From positions 17,335,645 through 17,399,644 of the forward strand of contig OV121088.1 of the NCBI GenBank assembly GCA_921293015.1: a stretch of DNA of 64,000 bases. The letters run 5' to 3'. Of the stretch, positions 1-64,000 are shown piece by piece. The stretch comes from Phorcus lineatus. Taxonomy: Eukaryota; Mollusca; Gastropoda; Trochida; Trochidae. The number at the start of each line of letters is the position of its first letter. The first letter of the stretch is position 1. The position numbers and the translations under genes are program-made. The notes beneath the pieces are model-generated. The model was not told where the DNA came from. It was given only the letters and a program-made list of their open reading frames with translations, and made no database searches.

Positions 1-66
1 TTCTTGGTGAAATGACGCCATTCATAACGTGTGGCAACTAGACAACTCACAGAGTGTCTCTTTAAA
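1..66. mobile_element. End of a TTAA-type MITE (AGAGCCAC family)
   Basis: The segment ending ACTCACAGAGTGTCTCTTTAA resembles the right terminus of the element at 43233-43714 (ACTCACGGAGTGGCTCTTTAA). Only one end is in the window. Confidence 0.4.
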
Positions 67-107
67 AGATTTGTAATATTATTGATGTATCACACAAGTG
101 AACTCAC

Positions 108-3100
108 CAATTCATCTTCATCCCGAGTGGTGGGGGGGAGTTTTGCCGGATGAGGGCTGGGCTTAGGGGGGCGTGGGGGTGGTCTTTCAGGGGCCTTTTC
201 CTCAACCCTATCAGGGGGGCGTTTTGGTTTTCCCCCTCCAGGTCTCGGGGGGACTGACGGAACAGGATCTATGGAGTGGAGAAATGAATGTATATTAATG
301 GTAACATTTAGCACATATGTACTTAATGTGGTCAAGAAATATATCATGAAACTTGCAAATTGTTTTTTGATCCCAAAAAGTTTTATGGAAATCAAATTTG
401 ACTGTATTTCATATTCCTTGGACAATTTGTTCTGAAATTTTGATAAATTATTTACAATTGTCAATCATAACACACTGTTGCAGCCCAAGTTCAAGCATTT
501 TTCTGTCCTTATAATGCTGAGTGTCAAGCAGGGAAGCAACCACTCCCATTTTTAACATCTTTTCATGACACGATCAGGAGTAAAACCCTGGTCTTCTAGG
601 TGAGGAACAGTCACTCTTCCAACTGAGCTTGACATTTACAGAAAACAGTCAGCTGCCCTATATTATAAATATTCCTATCCATACATACTATTTTGATTTT
701 CCTATGAAAAAACCCTCACTTGTTGAGCGATTCTTTTGAGATTAATAATGATAAAATGATAAGTCTTAAAATAACGCATACATATCCAACTGCCAAGCAG
801 TTGCTCAAAGCACTGTTTATCATTATGAGAGGGAATTTGTGCTTTCAGAGCTGAGAAAGAGCTGCATATGTACACCTGTTATTTCAGGTACCCATTTGTA
901 CAGCTGGGTGGACTGAATGCAATATGGATGAACTGCCTTGCCAAGGGACACAACTAGAGCTGCAACGAATACACTCCTAGGCAAATACGATATATTATTC
1001 ACGAATATGAATGCAAAAGTAAACAAATTGAAAATACAAAAAATCAGGTAGTCTGGGTTAATTTTTATCCATTCCCTGCAAAATCTTTCCAGCCTTTCCA
1101 TTGGCCAAGCTAGCTAGTCTTTCCCTCGCCAGCGATTGGCTACGCCATCATGGGTACATCCAAATATGGAGTTTACATTTATTTATGCTCGTTATGGGAG
1201 CAGAGCTTTTTTTAACCTCTGACTGTAAAAATTTAGTTGAGAGACAATTTACAACATTAATCAACAGATGAAATAAACATATGACTTGTGTGTTGCCATA
1301 TCGAATAATGTTTTTATTCTTTTTGACTCTCTTGATGTTTACTTTGACCAGCAATATCGATTTTTGTCACAACGAGATGGAACAAAGAGTTAGCATTACT
1401 TCCTGTTGACAGAATGAGACAATGTGAAATATAACACCTAACCTACTTTGTAAACATTAATAAAAAAAAGTATTTTAATTCAGGTTAAATACAAATTTCG
1501 TGCACATAATTAATGTTAAAGTCAGTAGTAAAAAAAAATCTTAAATCGAAAATATTCAGTTTTCATTGTAATGAATAACGAAAACAATTCACATCCTGCC
1601 ACAGTTCAATTCATCGAATATACCAATGTCTCTTTGCAGCTCTAGACACAACACAGTGTGAGTCCCAGGTCACAAATTTTTGGTGTCTCCAGGATTTGAA
1701 ATCAGACTTTTTCGCATGAGAAGCTGGCATGCTTTCCACTACACTACTATGCTCCACACAATATGATAGTCCAATGATTATGTCATCATTAACTTAGCTA
1801 TTACATGCTAGCACATAGGAGATTACCAATAGAACATCCTCTACCTGTTCCTCTGCAGATGTTAATGCTGATGATCATAATATTGAGGTACTCACCTTGA
1901 GGTGGTGCCCCGATTGGCAGTTCATAATTCTCGCTATCCTCATCATCATCATCATAATCCGACTCGTCTAAAAACAGCAATAATTGACTTTACATATTAA
2001 ACATCAGATATTTAAAACTCGGATAAAGCTTTCTGAAGTTCTCTGTAGGCAGTTGACTGAACACACAACAGCATCTAATATGCTTCACATAAACAGCCAG
2101 GATCAGAAGAAACTTGCTTCCTTGGTTCTCTATAATTTTTCATATAAGGTAAGAATGCTGTCATGTTATGACACTCGTAGAATGTGTAGAATGCACCTTG
2201 GATGGCATTCTTCAAATTTGAACCATTCATACATGACGGAAGAAGGGATATGTGGAAGTTTTCAGCGGAACTATCAGAATGGACTAAGAAATTAATGGAA
2301 TATTAATTTCTGACAAGATTTTCAATCATTCTCCTTCCAAAATGAGTTTGAAGCCACTGAATGTCAGAGGTCAGACCAGGGTTGAAGATTAAATCAAACT
2401 GACAATTAAATCAAAAGGTCAAATTATGTAGATATCTATAGAAAAGACAGCTTTTACCTGGTGTAACTAAACTTAAGTATATGAGTATCCAAAAAGCAGT
2501 CCATCATTAATTGTCAACCTAAAATGATTATTCTAATGACAGCGACAGGTACATAAGACAAATAAGTTAAGAATAATCAAATAAATTTCAGTGAAGCTAA
2601 AATTATCTATCACTAGAGAAATACTAATATGATATATGACAAATTCATCAACTTTTAATAAATGAAATATTTTGTTATCACATCTGTATAAATTTTCTTC
2701 CTCAACACCATACAAAGTATAATAACTGACCATACTACCAGGTACCCGGTTACACTGCTTCATGATAAACTCGTCCATAAATACAATGCAAGCAAATGTC
2801 TGGCATAGTTTATGATGAAATTCTAATCCTAGCAGGTACCCAGCTTAAATGTATCATTGTAATTTTCCTTCACAATACCATCCGTGCTTGGTTATATCAG
2901 AAGCATAAGTGAAATTGTAGTATTTTTTCCTACTAGGTACCCAGATGGACAACTTCATGACAATAAAGTCTTATCAATACTATGACAGCTGTCGTCAAAA
3001 CTATTTTTAGCAAAGATGCATATTAAACCATGGGCAAAAAAGAACAGTTCCCTCAGAGACAACTTCAAGTGCTTTAAAAAACAAACGATTATGCAACAGA

Positions 3101-6100
3101 AAACAACAATCGTGCAAAAAGTGTTGAACTCCAGAACATCAACAAAATCAAACTCTCAAGCCATCCATAGCTCAAAAGTAAACCTTTTTTTCCAAAATGA
3201 AAACAAACTTAAATCAAAAACTTTGAGCAAAAGAGAAACAAAACCCTGACAATGCATTCACAGAAAACAGCCAGCTGCCCTATATTATAAATATTTGAAT
3301 TCCATGCATCCCATCTTAATTTTCCTGAAAGAACGCTTTAAGAACACACCAAATATATCAAATTGCAGAATATCACTTTAAAAAGATAATCAGGAGAGAA
3401 GGGATGTAGAATTAGATGTTAGTCATATGTATTTACAAAGATATCAATTTTATGCCTCGTGTGTCAATGTCATTGTCAAAAAGATTTAATAGAGATTTTG
3501 ATTTTCAAGCACTTTTTGCTGAATAATCATTCAAGACAATCCTATTGTTTAAAATAAAGAAACTATTAATTTGCTATAAGCAGAGAAAGATGGTGATCAA
3601 TAAATTTATAGAGTACATAAGCTAGATGAAAGAAAACATCAACGTATAATGCAAGAAACAATTGATGAAATTCCACAAGGCAATCTAATAAATTGAAATT
3701 TTTAGAAGAAAAAAATGCAAGAAACATCCTTGATTCTTTACAACCCCCAAAGAACATCAACTAGCTGAGTTTCCTCAGTTCAAGCTATCAATATGTTTCC
3801 TCATCTTTTAACCATACCAAATTTGATTTCACCTTTTGTGATGCTGTTAGACATGCTATAAAAATATAATGGCAGAGTGTTAGGGAGCTTTAGATAGTTA
3901 CCGTTTGACTACACGGGGGTTACTTTCCCTTAAAGGAATGGTATGTACCCATATATTATCATTTATTATTTATTCAGCAAACAAGAAGGATTAAGATTAA
4001 GATTGCTTGGTGGAAAAACATCTTGCAAAAAAAAGCAGAAATTAACCATTGTTGCGACGTGTCCGGTGAGTTTTGGTATGTGCTGTTTTCCGTAGGGTTA
4101 ACTCACGCTGAAGCTTCTGCAAAATCCCTCCCCCGTTGAAACTCTGACTAGGCGAGTTTGTAGGCTGCTCGTAAAACTCCTCCTGGTGATGCATCATGGG
4201 AATATGCATTCAGATGTTTAAATGCATTTGGATGCTTAAATGCATTCATTCAAAGTTGGGAATATGTAAATATGCATTTAATGTTTATATGCTTTCATTC
4301 TATAATATGCATTCTCATCTCAATTGAAATATGCCATCATTTAAATATATGCATTCATTTGAATAAATGCATTCATACAAATTGTATGTGCATGTATTTG
4401 TATGTTAATACCTTTCTTACAAAACTTTGCATTCTTTCACTTATTCAAGTATGAACCACAATATGCATTCATATGAAAATATATGAATCAAATATATGTA
4501 ATTTAAGTTTATTATCATAAAGGATAATGCAATAAATGTATACATACTATATATTATATGCATCCATTTATATGCTAGTATGAATCTGAATGATTTGTAA
4601 TCATGCATACAAATATCATACATGCATTTGTAACCAAATGAACGTGTGTGAATATACAAATATGCAATAAAACATAGAATATCATTTTCATTTTTATGCA
4701 AATATGCCCTGATGCATGAGTATTTAGAATTCTTACTTATTAAATCCACTTACATACAAAATGCATAATCACATTAAAAATTACACATCTACATACATAC
4801 AAACACATAGGTAAAACTTACTTCATTCGCAAAATGTATCATGATTAATGGTATATTCAATTACGTAGTTCATATTAGCACATGCATTCATACAGTCTCA
4901 TACATTTGTATGTAATTGATGTCGTACAAACATTGAAGTGTGTACATTATTGAATGTTTGTGTATGCATGTGTAAATATGTAAGGTGCAATAAAATATTT
5001 GCAAAATTGCATGCTTACATAGATTATAAGTTATAGCTTCAACAAGCCTTATGATACTTTAACTGAGAGAAAATCTTATTGATTTCATTATATCATTACA
5101 ATTATTATCAATGATTGCTTTTACATCTAAATATAATGTTTATAATAATTCAAATATCATTGATATATTATTGATAAAAGATCATTGCAATTATCATAAA
5201 TTAATAAAAATATCAAAAATGTTTACAAAATAAGATCCCATTCACAATGACTTTGGTTACAATAAAAGTTATGCTTGGGTTAGAAATGGTGAAATGGATT
5301 TGTGAAGATTAAAATTGATGATGAATATGATAGAATGACATGAACAAAGAATTACACCTTCTCTTGCAGTCATTATCTTTTGTTTGAAAATAATCCTAAA
5401 TAATGATAGTAATTACTTTTAAGCAATGATAAAATGTAAACAGATGCTCATCATTTAAATCATTTATCAGATATTCTATTGGTCTCAACTGTTAATTATA
5501 AAAGAAAATCAAGAAAAAATTATTGACTGCAAAATAAGGGGAATGTTAGTTTTTGAGTAAAATGACAGCCAAAATCAAGCAGCAGAGACAAGGGGGAAGT
5601 GCTTATAGTTGAGAGTGCAAAATGTTTGTCAAATTTTGTTTTAAAATGTTGAATTAGAATATTTACAAATCAAAACAATTAACTTTCCTGAAATTTTGGT
5701 CTTCATTATATATTATATCAGTTTTTTAGAATTCCAGATCCATTCATGCATTTGAAAATGAAAATACAAACCAATGAAAGACCCATGCAAATCCTGTTTA
5801 AATTCACATTCTATAAAATAACTTCAAGATCTAACATGACCTTGACCCTTGAAAGACCTTGACCACTATCTGACCATGCATTGTGTATAGACCTCAACCA
5901 GAAGTTACTAAGTCTAGGCCTTGATCACTTCTTTGAAATGACCTTTTAAGTATTGACCTTGACCTTGACCTTGATTTAAAAAATAGGATACAAAACACCT
6001 AAAATAAGTTCAAATGGGATATAAACTTTTTAAAACTTACTTGATGAATTTACTATGAAAGACTCCAGTGCTTAAACATTTGTCCTTAGAACGAGGGACG

Positions 6101-9100
6101 AAACATTTCAATAAAAAGTTTGTCCAGCATTGGACAGAACATGTAATGATTACCTTTCAAAAGGTCTTTTAAGCTTTGATAATCAATCTATCAATAATGT
6201 TGAAATATTTCTTTTCACATTTCTTTCACTAACTTAGTATTTATAGTTCATGTGCAAGCTATTAACATTGAAAAAGTCATTCAGGGCTCCAGATAATTAC
6301 TTGGACTCAGAGGTCAAGGTCACCAATGTCGACTGGCATCTGAGTCTTCCTCCATTAGAGGCTGTCACCAAATATGAACACTCTAGGTGCTAAGCTTTAC
6401 GAGATATTGCGCTAACAATATATTACAAAGTGTTGTGGTGACCTTGAAATGAGGTCAAGGTCACCAAAGTCGACAGGCTTCTGAGTCTTCCTCCATTGAA
6501 AGCTGTCACCAATTATGAACACTCTAGGTGCTCAGCTTCATGATCGAGTTATTGCGTTAACAAGAATCCAGATGTACGGATGTACGGACAGACGCCGCTG
6601 AATTCATAGTCCCCCGTTTTGAGTTGCAAAAGGGGAAAAAAATCTGACTCGTATCTGTCACTCATTGATTTCATTTTTAATGCATATATCTGAATTACCC
6701 ATGCATATTTTACACAGATACACATCTTATCTGGAGCCCTGTAATTCCATATTAACTTTCCTAGTATATTTATCTAAGTCAAAAATAAAAAACTTCATCA
6801 TTTTCTTCAAATCCAAATAAACATCACTGTTTAGTTTTTCCTTATCATATTTGTTGCTTTGTTGCTATGTAGTTTTACACATAAATATATCATGATTTCA
6901 TTGTAAATTTGCAAACAAATGCAAAATCTTCTTATATCACACTCAAAATTGATTCAAGAGGACATAGATGTAATTAAAATTGAAAATTTCATGTTTAATC
7001 ATAATAGAAAAAAATGTGCTGCTTAAAAATCAAACAAAAATGAATATAAGTCATATAACGCTTAAAATATGACATACAGTGCTAGGAAAATGGTGAGAAA
7101 AAGCATGCAAATATTGATTTGCATAATATAAAATATAAAACTATTCTTTGCAATTTTTTTTTTCAAAATGCTTCAAATACAATAATCATGCTTTATGTGT
7201 AGATGTTTGCTCTTGCATAAATTTGCATAAATTATGTTGTTAACTTGCAGATGTCTATCTATCACATGCATATTTGATATAACCCATCTGAACCAAATCC
7301 ATTTTTAATATTTCTATGCTATATCTTTTGTATTAACTAACCTTCCTTTTTCTAGGGGACATAGGGTCAATGACCTTAAAATTCTTAATGCTTATAAGTG
7401 AATTATAGCGTTGTTTTGTCACACATTTTACACAAATTGTTGAAACTTATCAAGGGCATCAATATTGAGCCTTTTGTAAAAATAACCTTCATTTGAACTT
7501 TGACCTGAACATTTTATCAAAGGTCACAATGACCAATAACAAATTGCATATAAATTCAAAAGGTAACCTCGATCTTCGATTATATTTATGATAATCAAAT
7601 TGTATGAAAATAAAGTGATTATCAAACATTAGAATTGCTTGTACAGGGCTATTTTCAAATGGATTCTGAAGTTTAAAACTAAACTAAAGTTTTCAGTTTG
7701 GTACAAATGATGGCTGGGTAAAATTGGGAAAAGCATGCCAGTTGGAGCAAGGCCTAAACAGCAACAACAATACAGAAAATAACATAATCAGTTATGAAAC
7801 TTACATCATTTCCATGTGTTCTATTCATGTCTGGGTAAAATACAAACTTTGAGATAAAAGGTGTTGTGCAAATATAATCCCTCATAATTACACTAATCTC
7901 TACCAAACCCCAAGCCCTAAACCACATTCCTCACTGACCCAAGCCTGATCCCCATCTTAACAGCCCTCACTACTTAACTGAGCCCTGAGTCTTAGCCCAA
8001 CCCTAACCCTAACTAAATTGAGCTCTCAACCGGATCCCAGAGCCTACCCTTGAACTCTAAACCTGGAATGATTCCTGAGTCACAACCTTAACCTGAACCC
8101 TAAACCCTTTACCAAGCCACTAAACCACACCCTGACCTTAACTGTAACCTAGGCCTTAAGCATGATGAAGCCATAACAGGGTCCTTAAGCACTATCCATT
8201 TACCTTCCTTAGCCATAGTCCATAACCTATAACCACGCCGCTAATGGCTGAAATATTGCTCAAGCGGCGTTAAACAATAACTCACTCACTCACCATAACC
8301 TATACCCAAACCTGAGCACTACGTCTAAACCATACCTGAATCCTAAACCTACCCAAACCCAAACTAACCATAACCCTACTTTGAACCCAACCCCAAACCC
8401 AAACCTCATTATAACTATAAACTGATTCCTAACCTCTACCAAACCTCAATATAACTATAAACTGAACCCTAACCTCTGCCAAACCTCAATCCTAGCCCCA
8501 CCTTAAACCTAAACCCCAAAGCCAAACCACAAACCTAATTCTACCCTTAACCAAACACCCCAAAGCCAAACCTTAATCCTAACTATTGCCTGAACCTTAA
8601 CCCCAAGCCAAACCTCAAAACTGACCCTTCCCTTAGCCAATCTCGACCTCTATCCTCACCCTTCCCTAATCTTAAGCCAGATCTAAACTTCAATACAAGT
8701 CCTACCCTGAACCCCGAGCTCAAACTCAACCCTTCCCTAAGCCAAATCTAAACATCAATTCTAACCCTTCCTTGGTCCAAAGCACCAGCAAAAACCCGAT
8801 ATTGACCCTTCCTTCAGGCTTGAGTCAAACCTTCAGAACCAAAAATACCCTCTTCTACTATGTTTTACACTCTTGATAGTTATGGTAAATGCTAAAAACA
8901 TTCTGATTGGCTGTCACAGACATTGCTAGCATGGCACTTTCTTCCATCAATGGTTGTTAATTGAATTCCTAGTCACATGAAAGAACAGGAGAACAAAAAT
9001 CACTGGTTGCTTATGCCTCCATGGAGAATGGGTATTGCTTAACATACATAGTTGTCACATCATGCATTTGCAAAATAAGCTTATCAAGTTCATAAAGAAT

Positions 9101-12100
9101 ATAAAAATGATTTACAGATAGCCTACTTAAACATTAAATTTTCAGAAGTTTAAAGAAGCCTGAAAACTTAATTGTTTTGTCATATTTGTTCTTCAGAACT
9201 CAGTTCTCATAAACAACAATTGGTGTTGTTCAGGACCTGTATTCTAACAACTTCGATAACACCATAAGTAGAAATACTAATTACAAAATAAACAAACATG
9301 TATTCCAATAAGCATTTAATTATGATTTTTAAAGACAAAAAAAAAAAATACATCAAATAACAGTGTCTCTTTTTCGTGTCCCAAACTTTTGATTGAAGAT
9401 TTTTCAATTGTTTTTTGCCACTGTCATGTATTCAAGAAGCTAGACATTAATGAAAGTTGACACAAGTTTTGTGTAATTCCAGTTTTGTAGGAGCGAAACA
9501 AGGTCAAGAGACACTGATGATCTGATATCATTTGAAACTGTTTCATGACAAATGTATTGAAAATAATATACCTTCATAAGTTTCTTGTGAGTCATTACCT
9601 ATATAGTTACTGTTGTGATCCTGGGTCCACTCCTGCTGGTTTTCATAATTCTCTAGACCATCTTCATCCTGTAGAATAATAATCATAATAACAATAATTC
9701 TTCATTGTCTGCAGTGCATTGTACATGGGAAATTTGTTGTGTGCTCTTGCAGTGCACCACCAGTTCAAGCGATGTTTGATTGCTGAATATCTCCCATCTT
9801 TTAACGTCATTTGGTATTACACGACCGGGAATTGAACCCAACCCTCCCAGGTGGCAAGTCGACGCTCAACTAACTGAGCTATGTCCCCAGTAATATATTT
9901 TATTGGCTTCTTTCATAATAAGATATTCCCTACCTAGCATCTACTTGTTTTAGCGTCCTGACTTCGATAAGATATCATTATAATTGCATTAACTTGATTA
10001 ATAAGATTTCAAAACTTTAAAATAATTCATAATTTATGTTCAGTGAAACTTATTTTTGTAATTCAAATAATGCAACATTCTTTTTCTAAAAGTTACAAAA
10101 AGCTTGAATTTGATATATTGAAAAATCGTATTGATTCTTGAAAACAAGATGATTAAGGAGGGGAGGGAACTGGTTACAAGATTAACCAATACAAGAAAAT
10201 GATGATAGATGAATTCTCATTTGAACAAAGGAATTAACAAATAGAAAATATTGATATCACAATAAAATAAAGTTAAAAAAATGGAAAAAATAAAAAACAA
10301 AAACAAACAAAAAGAAAAAACATTGATTGATAGATAGCTAATTGATAAGCAATACATAAACAGCAAGCTTATAAGGACCAAACCTCCGGGTCAGACTGAT
10401 AGAAGTCGTCGCCCCAGCTGTATGCGTCCTCATTGTCCTCATCGTCCTCATGGTGATGCTGTTGATGGTGGGGGAGGGGGTGGTTAGCGGGAGGGGGAGG
10501 AGCATGGCTGAATGGGGGTTCTGGCTCTGGCTCCGGAGGGAGGGCTGGAAAGAAATAGGAATGAAGATTGTATGTTTCAGGAATTTTGTATGCTGCTTGA
10601 ATATGAGCAAAAATTTTTTAAATGAAATACCCTTAGTTAAAATCACCATCTCACACCTTTTCTCTTAAATACCATAATTATGATATTCTTTTGTTTCATT
10701 TGTAATGAAAAAAGGTCACATAAAATTAATGTTAAGAAGTAAAATTCTGTGTCCCACATGTATATTAGTTGAATGTCCTTCTAAGCACTACCAGTCTACA
10801 TTTGTTATTGTGTCTGCTGTAGATATGTTTCAGAAATTATGCTCCGAGTCATTGACACCAGCTCTTGTCCGTTGTTGTCACAAATTTGGACTTTAACCTG
10901 TTTATTGGCACTTAACAGAACTCACAAGCATTAAGATGCTAATTTTCCTTCCACTACTTCTTGATCAAATAACACCATTCATAACATTTGACTCCATGAA
11001 CAAACTCTGTGCTCCTTGAAAAAAAAGCTGAATGAGCGATACCAGTCCTCTGTGCAGATGAGCAAGAGTGAGAGCAGTTCATCCCCAAACTGGTAACCTG
11101 CTCCCCATGCAAGGGACACAGTTTAGTCAGATATGGTGGTCAATGTTCTGAATAATGTTCTGTGAAGTTCTTTTTCAATGGGAGCAGTTCATGTTTTATA
11201 TCTAAACATCTAGCATGAGCTTTCACTGTTGCAGAGGCAAGCTAACAATATGTTGTTGTGCATAAAAGACCTAAAAAGCAAACATTATTGTATAAGATAA
11301 TAATTTCCAACCACAAAACTCTCCTGTTCTGACCTTTTCGAGGGGGGCGTGGAGGTGGGGCTGGTTCGCTGAAATCATTTCTTCTGAAGGCATTCATCAT
11401 TCTGTAACAAACAGGAAACAGTCAGTTTTTCATGATGCACCTAGAGGGTGCATGAGTTGCGCACCAGGTCATCGCCCTGTCATCAAAGTACCCAGTACTC
11501 TCATTTCCTTTGTTTAAAAACACTTTGCTCTCTGATAAATCATCAGAAATTTAATATATTCATGTAATCTTATTTTTCTATTTAAAAATCAGATCTTGTA
11601 AAAAATTACTTAGCAGTTATCCAAATGGCTGTTGAAATAAAAAAAAACAGCAACTAGACTCCCTTAGACCAAAGAGAGACCTTAGATAAAAAGTTTTGAG
11701 ACAATACTTCGCTCAATTTATGTGCAGAATCTTGTATTCTAAGAATGTATGAAACCTGTATTTTGTAACTTTTCTTAGGGTTTGAACAAATTGAAAAGTG
11801 AGCAAGAAAATTTCTTTCCATGATAACTTTATATCTTTGAATTTAGCTTCAGTGTTGAGCGCTTAATGTTGAAGCAACTCTTTTTAAGATTTAGTAAGTG
11901 AAAACATTTTGAGGCTGGAATTATGAGGTTACAACCTTTTGGACATAAAAAATTATTTCAATTTGAGTCGAGAGAAAGTCTTTTCCAACCTTGCCCCCTT
12001 CGTTCGCATATAGGGAAAATGGGATGTATTTTAACCACTGTATAACGCTAAACTTGGCCTCCCAAAAAAAATACTTTGGTTTACCCTTGTGTTTTTGGAA

Positions 12101-15100
12101 GACTGTTCACTTTTGATCTGTCAATATTTGACACAGCGTTCTTCAGTTGGCTGAAAAAAGGAGATATATATTTTATATATATATATAACATGATTGAATA
12201 TGATTTCTCAAATTACTATAGTAACAAAGAAATTAACTTAAGATACAAATCTGATTTGACTTTTATGGTTAAAGAAGTCAAAACAAAATGTTATTTTATA
12301 AATATGATCATTTTAAAAATTCATTGTGTACAAGAATGAAAGAATGACAATTATCATTTGCATAAAATTAGATCTTAAATATCATCATATTCTTCAAATT
12401 TACATCTTAATAAAACATACATGCGTTTTTTGGCTGATTTAACATTGAAAGCGTCAATATCTGTGTCTGTCAATTTCTGAAAAAAATAAAAACAATTCAT
12501 TAAAGAACTGAATTGGACATTTTTGCTATTAAAGGGACAAACTGTGTTTTTCATGAAATTTTGTTTTGCCTTGATATGTCCCAAAAAATTATGTGTATAA
12601 ATATTCATAAAATCATTTTGCTTGGCTTGTTCATTTATCCAAAATGCCAATATATCATAATTCATACTTTTTAACAAAAATATAACAGCCATTTTGTTTT
12701 GATTAATTGCACGAGTCACAGTAAATTGTCCAATATTTTCAATTTAATTATAATAATAATACTTGAATACCCTGAAAGGAATTCATTTTGTATCATTAGA
12801 AAGCTAAGTGAAAATACAGGAAAGGCAACACAGGTTACATGTGATACATAAACAAACACATTCTTTTAATTCAGTGATCATTTAATAGTCGAACACCAAA
12901 AGGAATGTTTTTTTACCTCTATTGGCCATAATCATTATCATTACACTACACAGATTGGCAAATAATATGTTTAAGCAACAGTCAATATCATTGTTACTAC
13001 TGTTTTGAAGACATATCATCCAAACTATAAAAAGACCCTCACCAAAACAATTGACCCCACAACAAGCATACTTCAGACAATTGGAATATGGTAAATATTG
13101 TCGATTGTCCATTTGTTTTCTTAAAATTTTGCTTTGGATTGGATTTGAAGGAGATTCATTAGAATTAAAATCGGACCCATTACATTACATTTGATTGAAC
13201 TAGTTACAATTTTCATAATTCATAAGGATGGGTATTGGTCCTCATTTCCATATCGCAATATATTGCGATACAGAAAAGCGTATTGCAATACATATTGCAA
13301 TATATTGGTACTTTTCTTATTTTAGTTTTTCTATGTACTTTTGACTAAGAACAGCAATTAGAACAGTAATCAATGCTCAAGTAGACATCGTTTTGTAAAC
13401 AGAGGTAATTCAGCGACTGGTTTCGTACTTTTAACATGTCTGTGCTTTTTCAACTTTGCAAGTTCAAATTTTTTTATAAAACTTTCAGTAAAATCAAAGG
13501 GTGTTTTTGTTACGTTTTTCTGCAATTTTACACGGAAAGTGTTCATTTTAAAACCTATTATATATTGGATATTTTAAGATGACGGTACCGGTACGTATTG
13601 TGGTGTTTCTGTATTGCGATATACCGATAATACCGCGCACCCTTAAAGAGGAGACGTAACGCATAATTGTGATTATTACAAATTACTATCTGTAGTCGCT
13701 TCACTTATAAGAATCAATAGAGCCAAAAAATGAGAAAATATACGCTTTAATTCGACTACTAGGTAACTAGTAACTGCTTCATGATATCAACTTTACCTCT
13801 TAGTCGTCAAATCCATTTTGATTGGACTGTGACAATCCTTGGACACAGTTTTCGTGGGTGGGTTTATATAAAAAAGGTTAAGAACTTGGTCGGTGAGAGA
13901 TCCATTACTATGGGATATCACGTAGTGTTACAATATTTATTATCGATATGAAGTTCTAAATTGTCTCGAAAAAAATGAAGGTTTTTGTAATAAACGGGAG
14001 AGAATGTAAAAACCTGTTTAATGTTTACTGTAGAAAAAATCATTTTATTTCACTTCACTTTATGACAACTTAGTACTTAGTGGATGATTCGTTTGTATTT
14101 AACTAACCCCCATCTATTCTGCAGTGACTTTAAATTTGTATGTCAGCGCTATGAGCAGACACTGAGTGCCTGGAGTTTATGCGCTTTATAAATTTACTTT
14201 ATTATTATATTATATTATATTGTTAGCTAGTATAACGTCTCACACCGTGTTGCAATATCTCTGTCTTCGAATTTAACAATCAATGACATGAAAACATACC
14301 TGGCGCAAGCGTTAGAAACATCCTTTGTAATTCTAAAGAATGTTGGTACCCGTTATTCACGATGTACTTGTTAAAATGTGTGTCATCGTCCTTAGAAGTA
14401 CATGAGCCAAATCTCCTTCTCTTAATTTATTGGTTGAATATATATTCTACAAGTTCATTGGTTCAAAATGACTGGACGCCGTGACAATAAACTAAGTAGC
14501 AGTCGAATGCCAAGATTACGCCATTATGACAGGACATATATTCCGCTTGGTGGATCCAAGGCGTTAAAATTCAAAAGGTATAATTAGAGACAATTAAATC
14601 AAGAACTGAAATTGAATGCGATAGGATTATTTAACGGCCACCTGTGTGTCATAAAAAATAAGACTATTTGAATCAGTCTGATTGTTGTGACAACATTTGG
14701 CAGATGTCGTAATTCATGTACACATGCTATGGGATAGTGCGCATAGCATCATATTAAAACACTGTCTTTCGCTTGGAACAATACAAATAATTAAAGATAT
14801 ATTTAACATCAATTCATCGGAGGTTTGAGTTGCTTGGATGACTTTAGATATGTTTAAACAGTTGTTTAGAATGTGAGATTTCCTGTTGTTTTTTCATTAA
14901 GGAGGTTATACTTCTGCCAACTAGCACGTCACGCGGCAGGACACGCGGCTTGACACGGCTCAGTGACCACAGGCCTGTTCAGTTCTGTTCACTGGTGCTA
15001 ATTAGCTGTTGATTGGAAAAAGCTGTATTAAAGTTGTTTATAGGCCGATTTCGAAAATTTAAACTCAAGTTACTGGCAAATTAGAATACGTATTTTATGA

Positions 15101-18100
15101 ATCACGAAAGTTGCCATGGGTCATTTCAGTCGATCTTTAATAATTCAGCAACGGTATAAGATAACAAATCTATGAAATCATGGCAACTCAAGCCCCTATG
15201 TAACGTACATATTCATCTACAACAATATTGAAAACTCAAGATAAATATTGGTTGAATTTGACAATGAGGAAGTCCCTAACTGTGAACACAATCAGTTTCC
15301 TCCATTCTCAAGCTATCACATAACAGATGGAACAGTGGTCTCAATGTCACTTTACATCCTCTTATGTGACATCTGTGTGGAAACTCTTGACTCCTGCATG
15401 AAATTTAGATAAGCACTTGAATATATTGTAAAGCCCTTATCCTAATACTAGAGCACATGCTGCCTTGATGAGAAATTGATATTGCATCCAAATAAAAAAG
15501 CTGAGGCGCTCAAAGCTAATAAAACTTAAGTAGGAGAGAGGATAGGTTGTGTTCTTACTGATATATTGGGAACAGAATCTGCATTGTTCTAGTTATGGAA
15601 AGAATAAAAGGGAACTACTTTTCCAGCATATTTGTCAGGATTGACAACGGTTGAGATTAACATGATATTTTGACTGTATTTACTCACCGCCAATTTTGAA
15701 CCATCTACACCGTTTTTCTTGAAGGAATCTTTGAATTCATTCAGACCATTCTGAAAAAAAAGGATTCTGATTTAACAATCTGCACTTTTTTCATTCAAAC
15801 AAAACTGAACTTATTCATATAACCTATGAAGGATATAAACATGATGATTAGGAAGATATAATCATAGGTGAGGTGAAATGGGGTTTTAACGCCGCTTTCA
15901 AGAGTATTTCACTTATATCTCGGCTGCTAGTATTATTGCATGGAGAAAGCCTGCAACACAATTGTATTGCGGTGAAACCTGCGAGCATTGGCTGGAACTA
16001 GCAAACCACAGGTGGTACTGCACTGAAATTCATTGTAGAATTGCACCCAAACCTTACTGCATGTAGAACAGTTCTCTACTGCAGACAAAGTTGTCGAGCC
16101 CCTGGCGGGATTCGAACCACAGACCTCTTGAACCGAAGCAGAACGTGTTAACCACTGCGCTATCCAGCCCGCACATAACATTTGCATGTTATTACACTGA
16201 TAATAACAGAAGTTATACTGATACATATATATTGAAGAAGTATTAAAACTTGATAAATAGGAGGCAATAATAACAATAACGATGACGGTGTTGTTGTTGT
16301 TGTTGCTACTATTACAGAAACTATATTGCTGCATAAACAGGAAAAACTTTGTATTTTTTCATGACAGTTTAGAGTAAGAAGATGCTGAAAGTTTTGTATA
16401 TTGAGAGATATATATTACTCTTTCAAGGTGTACAAAGACAAGATAATCTTTTATACACAAGGTAAATTCTGAGATAACATACATTCCCATTTCAAATAAA
16501 TTTCTAGACAACATATATTCCTCTTTCTACACGATTATTTGTATCTTAGGGTATAGAACATTTATTTGTATTTTAATGTATATTTCGAGAGAACACTTAA
16601 TTGTATTTTAACGTATATTTCAAGTCAACATATGTTCCTCTTTTTAGGTCATGAAAACATTTATTCCAATTTTTAAGGTATTTTTGGAGACAAGATAGAT
16701 TTCTCTTTCAAGGTATATTTTCCTATCATGAGATTAAGACAGGGAAAGATGATATTTCCTCATCCTATAACAGAGGGTCTGATAACATTGTCATGATTAC
16801 ACCGACTTAACTTCACATAACACTTAAAGGCACTATATCACGTTTTTTTTCTGCTCAGAATAGCGGTTTATAAGGTATATGAGGGCTTAGGCATTCACTA
16901 TAGCTTTCTAATGGTACAATGAAACACTTATGATTCTTTTTAATTGACCCACAATCAACACTGAAAATGTAGAGACGGCTGCTGTTGGATCAGAGATATA
17001 AAAGATCTATGGTCAGCTGTGCACAAAACGGGAAAGTTATGGACAGATGAAAATGGCTAACCTGGTAATGTGTACAGCTTTTGAATTTAACTAATATCTT
17101 GACTGAGAATAAAGGATGAAATATAGTTTATTTAAGTACTTTGTAAATTTACCGATTTGATAACATAGTATTAGCATTGTAATAGGATTAACAAAAACAG
17201 CTGCTGTTTCTGTTTTTTTCCATTTAAACAAAATCTAAATATTTTCCACATTCAAAACTTCTGGTCTTGTAAAAACAACTTTATAACCAAATACTTACAC
17301 ATTTTTTATACAGATTACCTGAGTGCCTATCGTTAGTGATATTAAGAGATTTGCAGTATGTGTACGTTTGTTGTGTTTATGAAATATTGGTGTGCACTAG
17401 TGCCTTTAAAGCCAAATTGAAAAAAATCACCATAATTTGGCAATTGGACAGTCATATTGTGTTGAGAGCAAAAAAGAAAAAAGAGTTGGCATCTCTTTGG
17501 TGTACTTCCTACTCGTCTCCGGTGACAGCTGATCTCCAGCTGATAGCTCTTTGTGTACATTGCTCAGCTATTTCACACTGTATATGTCAAATGACCTCAT
17601 TCTAACACTTGGATCATCCAGCTAGCGGCTTCCGGCAAGAATAACATACAAAATACTTGATTCAAGTACCAAAACAGATAGAAGTGAATATGTTTTGATA
17701 AAATGCTGATTGAACTGGTTTTCAGCTGATTATGTATATAGCATGTATATTTCACTCTCTATATACTTGACCTGTCAATAGGAATCACTTTCTAGGATTT
17801 GAAAAAATATTAACCTTTTAATATTCCATATATCTCCATAAAACAATTGGCTTTGTAGCTCACCAGGCTCTCAAAATTTATAGTCTGAGTTGGAAGACTA
17901 AATATGAAACTAGATCCGCAAAAGCAGAGCAGCCCCAAAACTGATGTTTCCGCTGACAATAAATGTGACCATGGCCAATGAATTGTCAGGGGGTTTTAAT
18001 GAATAACTGATAAATCTTCAAGATTTCCTTATCTCTTGACTTTGACCTTTGATATTCAAGGTCATACAATCTTTTATCAATTTCCATTGGGTATAACAAT

Positions 18101-21100
18101 CTTGTAATAATTAAAAGTGTCAATAGTTCAAAAGAGCATTTTTGCAAAACCATACTTCTGTTATTATTTCTTTATGACCTTGACATTTGACTGTCTGTAG
18201 CAAAAAACTTTTCAAATCTTGATATTTCTCCATACTTGATTTATAGCAAATAGGAGCCTGATCGCATGAAAACTTTTCAAGATATCATATTTACGAGGAT
18301 TTTTTTAATGATTTCATGACATTGACCTTTGACCTTGAATAGGACCATGGCAAAAGAATTAAAGGGGTTATAATCATGCAATGAATAGTTAATATGAGTT
18401 CTCAATACCTATTTCTTGTTTCAAGATTTGATTAAAAGGGTGAACATGGCCTTACCCCATATCTCATGACTTTGACCTTTGAAGGTCACATAATGATCTA
18501 TCACTTTGCATTAAATGCAACAATCATGAAATGATTAAGTGTTAATAGTAAAAATAAAGCATTTTTGCGAAACCATGCATACATCCAAATCTTGCAGTGA
18601 CCTTGACCTTTGACCAATTGTAGCAAAAACCATTCCAAATTTTTTACTTATTGTTGATAATATACCATATGAAATGAATTCCAAAACAATTTTCTCGGAT
18701 ATATGTAAGAAATTATGTATATGAATTCTGTAAATCTTAGTGGGATTAAAAGTTATATCTAAATACAATCTGCGGTGGCAGACAAAAAATTATAGCAGCC
18801 CTGACAAGGTTGGGGATGCTAATGATGTGTATTGATATGTAATGAACGGTAACCAAACATACCTTCATAATTTTCTATCTGAGAGCTCTTTAATCATAGG
18901 GAGGGATCTTCATGGGCATGTTTACAAATGACTAGTGACACATACACTTGACTAAATTTACTCATAAATCTTAAAAATATTTAATGTCCTCCTTAGTTAA
19001 ATGGCATTTTGCAGGAGAAATTGAAATGTGAAAAGTTAAGAGCAAACAGAGGACAACTTACTCTGCTATTCCATCTAGCTTCATACAGCTGAATCCAGAG
19101 AGATTGTTCACCAACTGTTGAATCTCAGTAAATCGTTATCTTTTTATCAGGTTTTCCTCATCTGTGCCCATATTGAAAGGAGATTACCGAATCATATCAA
19201 CGTTTCATTATTACATATGTTAGAGATTTATCACATATGCACTGAGTGTAACAAGTCAGCACTGTGAAAATATATATATTTCCTAGATTTACTAAGATCT
19301 TATCATGTTCGATAATAAGGTACTTGCTTTACTAAGACCTTATCATGGTTGATTCTGAGGGACTAGATTTACAAAGATCTTATCATGGTTGATTCTGAGG
19401 GACTAACGTTACTAAGACCTTATGGTTGATTCTGAGGGACTAGCTTTACAAAGATCTTATCATGGTTGATTCTTAGGGACTAGCTTTACTAAGATCTTAT
19501 GATTGATTCAGAGGTACTAGCTTTATTAAGATCTTATCATGGTTGATTCTGAGGGACTAGCTTTACTAAGATCTTATCATGGTTGATTCTTAGGGACTAG
19601 CTTTACTAAGATCTTATCATTGTTGATTCTGAAGAGGAAACAGAACATTATCGGTTATATTTCTGCTATGTTTCCATACCTCAACATTAACAATAACATG
19701 ATATTTCCATTTATAAGCACAGGTAGTTGAAAAAGAATTTGTGATTCTGCTGTAAGCCTGCTGAGCTATTGATAATGCCAGGGGTTCAGTAAATGATTCA
19801 GTCAGTTAACGTGCTGCAATTAACAGTGAGTTCCATAGAATTATTTCCTTAAATCAAATTTATAGTATCTAAAAAAAAATCAATTTTGTCTTCAGGCATA
19901 ATATTATGATAAGAGCTTAACAAACTTAACCCTTTGCCTGCCTGCACAAAGCAATCTTTACTAAGGTTAAGCTTAACACCCATTTTTTTTAACATCATAC
20001 TATGGCAACCTTAAGGAGTTACAACATCTCAGGCTTTTTGAAAGGTGGCCCAGGTCAAAAAAGGCTAATCAAGATTAGAAAGACCAATGTTCCTCTTCCC
20101 CTAAGTTATTTTACCCAGCTGTAAGTTGGGTACCAGGTAGCAGGTTTCTGAACTCTTAAACTTTCAGATTGCTTACTGCCTAAGGAGATGAAAGGACATA
20201 TGACATCATTTGTAACCCTTGTAACTAGAAATTCTTTCAGGATGTATATTGCTGTAGGATGTATTATGCCTTAATTAGGATGAGTCAATTGCTCAGGGAT
20301 GTATCATGTCTAAGGATGTATTATGCTCAGGGATGTATCATTATTAAGGATGTATCATGCTCAGGGATGTATCATGTTAAAGGATGTATCATGCTCAGGG
20401 ATGTATCATGTTTAAGGATGTATCATGCTCAGGGATGTATCATGTTTAAGGATGTATCATGCTCAGGGATGTATCATGTTTAAGGATGTATCATGCTCAG
20501 GGATGTATCATGTTTAAGGATGTATCATGCTCAGGAAATTGTATCATGTCTAAGGATGTATCATGCTCTGAGGTATGTATCACACCATAGGATGTATCAT
20601 GCCTTAGGATGTATCACGCCTTAGGATGTATCCCATGTATCATGCCTGAGGATGTATCAGGCTCAGGGTTGTATCATACTCAGGGATGTATGATGCCTGA
20701 GGATGTATCAAGCCTTATGATGTATGATGCCTCTGGATCCCTAAGGATGTATCATGCCTGAGGATGAATCAAGCTCAAGGTTGTATCATGCTCAATGATG
20801 TATTTAAATAATGTAAATAATAACCAATCAAGTAAATTATATTGAGAGTATTAATATTTCTAAGGGCTACAAATTTACTTGAGACCAAAATTCAAAACAA
20901 CTTGTATATAATTGCTTTGACATTATACAAGCTGCCATATGCACATTTACGATTTAGGTCTGGTAGGACATTATGCGGTAATGAATCTATGAAGTTCTAG
21001 GCAGATAGACGGTTCACAGGCTTATTGAGAGATCAGCATGCAAAGCGTTACTAATATTTCTGATGTTGATTTTTTGCTGATAAAAAGTAAATCATATATT

Positions 21101-21643
21101 CTCTACCTTCTACTTTCAATTTGAAGATCATGACTTTTATATGAATACAATGTAAAACATTGGGAAATAGAAATAGAAAGTTTATTATTAAATACTATTT
21201 TGATAAATGTTTTTGTAAATCAAATTGATTTTTATTATAAACATACACTTCATATGAAGCAATATATGATAAAAAAAAATGCAATAGTTTGCCAACAAAC
21301 AATTCATAAAAAGCAATATAAATACATACTTAAAACTTCATGATACAATTATTTGTTAATGAACTGAATAAAAAAGATAAACACCCTCATCCGTTATGAT
21401 ACTTTATATCAAATATTTCACACAAATTCAATGTTTACTGAGTCAACATTCACACACAAAAATGAGATAAACTGACATTCGGATCAGATGTATTTGTATA
21501 TAGAAACTTTAAATGACCTTAATATTGTTAATGAATAATTTAACACTCAAAACTTAAATCAATAACTTTACCTCGCCTAACCACCGTGTAGTGTCCGCCA
21601 CTGTCCAACGAACTAGAGTTTCATACGGGGGTAGAGACGCCAT
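108..21643 (-). CDS. SLP-76/LCP2-like SAM-domain adaptor (5' eight coding exons; 3' end off window)
   Basis: Eight exons join in frame on the minus strand: 21572-21643 (start ATG 21641-21643), 15688-15750, 12421-12476, 11334-11401, 10384-10544, 9599-9668, 1896-1967 and 108-268. All have AG acceptors and GT donors, and together give 241 residues without a stop. Residues about 10-65 (exons 1-3) form a SAM domain, with RWTVADTTRWLGE, then GVDGSKLA and KLTDTDIDAFNVKSAKKR matching its helices. A proline-rich part follows (PAPPPRPPRK, residues 77-86; VPPRPGGGKPKRPP and ERPPPRPPKP in exon 8), which are SH3-ligand-like. Between them is an acidic stretch with Tyr128, 135, 148, 162, 168 and 178. Tyr148-Glu-Asn has the YxN form bound by Grb2-type SH2 domains. 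This order (SAM, acidic tyrosines, prolines) is that of SLP-76/LCP2, a cytosolic scaffold downstream of Syk/Src-type kinases. The family's C-terminal SH2 domain would lie left of position 108 and is not seen, so the name is provisional. Confidence 0.8.
568..636 (-). repeat. tRNA-derived SINE head (remnant)
   Basis: Read on the minus strand this has an A-box-like AAGCTCAGTTGGAAGAGTG followed about 30 bases later by a B-box-like GGGTTTTACTCC. Stems are poor and the 3' end does not match a functional tRNA, so it is read as a SINE remnant. Confidence 0.45.
1682..1757 (-). repeat. tRNA-like SINE fragment
   Basis: On the minus strand an A-box-like TAGTGTAGTGGAAAGCATG is followed by a B-box-like GATTTCAAATCCT at tRNA spacing. 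The cloverleaf is imperfect. It sits in an intron region of the adaptor gene, just upstream of exon 7 in genomic coordinates. Confidence 0.35.
4195..5010. repeat. Degenerate ATGCAT(T)-rich tandem field
   Basis: Variants of ATATGCATTCAT recur irregularly on both strands for about 800 bases, with no fixed period. ORFs read through it contain only low-complexity residues. Confidence 0.6.
5820..5985. repeat. TGACCTTGA-repeat block
   Basis: TGACCTTGA units recur, with three in direct succession near 5953-5974. Related sequence occurs at 6300-6640, 18000-18800 and 58140-58720, so this is treated as interspersed repeat rather than a receptor-binding enhancer. Confidence 0.5.
6295..6640. mobile_element. 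Interspersed AGGTCACC repeat, two internal units
   Basis: Two related units of about 145 bases each carry GAGGTCAAGGTCACCAA, a CTGAGTCTTCCTCCATT block and AACACTCTAGGTGCT. They are followed by a tail containing ACGGACAGACGCCG and ATAGTCCCCCGTTT. Similar repeats are, from memory, very common in molluscan genomes. No coding capacity is seen. Confidence 0.55.
7885..8850. repeat. Degenerate CCTAA-rich, telomere-like block
   Basis: About 950 bases are dominated by variants of CCCTAACC and CCAAACCTAA on the plus strand, including ACCCTAACCCTAACT near 8000. Units are too divergent for a functional telomere. A short unrelated repeat tail at 8234-8293 is embedded in it. Confidence 0.6.
8234..8293 (+). 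mobile_element. Short interspersed element tail with (ACTC)n
   Basis: The segment GCTGAAATATTGCTCAAGC, then GGCGTTAAAC and an (ACTC)n run, looks like the 3' tail of a SINE-like element. I associate it from memory with gastropod genomes. Only the tail is present, inserted in the CCTAA-rich block. Confidence 0.45.
9720..9890 (-). mobile_element. tRNA-derived SINE
   Basis: The tRNA-like head is at 9821-9889 on the minus strand, with A box TAGCTCAGTTAGTTGAGCG and B box GGTTCAATTCC. It is followed by an unrelated body down to about 9720. It lies in the intron just upstream of the exon at 9599-9668. Confidence 0.55.
12477..15687 (-). other. Intron 2 of the adaptor gene
   Basis: It separates the two halves of the SAM domain. 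Apart from the repeat at 13226-13643 I see only AT-rich sequence. ORFs at 12882-13112 and elsewhere lack supporting features. Confidence 0.5.
13226..13643. mobile_element. Possible non-autonomous DNA element with imperfect inverted ends
   Basis: The left end (GGATGGGTATTGGT) and right end (ACCGATAATACCGCGCACCC) are roughly inverted. Internal palindromes such as ATCGCAATATATTGCGAT are typical of short hAT-like elements. No transposase is seen and target-site duplications are unclear. Confidence 0.35.
15905..16172 (-). mobile_element. tRNA-derived SINE
   Basis: On the minus strand the head at 16094-16172 has A box TAGCGCAGTGGTTAA and B box GGTTCGAATCCCGCC at correct spacing. A body of about 190 bases follows down to about 15905. 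The lack of an intact acceptor stem and the attached body argue against a functional tRNA gene. A chance ORF of 133 codons covers it. Confidence 0.65.
16828..17405. mobile_element. TTAA-flanked MITE with AGGCACTA ends
   Basis: The left end AGGCACTA and right end TAGTGCCT are perfect inverted repeats, and TTAA lies directly outside each end (16824-16827, 17406-17409). The 578-bp interior is non-coding. TTAA duplication is known for the piggyBac and Kolobok superfamilies; which applies is unknown. Confidence 0.55.
17985..18830. mobile_element. TGACCTTTGACC interspersed repeat (two related copies)
   Basis: Blocks of TTGACCTTTGA with neighbouring phrases (CATGAAATGATTAAGTGTTAATAG, split here as a motif near 18525; an earlier cognate near 18100) occur twice within the segment. 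It ends near GCGGTGGCAGAC. It is non-coding. Confidence 0.45.
19283..19632. repeat. About 40-bp tandem repeat, roughly nine copies
   Basis: The unit contains GGGACTAGCTTTACTAAG followed by ATCTTATCATGGTTGATTC. Copies differ by a few bases and one or two are shortened. It lies in intron 1 of the adaptor gene. Confidence 0.85.
20238..20800. repeat. 17/34-bp minisatellite
   Basis: Alternating AGGGATGTATCATGTTTA and AGGATGTATCATGCTC units form a higher-order 34-bp period. The centre (about 20290-20540) is regular, and the right flank decays into variants ending in GCC. The 74-codon ORF here is only the repeat. Confidence 0.85.
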
Positions 21644-23365
21644 TTTGACATAGACACTTATCTAAATGTTAAAACGTGCAGTAGAATATGACAATACAAG
21701 TGATTTAACTTCCTGGTTGTAAAACGAGTATTTGAGTTACCTCCCTTGGTATTTGTAAATGCATGTCTTTGTAAATGTGAACAGCATAGAATTTCAACTT
21801 AGCCGGTATGAACAGGTTGGCAATAGATATTTTTTTATGTGTATGCATTTGGAAATCTGTATATCAAAACGTTGCCTGTATATCTAACCTATAGCATATC
21901 ATATATAGGCCTTTAAATGAACTAGTAGGGCCTGCTATATTATAGGGCCTATTCTGAATGCGTCTTATCTTATAGATGGTAGTTAGGTAATAGATTCTCA
22001 CTCAGGTCATTTGCGGATACATTTCATTTTATTAAAATTTGAAAAGGAACCATGGAAGTGTTGGCAACAATCAAGACGTGTTTTTCAAGTGATCGATGTC
22101 ATGCGTCTAAGAGTTCAAATATTATTTTTAAAAATCAAAAATAACTTTCATTCCATTTTTAAAAGTCAGTAACATGGTTTTATCAAAAGCATACTGAATT
22201 CTTAAACAAATATTTTCAATGACATATCTCACAAAAAGTAAAGATTGATCATAAACTGAACATTCGTTATTAGAATGATTTTTATTTGGAAAATAATAGA
22301 CAGGCTATAGATTGATGTTAGTTAACCTGTATACTTGCCAGTAATTTTGTTGAAACGTTTATAAAAAAAAATAGAAATGTATATAGACATAAACACAGAC
22401 ATGATATAACTATTTATGAATTATTATAGATAACAAAATAGGACATAAGCATATTCTAGCCTACCTAGCAAATAGGTAGTGTCAGTCCATATGCAATTTA
22501 ATCATCACAAACGTGCTTTTTATAGAAAAGTCTAAAACGAAATTCTATACAGTATCATAATCCTACAACTAATAATGACTTATCAAAATACACTTCCATT
22601 TAGAATACATATACTTCATCCACTAAAACGTTGTGAATACAACTCACCTTCGAAGCTTCGATTCATGGTATCAAAGCAACCCGGAAGAAAATTGCACCTC
22701 CGTTCCTTGCGCGGAGTCCTACATACATAGAAACCCTTGTGTGTACTGTACTGTACATACCGTATTTGTGCTATATAGATGTTATCTCAAATATTCTGGG
22801 TTTAGTAGAGAGGAGCGTAGTTGTATATAATTCTAAGACGAACAGGTAAGTCTCGGCTTTCGGCCCAATCTTGTTTGTATCACCCTAATTCATTTTCATT
22901 ACAATTTCACGAATGAAAAAAATAATTCAAGCCGACCATTGCTAAGTTCGTTTGGATATTAATGTAGCGAAACTTAATCAATTTTCAAAACAGTTTCATA
23001 AATATTGGAAAGGAGACAACGACAAAGGATTACAAAGTTAGGCTAATATTGACTTCATTATTGATATTGATAATTCGTCAACCTAGTACCTGTCAACAAA
23101 AAATTATACGGTATATTCATTTGAGAACTTTTCTAAAAACTGATAAGGAAATGAGGTCACTGCAGCAAAAATTAAATTCAGAATATTAAAAATGATAAAA
23201 AAGAGACTTTGCTAAAGAAACGATGCCAGGAATATCTACTTTTTCAGTTGTTATTGCCAATATATCCAATTCGCAATTTTGTGATTAACGTAATATAGCA
23301 AATTAAATCAAACTAAAATAGTAAAAATTCAAAGTATAGAGATTCGGGACTGACTGTGAGATGAA

Positions 23366-23468
23366 TACTAAGATGCAATCTCATTGAAATCAGCCTTGAA
23401 AAGGCAAGAAACGCAGCGAGGTACGAGCGATTAGTTTCGGGCTGATTTCAATGAGATTTACTAAGATG
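23366..23468. mobile_element. Small foldback element with flanking 10-bp direct repeats
   Basis: Perfect 19-bp inverted arms (23377-23395, AATCTCATTGAAATCAGCC; 23440-23458) enclose 44 bases. TACTAAGATG occurs directly on both sides (23366-23375 and 23459-23468), like a target-site duplication. A half copy of the arm occurs near 34618. Confidence 0.55.
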
Positions 23469-23811
23469 AATCCAAACGGATATAAGGCTAGCGATATGAA
23501 ATGGATTCCACGTAAACGTAATTTAAGATCACACACCATACAAAGTATCTGATCCGTATCATGCCATTATAGGTTCAGTACCACGACGTACGGGGTTCTT
23601 GTGGAAAGAAAATTTGTGGAAAGAAAATTTAACCAGTAATGGCCATTTGGGCATCTTTGCCATCTTTTTCAAATTTATAACACCACAATTCTAAAATAGA
23701 CATTGTCTTAAATATGCAACTGTTGTACTTTAAAACCACAGGAACTCGATAGCGTAAGGAAAATGGGAGTGAAAAAAATCACCACTCTCTCTAGAGTGCT
23801 ATATGGAAAGG

Positions 23812-23975
23812 GTAGTCTTTTCAACTAGCTTTTATAGAGGGTGTAGATTTTAAACCTATCTTTTATAGAGGGTGACTATTAACCCACCTTTTACAGAGAG
23901 TGTACATTTTTTCACCTATCTTTTATTGAGTGTGTAGATTTTTACACCTAACTTTTATAAAGGCTGCATATTTCA
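23812..23975. repeat. Short tandem repeat, about 40-bp unit
   Basis: Four to five diverged copies of CTTTTATAGAGGGTGTAGAT-type units occur in succession in the intergenic region. Confidence 0.6.
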
Positions 23976-25379
23976 CCAGCCTGTGTATTACTGACGGTAT
24001 CAAGTTCCTGTGAGAAAACGCTGCAGTATTTCTAGTGTAAGGGCGTAGTTTTACGAAGTAGTGAGTGAACTGAAGTAACACTGAAGTAACACTGGTTTGT
24101 TCATACGTGCCTTAGAAAAACCTCGACTAAACGTTTCGAAGTAGGATTTCAAAGTGATTTCTAGAAAACGTAACGATTTATATTTCCTTGATCCAAGCCA
24201 CGACAAATTTATTGGAGTGGACGGTAGAAATTCAGAAAAAAACCCATCTTACCTATGTACGTAGGCAAACATAATGTAGTGTTTTCTTTCTTAAATACAT
24301 GTCGCAAACCCGTTTCTATATATTCGTGGTCGAGTTTTTCGGATTGATTTATCAAGTGTACCCCTCTACGATGTGTTGAGGCTAAGGTTGTATTGGAGGA
24401 TATCACGTATATCTAGTAGAACGTGTCGGATTTTCTTAAAAATGACTCATCTTTATTCTTCAAAAGGCTATGTTGTTCCAAAAATTTCATGATTCAATCT
24501 TAGTATATATTTACAATTAGATGCCATTTTTACTTTCTTTACGGTTAGCTCTCGGGCGTGCATAGTGTCTGTTGAAAATGAACAGCGATAAATGTAGTCA
24601 TTTTTAAACGATTTAAATGCGGTCAGCTAGATCTACCTTGACACACATAAATCATATATAATGTCCTTCTTATGGATATTTCTTTACAATTATTATTTCG
24701 AGAAAGACTATTAAATAAAAATAGGACAGAACACAGCCTTGAGTGATATTAAAAACTTGACAAAGTGCGTTAGACTTGACAAATCCTCGCTTTTGATATC
24801 TTTGTCATTTTCGAGATACTGGATTCAATAAGATTACATCATGCTTACAAGCGTGAACGTTTTGGTTGAATTATGACAAGAAATATGAAAGCACAAGAAA
24901 TAGAGACATTAACATGCAGATTTGATGTGAAATGTTGCTGAAATGTAGTATAGTGTTATGCAAGAGGTTAGGAATAGATCATAAGTGGACTCCAGTCTGA
25001 GATGGTCCTACGTCACTTGTACTTTATAGATTGTTACACATTCTTCGGATATTCACTTCCGGATTGTCATTCACCTTTACAACGACTGTAAGCCAGTCTA
25101 TTGTGATTTATAACGCTCGATAAGGGCCCTTAATTCAAATCAACATTATTTCTTATCTGTAAATAAATAAAAAAAACAAAAAACAGGTAGATTTTTATCT
25201 GCTAATCTACAGTCATTCTGGGGTTGCCATTTACCCATGGATCTAGACGTATTCGTATGTGGATGCCGACTTAAAATACTTCAACCCAACAACAATTTAT
25301 TTGCAGCAAACAAATACATTTCTACGGGAGCTCATATAGTTCAAAGTTTAACATCGGGCTATAATCGTGTAAGGCCTGG

Positions 25380-25480
25380 GGATCTTTGTGCAAATCGGCA
25401 CTGACCGGGGGAATGCACTACAGTGGGTTTCAATTCCGCATTGAGATGTTGTGGGTTCGAATCTCAACGGGCTAGACAAC
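25380..25480 (+). repeat. Possible SINE fragment
   Basis: A B-box-like GGGTTCGAATCTC lies at 25453-25465, but no convincing A box is seen. Low confidence. Confidence 0.25.
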
Positions 25481-25581
25481 TTCATGCAGAAAAGTAAAAT
25501 GTCAAATTGCATCTGATTTCTTCTCTGTGGTTTACTCCTACCGATACACATACTCGCAGGTTTAACAGCCTCTGTGCTTAA

Positions 25582-26488
25582 AGAGCCACCCCGTGAGTTG
25601 TTTGAGTCATATATGCCAAACGGTGTAATTTGATCGCGAAGTATCGACTTTTACTAAAAAGAAACATTTTAAAGCTTGTTTTTTTACAGTGACAATATGA
25701 AGGTAGAACGTCGCAATTATGATCGAAAACCGGACAGTGGCGCGCGTCAAATTGTCAAACGTAATTTTGGAGACTTGTCTAAACAGCCAGGAGGGCAGTT
25801 AGGAGTTGATAGTGTTTGTTAGGTCATATAACTAACAGTCTGATTAAAATCGACCGTGTTCCGAGGAATAAAAGTTTCAAAATATTGAGTCTATCGAGAT
25901 TCTAACTCTATTTGTCTAGGCTATCCTCTCCACTAGGTCTGACCCCACCCTACTGTAGCGCACGTTCTTGCGTAAACTAAGCTAACCAATCACAATGCGT
26001 GCGGCAAAAGCATTCGGTGTCAGTAGCTAGGGGCAAGTAACTCCCAATTACCATTCGTCAACCTTGATCGCCGCAATCTTTATTTTAAACATGATGTGAT
26101 TGGTTCGCTATTTACTAGGTTTTGTCTGCGCTAAACTGGTGTCGGCACGTGCGAGCAGTGAGTCTGCCTTCAGACCGATGTGGAGAGGATAACCTAGACA
26201 GATAGAGTTCGAATCTCGATAGACTCAATATTTTGAAACTTTTATTCCTCGGAACACGATCGATTATAATCAGACTGTATAACTAATATCCATGTATACT
26301 GGACGTGATATCTACACCTCTGTGCCTTTATAAGGATGTTTTTAGATTTTCATGGAAAACCAGTATTTGTCATATATATGTCTTTAGGACATGAAAAGTT
26401 AAGATGTTTTGATTTTATATCACCAAATATGACATTTAAGTTCGTATCAAAGGTAAATAATATGTTATGAAAATCACGGATAGGCTCT
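25582..26488 (+). mobile_element. TTAA-flanked MITE (AGAGCCAC family), split by another MITE
   Basis: The ends AGAGCCACC and GGCTCT are inverted, with TTAA immediately outside both (25578-25581, 26489-26492). Removing the insertion at 25836-26277 leaves a sequence closely matching the reverse complement of the uninterrupted copy at 43233-43714. It is non-coding. Confidence 0.75.
25836..26277. mobile_element. MITE with about 100-bp terminal inverted repeats and 9-bp target duplication
   Basis: The first 100 bases, from CAGTCTGATTAAAATCGACC, recur inverted at the right end with only a few mismatches. TATAACTAA flanks both sides (25827-25835 and 26278-26286). The related host repeat near 43445 carries the empty site as a single TATAACTAG. 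Long inverted ends with a 9-bp duplication resemble Mutator-like MITEs; an 8-bp hAT reading is possible. Confidence 0.8.
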
Positions 26489-27922
26489 TTAATTCTCCTA
26501 ATGATATGAGTCGTTGTACGGGTAAAATAGGTCCTTGAAAGCTACGTTCATTACAATCAAATCCTAATCAAATCACAGTAATCTCAGCAAAAGTATACCA
26601 TCATGTTGTTTGTATCTGTCACCCAGACGGAAACTCAGTGATAAGCAAAAAAGTGTTCGAAATGTCAACATACGATTTGTCTTATCGAATTGAAATTTCT
26701 AAGTATAACAATTCTCTACCCTTCATCATATTCTCAATATGTAAGAGTTTTGGTAAGGTAACACAAAATACCCTTTAAAACGTTCAGTCAAAATTGTAGC
26801 CATGGAAACAAAAAATATGAAATTGAAAAAAGGCTACATCTCCAAAAAAGCACATCTAAATGATATGGGGAGACAGTATACCAAATCTGGCGATGATTGG
26901 TCAAGCAGTTTCAGAATTACGCTACCTTTAAAGGGACAGTAGCGCGTTTAAAAAAAAAAGAGAATTATTTCTTCAAATTTCCCCCAATAATCATTTAGTG
27001 TGAAATATCATATTCAGAGGGTCAAAACATGTCATTAACCGAAACAACGTAGTGGTAAAATAGAAAAACTAACATAAATATTTAGAGTTCTGCTCAGGAA
27101 ACTAAGCTATCCCTGTATGGAGTCTAAATTCATTTATGTTCAAAAACCAAATAAATCAAAGTTCAATTGTTGCCATGGGAAAAAATATGCTTAACCCCTA
27201 AAAGGCACGTGCATATGATACGAAGAGGTAGTATACGGAATTTGATGGTAATTTTATTTGTTTTTAAGTTTTGCTCTCGAAATGATGGAAACGGATGCAG
27301 ACATCCATAGGAACAGAACCAGAAACTGAGTCTCCGGGGAGAAAAAAATTTCTACTAAATGTTAGAAATATCTTTCATTTACAACAAGACGCATAAGAAA
27401 AAATTATTTTTACATTTGTTCCTATGCTCGACCAACACGCGGCACTGAAAGATATGTGATCACAAGGATTTTCCTCTCAAAGTAGCACGCTTTATACATG
27501 AACGACGTAGAACACATATACACAGATTTATTAGGTATACAGTCTCAGAAATGAAACTAGGAACATTCAACAACGATGCTAAACGAAGATAGAATGAAGT
27601 GAACATACAATACAAACTATCAATGTTGCTAAATGTTTTCGTTTCTTTTGTTACCATTTTTGCCAACCTTGTGACATCATAATGCTTTGCGCGGGACACA
27701 TGTGACATAACTGCCCGGATCTGATTTAGACCGTGAAAATTGATGCGGTTTCTACACTTCTACGGGGAAGAACTCATAAGTAAGGTAATAATAACTTGCT
27801 GATTTATTAAAAAGTGATTCTAATGGAATTGAACATGAATGTATAAATGTCTGCAATACGATCATTAGCACTCTTTTCGTAAAAGTCATATGCCACAACA
27901 CGGGGTAATAATCCTATCATCT

Positions 27923-27928
27923 TTTATT
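27923..27928 (-). promoter_or_regulatory. Candidate poly(A) signal AATAAA of the SLC49A4-like gene
   Basis: A perfect AATAAA on the minus strand lies about 30 bases past the stop codon at 27960-27962. No transcript evidence is available. Confidence 0.45.
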
Positions 27929-27959
27929 CTCGTAGGTCTAAAAAGCAATTCCTTCCTGT

Positions 27960-30900
27960 CTATTTCTCTCCACAAGTACTTTGTTGGTTCTCTTGCCGAC
28001 TACTAGTTTCACCAGTGGACAAGTCCAGCTCCCCCTTGAGGTCAATGTCCAACCTGTTGTGACCCTCAGGCAGCAGGATCAGAAGTACGAGGGCGACTGC
28101 ATAGGCGGACACCAGGAGCCAGTTCATCCACACGGTACCTGGTAGTGCAATAGCAGATTTTTCTTAACCAATGTAGACGGAACTCACTTCTATTGCTATT
28201 GTCCGTGTGTGGAACGTAATGTTGAAGAGAGAATACGTCTTCAAAGTCTTCTGTGTGTAAGAAAATTGTAAAAGGCCTTTCGTACAAAAAATAATTGGGA
28301 ACAGAGCCCTCTCTCACTTATATACCGTCAAAATTCAATATTTCATTTCACACCTTTTTACGGTATAATTGATCTGCCTCAACTACACATTGACTTAGGA
28401 TATTTCAATTGGCGCTGCTAAACAAACAAACAAGCAATATTACGCGTTACTGACCTATATCGGGTACAGACAAGACCCCGAGGAAGATAAGACCCGCTAC
28501 GTTGTTGAGTGAGGTTAGGCAGATGTTGGTGATCCCTTCAGACACGGGATAGGCGGTCTCACACACCAGCTCGTAGAAGAGGGGACTCAATGCACCGCCT
28601 GCCAGAGAACTCAGCACAAAAGAACTGTACATGGAGGCTGGGGAAAAATACATTTTTGTAATTTCAGAATACGCTTGATACAAAACATGAAAGTAGTAGA
28701 CTAATACAATAACCTCATGGCCCAAGGTCGTGGTTATAAAGAACATATTCTGGGGCCATTATGCCCTTTATGCCTGCCAATACTCATCACTTTTTTTGTC
28801 CTCATACACCAAATAGCAGGATTACAAAGAGGACTGACCCATGTACGAGAAGAAGGGTTCTCTGTAGCAATCGATAAACGAATAAACCCGTTGTTGATTA
28901 TTCAATGCAGTGAAAGATGTTAAATTAATAGAAATATTACGAAGTAATACAAATCGCAATGTAACTAATTAATAAAATGATGAATGCAATTACAAGGTAA
29001 TAAAAATGGTATAATTAAATCGGATTTGTTAAGAATGAACAAAATACCATTTTATTTTCTGCACTGTTGCCATGTATGTAGATATATTCTGTACCTTTAG
29101 ACTCGGGGATGTACCCGAGTATCAGTAGTACCAGCCAGAGGTAGGCACCGTTGGTGAAGGTCGTGATTACGACCAGCAGAATCCGGAACCGCTTCTGGAA
29201 TCCGTCTGCAAATCTGAAAATGATAGCGAAGGAGGGAGCATCCACGTCATGAGCATTGTTCAGATAAATGAAGCATGAATCTTGCTTCATAATGGTGTAA
29301 GTATCTATAAACGTCGAGTCTATTTCGAGTCTACTTTCCGTATCCCTTATTGCATCAGCTTCAGCAAAACTGCTTATCTCATTAAAACATGCAAATCATT
29401 TAGGACAAACATAGACATCACGATTAAAAACACGATAGTCAATGCAAATGAATGAATATATGAATATGGGGATACATAACAGTCTATTTTAGAATCTAAA
29501 ATAATTAATGAAAACATGTGTTGAATTCCAAGAGAAACTTTAGACCATTGATATAGAAATAACAAGCAGTTTTCATACGTGTCATGAAGTCATCTTTAAA
29601 TCATCTAACTATACATATGCTTGATTAGTACATTTGGTACATACATGGTGTTAATGATGAAATACGAACCGTCCAGCTGCTATTCCTGATACAGTTCCTG
29701 CCAGTGTTCCATAGAACCCCAGCCAGCCTGCTTCTGACTAATTAAACGTTAAAAGAATAACCGTATTATACATCATGAAACATTAAGGCACCTTTCATGA
29801 TAAAATATTTCGCATGAATATGAACGCAACATAATTTATAGATACAGGTCAAAATGGTAAATGAACACTATGAAACGTGACGAAAATGACAGCAGAATAT
29901 AAATTAAGTCGTGAATGTGATGTGATCGTATTTGACTGATGATGTGTACATATGTCATGTATTCGAAAGGGGAACTAAAATATCGAAATCTACGATATTT
30001 TTTGCGTAAATTACATTAACAACATAGTATTGTTGAGGATAGACTAGATTGTCCCGGAATTTTGCATTGTGTTTTATGATTTGGCATTTGAAGATTCTCC
30101 TAGTTGTTAGTCAAAAGCTTTGCTTAGTAGAAGAAATTCTTCTCCTATGTCATGAATAAATTATAAATTTTATAAATTTCATATTTCAAATATGTATTTC
30201 ATTTATTTTAGATAAATATCTCACATATTTCTAATATGTATTTGATATATTTCAAATATATATTTGATATATATCAAATATATATTTGATATATTTCAAA
30301 TATATATTTGATATATTTCAAATATATATTTCATATAATTCAAAAAATATATTTCATATATTTCAAATATATATTTCATATATTTCAAATATATATTTCA
30401 TATATTTCAAATATATATTTCATATATTTCAAATTTGATGTCTACATGGTGTATCTGTTTGTTCAAATATGGGCGCCAAACATTTACCTGAGAAATATTA
30501 TGATCCTTCAAGTTGACGCCCAGCATGGAGGACCACGCATCTCTGGTACCTATAGCTATACCATAGGCCAGTCCGATCTGCCAGAACCGGGCCTTACTGC
30601 AATAGTGCACAGATGAGAAGATACTCGCTCTCGCTCAGGATATAACGACTCAAGTCAGAAACACAGTATGACATGGACACTCATATATCATATCCTCCAT
30701 AAAAAAGAAGACATGAAGCTAGTATTGCTTTTATTGTTACTCATTTCGGTTACGCCTCCGAGCATGTACTTGATCTTGACTATTTATGCTACCGATTTAT
30801 TGACTGAACAACTCTTTTCAGCAAAACACAGGTACTGAAAACGTGCTATAATTGTAAAAAAAAAATCACTTTTTGCAATCCAATGATATCGAGGTTGTTA

Positions 30901-33900
30901 TTATCATTTAAATTGATTGGTATCATTCTGGTCAATGATATTTCAGAGAAATGGCAAACCTCGTTTTCAATGTTTCTACCGAAAAGTGTTGTAATCGCGA
31001 TGTACAGTTTAATATTTATCAAATTAATGGGTAATATCATTTTTACATATTGGAGTAATGAAATTGACTTAACTTAACGAAAAAAATGATCTCCGTTGAA
31101 ATTTTCATACACGATAGTAATTAAAATAGGACGATCCTTAAGAAAGAAATTAAGACTTAAGTGATATTAAATTGCTTATATATCACCCATTACCTCCATA
31201 ATATTATGCAACATATTCGTTCAATCATTTCACGACAAAACCTGTAATAATAACTAAACCCTAACGATAGGATATACTTTAATGTAACCAAACCACGGTG
31301 TCTGAAGCACTGGTAAAATATTTCATTTCTTCAATGTGACTACATCATGTATGTCCTTTGGTTTTCAGATAAAACCTACACGTGGTCCAGTTAGAATTAA
31401 ACATAATACCCATATCAGAGTAGTTCTGTGTTTTGTAAGGGTAACCACAATGTTAATCAAAGGGTCCGTATGATGGCAATAGAATTAACTCGAACGTTAG
31501 TAAATCGGTTAAGAAAAGGTGCAAGGGAAATTGTAAAATCACTAAACCTTCCTTGGAACGACTAAGATAGGATTCATCGATCATCTGGTTTCCTTGGAAC
31601 AATTATGAAAGGGTTCGTCGAAACTAAGATTGGATTCATCGATCATCTGGTTTCCTTGGAACATTTGAGATAGGATTCATCTATGATCTGGTTTCCTTGG
31701 AACAATTTAGATAGAATTCAACGAAACTAAGATTGGATTCATCGATCATCTGGTTTCCTTGGAACATTTGATATAGGATTCATCGATCATCTGGTTTCTT
31801 TGGGACATTTGAGATAGGATTTATCTATGATCTGATTTCATTGGAACAATTGTGATAGGAATCATCGAGAAGCTGATTTAGTCCATATAATGTTAATTAT
31901 TCCAAAATATGGTTGATACACCAAGGCAGGATTTTTGGCAGTCTCGACTTGCTGTAAGTCGCCCTTCGCGATGGAAGATGGACATTTGTTCAAAACTCAA
32001 ATTGAATACCTCCCATCTTCATATTTTACTATCATTTAATATGAACTTGTAAACAAACAGATAAATAAAAACATGACTTGAAGGCCACGCCGTTTTTGGC
32101 GGAAATATTACCAAAGCGGCTCTTACATGTACTAAAAACTGCTTTCCACCCTCCGACTCCACTCACTCACTTAAGTATGCACGCATGTACTAACTCACTC
32201 ACACCTAACCCTACCCCTCACTTAGTCACTTTCTCAATCACTCGCTCACCTGACGAGTTGTTTGAGGCCGTGCAGGTAGTCCAGTCTGGGGGTGGAGGCG
32301 GAGGGGGAGGGAGGTTTGGGGGGCTCTTTTGGGAAGTAGATAAGAACTGTCAGGAACAACGCGGCACAAAGGGCAAAGGCTGAAAAAAGGGAAAAGATTA
32401 CATCTTATAGGGAAAGAATGTCAATTTTTATAATCCTTCGAGAATAACTTGTCAATAGCTCCATTAAAACAATTTTTTTTAAATGATCATATTTTTTAGA
32501 TCATTTATTTAGTTGATAGGTCATATCAAAAGAAAATCATCTTATAGATTCTTTTAAGAAAACGATTATCAGTTTGTCACGGAATCATGGTCAATATTAC
32601 ATGTATCAGACTCTACAATGATTGTTTGAAAGTCTCGCCTGAGTTTCTAAACCACGAAACACAATGTAGAGTGTTATTTCGACTCACAGATCATTCGAGT
32701 GTTTGCTGTGTTTCTTGCTGAAACATCTTTTCAATTTCATACAGGAAATTCAAGAAATAAATACCACTTAATTCCAATTTATTCAGAAATGGGGCATGTT
32801 GTAATTATGGTTATAGCTGCGAAAATGTTTTAGTCATTTCTTCCTTGAATGGCCCTCACATATTGCACAAAAAGGAAGTTTTTTCACATCAAAAGGAAGT
32901 ATCGTTAGAAACAGAGTTAAATTATTACAAATCGTATTTAACATGGCAATGCAGGTCTCAATATTACTGAAAATCATTTTTTTTCTTCAAATTTGTACCT
33001 ATTTATATCTCTAAAATTAAACGGTTACACTAACTTCTCTTGAACATATCACTCTCCGTCTCTTGTCGTATAATGTTGTAAGATAAATGCTGTATATATC
33101 TGGAGAGGGCTTTTCTAAGTTGGCTAACTTGTGCCCAATCCTTTTCTTGAATGAATAAAATATGTTTCAATCAATCACCCAAGCCATACCTACTTCCATA
33201 CATGTAGTACATAATCTGCTCTCTCTGTGTATCCAGAATCTCATCTGTGGGTTGAAACAAATCTAAAATTAACTTCATGAGAAAAATAAATTTTTTCCTT
33301 GAATACCTCATAAACACATAGTATGAATCATACATAGTTACAAAATTCACCAGATACGATCATATGAATGAATCTGATGTTAATTTTCCCTTCATTCAAG
33401 ATGAAATTTATAAAATAATTACGCTGGCATAAGAACGTATGATAGTTAACCAGTTAATCGGATAAAGGGTGCAAACATTAAAACTTTGTTTATTAAATGG
33501 ATGGAATGAAGGAGTTATCTAAGATTCCCCTGATATTCAATTCTATGATATGATATGATTGAATCTTAACTGAAAATCCTAAAATTACAGCTTCATGATT
33601 CAAGCTTTGTTAAAGTTCTCCTGTGTATACGAAACCCCGAAACATTCTTAAAACTTACACATGAATTTGTCAAAAAATAGTTTGATGTAGATTCCAATGT
33701 TTGAATTTCATCATACAAAATAATACAGGTGATACAATCCATGTAAACTCACCTTTGCAAGGTACCGTGGTGTTCAAACCTTGGTGTACAACAGAGCTGG
33801 AATAATAGAAAATGACATTCCACAATATTTGGTTAATTTGTAGCTATTGAAGATCCAAGTTAATTATAAAACAAAACAACTTGATAATGAACTTTCAAAT

Positions 33901-36679
33901 TTCACTTGACATTTATTTCTAAGCAATGATTATCACTTTGTTCTAAAAGAGATATTGATAGATATGTATCAGTTTTCTATTTACCTGTTTATGAGTGTGC
34001 AGTTGTCATCGAACGGTTTTTCCACAACAATAATTGGTCCTGAAAATTTTGAATAATACAGTTTATTTATGAAATTCATGAATGGTATCGTTATGTAACT
34101 CGCTTTCGCTCGTTAACTACCAAACACACTCGTTCCATAATTTTTTTAAATACATATAATAAACTCTTTTTCTCTTTACAATGTAATTTAGCCATACTTC
34201 GAAAACCATAATCGAATTATTCCATCATTATCCATTTGTATCAGTCTCATACAAAAAACGTACATTCGAAACATAATATAATTTTCCCTACCTAGGAGGA
34301 AGGTGAGTCCGATCCCAATCCCCGCCATCACGTAGCTGAAGGCGGTTGCCGTAGCCCGCTCACTGGGAGGGAACCAGACTGCCGACAACTTGGGGACTCC
34401 TCCCATAGCCACTGGTCCGGATATCCCGTTCAATATCTGACCCACGTGCACCAGCCTACATATACATATAGAGATCAAATGTTTCAAATGAAGATTTTTT
34501 TTGGAATAAACAATATCAAAGGCCTATGTCTTTTTTTAGGCAAATATGCTATGTGGCTATAGAATATCATCTTACTGTTTCGAGTGCGACTCGACTCGTT
34601 CTTCATTGCAAACTAGTGCAATCTCATTAAAGTCAGCACAAACCTTGGTCCCGGTTCTGACCAGAGAACTGAAGCGATATGGTTCATTTTTAATGACCTT
34701 GTCTGTGATCTTCAGTTAATTCAATCAATTACATGTCCGCTAGATACCGAAAGATGACGGCTAGAATAAAAAGTTATTTGACATAACATATGTAACAATA
34801 CCCTTTTGGGTCTGTTTAATGCATTCTGATTGGCCAAAATCTTTGATTTTCATCCCTATCTTTCTAAGGAACGGAAAAGGGACAACATACACAAACATAC
34901 ACATACACAATCATACTGACCAGGTAAATGCAGGGTCTGTGCGGACCAGACACCTGAGACCAACACCTGCAGTCACTAGTCCTACAGCAGTCACCACTGA
35001 CACCCGCAGACCTGCGATAAATAAACAGATTTCCTTGAAGGAGTCGTTATTCCTTATTCTGGTCACCGCTGTTTTATTGTTGCTTTTCTTTGAATCAAAG
35101 GCTAACAAATAATCATTCTGGATATGAGAGGCCGGAGCCTTAATTACTAAACCAAAGTCGCCAAATGATCAAGATACACACGTTGAAATATGTACTATTG
35201 AAAATAGGGAATGGGCGATGTTTCCCATTTCGGTGGTCGTTTATTAAAAAATCAGAAAGGGGTGAGGGGTTCAACCTCAGCTCACCGCCCTATCTCCGCG
35301 CTCCAATCCCTGCCCCTCCTAGGTCAGCCACTAAGTCCTGCAGATAGACATTAAGATGTTTGACCTTAAGGATGTCCGCTCCTCAAATTTAAAGTATTAA
35401 ACTTTTTTTCTATCTTGTTTTTTTCAAAGGGTTAGGGTATATGCATGAAATATCCGCGCCCAAAAATAGGGGTTAGTGTGGTTTTTTTCGAGATATTCTA
35501 AGACAAAGATCCCTCTGTCAGTCAGAGTTTTAACATGGGAGTCTATGGGGATATGATGACCTTTTCGGAGAAATCTTAAATTTTAATTAGTTCCTGTATT
35601 AAACTTTTTTTAATATGAAAACATGTTACAGTTAACATAATCTTCTTCCAGAAAAAAGTAAAAAATATATATGGTAGTGTGGGTTTTTAGCCGCTACGGC
35701 ACATAATGTATTCAAACATTTTAATTAAATTATCAACTTTCAAGCTATTTTCGGACTAAAAACATGCTTTCTCCCACTCATTATCTTAAAATATACCTTA
35801 ACGCATTCATACAAATCATATTCATTCAACAAAATCTACTTTCTAAGAAAAACAGATAATAGAACTTGCTCAAATAATAGTTACAATTAAAATTGCTGAG
35901 TCAGCAAAATTGTGAATAATTTCAAAATGAAAATACTATGTTTCTTTATTTTGATGAATTATTTAGTCTGAAATCATCAAAATTGAGAAAACACTGCTTC
36001 ATTTTGGTTTATTATAAAAGAACATTATGATTTAAGGTTATTTGAATTTTGTAACTGTGACTGAGGAGCGAACATCCTTAACTGAATTTGAAATGTAAGA
36101 AAGGATGCCAGGAGATGACGAGATGAAGCCTAAACTTAGTTTTTTTCTAAAACAGAGCGCACCTTTTGTGTCTAGTACCCAGGACCACAGTAGAGCAGTA
36201 GGGATGTAGGCGATGGGACCCCAGTTGGCAAAGAGCGCGATAACCCCATCTGACCAGCCGTACACCCCCTCGCTGACCGCGGCTATCGGCCCCCACTGGT
36301 TCCACACCCCGCCCTGGAAGAAGGACAGAAGGCTGAAGAGGAGCAGAATGTACCACCGCCTCCTGTACACGTGCAGGTCAAGCTGACCTAGACTGTTCTC
36401 AATCAAAATGACGTCATTGGGTTTGTCATTTCCTTTGCGGAATGCGTGTTGAAAGGTGTTTGTGATATTTTCAGAATCTACATGGAGGTCTTTGGGTTCG
36501 TCTAATTTATCTGTGACGTCATTGGGTTTTTTGGTGAGGTCATCCTTGCCAGTGACGAATTTTATTTCCACGTTTACTGAATTTTGCTTTACGATAGCAT
36601 TACTTTCTTCAGTCATTGTATCTTTAACGCAAGTTTTAATGATTGTGGAGCTGGGCTTATATTCTGAAACTTCGGCCAT
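27960..36679 (-). CDS. SLC49A4: SLC49A4 (DIRC2)-like major facilitator transporter, complete
   Basis: Twelve exons join in frame to 569 residues: 36163-36679, 34921-35011, 34292-34455, 33985-34039, 33753-33796, 33194-33244, 32250-32379, 30488-30596, 29670-29737, 29095-29213, 28455-28637 and 27960-28138. Each junction keeps phase. A 105-residue hydrophilic N-terminus precedes the first membrane helix (WYILLLFSLLSFFQGG, from residue 109). Family matches include WGPIAAV and WGPIAYIP, GLRVSVVTAVG, GQILNGISGP with FPPSERATATA, the loop EPPKPPSPSASTPRL, SEAGWLGFYGTLAG and ELVCETAYPVSEGIT. These align segment by segment with DIRC2/SLC49A4, a lysosomal 12-helix protein of about 480 residues reported to export pyridoxine with protons. 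Substrate and location here are inferred. The longer N-terminus is unusual. No classical dileucine sorting motif was found. Confidence 0.9.
30165..30440. repeat. AT-rich 20-bp tandem repeat
   Basis: ATATTTCATATATTTCAAAT-type units repeat about twelve times in the intron directly downstream (in transcript sense) of exon 8 of the transporter gene. ORFs through it are meaningless Y/I/F/H strings. Confidence 0.8.
31540..31875. repeat. Tandem repeat with GATTCATCGATCATCTGG unit
   Basis: About seven diverged copies of ATAGGATTCATCGATCATCT followed by GGTTTCCTTGGAACA lie in an intron of the transporter gene. Confidence 0.75.
32158..32250. repeat. Imperfect (ACTC)n tract
   Basis: ACTCACTCAC-type repeats, interrupted, lie immediately beside the donor of the exon at 32250-32379. 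Confidence 0.55.
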
Positions 36680-36698
36680 TTTCTTCAGATTTCTTCAT
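36657..36698 (-). CDS. Upstream ORF overlapping the SLC49A4-like start codon
   Basis: A 13-codon ORF (MKKSEENGRSFRI, stop TAA) starts at 36696-36698, in another frame from the main ATG at 36677-36679, and runs past it. The upstream ATG context is weak (T at -3), while the main ATG has A at -3 and G at +4, so leaky scanning is plausible. A good acceptor (TCTTTTCAG) lies just upstream near 36702, suggesting a separate 5' UTR exon. Confidence 0.4.
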   Translation of the reverse strand: MKKSEENGRSFRI

Positions 36699-38841
36699 GT
36701 AGCTGAAAAGATAAGAATATGAATCTGAATAATTGGATTACGAAGAGCTTAAACCACCGGCACGGACTGTTAAAACATGCTTTTGCATTTTCTCAAAATA
36801 CTTTGAGTTGGAGAATGATTTTTGATTTTCATAGAATGAGGTCATTATGGCTTTACGCCGCCCTACAGTTCCAACATGTTGTAATGTTATATTGTATACT
36901 ACCATTTTTTCCCCTCAAAAGAACGTAAGTGTATGCCAAATGAATTTTCTTCAGAGGGTCAAAGCATCTCATTACCCAATCCAATCATCCGTAATCGTTG
37001 AGAAAATAAATCAAGTATTCTTGTGTTAACACCTTTTAATCATTTGAGGTAGGGAAGTTAAGTTGCATAGGTTAACCGATCATGGTACGTTCGTTTTAAA
37101 ACTGCTTCTTTTGATTATAAATGTTTTGCAACCGGAAACACATTTTCTCCCCACATTGATAGCTCCGTTATAAATTCGAATTCGAACCTCTGTTATAATA
37201 CGAGCTATTCTCCGACTACCGGCAGGTTCCACTAGGGGCAAAATTCTGCGACATGAAACATCGCATGCTTAGAGAACATATAGCTGTTTGTTTCACGAAG
37301 GCAAATGCAATGATGCAGTCGCTAAAGCTGATTCAAAGTGTACATTCGAATAAAAATAAGTTTCCTTGAGGCAAATAACTGAGACTTCTCAAATTGTCAC
37401 TTATAATACGAATTCGGCGGATTGCACAATTAACTTTGATTGCATCCAATCAGGCTCCTACATTTCTAGACCGAGAAACGCTCGTATTAGGACAGAGGTT
37501 CGTTTAGAATATTATGATGGAGCTTCCTTTCTGGCGAGATATTGTAGGAAAGATTTATCTTCGTTTTCGTGACATCACATTATTTATCTTAAATAACATC
37601 CTTTAAGGAGATACATGGATATTTTTTTGCATGAAGGTTCTTATTTTGAACTACATAGACATAGATCCCAACATCTTTATTTTCCGATATATCTACGTCA
37701 GATTAATTGTGACAATTCTTAAGCAAGAAACATGTCAATAAAGTTCCAAATTAATCAAAATTCGAAATTTTGGTATAACTGAAAAGATACTCACTGTTAA
37801 GCCTCTAGATATTCACAATATGTCAGTTACTGTTATGTCTTAACTCTCAGGTTTTAAAACACTTGAAAGCGATTGTTTAACTTCTGTATTTGGTGTACGA
37901 AGGGTTAACTGGTCCACGTCAACGCAAATTAGTTGATAGTTAGGGACAGAGGTAGTTTATGTATATAAGCATCTTTGTAATGGATTTATATATATTTGTG
38001 TTAACATTGTAAATACTATCAAATATGAAATGATAATGAACATGGCTATTTGTTGTCAAATTACTGCTTAGAGAGTAATTCAGTGCATGGCATTTTGTTT
38101 TCCATATAGAAATGGGATAAATCATTGATAAACTAGAATTTTACCAACATTGAGCTGTTATTCATGTGTTCTTATTACATGATATTTTATTTCGAATATA
38201 AGATATAAACAAAAACAGGAAACTGAAACTCTCGCCTCATGATTCCGAACCGACAGTGATATAAATATCGAAATACATTATATACATACATTATTCAAAG
38301 GTCACATTTTAATGTTTAGTAAGAAAATATTAAAAAAGTTCATATGCACGAGGTTATTTTTTCAGTGATAAGGTTTTCAAGTAATATTTCTCATCACATC
38401 TCTCTATTTTCTGTCAACTTCACGTAATTTTTTTTATATAATCTGGCTATCCATGCAAATGTATAAACAGTATTGATTTATCTGACGGCAACTTGTCAAA
38501 TAACAAAGATAAAGGATTGAATTACATTATATACCATTTCTCATTCAAAATGCATTTCGATTCCACTTATATATAGTTATGCTGAAATATTCTGCAGTGA
38601 ATATCATGAAGTAACTGTTGATATGTGACCTAGCCTAGTATTCATTTTCCTTTTGTGAACTTTGAAGCCGGCTTTCTTCCTGTTTCCAATGGTTGAACAA
38701 GGGCTATGCATCAGATTTGGCAACGCGCCAGGTTTTGTTGCACTGCGGACCAATCAAAATGTAGAATAATACCCAAGTACAACATCGATCGGAAAGAAAG
38801 AAAGAGGTGCTGGGCCTGTATTACGAGGGCGTAAGTGACGC
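36680..38841. other. Intergenic region between divergent transporter and Schlafen-SPRY genes
   Basis: The two genes are transcribed away from each other, so both promoters should lie here. ORFs of 60-88 codons carry no domain. A CCAAT-like ACCAATCAAA at 38748-38757 and a GAAAG-rich stretch at 38791-38806 lie upstream of the Schlafen start, but neither is proven functional. Confidence 0.5.
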
Positions 38842-41800
38842 ATGCATTTTGATGCACTCATGTTGTGTGCATATTGTGGCGACATTTTGTTGCAAAATAG
38901 TGAACAATATTGTGGAAACTGTGTACAGTAAGTATCTTATGATGAATATAAGCGGACGACCCAAACAGTAAAGAGGTTTAGATGGGTTTGTCCATTATAC
39001 TTTAGGGGTGTCAATGTACATGTACATGTCAATAATGATTTGGTTTGTAATGATGTAATAATTATTTAAGGTTTAATGAATAGATTTGTATTCTTATGGG
39101 CATAATGAGTATTTCTAATATTTATAATTATAAGTGTTTCTGTTGTCTTCAGCTTTGCTTAGAAAAATGATTTAATTGTCAGACCCATTATTTTCCTAGG
39201 TACAGTAATGATTATTTGATTAAATTGATTATGGAAATAACCACGAAGGAGTCTCTGCAGGTGGCGACAGATCGTCTGAATAGCTTTAATAGTATTATCG
39301 ATTGCATGATTGATTCCATTATGAAAGTAGGTCACCTTCTGTCAGACTGACATTGTCGCACATTATCAGTGCGTGAATGAAATATCCTCGGCGCAAAGGG
39401 GTCACCGGAGAGAAGAAACGCCCCGTACGTCTTCCGCGAATATACCCGGAACTCGAAAATAATTCAGAATTCCCATATTTCATAACACTGTTTATTAATA
39501 GATTATGGAGAGCAGAACAGCTTTTTGTAATTGAGATTCTTGAAAAATTATTTTGTTTGTTTCATGAAAAGTGAAAGCAAGAAAAGTGTAAGCCCTATTT
39601 CGACATTTTCACTTGTTTCTAAATATAAAGTAACTGTGTTTAAAGTAGGATATCAAACATTTACTCAGTTTGAATTTAGATTTCAGCTTTTCAGGTTATT
39701 TTTCCTGAAACATAGTAAATACACATTAGTCCGAGTATGTTTATCGGGTCAAATATGTCAAACTTCATAAATGGTTCTATTTCAGGGAAAATTAGTGGTT
39801 GTTTCTGAATATGAACATCTCAATACTCATCAGTTATCATTGTGACAATAAACACTATTCATGTTCGAAAACCGGACAATGGCGCGTGCCAATGATTCAA
39901 ACGTAATTATGTAAACTTTATTAAAACAGACGCAACGAGAAATATAGGTTGATGTTGCTTAGTAGGTCATTTAACTAATAATTATGTAAATTGGACGCTG
40001 AATTTCGACTTCTTAACATTTATATGGCCGTTTTAAATTTACAATCGAGAAATAGAATATTTAAGATAGGCGATTTGATCTTATCTCGGATCATTTGATG
40101 TTTTTGCTCCTTAAAAGCCACATAGAAAATTCATGAAAAATACTCTGTGTCACTTTAACCTGTTCTTTGGTAATATTAGAGTATAGATATAACTCTTGTG
40201 CTACTAGGGGCAATTAAATGAGCAAGTTTTGATGTAACTTTCGTTATTTTCAGGATTCAGATTCCAAGGAAAAATGCAGTATTGGAGAAAATTAATCAAT
40301 ACATCCACATCCAGGATCACATATTTCCAATAGGGATTAATGTAGGCTTTCTTTACCCACCATTACCAAACCAACGACGAGATAGAAGAACCTCAAAACA
40401 ACAGAGGGACCTTAAACTCCAAGAACTTCTAAAGTTTGTCACAGCGTTACGGAATTCCACTTCTGGAGCAGTGCTTGTCCATCTGGTTGGCATTCATGAA
40501 GAGGAATCCTATTTTGGGGCATTCGATGAGTTTGCCGATGATGCCCTCAATGATATCATTCATGATGGGTCATTGTTCACAGATGTTTACAAGAAGCAGA
40601 GACTAAATGCACACGACCTCTTCGAAGAGTTCTATGACTTTATTCTTCTGTACGTTGTGGGGGCGTCATATCTCACCACCTACAAATTCAACACAAAAAT
40701 AAGTTTAGATTTTTGCCATAAAGATGCATCTGAAGTTAATGTACGAAAACTGTTCATTGATAGGAGACCATTGTCGGAATCTTTCCATGTTCTTGACGGA
40801 GTGACAGTTGCTACGGATTTGTTGGGGAAGACTGAACACAACTCTCTGCAGTTCAAGAGCAATTTCCTCTCAGATTCAAATGACACTGAAATTGTCAGCT
40901 CTCTTTTTGAAGAACTGAAGCTTGCCAGATACGTAAGTGCATTCTCGAAAAATGAACATGGTGGATCCTTTGTTTTTGGCTTGACAGAGACGAACATATC
41001 CAAACCATTGTATAAAACCAAGGGACATATTCTGCAGCCTTTAAGAAGGTGTCAGTATGAACGTTTGAAACCAATGATAGAGCAGAAAGCTTCCGAGGCT
41101 GTTTTGATATGCAATTACGATGGGCAGACACTGGAACTTCACGACATTGTTGAAGTTAGATTTATTCCACAACAGATTTATCAGCAACCGGCAGTTGACG
41201 ATCTTGGTGTTCTTCAAATCTCAGTTCGTTCTGTTTGTGGAATCGTGTTCTTTAACAGAGAAGGGCCTCAAGCTTACAGATATGATGAAAATACAAAATC
41301 CATTTCCAAGCTTAGTCTTCATGAATGGTTTGATCAATACATTGGGCAGGACATGCAAGTAGACTAAGCGTTAGTCTTCATGAATGGTTTGATCAATACA
41401 TTGGGCAGGACATGCAAGTAGACTAAGCGTTAGTCTTCATGAATGGTTTGATCAATACATTGGGCAGGACATGCAAGTAGACTAAGCGTTAGTCTTCATG
41501 AATGGTTTGATCAATACATTGGGCAGGACATGCAAGTAGACTAAGCGTTAGTCTTCATGAATGGTTTGATCAATACATTGGGCAGGACATGCAAGTAGAC
41601 TAAGCGTTAGTCTTCATGAATGGTTTGATCAATACATTGGGCAGGACATGCAAGTAGACTAAGCGTTAGTCTTCATGAATGGTTTGATCAATACATTGGG
41701 CAGGACATGCAAGTAGACTAAGCGTTAGTCTTCATGAATGGTTTGATCAATACATTGGGCAGGACATGCAAGTAGACTAAGCGATTCCCCAGAAGAACTC

Positions 41801-44800
41801 TACAATAGTTGTAATATTTCATTCTTAATACTGTAAATTCGGTAAGTTCTTTACTTTTTAAGAATATTTTGAGGTTGACATTTTGAGTTTAATTGAGTTC
41901 AGTTAATGAAGTTTTCTTCCTTATTTTTGTGCTAATAATTAAACTGATTCATATATCTAGGGGTACTTTACATCATTCTTTTTTCCATTAAGTACACAAA
42001 TTATTTAACTCTAAAATAATAAGAAGGGAAGATGTATATCCTTGTTATCCAAAATATTGATGATCTGTGAATTTATGTAAGTATATTGATTAAGTTTATT
42101 TTCAGAATCTGACTTTCATGTAAGAAGACTTCTGACCATTCATCATCTGCAATGAACAGATTGGAGGTAAGGTACATTATTTTAAATAAGATATTTTGTT
42201 AGCCTGTTATTAATTGAGACCAGAAAATGATGATTGTTATCATTTTCTGGTTTATGAAGGAAATCTGAAAAACTGTCATATATGTCAATATGTCCCTTAT
42301 TATGTCAAAATGACTTATATGTCACGTTTTTATTCTCTAAATGAAATCTTACCAAATACTTGTATAACTGCTGAGTTACATGTACATATTTTGCCAAATG
42401 CCTCATACTTTTAATTCTATCATCCAAATGGCCATAGAGTTGTGTATCTGGATTCTTTTAGAACTTTCATTAAAGATGATGGCCTGACGTTAAATTGCCT
42501 CTCAAAGTGTTGCTCTTTTTATATTTATGACTTATTCATAACCCATTATCTTTCTAGTAGGACAGGTGCAATAAGAAGTAAAAGTAAACAATAACGAATT
42601 GTTTTCAATTGTCAGGTGAAGATTGACCCGAAGCAAGAACACGTATTCAAGATCGCGTCATGTGACTTGTTCCGTCCTGGATTAAAACAGATTGGAGACA
42701 GTCTAGCAGAAATTGTGAAATACTTCTCTCCATCGGGTAAGAACACATTTGTTAGTGATCCTATTGTTCACGATGTTTTAGGCAAGACCTAGTACCATAA
42801 ACAATCAGAATCGCATAATGAGTTGCAATCTGAGGATGGTTGAATACGCAACTTAGGCGTATTAGAGCATGGTCGACCCTACTCATATTGCTTCCTGACC
42901 ATTGTGGGAGCAGTCTCAGAGAATTCCGATACGGGCTATCTGATTGCAATATGTATCTGTCGTGGTGGAAACGAATAAAACACTTGATGTATTAAAACTA
43001 ATGGAATGAACTTGAGTCAAGTAAGCGAGCAAATATTTTTAAGCTATCGTATGGTCTTCTTTCAAGAAGGAAAAAGAAAGAAGTCAAAACGACAAGATAG
43101 GTTCATTCGAAAACACATTCCAAATCATTTTGAAGGGCTCAACTTTAATTGAAATGAATGATATTCGTACGAAAATCATTCATCATATTATACATAAACA
43201 AAATACTCAATTTACACTCACCGGCAAAAGAAAGAGCCACTCCGTGATTTTCATAACATATTATTTGCCTTTGATACGAACCTAAATGTCATATGTGGTG
43301 ATATAAAATCAAAACATCTTAACTGTTCATGCCCAAAAGACATATATATGACAAATACTGGTTTTCCATGAAAATAAAAAAAACAGCCTTATAAATGCAC
43401 AGAGGTGTAGATATCACGTCCAATATACATGGATACTAGTTATATAACCTAACAAACGCTATCAACTCCTAACTGCCTTCCTGGCTGTTTAAAATAAGTC
43501 TCCAAAATTACGTTTGACTATTTGACGCGCGCCACTGTCCGGTTTTCGATCATAATTGCGACGTTCATATTACGTTCATACCTTCTTATTGTCACTGTAA
43601 AAAGACAATAAGTTTTAAAATGTGTCTTTTTGGTAACAGTTGATACTTCGCGATCAAATGACACCATTGATTAAGTTTGGCATATATGACTCCAACAACT
43701 CACGGAGTGGCTCTTTAAAGCAAGATAGTTTCATCCATGAAAGATAAATACAACTAACACATAGTAACATCATATCTTCAGAAACCAACTGTCATAATTT
43801 ATAGATTTTGAAACATTATTTGGTCATGTTTCTAAAACACACTTTTATAAAACTCTCCTTAACTAGGTGATTTATTAGAGAATTATGACATGTTGTTGTG
43901 TTTTAGGACGTCTTTAATCTATGATGCGTCAACGCATCTAAGTCCAATGAAGTGTGTTATGTGTATATTTCACTTACTTATTATTCATATTCATTAATTC
44001 TTTTACTTTAATCGAAAACATAACGTTGAAAATACATCTGTTAAACAGCAATATCAGCACCCCCGTCTATTTGAAAGGTTTAAAAAAAATCAGCATCGTT
44101 ATGAGTAAACATGTGTATTCCTACATACAAAAAATAACTTTATATATTATATTTAAAATCAACTTTATCTGGCAGAAGTATTCTTTTTTGGCTCTGAAGA
44201 AATTTCTTTTGCCGCCGATTGAACAAGATTTTTCAAATTAAATGTATTTTTGCTGTTTAATTATATAATCTTGCAGATGCGAAGACAATAAGGATTTTCC
44301 CATCTACCCTAGGCAGCAAAATGAAAGATATTCGCAATTGTCTTGAGAACATAATTGAAAAGAGTGCATTTTTTCAAAACCAGACATCTATTAATAGAAA
44401 GGGTTTTATATACGTGGCAGAATCTCTAGTCCCAGTTCTGTCAATACCAACGCCGTATAAACCATGCATATGTGACATTCTGGTCATCCTTCCACATCAA
44501 CCAGTGACTGTTCTGACAATTGTACAGAATGACATACTAGTATCAGATGATGACCTTAAATACAATGTGTCCATTGCAAGAGGAACGGTTGGTGTTCTTG
44601 GGAAGTTTCTCAACGAATGTGTAAACGTGATATGTGGTGTAATACGCAGCGAATCACTGAACTCAAACGAATTTGACAATCATATTGATGTATTCAGAAA
44701 ACGAGCTCAGTTGTTCGTTACACCTCGGTCTTTGTCAATGTGTCCAAACAAATTCGAGAAGGTCGTGTTAGGGTTCTGGGCGGCGTCAGCTTTGACAACA

Positions 44801-47800
44801 TCTGTGGTGAGGACAGGGGAGAAGGGGAAGTTTCTCAGGTTCCTTACCAAAGACCAGTGCCAGATTCTTCTGGAGAATCTGGACAAGGCTCAAGTGCTCG
44901 TTGGATGTGTTCCACAATCAGGGGCGACAACTCTGATGATTGCGGTTGCCAAACGACTTTCACTACTGGAGGACACTGCTATTGTCTGTGAACCACAAGA
45001 ATATGATTCAATACGGTAAACCTAAGAGTCGCGTATGGTTACTGATGTAGACTCTTGATAATTTGAGTACATGTACCAATAATAACTTGTATAAAAGAAA
45101 AATATTAATTCATACTAACTAGTAGAGGAAAAACATTTACACTTGTAATCATTATGGAAAGATATCGTGGTACAGTTACCAGTTACCAGTTGGGATTTAA
45201 TATGGAATATCAAATATGGCAAAACAATGAAATACTAATTGAATCATGGGTTTTCTGCGAAAGTTCTTTTCTTTGTTCTTCACAAATTCATATTTTCTTT
45301 ATTACTGTTCTGTAATCTTTGACGTTCCGGTTTGAATGACAGAAAAAAGGGAATGATTACATTTTGCTAGTCATTATGTGACACGTAAGTTCCAGGAGAC
45401 CTATCATTGAGGAAGGTTCATATGGCGAGTACAAGTGAAAGTCCAATAATGATATGATATCAAATATATGATTCATGTTTTGTTTAAGAATAAGTTAATT
45501 TCTATAATAATATTACTATTTCAGAGATTTATTTCCGTCCACATTTTCCTGGCAAGAGGAACCAAGTACCTGCAGTTATAGAAACCTTGTCTGTGATAGG
45601 ACTGATGTTCGTCATCAAACAGGCAAATGTTGGACATTTTCAAAGAGTTAGTTATATTGATGGCATAATTATTGGTAATAAAATGAATGTTCTGCAAATA
45701 TTGGTTATTAACAATCAATTGGTTATAATCAAATATCATCCCTGGCAAGTCATGCTCTTATCTCAATAAAAAGGCAAAGTTTGTTGCGCAGCAGATTTGA
45801 AATGACCAGTTTTGTTCGCGCATAGGAAAACATGTCATTCCATGTCCGATGCGTTGTGCTAGGCTTGATTTATGCTCAATACCACAAAGAATTTTTTTAA
45901 CTTATCACATTTGTTTGTGCTTATAGTTATCTAATAGTTTTCAAAGTTTTTTTCACTCTGCACACGTTTTGAGTGTATCTTTATATTGCAACATTTATTT
46001 GGTATATTTCTTATGATTACATCATTTTTAGAGTACTTATACAATATTTTAAATGTACGTATGTTTTCATTACACTGTCCTTTGCATATCGTTTTACTGC
46101 GTACAGATATTACCCTCTAATCTTTTCTGTGTATATCCTTCTATTTCACCAATAAATTCCTTGTACATGTTATAGTTCATCAAGACGAGGAAGATGCCAA
46201 CATTTCGTCTTTGACTGTTCCTCACGTTCCAGACACGGTAAGCATTTGATAGAAACTGGCCATACTCTGTCTTGATTGCATCAATTTGTATTGACAACGA
46301 CATTCCTTATTTCCCAATACAATACTTGATGATTGAGTTTGATATTACTTACTTACTTACATAGATCATACCTTTCTATGTTATTTCAGAAATCACATGA
46401 TCAGCCGACATCTATACACACTGACCTATTTCAGAAATTCAGGGCAATTACAGGTAAGGTTTAAAACAGGTAAGGCTCCGATATTCACAATACGACCCCT
46501 GGAATGTTTATTTACAATATCAGTCTACTGTAATGGTCAAGTTTCATCAAACAAACTCCAGTGTTATTGAGAATAAGTCAACATTTTCAATGACTTCATC
46601 GTTTGTAGTGAATTTAAATAATACAAAATTATGTAAGGATACGCACTGTCGGTCATTATAATCAAGTTTGAACAATTTTATTTAAATATTTAAACATTAT
46701 TTCCAGGGGACTCTTCACTGAAAAGAGAACACACGACGAGTTCCAGCGAGATATACAATAAAGTAGGTTATATGTTCATGAAATAATTTATTATTGTTTA
46801 TGTATATTTAAAGATGCACCAAAATCCACCAAGCGGTAGTTTTTAAGTTTTAATACAGACCGTCCAGTTAATGATTTTTTTTACTGTAATGTATTTCCTA
46901 AAATCAATTTTATTTAGCTAGATGCAACAGATTGTGATTATTACCCTAGCGAGTGTGTCAAATGAGTAAATAAATTAGAAAACGAGGGAGAATTCTTGAA
47001 TTGTTTGGAGGGCTTTATTTATATACGAATTTGTTGAATTTTGTAACGGAAAGGTACTCTTAAAATGGAAAGTTTAAAGTTTCTTTAATATGCTTCATTA
47101 TCATACAATTCTCTACAGTATGGACAAAGAAAGTTTGAGTACTTGAAACTGTCAATGATGTCTTAGAAGATAGCATAACTGATGCTTCAGGTGCAATATA
47201 TGTGACACGTGCAATATATTACTTTTACTTGTTACTTTATTAGTGGGTAATATGAAATTTAATTTTTGGATTATACTTGAGATATTTTACATTTCATAAG
47301 TGAGCTTATAAATTATACAAGATCATATCGATGACACCTATGAAATATGAAAAAAAAGATAATTGATGTATAAAATAGATGTAACTGTTGTATCTGATGA
47401 TTTCTTGAAGGCTTCTGCGACAAAACAACCTCAAAACCTCGATGAAGAAATAAAATTGATAAACGTGAGTAATCAAATCCTCTAAAGTTTTTACCCTATA
47501 TCAGTTTTACACGATAACTGCTGATAAACAGTTTACTTAGTTTTTATTGTAGTGTCAGTGATAGGATAACGTTTTCGAGGAATATTACGAAGAATAGGTT
47601 ATTATCTTTCAGTTAAGGCATGTCATACGCATATAGCAGGATGAAATGTATCATGTGTGAGTTATACTTCCTGTGATACAATATTTATAACTCTAAATTT
47701 CCCAAATCACTTCCTTCTTTTACAAACGTATTAATTCTAACAAAAGAGACAGGCACTTACTTGATCAGTTCCTTGAACAATATGCATGACTTAAAATGTC

Positions 47801-50800
47801 TATCCCCTTATGCTTTGACACCTAATATAATGTGTCTACTTCCGTATTGCACTACTGTTTGAATAACGTCACTGAACAATAGGCCATAGCCTATAACAAA
47901 AAAAGATTCAAAGCGTCATCCTAGGTGAAAAGTTGCTTCCCAGAATGTTTTTTTATTTTCGTTAAAATAATTTTTTTATGATTCAAATCGCTAATTTTGA
48001 ATAAAGAACGACTTTTTAATGTTCATATAGCTAAACTCTAGTTATTGTAATATACTTACTAGTTTAGACTCTTTCATTTCTTGAATAGAAGAGTCGTGTA
48101 TAATATTGTAAGACCGATGTCACAGCCGATTTTGAATGTAGATATGTGTTCACATTGTCTTTACAGGAAATACGTAAAAACAAGAAACATATAGCACAGT
48201 TACAAGCAAAGGCAGACTATTTGGAAGAAGGTATGACTTTCCTCTAGAATACGTTGAAAACAATTCTGCTTGACAACTTCTTTATTCTGATAATGCAACG
48301 ATTCTCTTAGTTCCTTGTGTTGTTGCCATCTGATATATTTTGCTGCCTATAAAATGCAAATGATTGAAATCATCTAACAAATATAATGATATGATGATTA
48401 TAATTATCAAAGTTGTATTTTTCATTTCATTTTTACCACTTTCAGAACAAGCAAAGAGGAACCAAACTGAAGAGACACACCAGGATACGGTAAGTTTTGA
48501 AAAGAAAAAGTAGGTAGTAGCATTATAAGTAGTTACACCAATAAAAGTTGTAGAAGCAGCGATTTGTTTGGTGATAAGTGTTTTAATGGTAACAGCAATA
48601 ATGGTTAGGTTCGGTGTTGGAGGTTTCAGCTGCGATGGTAGAGGTACAATGTTCAAATGGTCGAGGTAGAGGTAATGTTCAAATGCTCGAGGTAAATGTT
48701 CAAATAGTAGAGGTACAATGTTCAAATGGTAGAGGTACAATTTTCAAATGGTAGATGTACATGTACAGTGTTCAAATGGTAGAGGTACAATGTTCAAATG
48801 GTAGAGGTACAATGTTCAAATGGTAGATGTACAATGTTCAAATGGTAGATGTACAGTGTTCAAATGGTAGAGGTACAATGTTCAAATGGTAGAGGTACGA
48901 TGTTAAAATAGTAGATGTACAATGTTCAAATGGTAGAGGTACAATGTTCAAATGGTAGAGGTACAATGTTCAAATGGTAGAGGTACAATGTTCAAATGGC
49001 AGAGGTACAATGTTCAAATGGTAGAGGTACAATGTTCTACAATGTTCAAATGGTAGAGGTACAATGTTCAAATGGTAGAGGTACAATGTTCAAATGGTAG
49101 AGGTACAATTTTCAAATGGTAGAGGTACAATGTTCAAATGGTAGAGGTACAATGTTCAATAGTAGAGGTACAATGTTCAAATGGTAGAGGTACAGTGTTC
49201 AAATGGTAGATGTACGATGTTCAAGTAGTAGAGGTACAATGTTCAAATGGTGGTGTTACAGTGTTCAAATGGTAGATGTACGATGTTCAAGTAGTAGAGG
49301 TACAATGTTCAAATGGTAGAGGTACAATGTTCAAATGGTAGATGTACGATGTTCAAGTAGTAGAGGTACAATGTTCAAATGGTAGAGGTACAATGTTCAA
49401 ATGGTAGATGTACGATGTTCAAGTAGTAGAGGTACAATGTTCAAATGGTAGAGGTACAATGTTCAAATGGTAGAGGTACAATGTTCAATAGTAGAGGTAC
49501 AATGTTCAAATGGTAGAGGTACAATGTTCAAATGGTAGAAGTACAGTGTTCAAATGGTAGAGGTACATTGTTCAAATGGTAGAGGTACAATGTTTAAAAA
49601 GTAGAGGTACAATGTTCAAAGTGTAGAGGTACAGTGTTTAAATAGTAGAGGTACAATGTTCAAATGGTAGAGGTACAATGTTCAAATGGTAGAGGTACAG
49701 TGTTCAAATGGTAGAGGTACAATGTTCAAATGGTAGAGGTACAATGTTCAAATGGTAGAGGTACAATGTTCTACAATGTTCAAATGGTGGAGGTACAATG
49801 TTCTACAATGTTCAAATGGTAGAGGTACAATGTTCAAATGGTAGAGGTACAATGTTCAAATGGTAGATGTACGATGTTCAAGTAGTAGAGGTACAATGTT
49901 CAAATGGTACAGGTACAATGTTCTACAATGTTCAAATGGTAGAGGTACAATGTTCAAATGGTAGAGGTACAATGTTCAAATGGTAGATGTACGATGTTCA
50001 AGTAGTAGAGGTACAATGTTCAAATGGTAGAGGTACAATGTTCAAATGGTAGAGGTACAATGTTCAAATGGTAGAGGTACGATGTTCAAATGGTAGAGGT
50101 ACAATGTTCAAATGGTAGATGTACGATGTTCAAGTAGTAGAGGTACAATGTTCAAATGGTAGAGGTACAATGTTCAAATGGTAGAGGTACAATGTTTAAA
50201 TGGTAGAGGTACAATGTTCAAATGGTAGATGTACGATGTTCAAGTAGTAGAGGTACAATGTTCAAATGGTAGAGGTACAATGTTCAAATGGTAGAGGTAC
50301 AATGTTCAAATGGTAGAGGTACAATGTTCAAATGGTAGAGGTACAATGTTCAAATGGTAGATGTACGATGTTCAAGTAGTAGAGGTACGATGTTCAAATG
50401 GTTGAGGTACAATGTTCAAATGGTAGAGGTACAATGTTCAAATGGTAGATGTACAATGTTCAAATGGTAGAGGTACAATGTTCAAATGGTAGAGGTACAA
50501 TGGGGGTTGGGGGTGGTTGTAGTGGTAGGTTGAGTGGCAAGTGTTGGTAATGTCATGGATTGACGTGTTAGTAGTGGTTGTGGTAGTGGTTGTGATGGTA
50601 GTGTTTTGAAGGTGGAGGTAGTGATGGAGTTGTAGTGATAATGGTAGTAGTGGTGGTAGAATGTTAGTTTAAGTAGTAGTCGTGGTGGTGGTTGTAAGTA
50701 GTGGTAGTCATGGTAGTAGTGGTAGTAGTAGTAGTAGTAGCAGCAGCAGCAGTAGTAGTTGTAGTAGTAGTAGTAGAAGTAGTAGTAGTAAGAGCAATAA

Positions 50801-53800
50801 CTTTGACATTAGCTATTGATTAACAATAAGTTAAGAATTATCAATAGTAGCAGAAATAGCTGTTACAGTGACAGAATAATTGTAAGTATTATTTTAGCAG
50901 TAACAACACGTAGAGGGCAGTACCATCAAAAGCCATGTAAGACCAAGTACTAAAACAGCTGCAGTATTAGATTCGAAGAAATAATATTTTTATTTCTTTT
51001 TGAGTAGCAAAAGTCGACAGATTTGAACAAGCTGCAACATTCTTTACGCATTTTACGAACGTTTTGTCAGTATGAAAAATGGACAGTGATTAAAAGAGTA
51101 TGTCTGATCAAATGTATATGATGACTTTTGTAGGAGCAAGAATATTCTTCAAGAAAACGGAAGCTTGATGAAGAACCAAAACTAGAATCTGAAAAGAAAA
51201 GAGTTAAAAGTGAGCAATTTACTTACTTCTCGTGTTCTACCACATTGTTTTGAAAAAGTAATATTTACGGATGTTTATATTTATGATATACTTTTATGTT
51301 ATGGAATAAGTGAAAGAATTCATTAATCAGTAAAGCTTTTCAAATGCGGAATTTGATTTCCAGTGTAAAATGAAAGTTTTGAATTGAAAAATTCAAATAT
51401 TATCAAATTTTTTTCAAATTTGGATCATAATGATTTTCCAAATTCGTTTTGAAATAATTCATTTTTATCTTATTGTCACATATTTGTTACCTACCATTCT
51501 AAGATGATTTTTATGCAAAAACATTACCAGTTTGTTTTCTATTTATTTCAATAAATTTGTAATAAGAAAAAAGAACCTATAGTGTTGCGTATCATACCTC
51601 ACCTCGACATAAGACATTATATGTTCAGACGTTATCGGGAGGTTTTTAAAGGATGGGAACATTGCACGGCGGTCAATGAAGTTTCAATATGAAAAGATGC
51701 CCCAAAGGGAAATGAATCGTCTGATGATTGATGTAAGTTTGAAAGGAAAGCTCCTATTTTTCTATAAAAAATTCAAACTAATTATCTTGTTTCCACTTAT
51801 AAAGGAAATGTTATCGTGTTGACGTGAAAATCAACGTTCCTCCACTTAAATGTAATTAACTACGATATCACTAAATATATACGTCCTACACAAACATTTA
51901 AGTTCACATCTCAAAATCAGATTTATGTCTCAAAATAAAATATCACAACAAAAAATTACAATAAAAATATACTAAAATCACAAATTTTATTTATAACCAA
52001 AAATTTACATTTTTATGACCAAATACCTTCCATAATAAAATGGGTTAGAGTAACTATATCCATTTTTTCTTACAGATTCAAAATGAAATTCAGACACTTA
52101 TCTCTGAACTGGAAAGAAAAAATGAAAATCTTGAAAAAGGTCTGTTAAAGAAAATTAGATGATAACGATGTTTTTGTCCGCTTGAGTGCTTTTAACATCA
52201 GTAAAATTTAGTTGCAGTGTCAGCACCCTGATGTTCAGGGATTGTGGTAAAACCTACACGCATGTGCTTGAAGTTGTGTACTATTACAAACAGTTTACAG
52301 ATAATAATTAGTTTTAGTCATGTGCCCTAAACATACTGCATAGAGTAAAACTTAGTATATGAAATATTTGAATAACTTACTGTTCCTTCATTCATAGGCT
52401 CTTTCATATGTATGCAGTCAATCTAGACTTGCTGAAGGAGGTCCTAGACTGTATTAAAAACTTCTATTGAATACACAGTCATTAAGCAGGAGTACATTCT
52501 GCATGTCGAAAGTCAATACTCGTCACTTTTAAAAAGGCTGCCTTACTGATCCACGATTACCTTGTGCATAAATTTCATTTTTTTTACATTTCACAAAGGT
52601 TATCCTACGTAGGAATCTAATCAAATGTAGCTGTGATATCGTACGTTCCGATGTCCGTTTACAGCTAGTTCTAACTAGATTGCCTTATGTAATAAAATCT
52701 CTGTCTATGTAGATCCACTTTAATCAAGTTTAGGTTAAACTGGGTTATGGGCTTGAGGGCTATAGGTACCATTGTTTAAATTCAGTATAACACTCTAGGT
52801 AATTGTAGCACGCAAGATTTGCATCAATATTGCAACTGTTAGTGGAGGGATATGTAAATAAGTAACTGTGGTATTTGCTAAGCCAAGAAATAGACTATTC
52901 AAACCTTCAGACAGTACTAGTATAAACTTTAATGCAGATTTCCAACGTAGCGTGGAATACCGTTTTAACATTTGCATTGGGAATGCTCCTTTGTACGTTT
53001 TTATTAATTTCATATAAACTACGATTAATCCAAATAAATAGAATATTTCTATATATCATTTTTACATAGATTTTAACGATTATTTACAGATGTCGGAAAT
53101 CATGTGTATGTTGTTGGAGAAATCGATTCTTCTAAGGCCATGCTGTTGTCATGTAAGTAATATTAATTCAAATGATATATATCTATACATGTATAATAAG
53201 TTTGCAATTGAAGGTTCTCCATCGTAAATATGCAAATGATCCACAAACATCAAATCTTTCTTTATAAGTCATATCAAACTTTATTTAGGTGAAGAAAACA
53301 TTAACTTTATAACCATATACATCATTTCCGAAACTAGGACATTCTTAACCCGTTGAACCTTAAATGTTTGATCACAAAAGCAAAGATTGTTTTATATACG
53401 TTGATTGTACGTCATTAGGATTATCAAACAATGCGAAGGGTCCTATAAAGTCAGCTTACGCTTAGTAAGATTAAATTGCTTATCTGCTCATATTCAGGAT
53501 ATAAATTCCAAAAAACAAATTGATGTATGGTTGTTTAAGTACTGAAAGAATATACATGAAAAATAAAATCAAGAAAGTTATGACAAAATTTGTCTTTATA
53601 TTAAGAACTTAAATAAAACAATCTTCTTCCAGTTCCCGATCTCCAACTCGATCGCAACCGAGCTAATACGGAAGTGTGTTACGTTACAGACGACGGAGTA
53701 TTAACCAATGAAATCACAGACACAAGAAGCGACCTTAAAGCAAGATTCCGTAGATACAGAGGGACATGCACGTCCTCCTGCTTCCCTCCCCGGAATCTGT

Positions 53801-54348
53801 ATACAGGGCCCCGACATATGTATACACATCCCTTCACCTACCCGGCCTACTGGGAAACTAAAGTCCATGGCTGGATCAGAGAGAATGCTTTGGTGTGGAG
53901 GATTTTCTTTGAGGTTGGCTTGGTCGAAGAGAGTCAGCTGGACAAAAAATACATGGCCAGTGGTCAAGACCGGTCTTGGTCAATAACCCTAGCGGATTGT
54001 ACAAGACATGAAGGAATATGCACGAAGATCAACGAGATGGGCAAGCATATAAAGTGTCTGCAGACTCCGATGGTCAATGAAACAGATTCCAAAGAGCTTC
54101 ATCACTTTGGCACTGTCATTGACGTTCAGGGAGGAACTCTGGCGTTTCTTGACGTCACGCGACGTAGGATCGTCCATGTTTTTGACGTTGACGTGAGAGA
54201 GAATTTATACCCTGTGTGTGGGTTATGGCTGTATCCAGGTGACTTTACTGCAAAGATTGAATTGATAAGTGGGCGAAACATTGAAATGAATGATAGGAAG
54301 TCCGCGCTGATTCACAAAGCATTGCTGAGTAATATCTCTAGACGATAA
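38842..54348 (+). CDS. Zinc ribbon-Schlafen-coiled coil-PRY/SPRY fusion protein
   Basis: Sixteen exons keep phase throughout: 38842-38927, 40254-41358, 42616-42736, 44277-45015, 45525-45646, 46176-46237, 46390-46453, 46707-46762, 47411-47464, 48167-48230, 48446-48489, 51134-51209, 51629-51732, 52076-52139, 53090-53152 and 53633-54348. The start is ATG 38842 or in-frame ATG 38860 (used for numbering; 1173 residues). Residues 3-21 are a zinc ribbon (C3, C6, C18, C21). About 45-385 is a Schlafen core, with YVSAFSKNEHGGSFVFGL at 249-266 and KLSLHEWFDQY near 375. About 432-677 matches the Schlafen linker and P-loop region (CICDILVI; LTKDQCQILL; CVPQSGATT). Residues 720-914 are acidic and lysine-rich, with RKRKLDEEPKLESEKKR at 840-856 and helical exons. 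Residues 915-1173 are PRY-SPRY. The weakest joint is exon 5 to 6 (donor GTTAGT); without it, translation stops at 45651. The function is unknown; an immune role is inferred. Confidence 0.78.
38860..38927 (+). other. Exon 1: N-terminal zinc ribbon
   Basis: MLCAYCGDILLQNSEQYCGN continues to C21, giving C-x2-C-x11-C-x2-C with the spacing and flanking glycines of small zinc-ribbon folds. The donor CA|GTAAGT is in phase with the acceptor at 40254. In such folds the motif usually starts at residue 1-3, which favours 38860 over 38842 as the start. Confidence 0.75.
40254..41358 (+). other. Exon 2: Schlafen core domain
   Basis: A single 1105-base exon encodes almost the whole core. The two-lobed Schlafen pattern can be followed by eye: basic RRDRRTSKQQRDLKLQELLK, then KFVTALRNSTSGAVLVHL, then the second AlbA-like lobe EHNSLQFKSN, YVSAFSKNEHGG and FVFGL, ending in the HEWF signature (KEW in vertebrate members). 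The usual nuclease acids appear altered (Q222 where the family has E; T/N near 267-270 where it has D), and only one cysteine of each zinc pair (C309, C351) is seen. Confidence 0.8.
41312..41783 (+). repeat. Exact 59-bp tandem array of exon 2 end plus splice donor (8 units)
   Basis: The last 47 coding bases of exon 2 and the first 12 bases of the intron (donor CAA|GTAGAC and an in-frame TAA) form unit 1 at 41312-41370. Seven further units follow with exact 59-bp spacing to 41783 and look identical to one another. Because 59 is not a multiple of three and each unit ends in TAA, only the first donor gives a readable protein. Confidence 0.95.
42106..42166 (+). other. Candidate alternative or 5' exon in intron 2
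   Basis: A TTATTTTCAG acceptor and a GGAG|GTAAGG donor bound 61 bases. An ATG at 42152-42154 opens MNRLE in frame with exon 3 (VKIDPKQ). Placed between exons 2 and 3 it would introduce a stop, so it could be a poison exon or the first exon of a shorter transcript that lacks the zinc ribbon and core. Sequence-only evidence. Confidence 0.35.
43233..43714 (-). mobile_element. Uninterrupted TTAA-type MITE (AGAGCCAC family)
   Basis: The perfect inverted ends AGAGCCACTCCGTGA and TCACGGAGTGGCTCT bound 482 bases. TTAA is present on the right (43715-43718), while the left flank reads AGAA. The interior is the reverse complement of the copy at 25582-26488 minus its insertion. It lies in intron 3 of the Schlafen-SPRY gene. 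Confidence 0.8.
44277..45015 (+). other. Exon 4: Schlafen linker and P-loop start with altered Walker A
   Basis: It follows exon 3 in phase 1. YVAESLVPVLS and YKPCICDILVILPHQPVTVLT resemble the Schlafen linker (trp-aspartate-leucine region and following strands). LTKDQCQILLENLDKAQVLV resembles the start of the helicase-like domain. The aligned P-loop reads CVPQSGATT at residues 642-650, so the catalytic lysine is alanine (A648) and the first glycine is cysteine. The rest of a Schlafen helicase (Walker B and later motifs) is absent downstream. Confidence 0.72.
45649..45770 (+). promoter_or_regulatory. Possible early stop and poly(A) site after exon 5
   Basis: If the GTTAGT donor at 45647 is not used, exon 5 runs into TAG at 45649-45651, and an AATAAA lies at 45765-45770. 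This would give a shorter zinc ribbon-Schlafen protein of about 719 residues without the linker and SPRY. Confidence 0.4.
48635..50502. repeat. 22-bp minisatellite, about 85 copies, in intron 11
   Basis: The unit GGTAGAGGTACAATGTTCAAAT (22 bases, boundaries arbitrary) repeats almost without break. Variants (GATGTACGATGTTCAAGTAG; inserted TCTACAATG) recur in clusters, indicating higher-order duplication. It lies between exons 11 and 12 of the Schlafen-SPRY gene. Confidence 0.95.
50503..50800. repeat. GTAGTGGT/GTA microsatellite
   Basis: TGG- and TAG-rich simple sequence, with (GTA)n and (GCA)n near 50720-50785, follows directly after the 22-bp array. Confidence 0.85.
51134..51209 (+). other. 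Exon 12: basic NLS-like linker
   Basis: It encodes 25 residues including RKRKLDEEPK and EKKRVK, two basic clusters about 10 residues apart as in bipartite nuclear localisation signals. It ends in phase 1, so it can splice to either SPRY cassette (51629 or 59028). Confidence 0.65.
51629..54348 (+). other. PRY-SPRY cassette 1 (exons 13-16)
   Basis: Exons 51629-51732, 52076-52139, 53090-53152 and 53633-54348. The first two encode a helical stretch (ISELERKNENLEK). The third encodes VGNHVYVVGEID. The last begins with the PRY signature DLQLDRNRANTEVCYVTDDG and continues with SPRY strands YWETKVHGW, FFEVGLVEE, FGTVIDVQGGTLAFLDV and LYPVCGLWLYPGDF. It ends at TAA 54346-54348, with an AATAAA candidate at 54513-54518. 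B30.2 domains bind protein or small-molecule ligands; none can be named here. Confidence 0.85.
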
Positions 54349-54512
54349 GTTACGTGTGTTATGAAACCACTCATTATTTTGAGTCGACTGACTTTGTTTT
54401 ACAATCGAAAGCGAGTTAGAACAAGTGATCTGGACAAGGGCTGGTGTTGCCATTAAAAGCCAAAGATTCCACGGATAAAATTCTTGCCGAATGTGGCATC
54501 AATTGAAGCTTC

Positions 54513-54518
54513 AATAAA
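54513..54518 (+). promoter_or_regulatory. Candidate poly(A) signal after SPRY cassette 1
   Basis: AATAAA lies 165 bases after the stop. A second one occurs at 54790-54795. Confidence 0.4.
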
Positions 54519-55039
54519 ACCTCATTGAGATTAATGTTTTGCGAAGAGGAGATTCTATTGACTGAGATATGCAGTGAGGTGATCGCATATACGTAATGTG
54601 TATGTAGAGCGTTTACGACCAGGGGATGTTTACCTTACAATGACAGCATAAACTTTGAAAAAAGTCATTTAGCAGTAATGTTGTTTATGATCACATTCAT
54701 TGAAATTTGTTTATATACCACAAAATGCTCTGCATTAATGCAGGAAAGGTATACACGAACCTATGTCGAAACGTCGAATATACAATCTGAATAAAAAGCT
54801 GTTACGTTAAAGGAGGTGTCCCATTTTGATTTCCTGCTCCTAAACAATGAAGTATTGGCCCCTTTTAAATAATATTAAATACGGTAATCAGTAAAGGGCC
54901 CATTGCTCTTTGCTTAAAGAGTTGTTGAAATCCACATGCCAAATTTTATGAATAGTATCATTTTATATAAGTAATGAATTTTGCTGAACCTTAGGATGTC
55001 ACTGCCAATGGGTCCATGAGTAAGACTATATTAAGGTTT

Positions 55040-55375
55040 GTATAGAGTGACGATTCTGATCGAAAACTGGAAAATGATGGGCGGGAAGTCAAACGTAGAT
55101 TTTTCTACAAGTTGATTTGTTTGAAAGGTTTTACTATTATATTGGCTCCGGCATATACTTAAGGGTCTTGTTCGATTTTTATTTAACTAAAACCCAGTTG
55201 TCTTATTTTAAGCATTTTGGGATGAATGTATTATGTTTTTGGAATGAATGTCATCATAATTGGTATTTGGACAGGCATGAAGGCCAAAATTTTGACAGTT
55301 ATGAAAGCCAAATTTGTGAGAGGTATGAAAGGACAAATACATATTTTAAGAAAATCACGGAGTGTCCCTTTGACG
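55040..55375 (+). mobile_element. Diverged AGAGCCAC-family MITE copy
   Basis: GATCGAAAACTGGAAAATG near 55057 and AAAATCACGGAGTGTCCCTT near 55351 match the interior and right end of the copies at 25582 and 43233. A similar relict lies at about 39860-40125 in intron 1 of the Schlafen-SPRY gene. Confidence 0.5.
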
Positions 55376-55697
55376 TTATTACCAAATGTCACAGAACAAG
55401 TAAAACTGCGCAAGAACAATGGGTACTTGTATGTATTCCTATGCCCACACATGAATACGTAAACACATAACACTGTTGAATTTACAATTTACGGTAAATA
55501 TCTTCATCTTATAGATTTACAGGTGTAGTTGTTATGTGTGTCTCGATATCTGGACCATATAATCATCTAATGACGGACTGTGAAACGTTTAGACTTCGTG
55601 TTACAACAGTCTATGTTGTGCCGTTCTTTGGCATGTCAAGGGCACCTTTCAACTCAAGAAAGTCTGCGCAGTTCGACAAAGTTATGGCGGCCGATTT

Positions 55698-55937
55698 CTG
55701 CCATTCGCGTCTTCGTTAGTTCGTGTCATCCCAACCCTGGGCGAAATAGCGATGCGAAATAGCGATGCGAAATAGCGAAATAGCGAGGCTTCGTGTCTTC
55801 GCTATTTCGCATCGCTACTTCGCATCGCCCTTTCGCTATTTCGCAACACTATTTCGCTACTTCGCTATTTCGCAACCTTATTTCGCTATTCCCCCCTGGG
55901 TTGGGATAACACGAAATAGCGAAGACGCGAATGGCAG
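55698..55937. mobile_element. Foldback element rich in TTCGCTATTTCGC
   Basis: The left arm 55698-55741 (CTGCCATTCGCGTCTTCG then a CCCAACCC block) is repeated inverted at 55894-55937 with about 4 mismatches. The interior holds both orientations of GCGAAATAGCGA, giving many nested hairpins. It is GC-richer than its surroundings and has no coding function. Confidence 0.75.
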
Positions 55938-56111
55938 ATATCAGCCACCATACAAAGTTGATGTTTGCACTTTCTAATTACCCTTGTTGATGACGAGAAA
56001 CGTCAAATACATCGTACAAGTGTCGGGTTCAATCCCCAAGATCATCACAGATAGATCGTGGTAATATCGCTTGAGGGTCATTAGCACTTTAAGATTGCCC
56101 ATCCTAGTTAA

Positions 56112-57134
56112 AGGGCCACAGATTATGTTGATACAAATTACAAAATAGTGCCAAAAATCAATCTCGTAGACTCGTTGAAAGACCTTACCTTACACAATTT
56201 TTTGCCAATTGTTTCGAGCCCAAATAAGCAGAGAAACCTAACTAATTAGTAATGGTGTTTCACATGTCTATAAATAGATCGACTTTATTATTTTATTGCG
56301 CAAAGCATTGTGGTCTTAGTTGGCTCCCATCATTTAAACAAAGATAACTACGTCGGGACGGAAAAGAGAAGCAGGATACAGTTAAACGACGATAGACCAG
56401 AAGGGAGACAAGTTGGTCGACAAAAGGAAAGTCAAAACGGCGTAACACATATATGATTTATTTGAAAATCAAACGCGCTTTACTATGAGTTTGATTCGTT
56501 TAAATATGGGCAAGTTACTTGATTATTCATATTAAGCGCGCCCATTGTACGTTGTTTTCAATTAAATACATCCTGATCAAGATGATGGCGAAGTAACTCT
56601 TCTAAACTTTTTGATTTCCATAGAGCAAGGCGAGATAATTAGCATAAACCCATGTTGTGACAACTGAATCTATTATTATAATTTCTCATTCTTCGACGGA
56701 TCAAGGATCTTTTTGAATTGCATATGTAATGTGAATATGTTTTATATTAAATTAACAAAACAACAACATCCTCTTTTGTTTTGCAAGTTTTGGTCACCAT
56801 TTTGTGTAAAAAAAAATTATGGTTTTTTCTTTTCACGAACTTCAAGTGTTTATAAAATTGTGCGAAAAGAAACTTTATTTGTTTATTTCTTATCACTAAA
56901 CCCGAGCTTATATTACGTAGTACACAGGAAAGTAAAATCCGCGTAATGACAACATAATTCAGTAGCGTGCGCTACTCGTACGGGTGAAATATAATTACAC
57001 CGACTTGTCGTGGTATATATGATATTTCTCACATATCATGTTGTAGCTGAAGCAATTTTCTACCAATTGATATAATTTTTAGCCGTTTTTGAAAAAAATT
57101 GTGTATTAGAAACACTAACATACTCAGTGGCCCT
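56112..57134. mobile_element. TTAA-flanked element with AGGGCCAC ends
   Basis: AGGGCCAC at the left and GTGGCCCT at the right are inverted, with TTAA directly outside both (56108-56111, 57135-57138). The ends resemble those of the AGAGCCAC family. The 1,023-bp interior shows no transposase. Confidence 0.55.
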
Positions 57135-58139
57135 TTAAGGATGCTTCATCATGTTTTAATTTCTTTCAAGGCCTTTTTCAAATAATGCGTATCCAACTAT
57201 ATAGTTTTGTAGGAAAATCATTCAACAATGTTTTGACATCAAAATCAGAATTTGTTTATCAACAACAAAGTATCTTTACTCTAATTTTAAAGTATACCAC
57301 CCTTCAAATCTTCCCGTATTTAAGATCGAACCCAAAATCGTTACGTTAGTTTGATTTCCCATACGTCCTTGTTTATCACAACAGTATCCGATGAAATCGT
57401 TGGGTATCGCTATGAACGGTTTCGTTAGTCAAATGAAGCAAAAGAAAATGATTGAAGTCTTGAGCGAGTTGGCAAAGTTCAGATATGTTTAAGAGCTTCG
57501 GGAAATGAAATCATGCAGCCGTTGAAGCTAAAATGCTAAATTTCCGATATTTTACTTTTGTTCACAGCCCTTTTTTCTTATTAAGATTGAATATCTTTAA
57601 AGGTTCATTCACGACTTTGATTGTTAATTGCACAGTTTCTATGACAATGCACGTGTAAATGTATCTTCCAGTCGAAACAGCGTGCGCGACTCAATTTTTG
57701 ATTGAAACGTAAGTTAGATCATGTTTCTAAATGTGTTTACGTCCAAAAGTCCCTTGCCAGGCCCTGCAAATAATACGCCCCTTTCTATTCATAGCAGTAA
57801 ACTGATAAGGGGATGCCATTTTTGTTTTTTGTTCGTGTTTTCTTTAATAATATTTCATATTTTGTTTTATAGGTAGCAAAGTTTTCTTGATAAACGAAGA
57901 ATGCGTAAAAATACGTTTACACGTTTTATACTATGATCGTGCATCTTCAACATTTATCAAAAGGGGCCAGTAAAGACAAAACATCAACAGACGGTTATGA
58001 TACATTTACGCTTGTACAGAATTATGTTCTGGTACCATCGTTTCAGTTTGTGTGTATACAGGTATCACAGATCGGTTTCATGATGTAACATTTTTTAGAA
58101 TGATTTAATTATACCCTGCGAAACGTTTAGGGCAAAGCG

Positions 58140-58720
58140 GGTCATATGCTATTAAGCAGCCCTCGTTCGGCCGTTCGCACGTAGCATGTACGAATATGAA
58201 TAACTTTGACATTGACCTTCATTTCAAGGTCACAACGTGACTGTAACATTTTACCCGCGATATCTCAAGGACACATTGCTGGCTTCTTCTTAAAACGTAT
58301 ATATAGCTTCTCTGAAAAAGGCATGGGTACCTGTCGATTTGGGTGACCTTCACATTACTTAGTACCTAAGAACACTGTAAGTTAAGCTTGTCAACAAGTC
58401 ATCAAAAACCATAAATCGGATTCTCTTCATTCGTAACACATAGCTTCTTATTTGGTTGCAGGCAACTTTGGTGACCTTCACGTCATTTTTTGGTCACGGC
58501 GAAGCTTCGAAATTCCGCATTGTAACCTGCATGTTAGCTTATTAGCGTGATATCAGGACCATTCCCTGGACTCTCTTCATAACTTACACATAGGTTTTCT
58601 AAGAGACGACATCGGGCCCAGTCGATTTTGGTGACCTTCACATTATTTTCAAGGTCACAAAGCAAGTTTGAAGCTAAAATCAGAACGAAATCTCAAGAAC
58701 AATTCACTATCTTCTCTTGA
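58140..58720. mobile_element. AGGTCA/TGACCTTCA interspersed repeat
   Basis: Several GGTGACCTTCAC and TTTCAAGGTCACAA blocks, spaced about 130-150 bases apart with related flanking text (TCGATTTTGGTGACC), form a repeat related to the one at 6295-6640. Confidence 0.45.
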
Positions 58721-59027
58721 TTGTGCAAAAAGTCTTTGTTAAGCTTGTCAGTTGAATATATCAAGCATTGTTTGCTGGGAATTTATTTTTATTAAAAAAC
58801 TATTTGGAAGTGTATCTTATGTATATGAGGAATGCTTCAAATGCATCATAATTTGTTCATGATTAAAATTAGATAGCATTTAGCATGTTATAGACTAGAG
58901 TTCAGACAAAGTTTCTAGTGATTTACAATGGTTCATGACGTCAATACAAGTTGCCCTGATTTGTAAATTTTAATTTTAATCGATAAAACAAAACTAAAAT
59001 ACATGTTCATTTCGTTTATGCATGCAG

Positions 59028-61149
59028 ACAGAAACTACATCAAGAGGCTGAGGGCTGCCGAGAATGGCAAAGGAAGCATCCTTGAATTTAAAGACCTGCT
59101 GAAGAATGTAAGACTGTCACTGGCTAAAAACTATCATAAGCTACGATCGCATTAAACTCTGAAAACAATATGAAGTTTGTATTACTTTGTATATTTTGAT
59201 TAAACTATAAGATTAAATAAATGAAATTAAAACAAAAAATAAAATAAGGGCAATTGCAAAATACGGTTTATTAGTCGATCTCTTAGTTTATATGCATATG
59301 TAAGTTCTTCAGAGTATATTTAGTATGGATTCAAAACGTTGTTCATAAATCATTACTCCAAAATATAATTGGTTTGAAATATTTGATAAAAAGTATGCTC
59401 ACATTTTTGTTATAAATGTTGTAAACGAAAGACATAATCTAGAAAATTGTTTATACTGTCTGAAAATGTATTGTAATGTTGTCTGTTTTTTTGCTATTGA
59501 TACAAACAAACTTTACATGATAAGATTATGCTATTTAAACCAACTTTTTCAATTGTTTCCATATTTAAAACATGATGCATATATTTACATCATGTACCAT
59601 CTTCAGGTAAAATACGACGATAAGAAGAGGATAGAGTGGTTTTCTCATAGGCTTCCAAAACTGGAGAAAGGTATATAGACACGTTAACGGAACTTTGTAT
59701 ATAGTATATGTGTTATTGTATTATATATGTATTGTATGCTTACACAATTTGTTTGTAAAATTCTCTGCGAACATCACTGCATCCTTGACCTTCATCAATT
59801 GTAAATATAATTTTTAATCATTAATTGAAAGTCGATGCGTTTGGAGTAACATAAGTCACTATTTAGTATATAGTCACAATGTTATACTATTTGAATATTT
59901 TTGAAAAACAAAACCTCTGCCAAATGTGCATTACCCTTTGAATCCAGTAAGATCTGAAGGTAAGGACTTTTAAAGCATTTATTGTCGAAATACAGACACT
60001 CAGGTTTGTGAAAAAATGACTTATTTCTGTTTGTTTCAGATATTGGAAATATCGTGTACATTGCAGGAGAAATCGACACCTATAAATCGGTCCCTGTTGC
60101 CTGTGAGTCAAATGCAAAGAGTCCTAAAAAATGCAAAACTTTTGGATTGAGTAGGCTACTTAGTATGATTAATTATATTTGAACTTTCATACTAACACAT
60201 ATATCCCGTTATATATGCCCATTGTAAAATCTAATTCTCATAACAAAAAAAAAAGTACGTTTGATCCGCTTTTCAAATGATTTTATTCTTGAAATCCCTA
60301 AAGGTCGTTGAAGATATTGAACGAGCGAAAAAAAGAATAAAACAATATTTACTAAGTTATGTCTATGAAACAAGTATGTGGAGTTGGGGTTGGGGTTGGG
60401 GTTGTTGATGGGAGTAATTACTTTACTGGTATAAAAGATATGCATGTTTGTCATTATGATATGATATTTCAGGTCCTGCTATTCAGTTTGACAAGGATAC
60501 TGCAAACAGCAACGTATGCCACGTCACTGAGGATGGGTGTCTCACCAATGTCCGACAAAAACTAGTTACACCGAGTGGAAACACATTCCGAAAATACAGA
60601 GGGACTCGGGGTTCGATCGTGTTGCCTCCCCGCCAAGACTCATTGGAGCAAGTGCTGCCGTGTTACTGGGAAACTCACATCCATGGTTGGCTTAAGAAAA
60701 GAGTTTTGGTTTGGCGTACATTTTTCGAAATCAGTCTTGTTGAAGAGGCATATCTTGATACCAAATACATGTCCAGTAATCAAGACCGATCGTGGGCCGT
60801 CACTATGACCGACTGTACCATCCATGAGGGCATTTGTACCAAAGTTTACGGAGAAGGACAGCTGATCAAATGCATACCAAATCCGACGCCAAATGAGACA
60901 AACACTGTGGAAACTCAACGGTTCGGGACAGTCATTGATATAAAGAAGGGTAGAATAGCGTTCCTTGACTTGGACCGACTTCATGTCATTCACAGTTTTA
61001 AAGTGAGCTTAAGGGAAAACGTGTACCCTTTGTTTGGGATGTGGTCATACCCTGATGACTACACGGTCATAATGGAGGTGATGGGAGGGAGGCAGATCGA
61101 GATGACCGATGACAAACTGAAGCTAATAAATATGGCTATGATGACATAA
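59028..61149 (+). CDS. PRY-SPRY cassette 2 (duplicate four-exon 3' module)
   Basis: Exons 59028-59107, 59607-59670, 60040-60102 and 60473-61149 read in frame and end at TAA 61147-61149. Intron phases (1, 0, 1, 1) equal those of cassette 1, and the two middle exons have identical lengths (64 and 63 bases). Matches include VYIAGEID for VYVVGEID, IQFDKDTANSNVCHVTEDG, YWETHIHGW, NQDRSW, HEGICTK, FGTVIDIKKGRIAFLD and ENVYPLFGMWSYPDDY; the central SPRY is about two-thirds identical by eye. No start codon exon is found upstream, and exon 12 (phase 1) fits its first acceptor, giving a 1152-residue alternative form. It could instead be a separate or broken gene. An ATTAAA lies at 61307-61312. Confidence 0.78.
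60383..60407 (+). repeat. Short (GGGGTT)n tract
   Basis: About four GGGGTT-like units lie in the intron before the last exon of cassette 2. G-runs could form a quadruplex, but the tract is short. Confidence 0.5.
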
Positions 61150-62960
61150 GAAGGCAACTTCCCCTCAAGGCATATTTTGCGCAAGTCTCAGTCATTGGCT
61201 TATAAACGCCTTCCTGCATTTCGTAAATTTTTCCGTGCCAGTTCTTTAGCCAACTTCAGGTGAACTATATTGTTGAACTTATGTTAAGGACCATATGATC
61301 TTTTATATTAAAAAAGGTTTATTTCAATATACGTATGAAAATATGAATGGACAAGTATGACGTACACACACAGTCATTCAGTGATGTCTGGATCAGATAT
61401 TCACACATTGGAAAGCACGTGCATCAGGAAATTTCACGTAAGTGTTCTCATTGCATTCTGTATGGTAAGGCACTTTGCTACATGTCAGTTGAAGTTTGCA
61501 ACACACATGAACTTTCTCCAAGCCGAAGTGGTGAATTCTCGACATTTTAGGCAGCATTTGACCACTGAATACTTGGGTAGAGGAATAAGAATGTTGCGAA
61601 GTTGGTAAAGATCTCGATGTTAGCCACAGTGTCATTAGCGGGGTTGGAATGGTTTCCGAACTTATGGCACTGATGCCAGACGACGTCCTGCTGGAGGTCG
61701 TTGAAGATCAACAAACGCCACATGGTTACCGTTTCTTCTACTGTAAGCTCTGCAGCGCAATGTCACCACACTGACATTTGCAGCTGATCTCCCTACCACG
61801 CATTGGGGTCAACGTTTCGCACATAATGTGCGTAGACAGCTTTATTTACAGTTTTATTCCTTGGTTTTTTTTAACCAGGTGTAAAAACAGCGAACTTTCT
61901 CTGAATAGTGTAATACATAGTTGATCAGATCAGAATTTTGGTAAAAAAACTAACATGTTCTGTACATTCTGAACAATAATATAAAGAATAACTCCATGGT
62001 CCTTATACAAAATTGAACAGTATAGATCGTCCTATGATGACGTAAATTAGTAAGTGATTAGGACAGGGGATGGAGATTAAATTAGGTATTCAAGTACACA
62101 TTCTTATCATAATGTAAGGTGAATGTAAGCCCTGGTTTGATATCTTGTGAAATGGAACCTTACTTATAGTTCTGTCAGTATTCATATTTTGGTGTGGAGG
62201 TGAAGCTCGAAGGTAATGCAAACTTGGAAAGCGAAGATTTTATAATTGTTACTGTTAAGATTCGTGTTATGATATGGAGGTTGAATGCACTGCAAACCTC
62301 GGATTTCGGTCATTATGAAGAAGGCGTCTTGATTTGTGCGATTACTTATTTTTGTTTGTAGTGCTTTAGAAAGGCAATTTGTAGCAAACCTCCATTTAAT
62401 ATCTTATACTATGAGATTGGTGACAATTGGTAACAAAGGTATTTACTGTTCAATTTCCAAAGGAGCCCTTAAACTAAGGAGATGTTTGAACTATGGGTGA
62501 CTAGTGTCCTTAGTACTAAGGGTCTTTGTGAATTTAGGGCCTGTAGTTAGTCATTTACAATTTATTTTCTTAATACAATCTGTTTTCTTAAAGGCTTTAT
62601 AGCACGTTTTCTCAGGGAAATGATGGGATCTCGCGGAAAGGAAAACAAAAGTTACTAATTGCAAGAAAATAATATTTAATCCATAAATAGAGTAACTAAA
62701 TGCTTATTAGTTCGGTTGACATATGCGAATCCAATTCAATACCATGAATGATTAATAGGTGTTCACACTGAAATGGTCGTATGAAGTTTTAGCTTGAAAC
62801 TTGAAACCTTTTTTTACAACTACGAATTACTGGGTAGAGTGAAGAGATTTTTACCTCTTGAAGATGATATATTTTTTAATACACTGATATTTATGGTGAA
62901 AATGTGATCAACTCAATGGTAAAATATTACAGCAAAATATACTTTGTCTATTAAGATCAT
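61150..62960. other. 3' flank of SPRY cassette 2
   Basis: Apart from the transposase relict at 61530-61840 and a half-copy of a TTAA-type repeat end near 62593 (TTAAAGGCTTTATAGCACG, similar to 16824), nothing recognisable is seen. Confidence 0.45.
61530..61840 (+). pseudogene. Decayed Tc1/mariner-like transposase N-terminal region
   Basis: Fragments in different frames read like a helix-turn-helix transposase: HLTTEYLGRGIRMLRSW, then YGTDARRR and later FAADLPTTHWGQRFAHNVRR. They are separated by frameshifts and stops. No catalytic DDE region or inverted ends were identified. Assignment rests on resemblance only. Confidence 0.4.
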
Positions 62961-62964
62961 GGGT

Positions 62965-64000
62965 CTGTTGTATTGAATGTTAGTACCTGCTAACGATATT
63001 ATTGAATGTTTGTATCTGCTAACACTAGTATTAATTTGTTAGTATCTGCTAACACTAGTATTAATTTGTTAGTATCTGCTAACACTAGTATTGATTTGTT
63101 AGTATCTGCTAACACTAGTATTGATTGTTAGTATCTGGTAACACGAGTATTGATTGTTAGTATCTGGTAACACGAGTATTGATTGTTAGTATCTGCTAAC
63201 ACTAGTATTAATTGTTAGTATCTGCTAACACTAGTATTGATTGTTAGTATCTGCTAACACTAGTATTGATTGTTAGTATCTGCTAACGATATTATTAATT
63301 TGTTAGTATCTGCTAACACTAGTATTGATTGTTAGTATCTGCTAACACTAGTATTGATTGTTAGTATCTGCTAACACTAGTATTGATTGTTAGTATCTGC
63401 TAACACTAGTATTGATTGTTAGTATCTGCTAACGATAGTATTGATTGTTAGTATCTGCTAACACTAGTATTGATTGTTAGTATCTGCTAACGATATCATT
63501 GATTGTTAGTATCTGCTAACGATAGTATTGATTGTTAGTATCTGCTAACACTAGTATTGATTGTTAGTATCTGCTAACGATATTATTGAATGTTAGTATC
63601 TGCTAACGATATTATTGAATGTTAGTATCTGCTAACACTAGTATTGATTGTTAGTATCTGCTAACACTAGTATTGATTGTTAGTATCTGCTAACACTAGT
63701 ATTGATTGTTAGTATCTGCTAACGATAGTATTGAATGTTAGTATCTGCTAACACTAGTATTGATTGTTAGTATCTGCTAACACTAGTATTGATTGTTAGT
63801 ATCTGCTAACGATAGTATTGATTGTTAGTATCTGCTAACACTAGTATTGATTGTTAGTATCTGCTAACGATATTATTGAATGTTAGTATCTGCTAACGAT
63901 ATTATTGAATGTTAGTATCTGCTAACACTAGTATTGATTGTTAGTATCTGCTAACGATATTATTGAATGTTAGTATCTGCTAACGATATTATTGAATGTT
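62965..64000. repeat. 29-30-bp hairpin satellite running off the right edge
   Basis: Units of GTTAGTATCTGCTAAC followed by ACTAGTATTGATT repeat about 35 times. Each unit holds an inverted repeat (GTTAG/CTAAC with a 6-base loop), and many hold the palindrome ACTAGT. Variants with GATATTATTGAAT form runs, so the array has higher-order structure. Confidence 0.95.

Follow-up and report, generated by a model that had tools for sequence, protein, structure and literature searches.

The window, a 64,000-nucleotide stretch of the Phorcus lineatus genome, carries on its plus strand a chain of 16 exons (38842-54348) that reads without interruption from its ATG to a TAA stop, encoding 1179 residues (1173 had been given earlier from the sequence). 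The parts that the first-pass annotation named, a zinc module, a Schlafen core, the start of a P-loop domain, a basic/coiled linker and a PRY-SPRY domain, were found where it had placed them. All 15 introns have GT..AG ends. Donor scores are 5.8-12.4 at 13 of the 15 introns, with weak donors after exon 2 (CAA/GTAGAC, 2.3) and exon 5 (A/GTTAGT, 2.2); acceptors score 4.4-10.0 at 14 of 15, that of exon 6 being weak (2.3). Read-through of the exon 2 donor leads to an in-frame stop at 41365-41367, and read-through of the exon 5 donor to one at 45649-45651. The end of exon 2 and its weak donor are covered by a plus-strand 59-bp tandem array (41308..41783; 8.1 copies, 99% matches), and no small extra exon between exons 2 and 3 was convincing. 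Codon usage of exons 6-15, the linker side of the chain, resembled that of the domain exons and scored 0.09 in the chain frame (the two alternative frames gave -0.24 and -0.22); 0.1% of control draws were as high (0.4% for exons 6-12 alone). It was slightly negative in exons 5, 7 and 13 and poor in exon 1 (-0.23, below the control mean of -0.10).

Exon 1 (38842..38927) encodes a zinc knuckle (CxxCG...CxxC) and ends in a phase-2 donor; similar exons exist at three paralogous loci. Its motif, CAYCGDILLQNSEQYCGNC, is the sole CxxCG-x8..16-CxxC motif in 360,819 bases scanned in six frames over overlapping loci, and was counted twice because locus L003 is the window's own place. Pfam ribbon matches were weak (NOB1, E 0.026).

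Exon 2 (40254..41358) encodes a two-lobed Schlafen core, recognised by Pfam, alignment, profile and predicted fold. The exon 2 ORF scored 25.8 bits for SLFN_AlbA_2 (cut-off 25.3), and the whole chain fell short of that cut-off at 22.2 bits. Searched against solved structures, a core-exon profile matched Schlafen 7fex at E 1.4e-11 over positions 3-315 of 316; full-length human SLFN11 reached E 0.9. Profiles were needed, as phmmer searches of solved structures with single exons gave no match for the core or exon 4. The 25 matches of the predicted core fold at E<=0.001 were all Schlafens (three are titled 'DNA/RNA binding protein', and 7q3z and 6rr9 are Schlafen 5 in the profile search), with TM-scores by query length of 0.37-0.44, rmsd of 10-13 and a model pTM of 0.64. 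The core is a Schlafen core, as first proposed.

In SLFN11, residues E209, E214 and K216 are essential, Schlafens without one of the three are reported to be endonuclease deficient, and a D252A mutant retains activity, according to the excerpted text of PMC9482658. Mapping on the ES..EFK motif, from the core alignment together with the profile alignment, placed E194, Q199 and K201 of exon 2 (exon-protein numbering) at these three essential positions. E194, K201 and E245, the last adjoining the third acidic position, are invariant in 19 of 19 aligned cores; the window core, like 9 of the other 18, has Gln where SLFN11 has E214, and 9 of the 19 aligned cores keep the E-E-K set. At the H285/C287/C321/C322 zinc finger, one profile alignment read by eye gave no clear H/C pair and one Cys of the second pair.

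Exon 3 (42616..42736), traced by tblastn matches in paralogs, begins the middle domain, which continues in exon 4 (44277..45015) together with a degenerate Walker A motif (PQSGATTLM), as judged from the profile and the paralog rows. The exon 4 profile aligns to SLFN5 445-621 (E 9.6e-5) and also matches unrelated MLKL entries (E 0.07). The SWAVDL motif of groups II/III is absent from the middle domain, where by eye the letters are SLVPVL. The Walker A lysine is absent in all eight exon 4 rows, window included, and the whole chain gave no helicase match in Pfam. Exon 5 (45525..45646), placed by the chain and its splice sites, is a short continuation of the P-loop domain with a weak donor; the paralogs searched yielded nothing convincing for it. 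The earlier picture of a working RNA-cutting core is not supported by these residues: with Gln for one of three essential residues and a lysine-less P-loop, the protein by itself is probably neither a nuclease nor an ATPase, and we somewhat favour a product that is non-catalytic on its own.

The linker (exons 6-12, 46176..51209) comprises exons 6-9 at 46176-46237, 46390-46453, 46707-46762 and 47411-47464 and exons 10-12 at 48167-48230, 48446-48489 and 51134-51209, and includes the basic stretch KRKLDEEPKLESEKKRVK. It was assigned by open chain, splice sites and codon usage, and had no homology support; exons 6-11 were sought in paralogs as part of the whole chain. Exons 13-15 (51629-51732, 52076-52139 and 53090-53152), coiled-coil-like by eye, lead into the PRY region. 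No convincing counterpart of exons 12-14 turned up in the searched paralogs, and an exon-15-like peptide ahead of the SPRY at locus C41 (E 0.058) was the sole paralog match for exon 5 and exons 12-15. Exon 16 (53633..54348) encodes the PRY-SPRY (B30.2) domain and the stop. In Pfam its SPRY match stayed below the cut-off of 26.3 bits (15.8; 12.5 on the whole chain). The profile search was clear, and the predicted fold (pLDDT 85.8, pTM 0.86) gave 295 matches at E<=0.001; among the best 50 of these, PRYSPRY or B30.2 names are in the majority, which bears out the proposed C-terminal domain. No RING or B-box was matched at E<=5 anywhere in the 1179-residue chain.

Exons 13-16 are repeated downstream on the plus strand at 59028-61149 with matching phases, so that the gene may have two alternative SPRY ends. 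Exons 13', 14' and 15' (59028-59107, 59607-59670 and 60040-60102) were assigned from splice sites and in-frame codon usage, and exon 16' (60473..61149), a second PRY-SPRY with its stop and 50% identical to exon 16, from homology. Differences between exons 16 and 16' by codon position (0.38/0.29/0.66) suggest that the SPRY exons have been under purifying selection since the duplication; saturation of synonymous sites prevented a dN/dS estimate for most pairs.

Four other loci of this genome repeat the order of core, middle and SPRY exons on a single strand: C32:3.63 Mb, C41:22.23 Mb, C32:43.69 Mb and, on the minus strand, C32:43.63 Mb, where the core end alone was found. Zinc-knuckle exons are present at the first three, in the same splice phase as in the window, with a phase-2 donor 5 nt past the last Cys. 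CxxC...CxxC patterns had picked up no zinc module in paralogs; the C41 exon came from a single-knuckle scan and the two C32 exons once His was allowed. Because the search pattern was loosened after C41 had been seen and kept phase-2 donors alone, it accounts in part for the agreement in phase; it does not account for the CxxCG[DE] letters or for the equal spacing from Cys to donor. No zinc exon was found at C32:43.63, where the loosened pattern gave one unlike motif (listed twice), or in the 1.6 kb searched upstream of the near relative C25, where that pattern gave nothing. The phase-0 acceptor of exon 3 is shared by the window, C32:3.63 Mb and C41. The exon-2-like donor is strong and phase-0 at C32:43.63 (10.6) and phase-2 at C32:3.63 (7.6); after the conserved EW, C41 has phase-1 donors only and several relatives have none, and the core ORFs of several relatives stop shortly past EW without a good donor.

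With 78 core rows set against 151 SPRY places, five core-SPRY pairs within 60 kb had the SPRY downstream on the same strand (all <=30 kb), with none upstream and none on the opposite strand; two of the five are the window's own SPRY exons, and the SPRY at C32:43.70 Mb was added after being found beside a core. The chance expectation is about 0.002-0.014 per locus. Near relatives had no SPRY in the 8 kb downstream (C25) or among the matches listed (C13 and C39). A weak SPRY-like match at C25 (opposite strand, 47 residues, E 0.023) was not counted as a SPRY. Genome searches report stop codons within some relatives. The C41 SPRY was ruled out as a broken copy, having three exons with an open frame. 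In the core tree the window, C32:3.63, C32:43.69, C41 and C25 are placed on the same side of a split whose support (92/95) does not reach the 95/80 mark of the tool. The SPRY tree does not unite the SPRYs of these loci in one group; that of C32:3.63 pairs with L025 (92/92), which has no core nearby, and that of C32:43.69 is a long branch. The Schlafen family of this genome is large (78 rows matched by the window core), and the window gene is best explained as a member of a small subfamily of SPRY-bearing Schlafens.

The 16 exons very probably form one fused gene, as originally annotated, from zinc module through Schlafen core, P-loop start and linker to PRY-SPRY; the fusion looks real because related copies elsewhere in the genome share the domain order. 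A two-gene reading, in which a Schlafen gene stops at 41367 or 45651 and an independent coiled-coil SPRY gene starts near 46176, would account for the stops right past the weak exon 2 and exon 5 donors, the weak exon 6 acceptor, the lack of exon 5 in paralogs and the early ends of several relatives' core ORFs. It is weakened by the conserved order: four other loci have the same neighbours, order and strand, no pair within 60 kb has the SPRY upstream or on the opposite strand, and exons 6-15 are in phase with coding-like codon usage. We consider it improbable. Little more credible is a damaged copy, in which the 59-bp array weakened splicing and the allele makes the core protein only; the array does hold a stop and the weak donor, but 16 of 16 exons are open and the codon-position differences between exons 16 and 16' suggest purifying selection.

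We put at roughly 0.5 the probability of the explanation that serves best as a whole, a SPRY-bearing Schlafen subfamily with a targeting or sensor role. To our knowledge, how a Schlafen is directed to its target is an open question. The protein may be a targeting or sensor Schlafen whose SPRY would bind a pathogen or host ligand, while its core would bind RNA and pair with other Schlafens; in the window gene the linker sits where vertebrate Schlafens have their helicase. A partner, such as a same-genome Schlafen keeping E-E-K (9 of 19 aligned cores), would do the cutting, given that one essential Glu is Gln and the P-loop lacks its Lys. Read from sequence, this mechanism is tentative. A more speculative extension is that in the tripartite Schlafens both catalytic activities disappeared and interchangeable SPRY heads were acquired, one core splicing to exons 13-16 or 13'-16' as a specificity subunit for E-E-K Schlafens. 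Alternatively, the fused protein could itself be an active RNase, an effector with built-in recognition that works through E194, K201 and E245; their invariance in all 19 cores and the activity of SLFN11 D252A speak for this, but the Gln in the window and nine other cores, at one of the three residues without which Schlafens are reported to be endonuclease deficient (excerpt of PMC9482658), makes it unlikely. A small-RNA processing factor like TOFU-2/PUCH, rather than an immune sensor, is no more probable than two separate genes: TOFU-2 of C. elegans combines an SLFN with a SPRY domain and acts within PUCH, a nuclease complex of SLFN proteins with a role in piRNA precursor cleavage, but differs in layout, as set out below (excerpt of PMC10567574). 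With a SPRY, known from restriction factors, in place of the vertebrate Schlafen helicase, and a large Schlafen family in the same genome, the SPRY-bearing subfamily is a natural experiment on the division of targeting from cutting and allows ligand choice by the SPRY heads to be tested directly.

Core, middle domain and helicase-lobe start follow the same order as in the group III Schlafens SLFN5, SLFN11, SLFN13 and SLFN14 (layout as in the excerpts of PMC9482658 and PMC9256597). Unlike these vertebrate proteins, the window gene has a linker and PRY-SPRY past the P-loop in place of a helicase, has an N-terminal zinc knuckle, and is without the Walker A Lys and one essential Glu. It shares the PRY-SPRY fold, here C-terminal, with TRIM proteins (MID1, MID2, TRIM14, TRIM25 and TRIM7), but has a Schlafen core instead of any RING or B-box match. 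Elsewhere in this genome the AlbA_2 genes L001 and L002 (3 kb of each examined) pass the Pfam cut-off for SLFN_AlbA_2, as the window core exon does, and are missing from the 78 rows that the window core matched. In mussel, Schlafen proteins are among upregulated genes (excerpt of PMC7772429). The first-pass annotation knew of no such fusion; nematode TOFU-2 already joins SLFN and SPRY, and is the sole other protein with both among the literature matches listed. In the excerpt of PMC10567574, TOFU-2 has a single SLFN fold at 200-433 with catalytic Glu E216, as against the two-lobed core of the window gene; its SPRY lies outside 200-433, probably before the SLFN fold to judge from construct ends, whereas the window SPRY follows the core; and a middle domain, which the window gene has, goes unmentioned. 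SLFN and SPRY in one protein are therefore already known, and it is in domain order and tripartite layout that the window gene differs from TOFU-2.

Joining the 16 exons at 38842-54348 gave a single open frame of 1179 residues, in keeping with the chain of zinc module, Schlafen core, P-loop, linker and PRY-SPRY domain proposed in the first-pass annotation. Exon 1 carries a zinc knuckle, exon 2 the Schlafen core and exons 3-4 a middle domain with a P-loop-like stretch at its end; a short exon 5 is followed by a hydrophilic linker including a basic stretch (exons 6-12), a coiled-coil-like region judged by eye (exons 13-15) and the PRY-SPRY domain (exon 16). Splice sites are poor at the exon 2 and exon 5 donors and the exon 6 acceptor. 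The end of the core exon and its donor are covered by 8.1 tandem copies of a 59-bp unit (41308-41783, 99% matches); among the donors in the array copies, only that of the first keeps the frame. The counterpart of this donor is strong and phase-0 (10.6) at the paralog locus C32:43.63 (contig and Mb position) and phase-2 at C32:3.63, C41 has phase-1 donors, and several relatives have none; given these differences, a small exon may have escaped detection. Intron 11 contains a 22-bp minisatellite (48635-50502); another array, of 29-bp units, spans 62970-64000. Minus-strand ORFs at 34188-36694, resembling a major-facilitator transporter by eye, are oriented head to head relative to the Schlafen gene.

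A profile of 19 core sequences found pig SLFN11 (7fex, E 1.4e-11) as well as SLFN14, SLFN12, SLFN5 and 5yd0, the last labelled Schlafen 8 in the profile search and Schlafen 13 in the fold search. Every one of the 25 chains that the predicted core structure (pLDDT 81.3, pTM 0.64) matched at E<=0.001 is a Schlafen, which upholds the claimed Schlafen core; TM scores were low (0.37-0.44) and rmsd large, which points to uncertainty in how the lobes are arranged. The exon 4 profile matched SLFN5 445-621, middle domain into P-loop (E 9.6e-5). The predicted SPRY structure (pLDDT 85.8, pTM 0.86) found MID2, MID1, TRIM16L, TRIM14, TRIM25, TRIM7 and others, in agreement with the proposed PRY-SPRY end.

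Searches of the genome (957.8 Mb, 74 contigs), in which the window is C13:17335645-17399644, gave 78 rows for the core exon (some genes giving two), 29 for exon 4 and 151, of which a part is listed, for the SPRY exon. The Schlafen family is large here, with a cluster at C29:9.02-9.24 Mb and members also on C25 and C9. The SPRY exon family is very large and much clustered (C32:23.8-25.1 Mb, C2:21.7-21.9 Mb, C25, C41), and much of it has no Schlafen core nearby among the matches listed. In another gene (L001, 874-1665), an AlbA_2 Schlafen domain follows an RRM-like domain, by eye, in one open frame.

The order core, middle domain, SPRY, claimed for one gene, recurs on one strand at paralog loci. 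Core, exon 3, exon 4 and SPRY lie in order at C32:3.63 Mb, C41:22.23 Mb and C32:43.69 Mb, and core end, exon 4 and SPRY on the minus strand at C32:43.63 Mb. Identity to the window at the first three loci is 32-37% for the core and 33-41% for exon 4 (28% for exon 4 at C32:43.63), and that of the SPRY is 25-32% at the three C32 loci; the C41 SPRY, outside this alignment, is an open frame of three exons. The 78 core rows were paired with 151 SPRY places, 150 from the SPRY exon search plus the C32:43.70 Mb SPRY, added since its position next to a core was already known. At a limit of 30 kb there were five pairs (four without the added SPRY), and widening it to 60 kb brought no more; two of the five are in the window, and in all of them the SPRY is downstream on the same strand; none within 60 kb was upstream or on the opposite strand. 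The core of C32:43.63 has no row among the 78; the minus-strand SPRY of that locus and the plus-strand core of C32:43.69 are 62.7 kb apart, slightly beyond the limit. No SPRY was found on the gene's strand in 8 kb downstream of the C25 relative, or near the C25, C13 and C39 relatives among the matches listed.

A zinc exon was present in three of the five upstream stretches searched: LCSYCGD...YHSKCLK at C41, YCQYCGD...IHDECLK at C32:3.63 and LCKHCGE...YHQECSE at C32:43.69. Each has CxxCG[D/E] and ends its motif with HxxC; as in the window, a phase-2 donor follows 5 nt past the last cysteine. At C41 a frame farther along gives IHEPKGKDALTRFKRHV, which resembles IQIPRKNAVLEKINQ of the window. 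The exon 1 cysteine motif occurred at a single place in 360,819 bases scanned. A CxxC of their own starts 8 of 13 core exons inspected, none SPRY-linked. The zinc module, with its CxxC...[C/H]xxC pattern, is better named a zinc knuckle than a classical ribbon.

Because the linker exons had been chosen freely, codon usage was tested with a model trained on paralog exons from outside the window. Exons 6-15 scored 0.09 in the chain frame versus -0.24 and -0.22 in the others, like exons 2, 4 and 16 (0.06-0.07). When sets of ten open AG..GT stretches were drawn as controls, 0.1% scored at least this high; for exons 6-12 alone the figure is 0.4%. The control is rough, the stretches having been drawn singly rather than as phase-consistent chains. 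Exon 5 scored -0.07 and exon 1 -0.23, below the control mean of -0.10.

Downstream, exons 13' (59028-59107), 14' (59607-59670), 15' (60040-60102) and 16' (60473-61149), the last a second SPRY, repeat exons 13-16 with equal phases and length differences in multiples of three. The two SPRYs are 50% identical over 224 codons, and their codon-position differences (0.38, 0.29, 0.66) suggest purifying selection; exons 13 and 14 resemble 13' and 14' poorly (roughly 20%, across 10 and 21 codons respectively). AATAAA or ATTAAA, commonplace in DNA this A+T-rich, follows both stops. Since the genome search with the core exon gave no match between the cassettes, 13'-16' would most simply be an alternative 3' end, encoding another C-terminus of the same gene. 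Exons 16 and 16' are sisters in the SPRY tree (99/95), with the SPRYs of the other loci outside that pair; that of C32:3.63 pairs with L025 (92/92), a locus without a core row nearby, and that of C32:43.69 is a long branch. As the SPRYs of these loci do not group, the SPRY may have been gained once or more than once. In the core tree, built without C32:43.63 and C39, the window, C32:3.63, C32:43.69, C41 and C25 share one side of a split (92/95, short of the tool's 95/80 mark).

SLFN11 E209, E214 and K216, reported as essential, Schlafens without one of them being described as endonuclease deficient (PMC9482658), align with E194, Q199 and K201 of the window core. E194 and K201 are invariant in all 19 aligned cores. 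Between them, 10 cores have Q, including the window and the three other aligned cores linked to a SPRY, and 9 have E, namely L015 and eight aligned members of the C29 cluster, which retain E-E-K. Since relatives with no known SPRY have Q as well, this residue does not mark the fusion. None of the eight exon 4 rows has the Walker A lysine. With Q at an essential position and no Walker A lysine, a non-catalytic targeting role of the fused protein is favoured on sequence grounds; we infer a model in which cutting would be done by a partner Schlafen.

The core-middle order is common to the window gene and vertebrate group III Schlafens, which are described as core-middle-helicase (PMC9482658, PMC9256597). 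The first-pass annotation knew of no described Schlafen-SPRY fusion; however, one report describes both a SPRY domain and an SLFN domain (the latter within 200-433) in TOFU-2 (PMC10567574), the SPRY being presumably N-terminal, so that Schlafen plus SPRY in one protein is not new. A double-lobed core and middle domain followed by PRY-SPRY was not met in the literature searched, mostly at listing depth.
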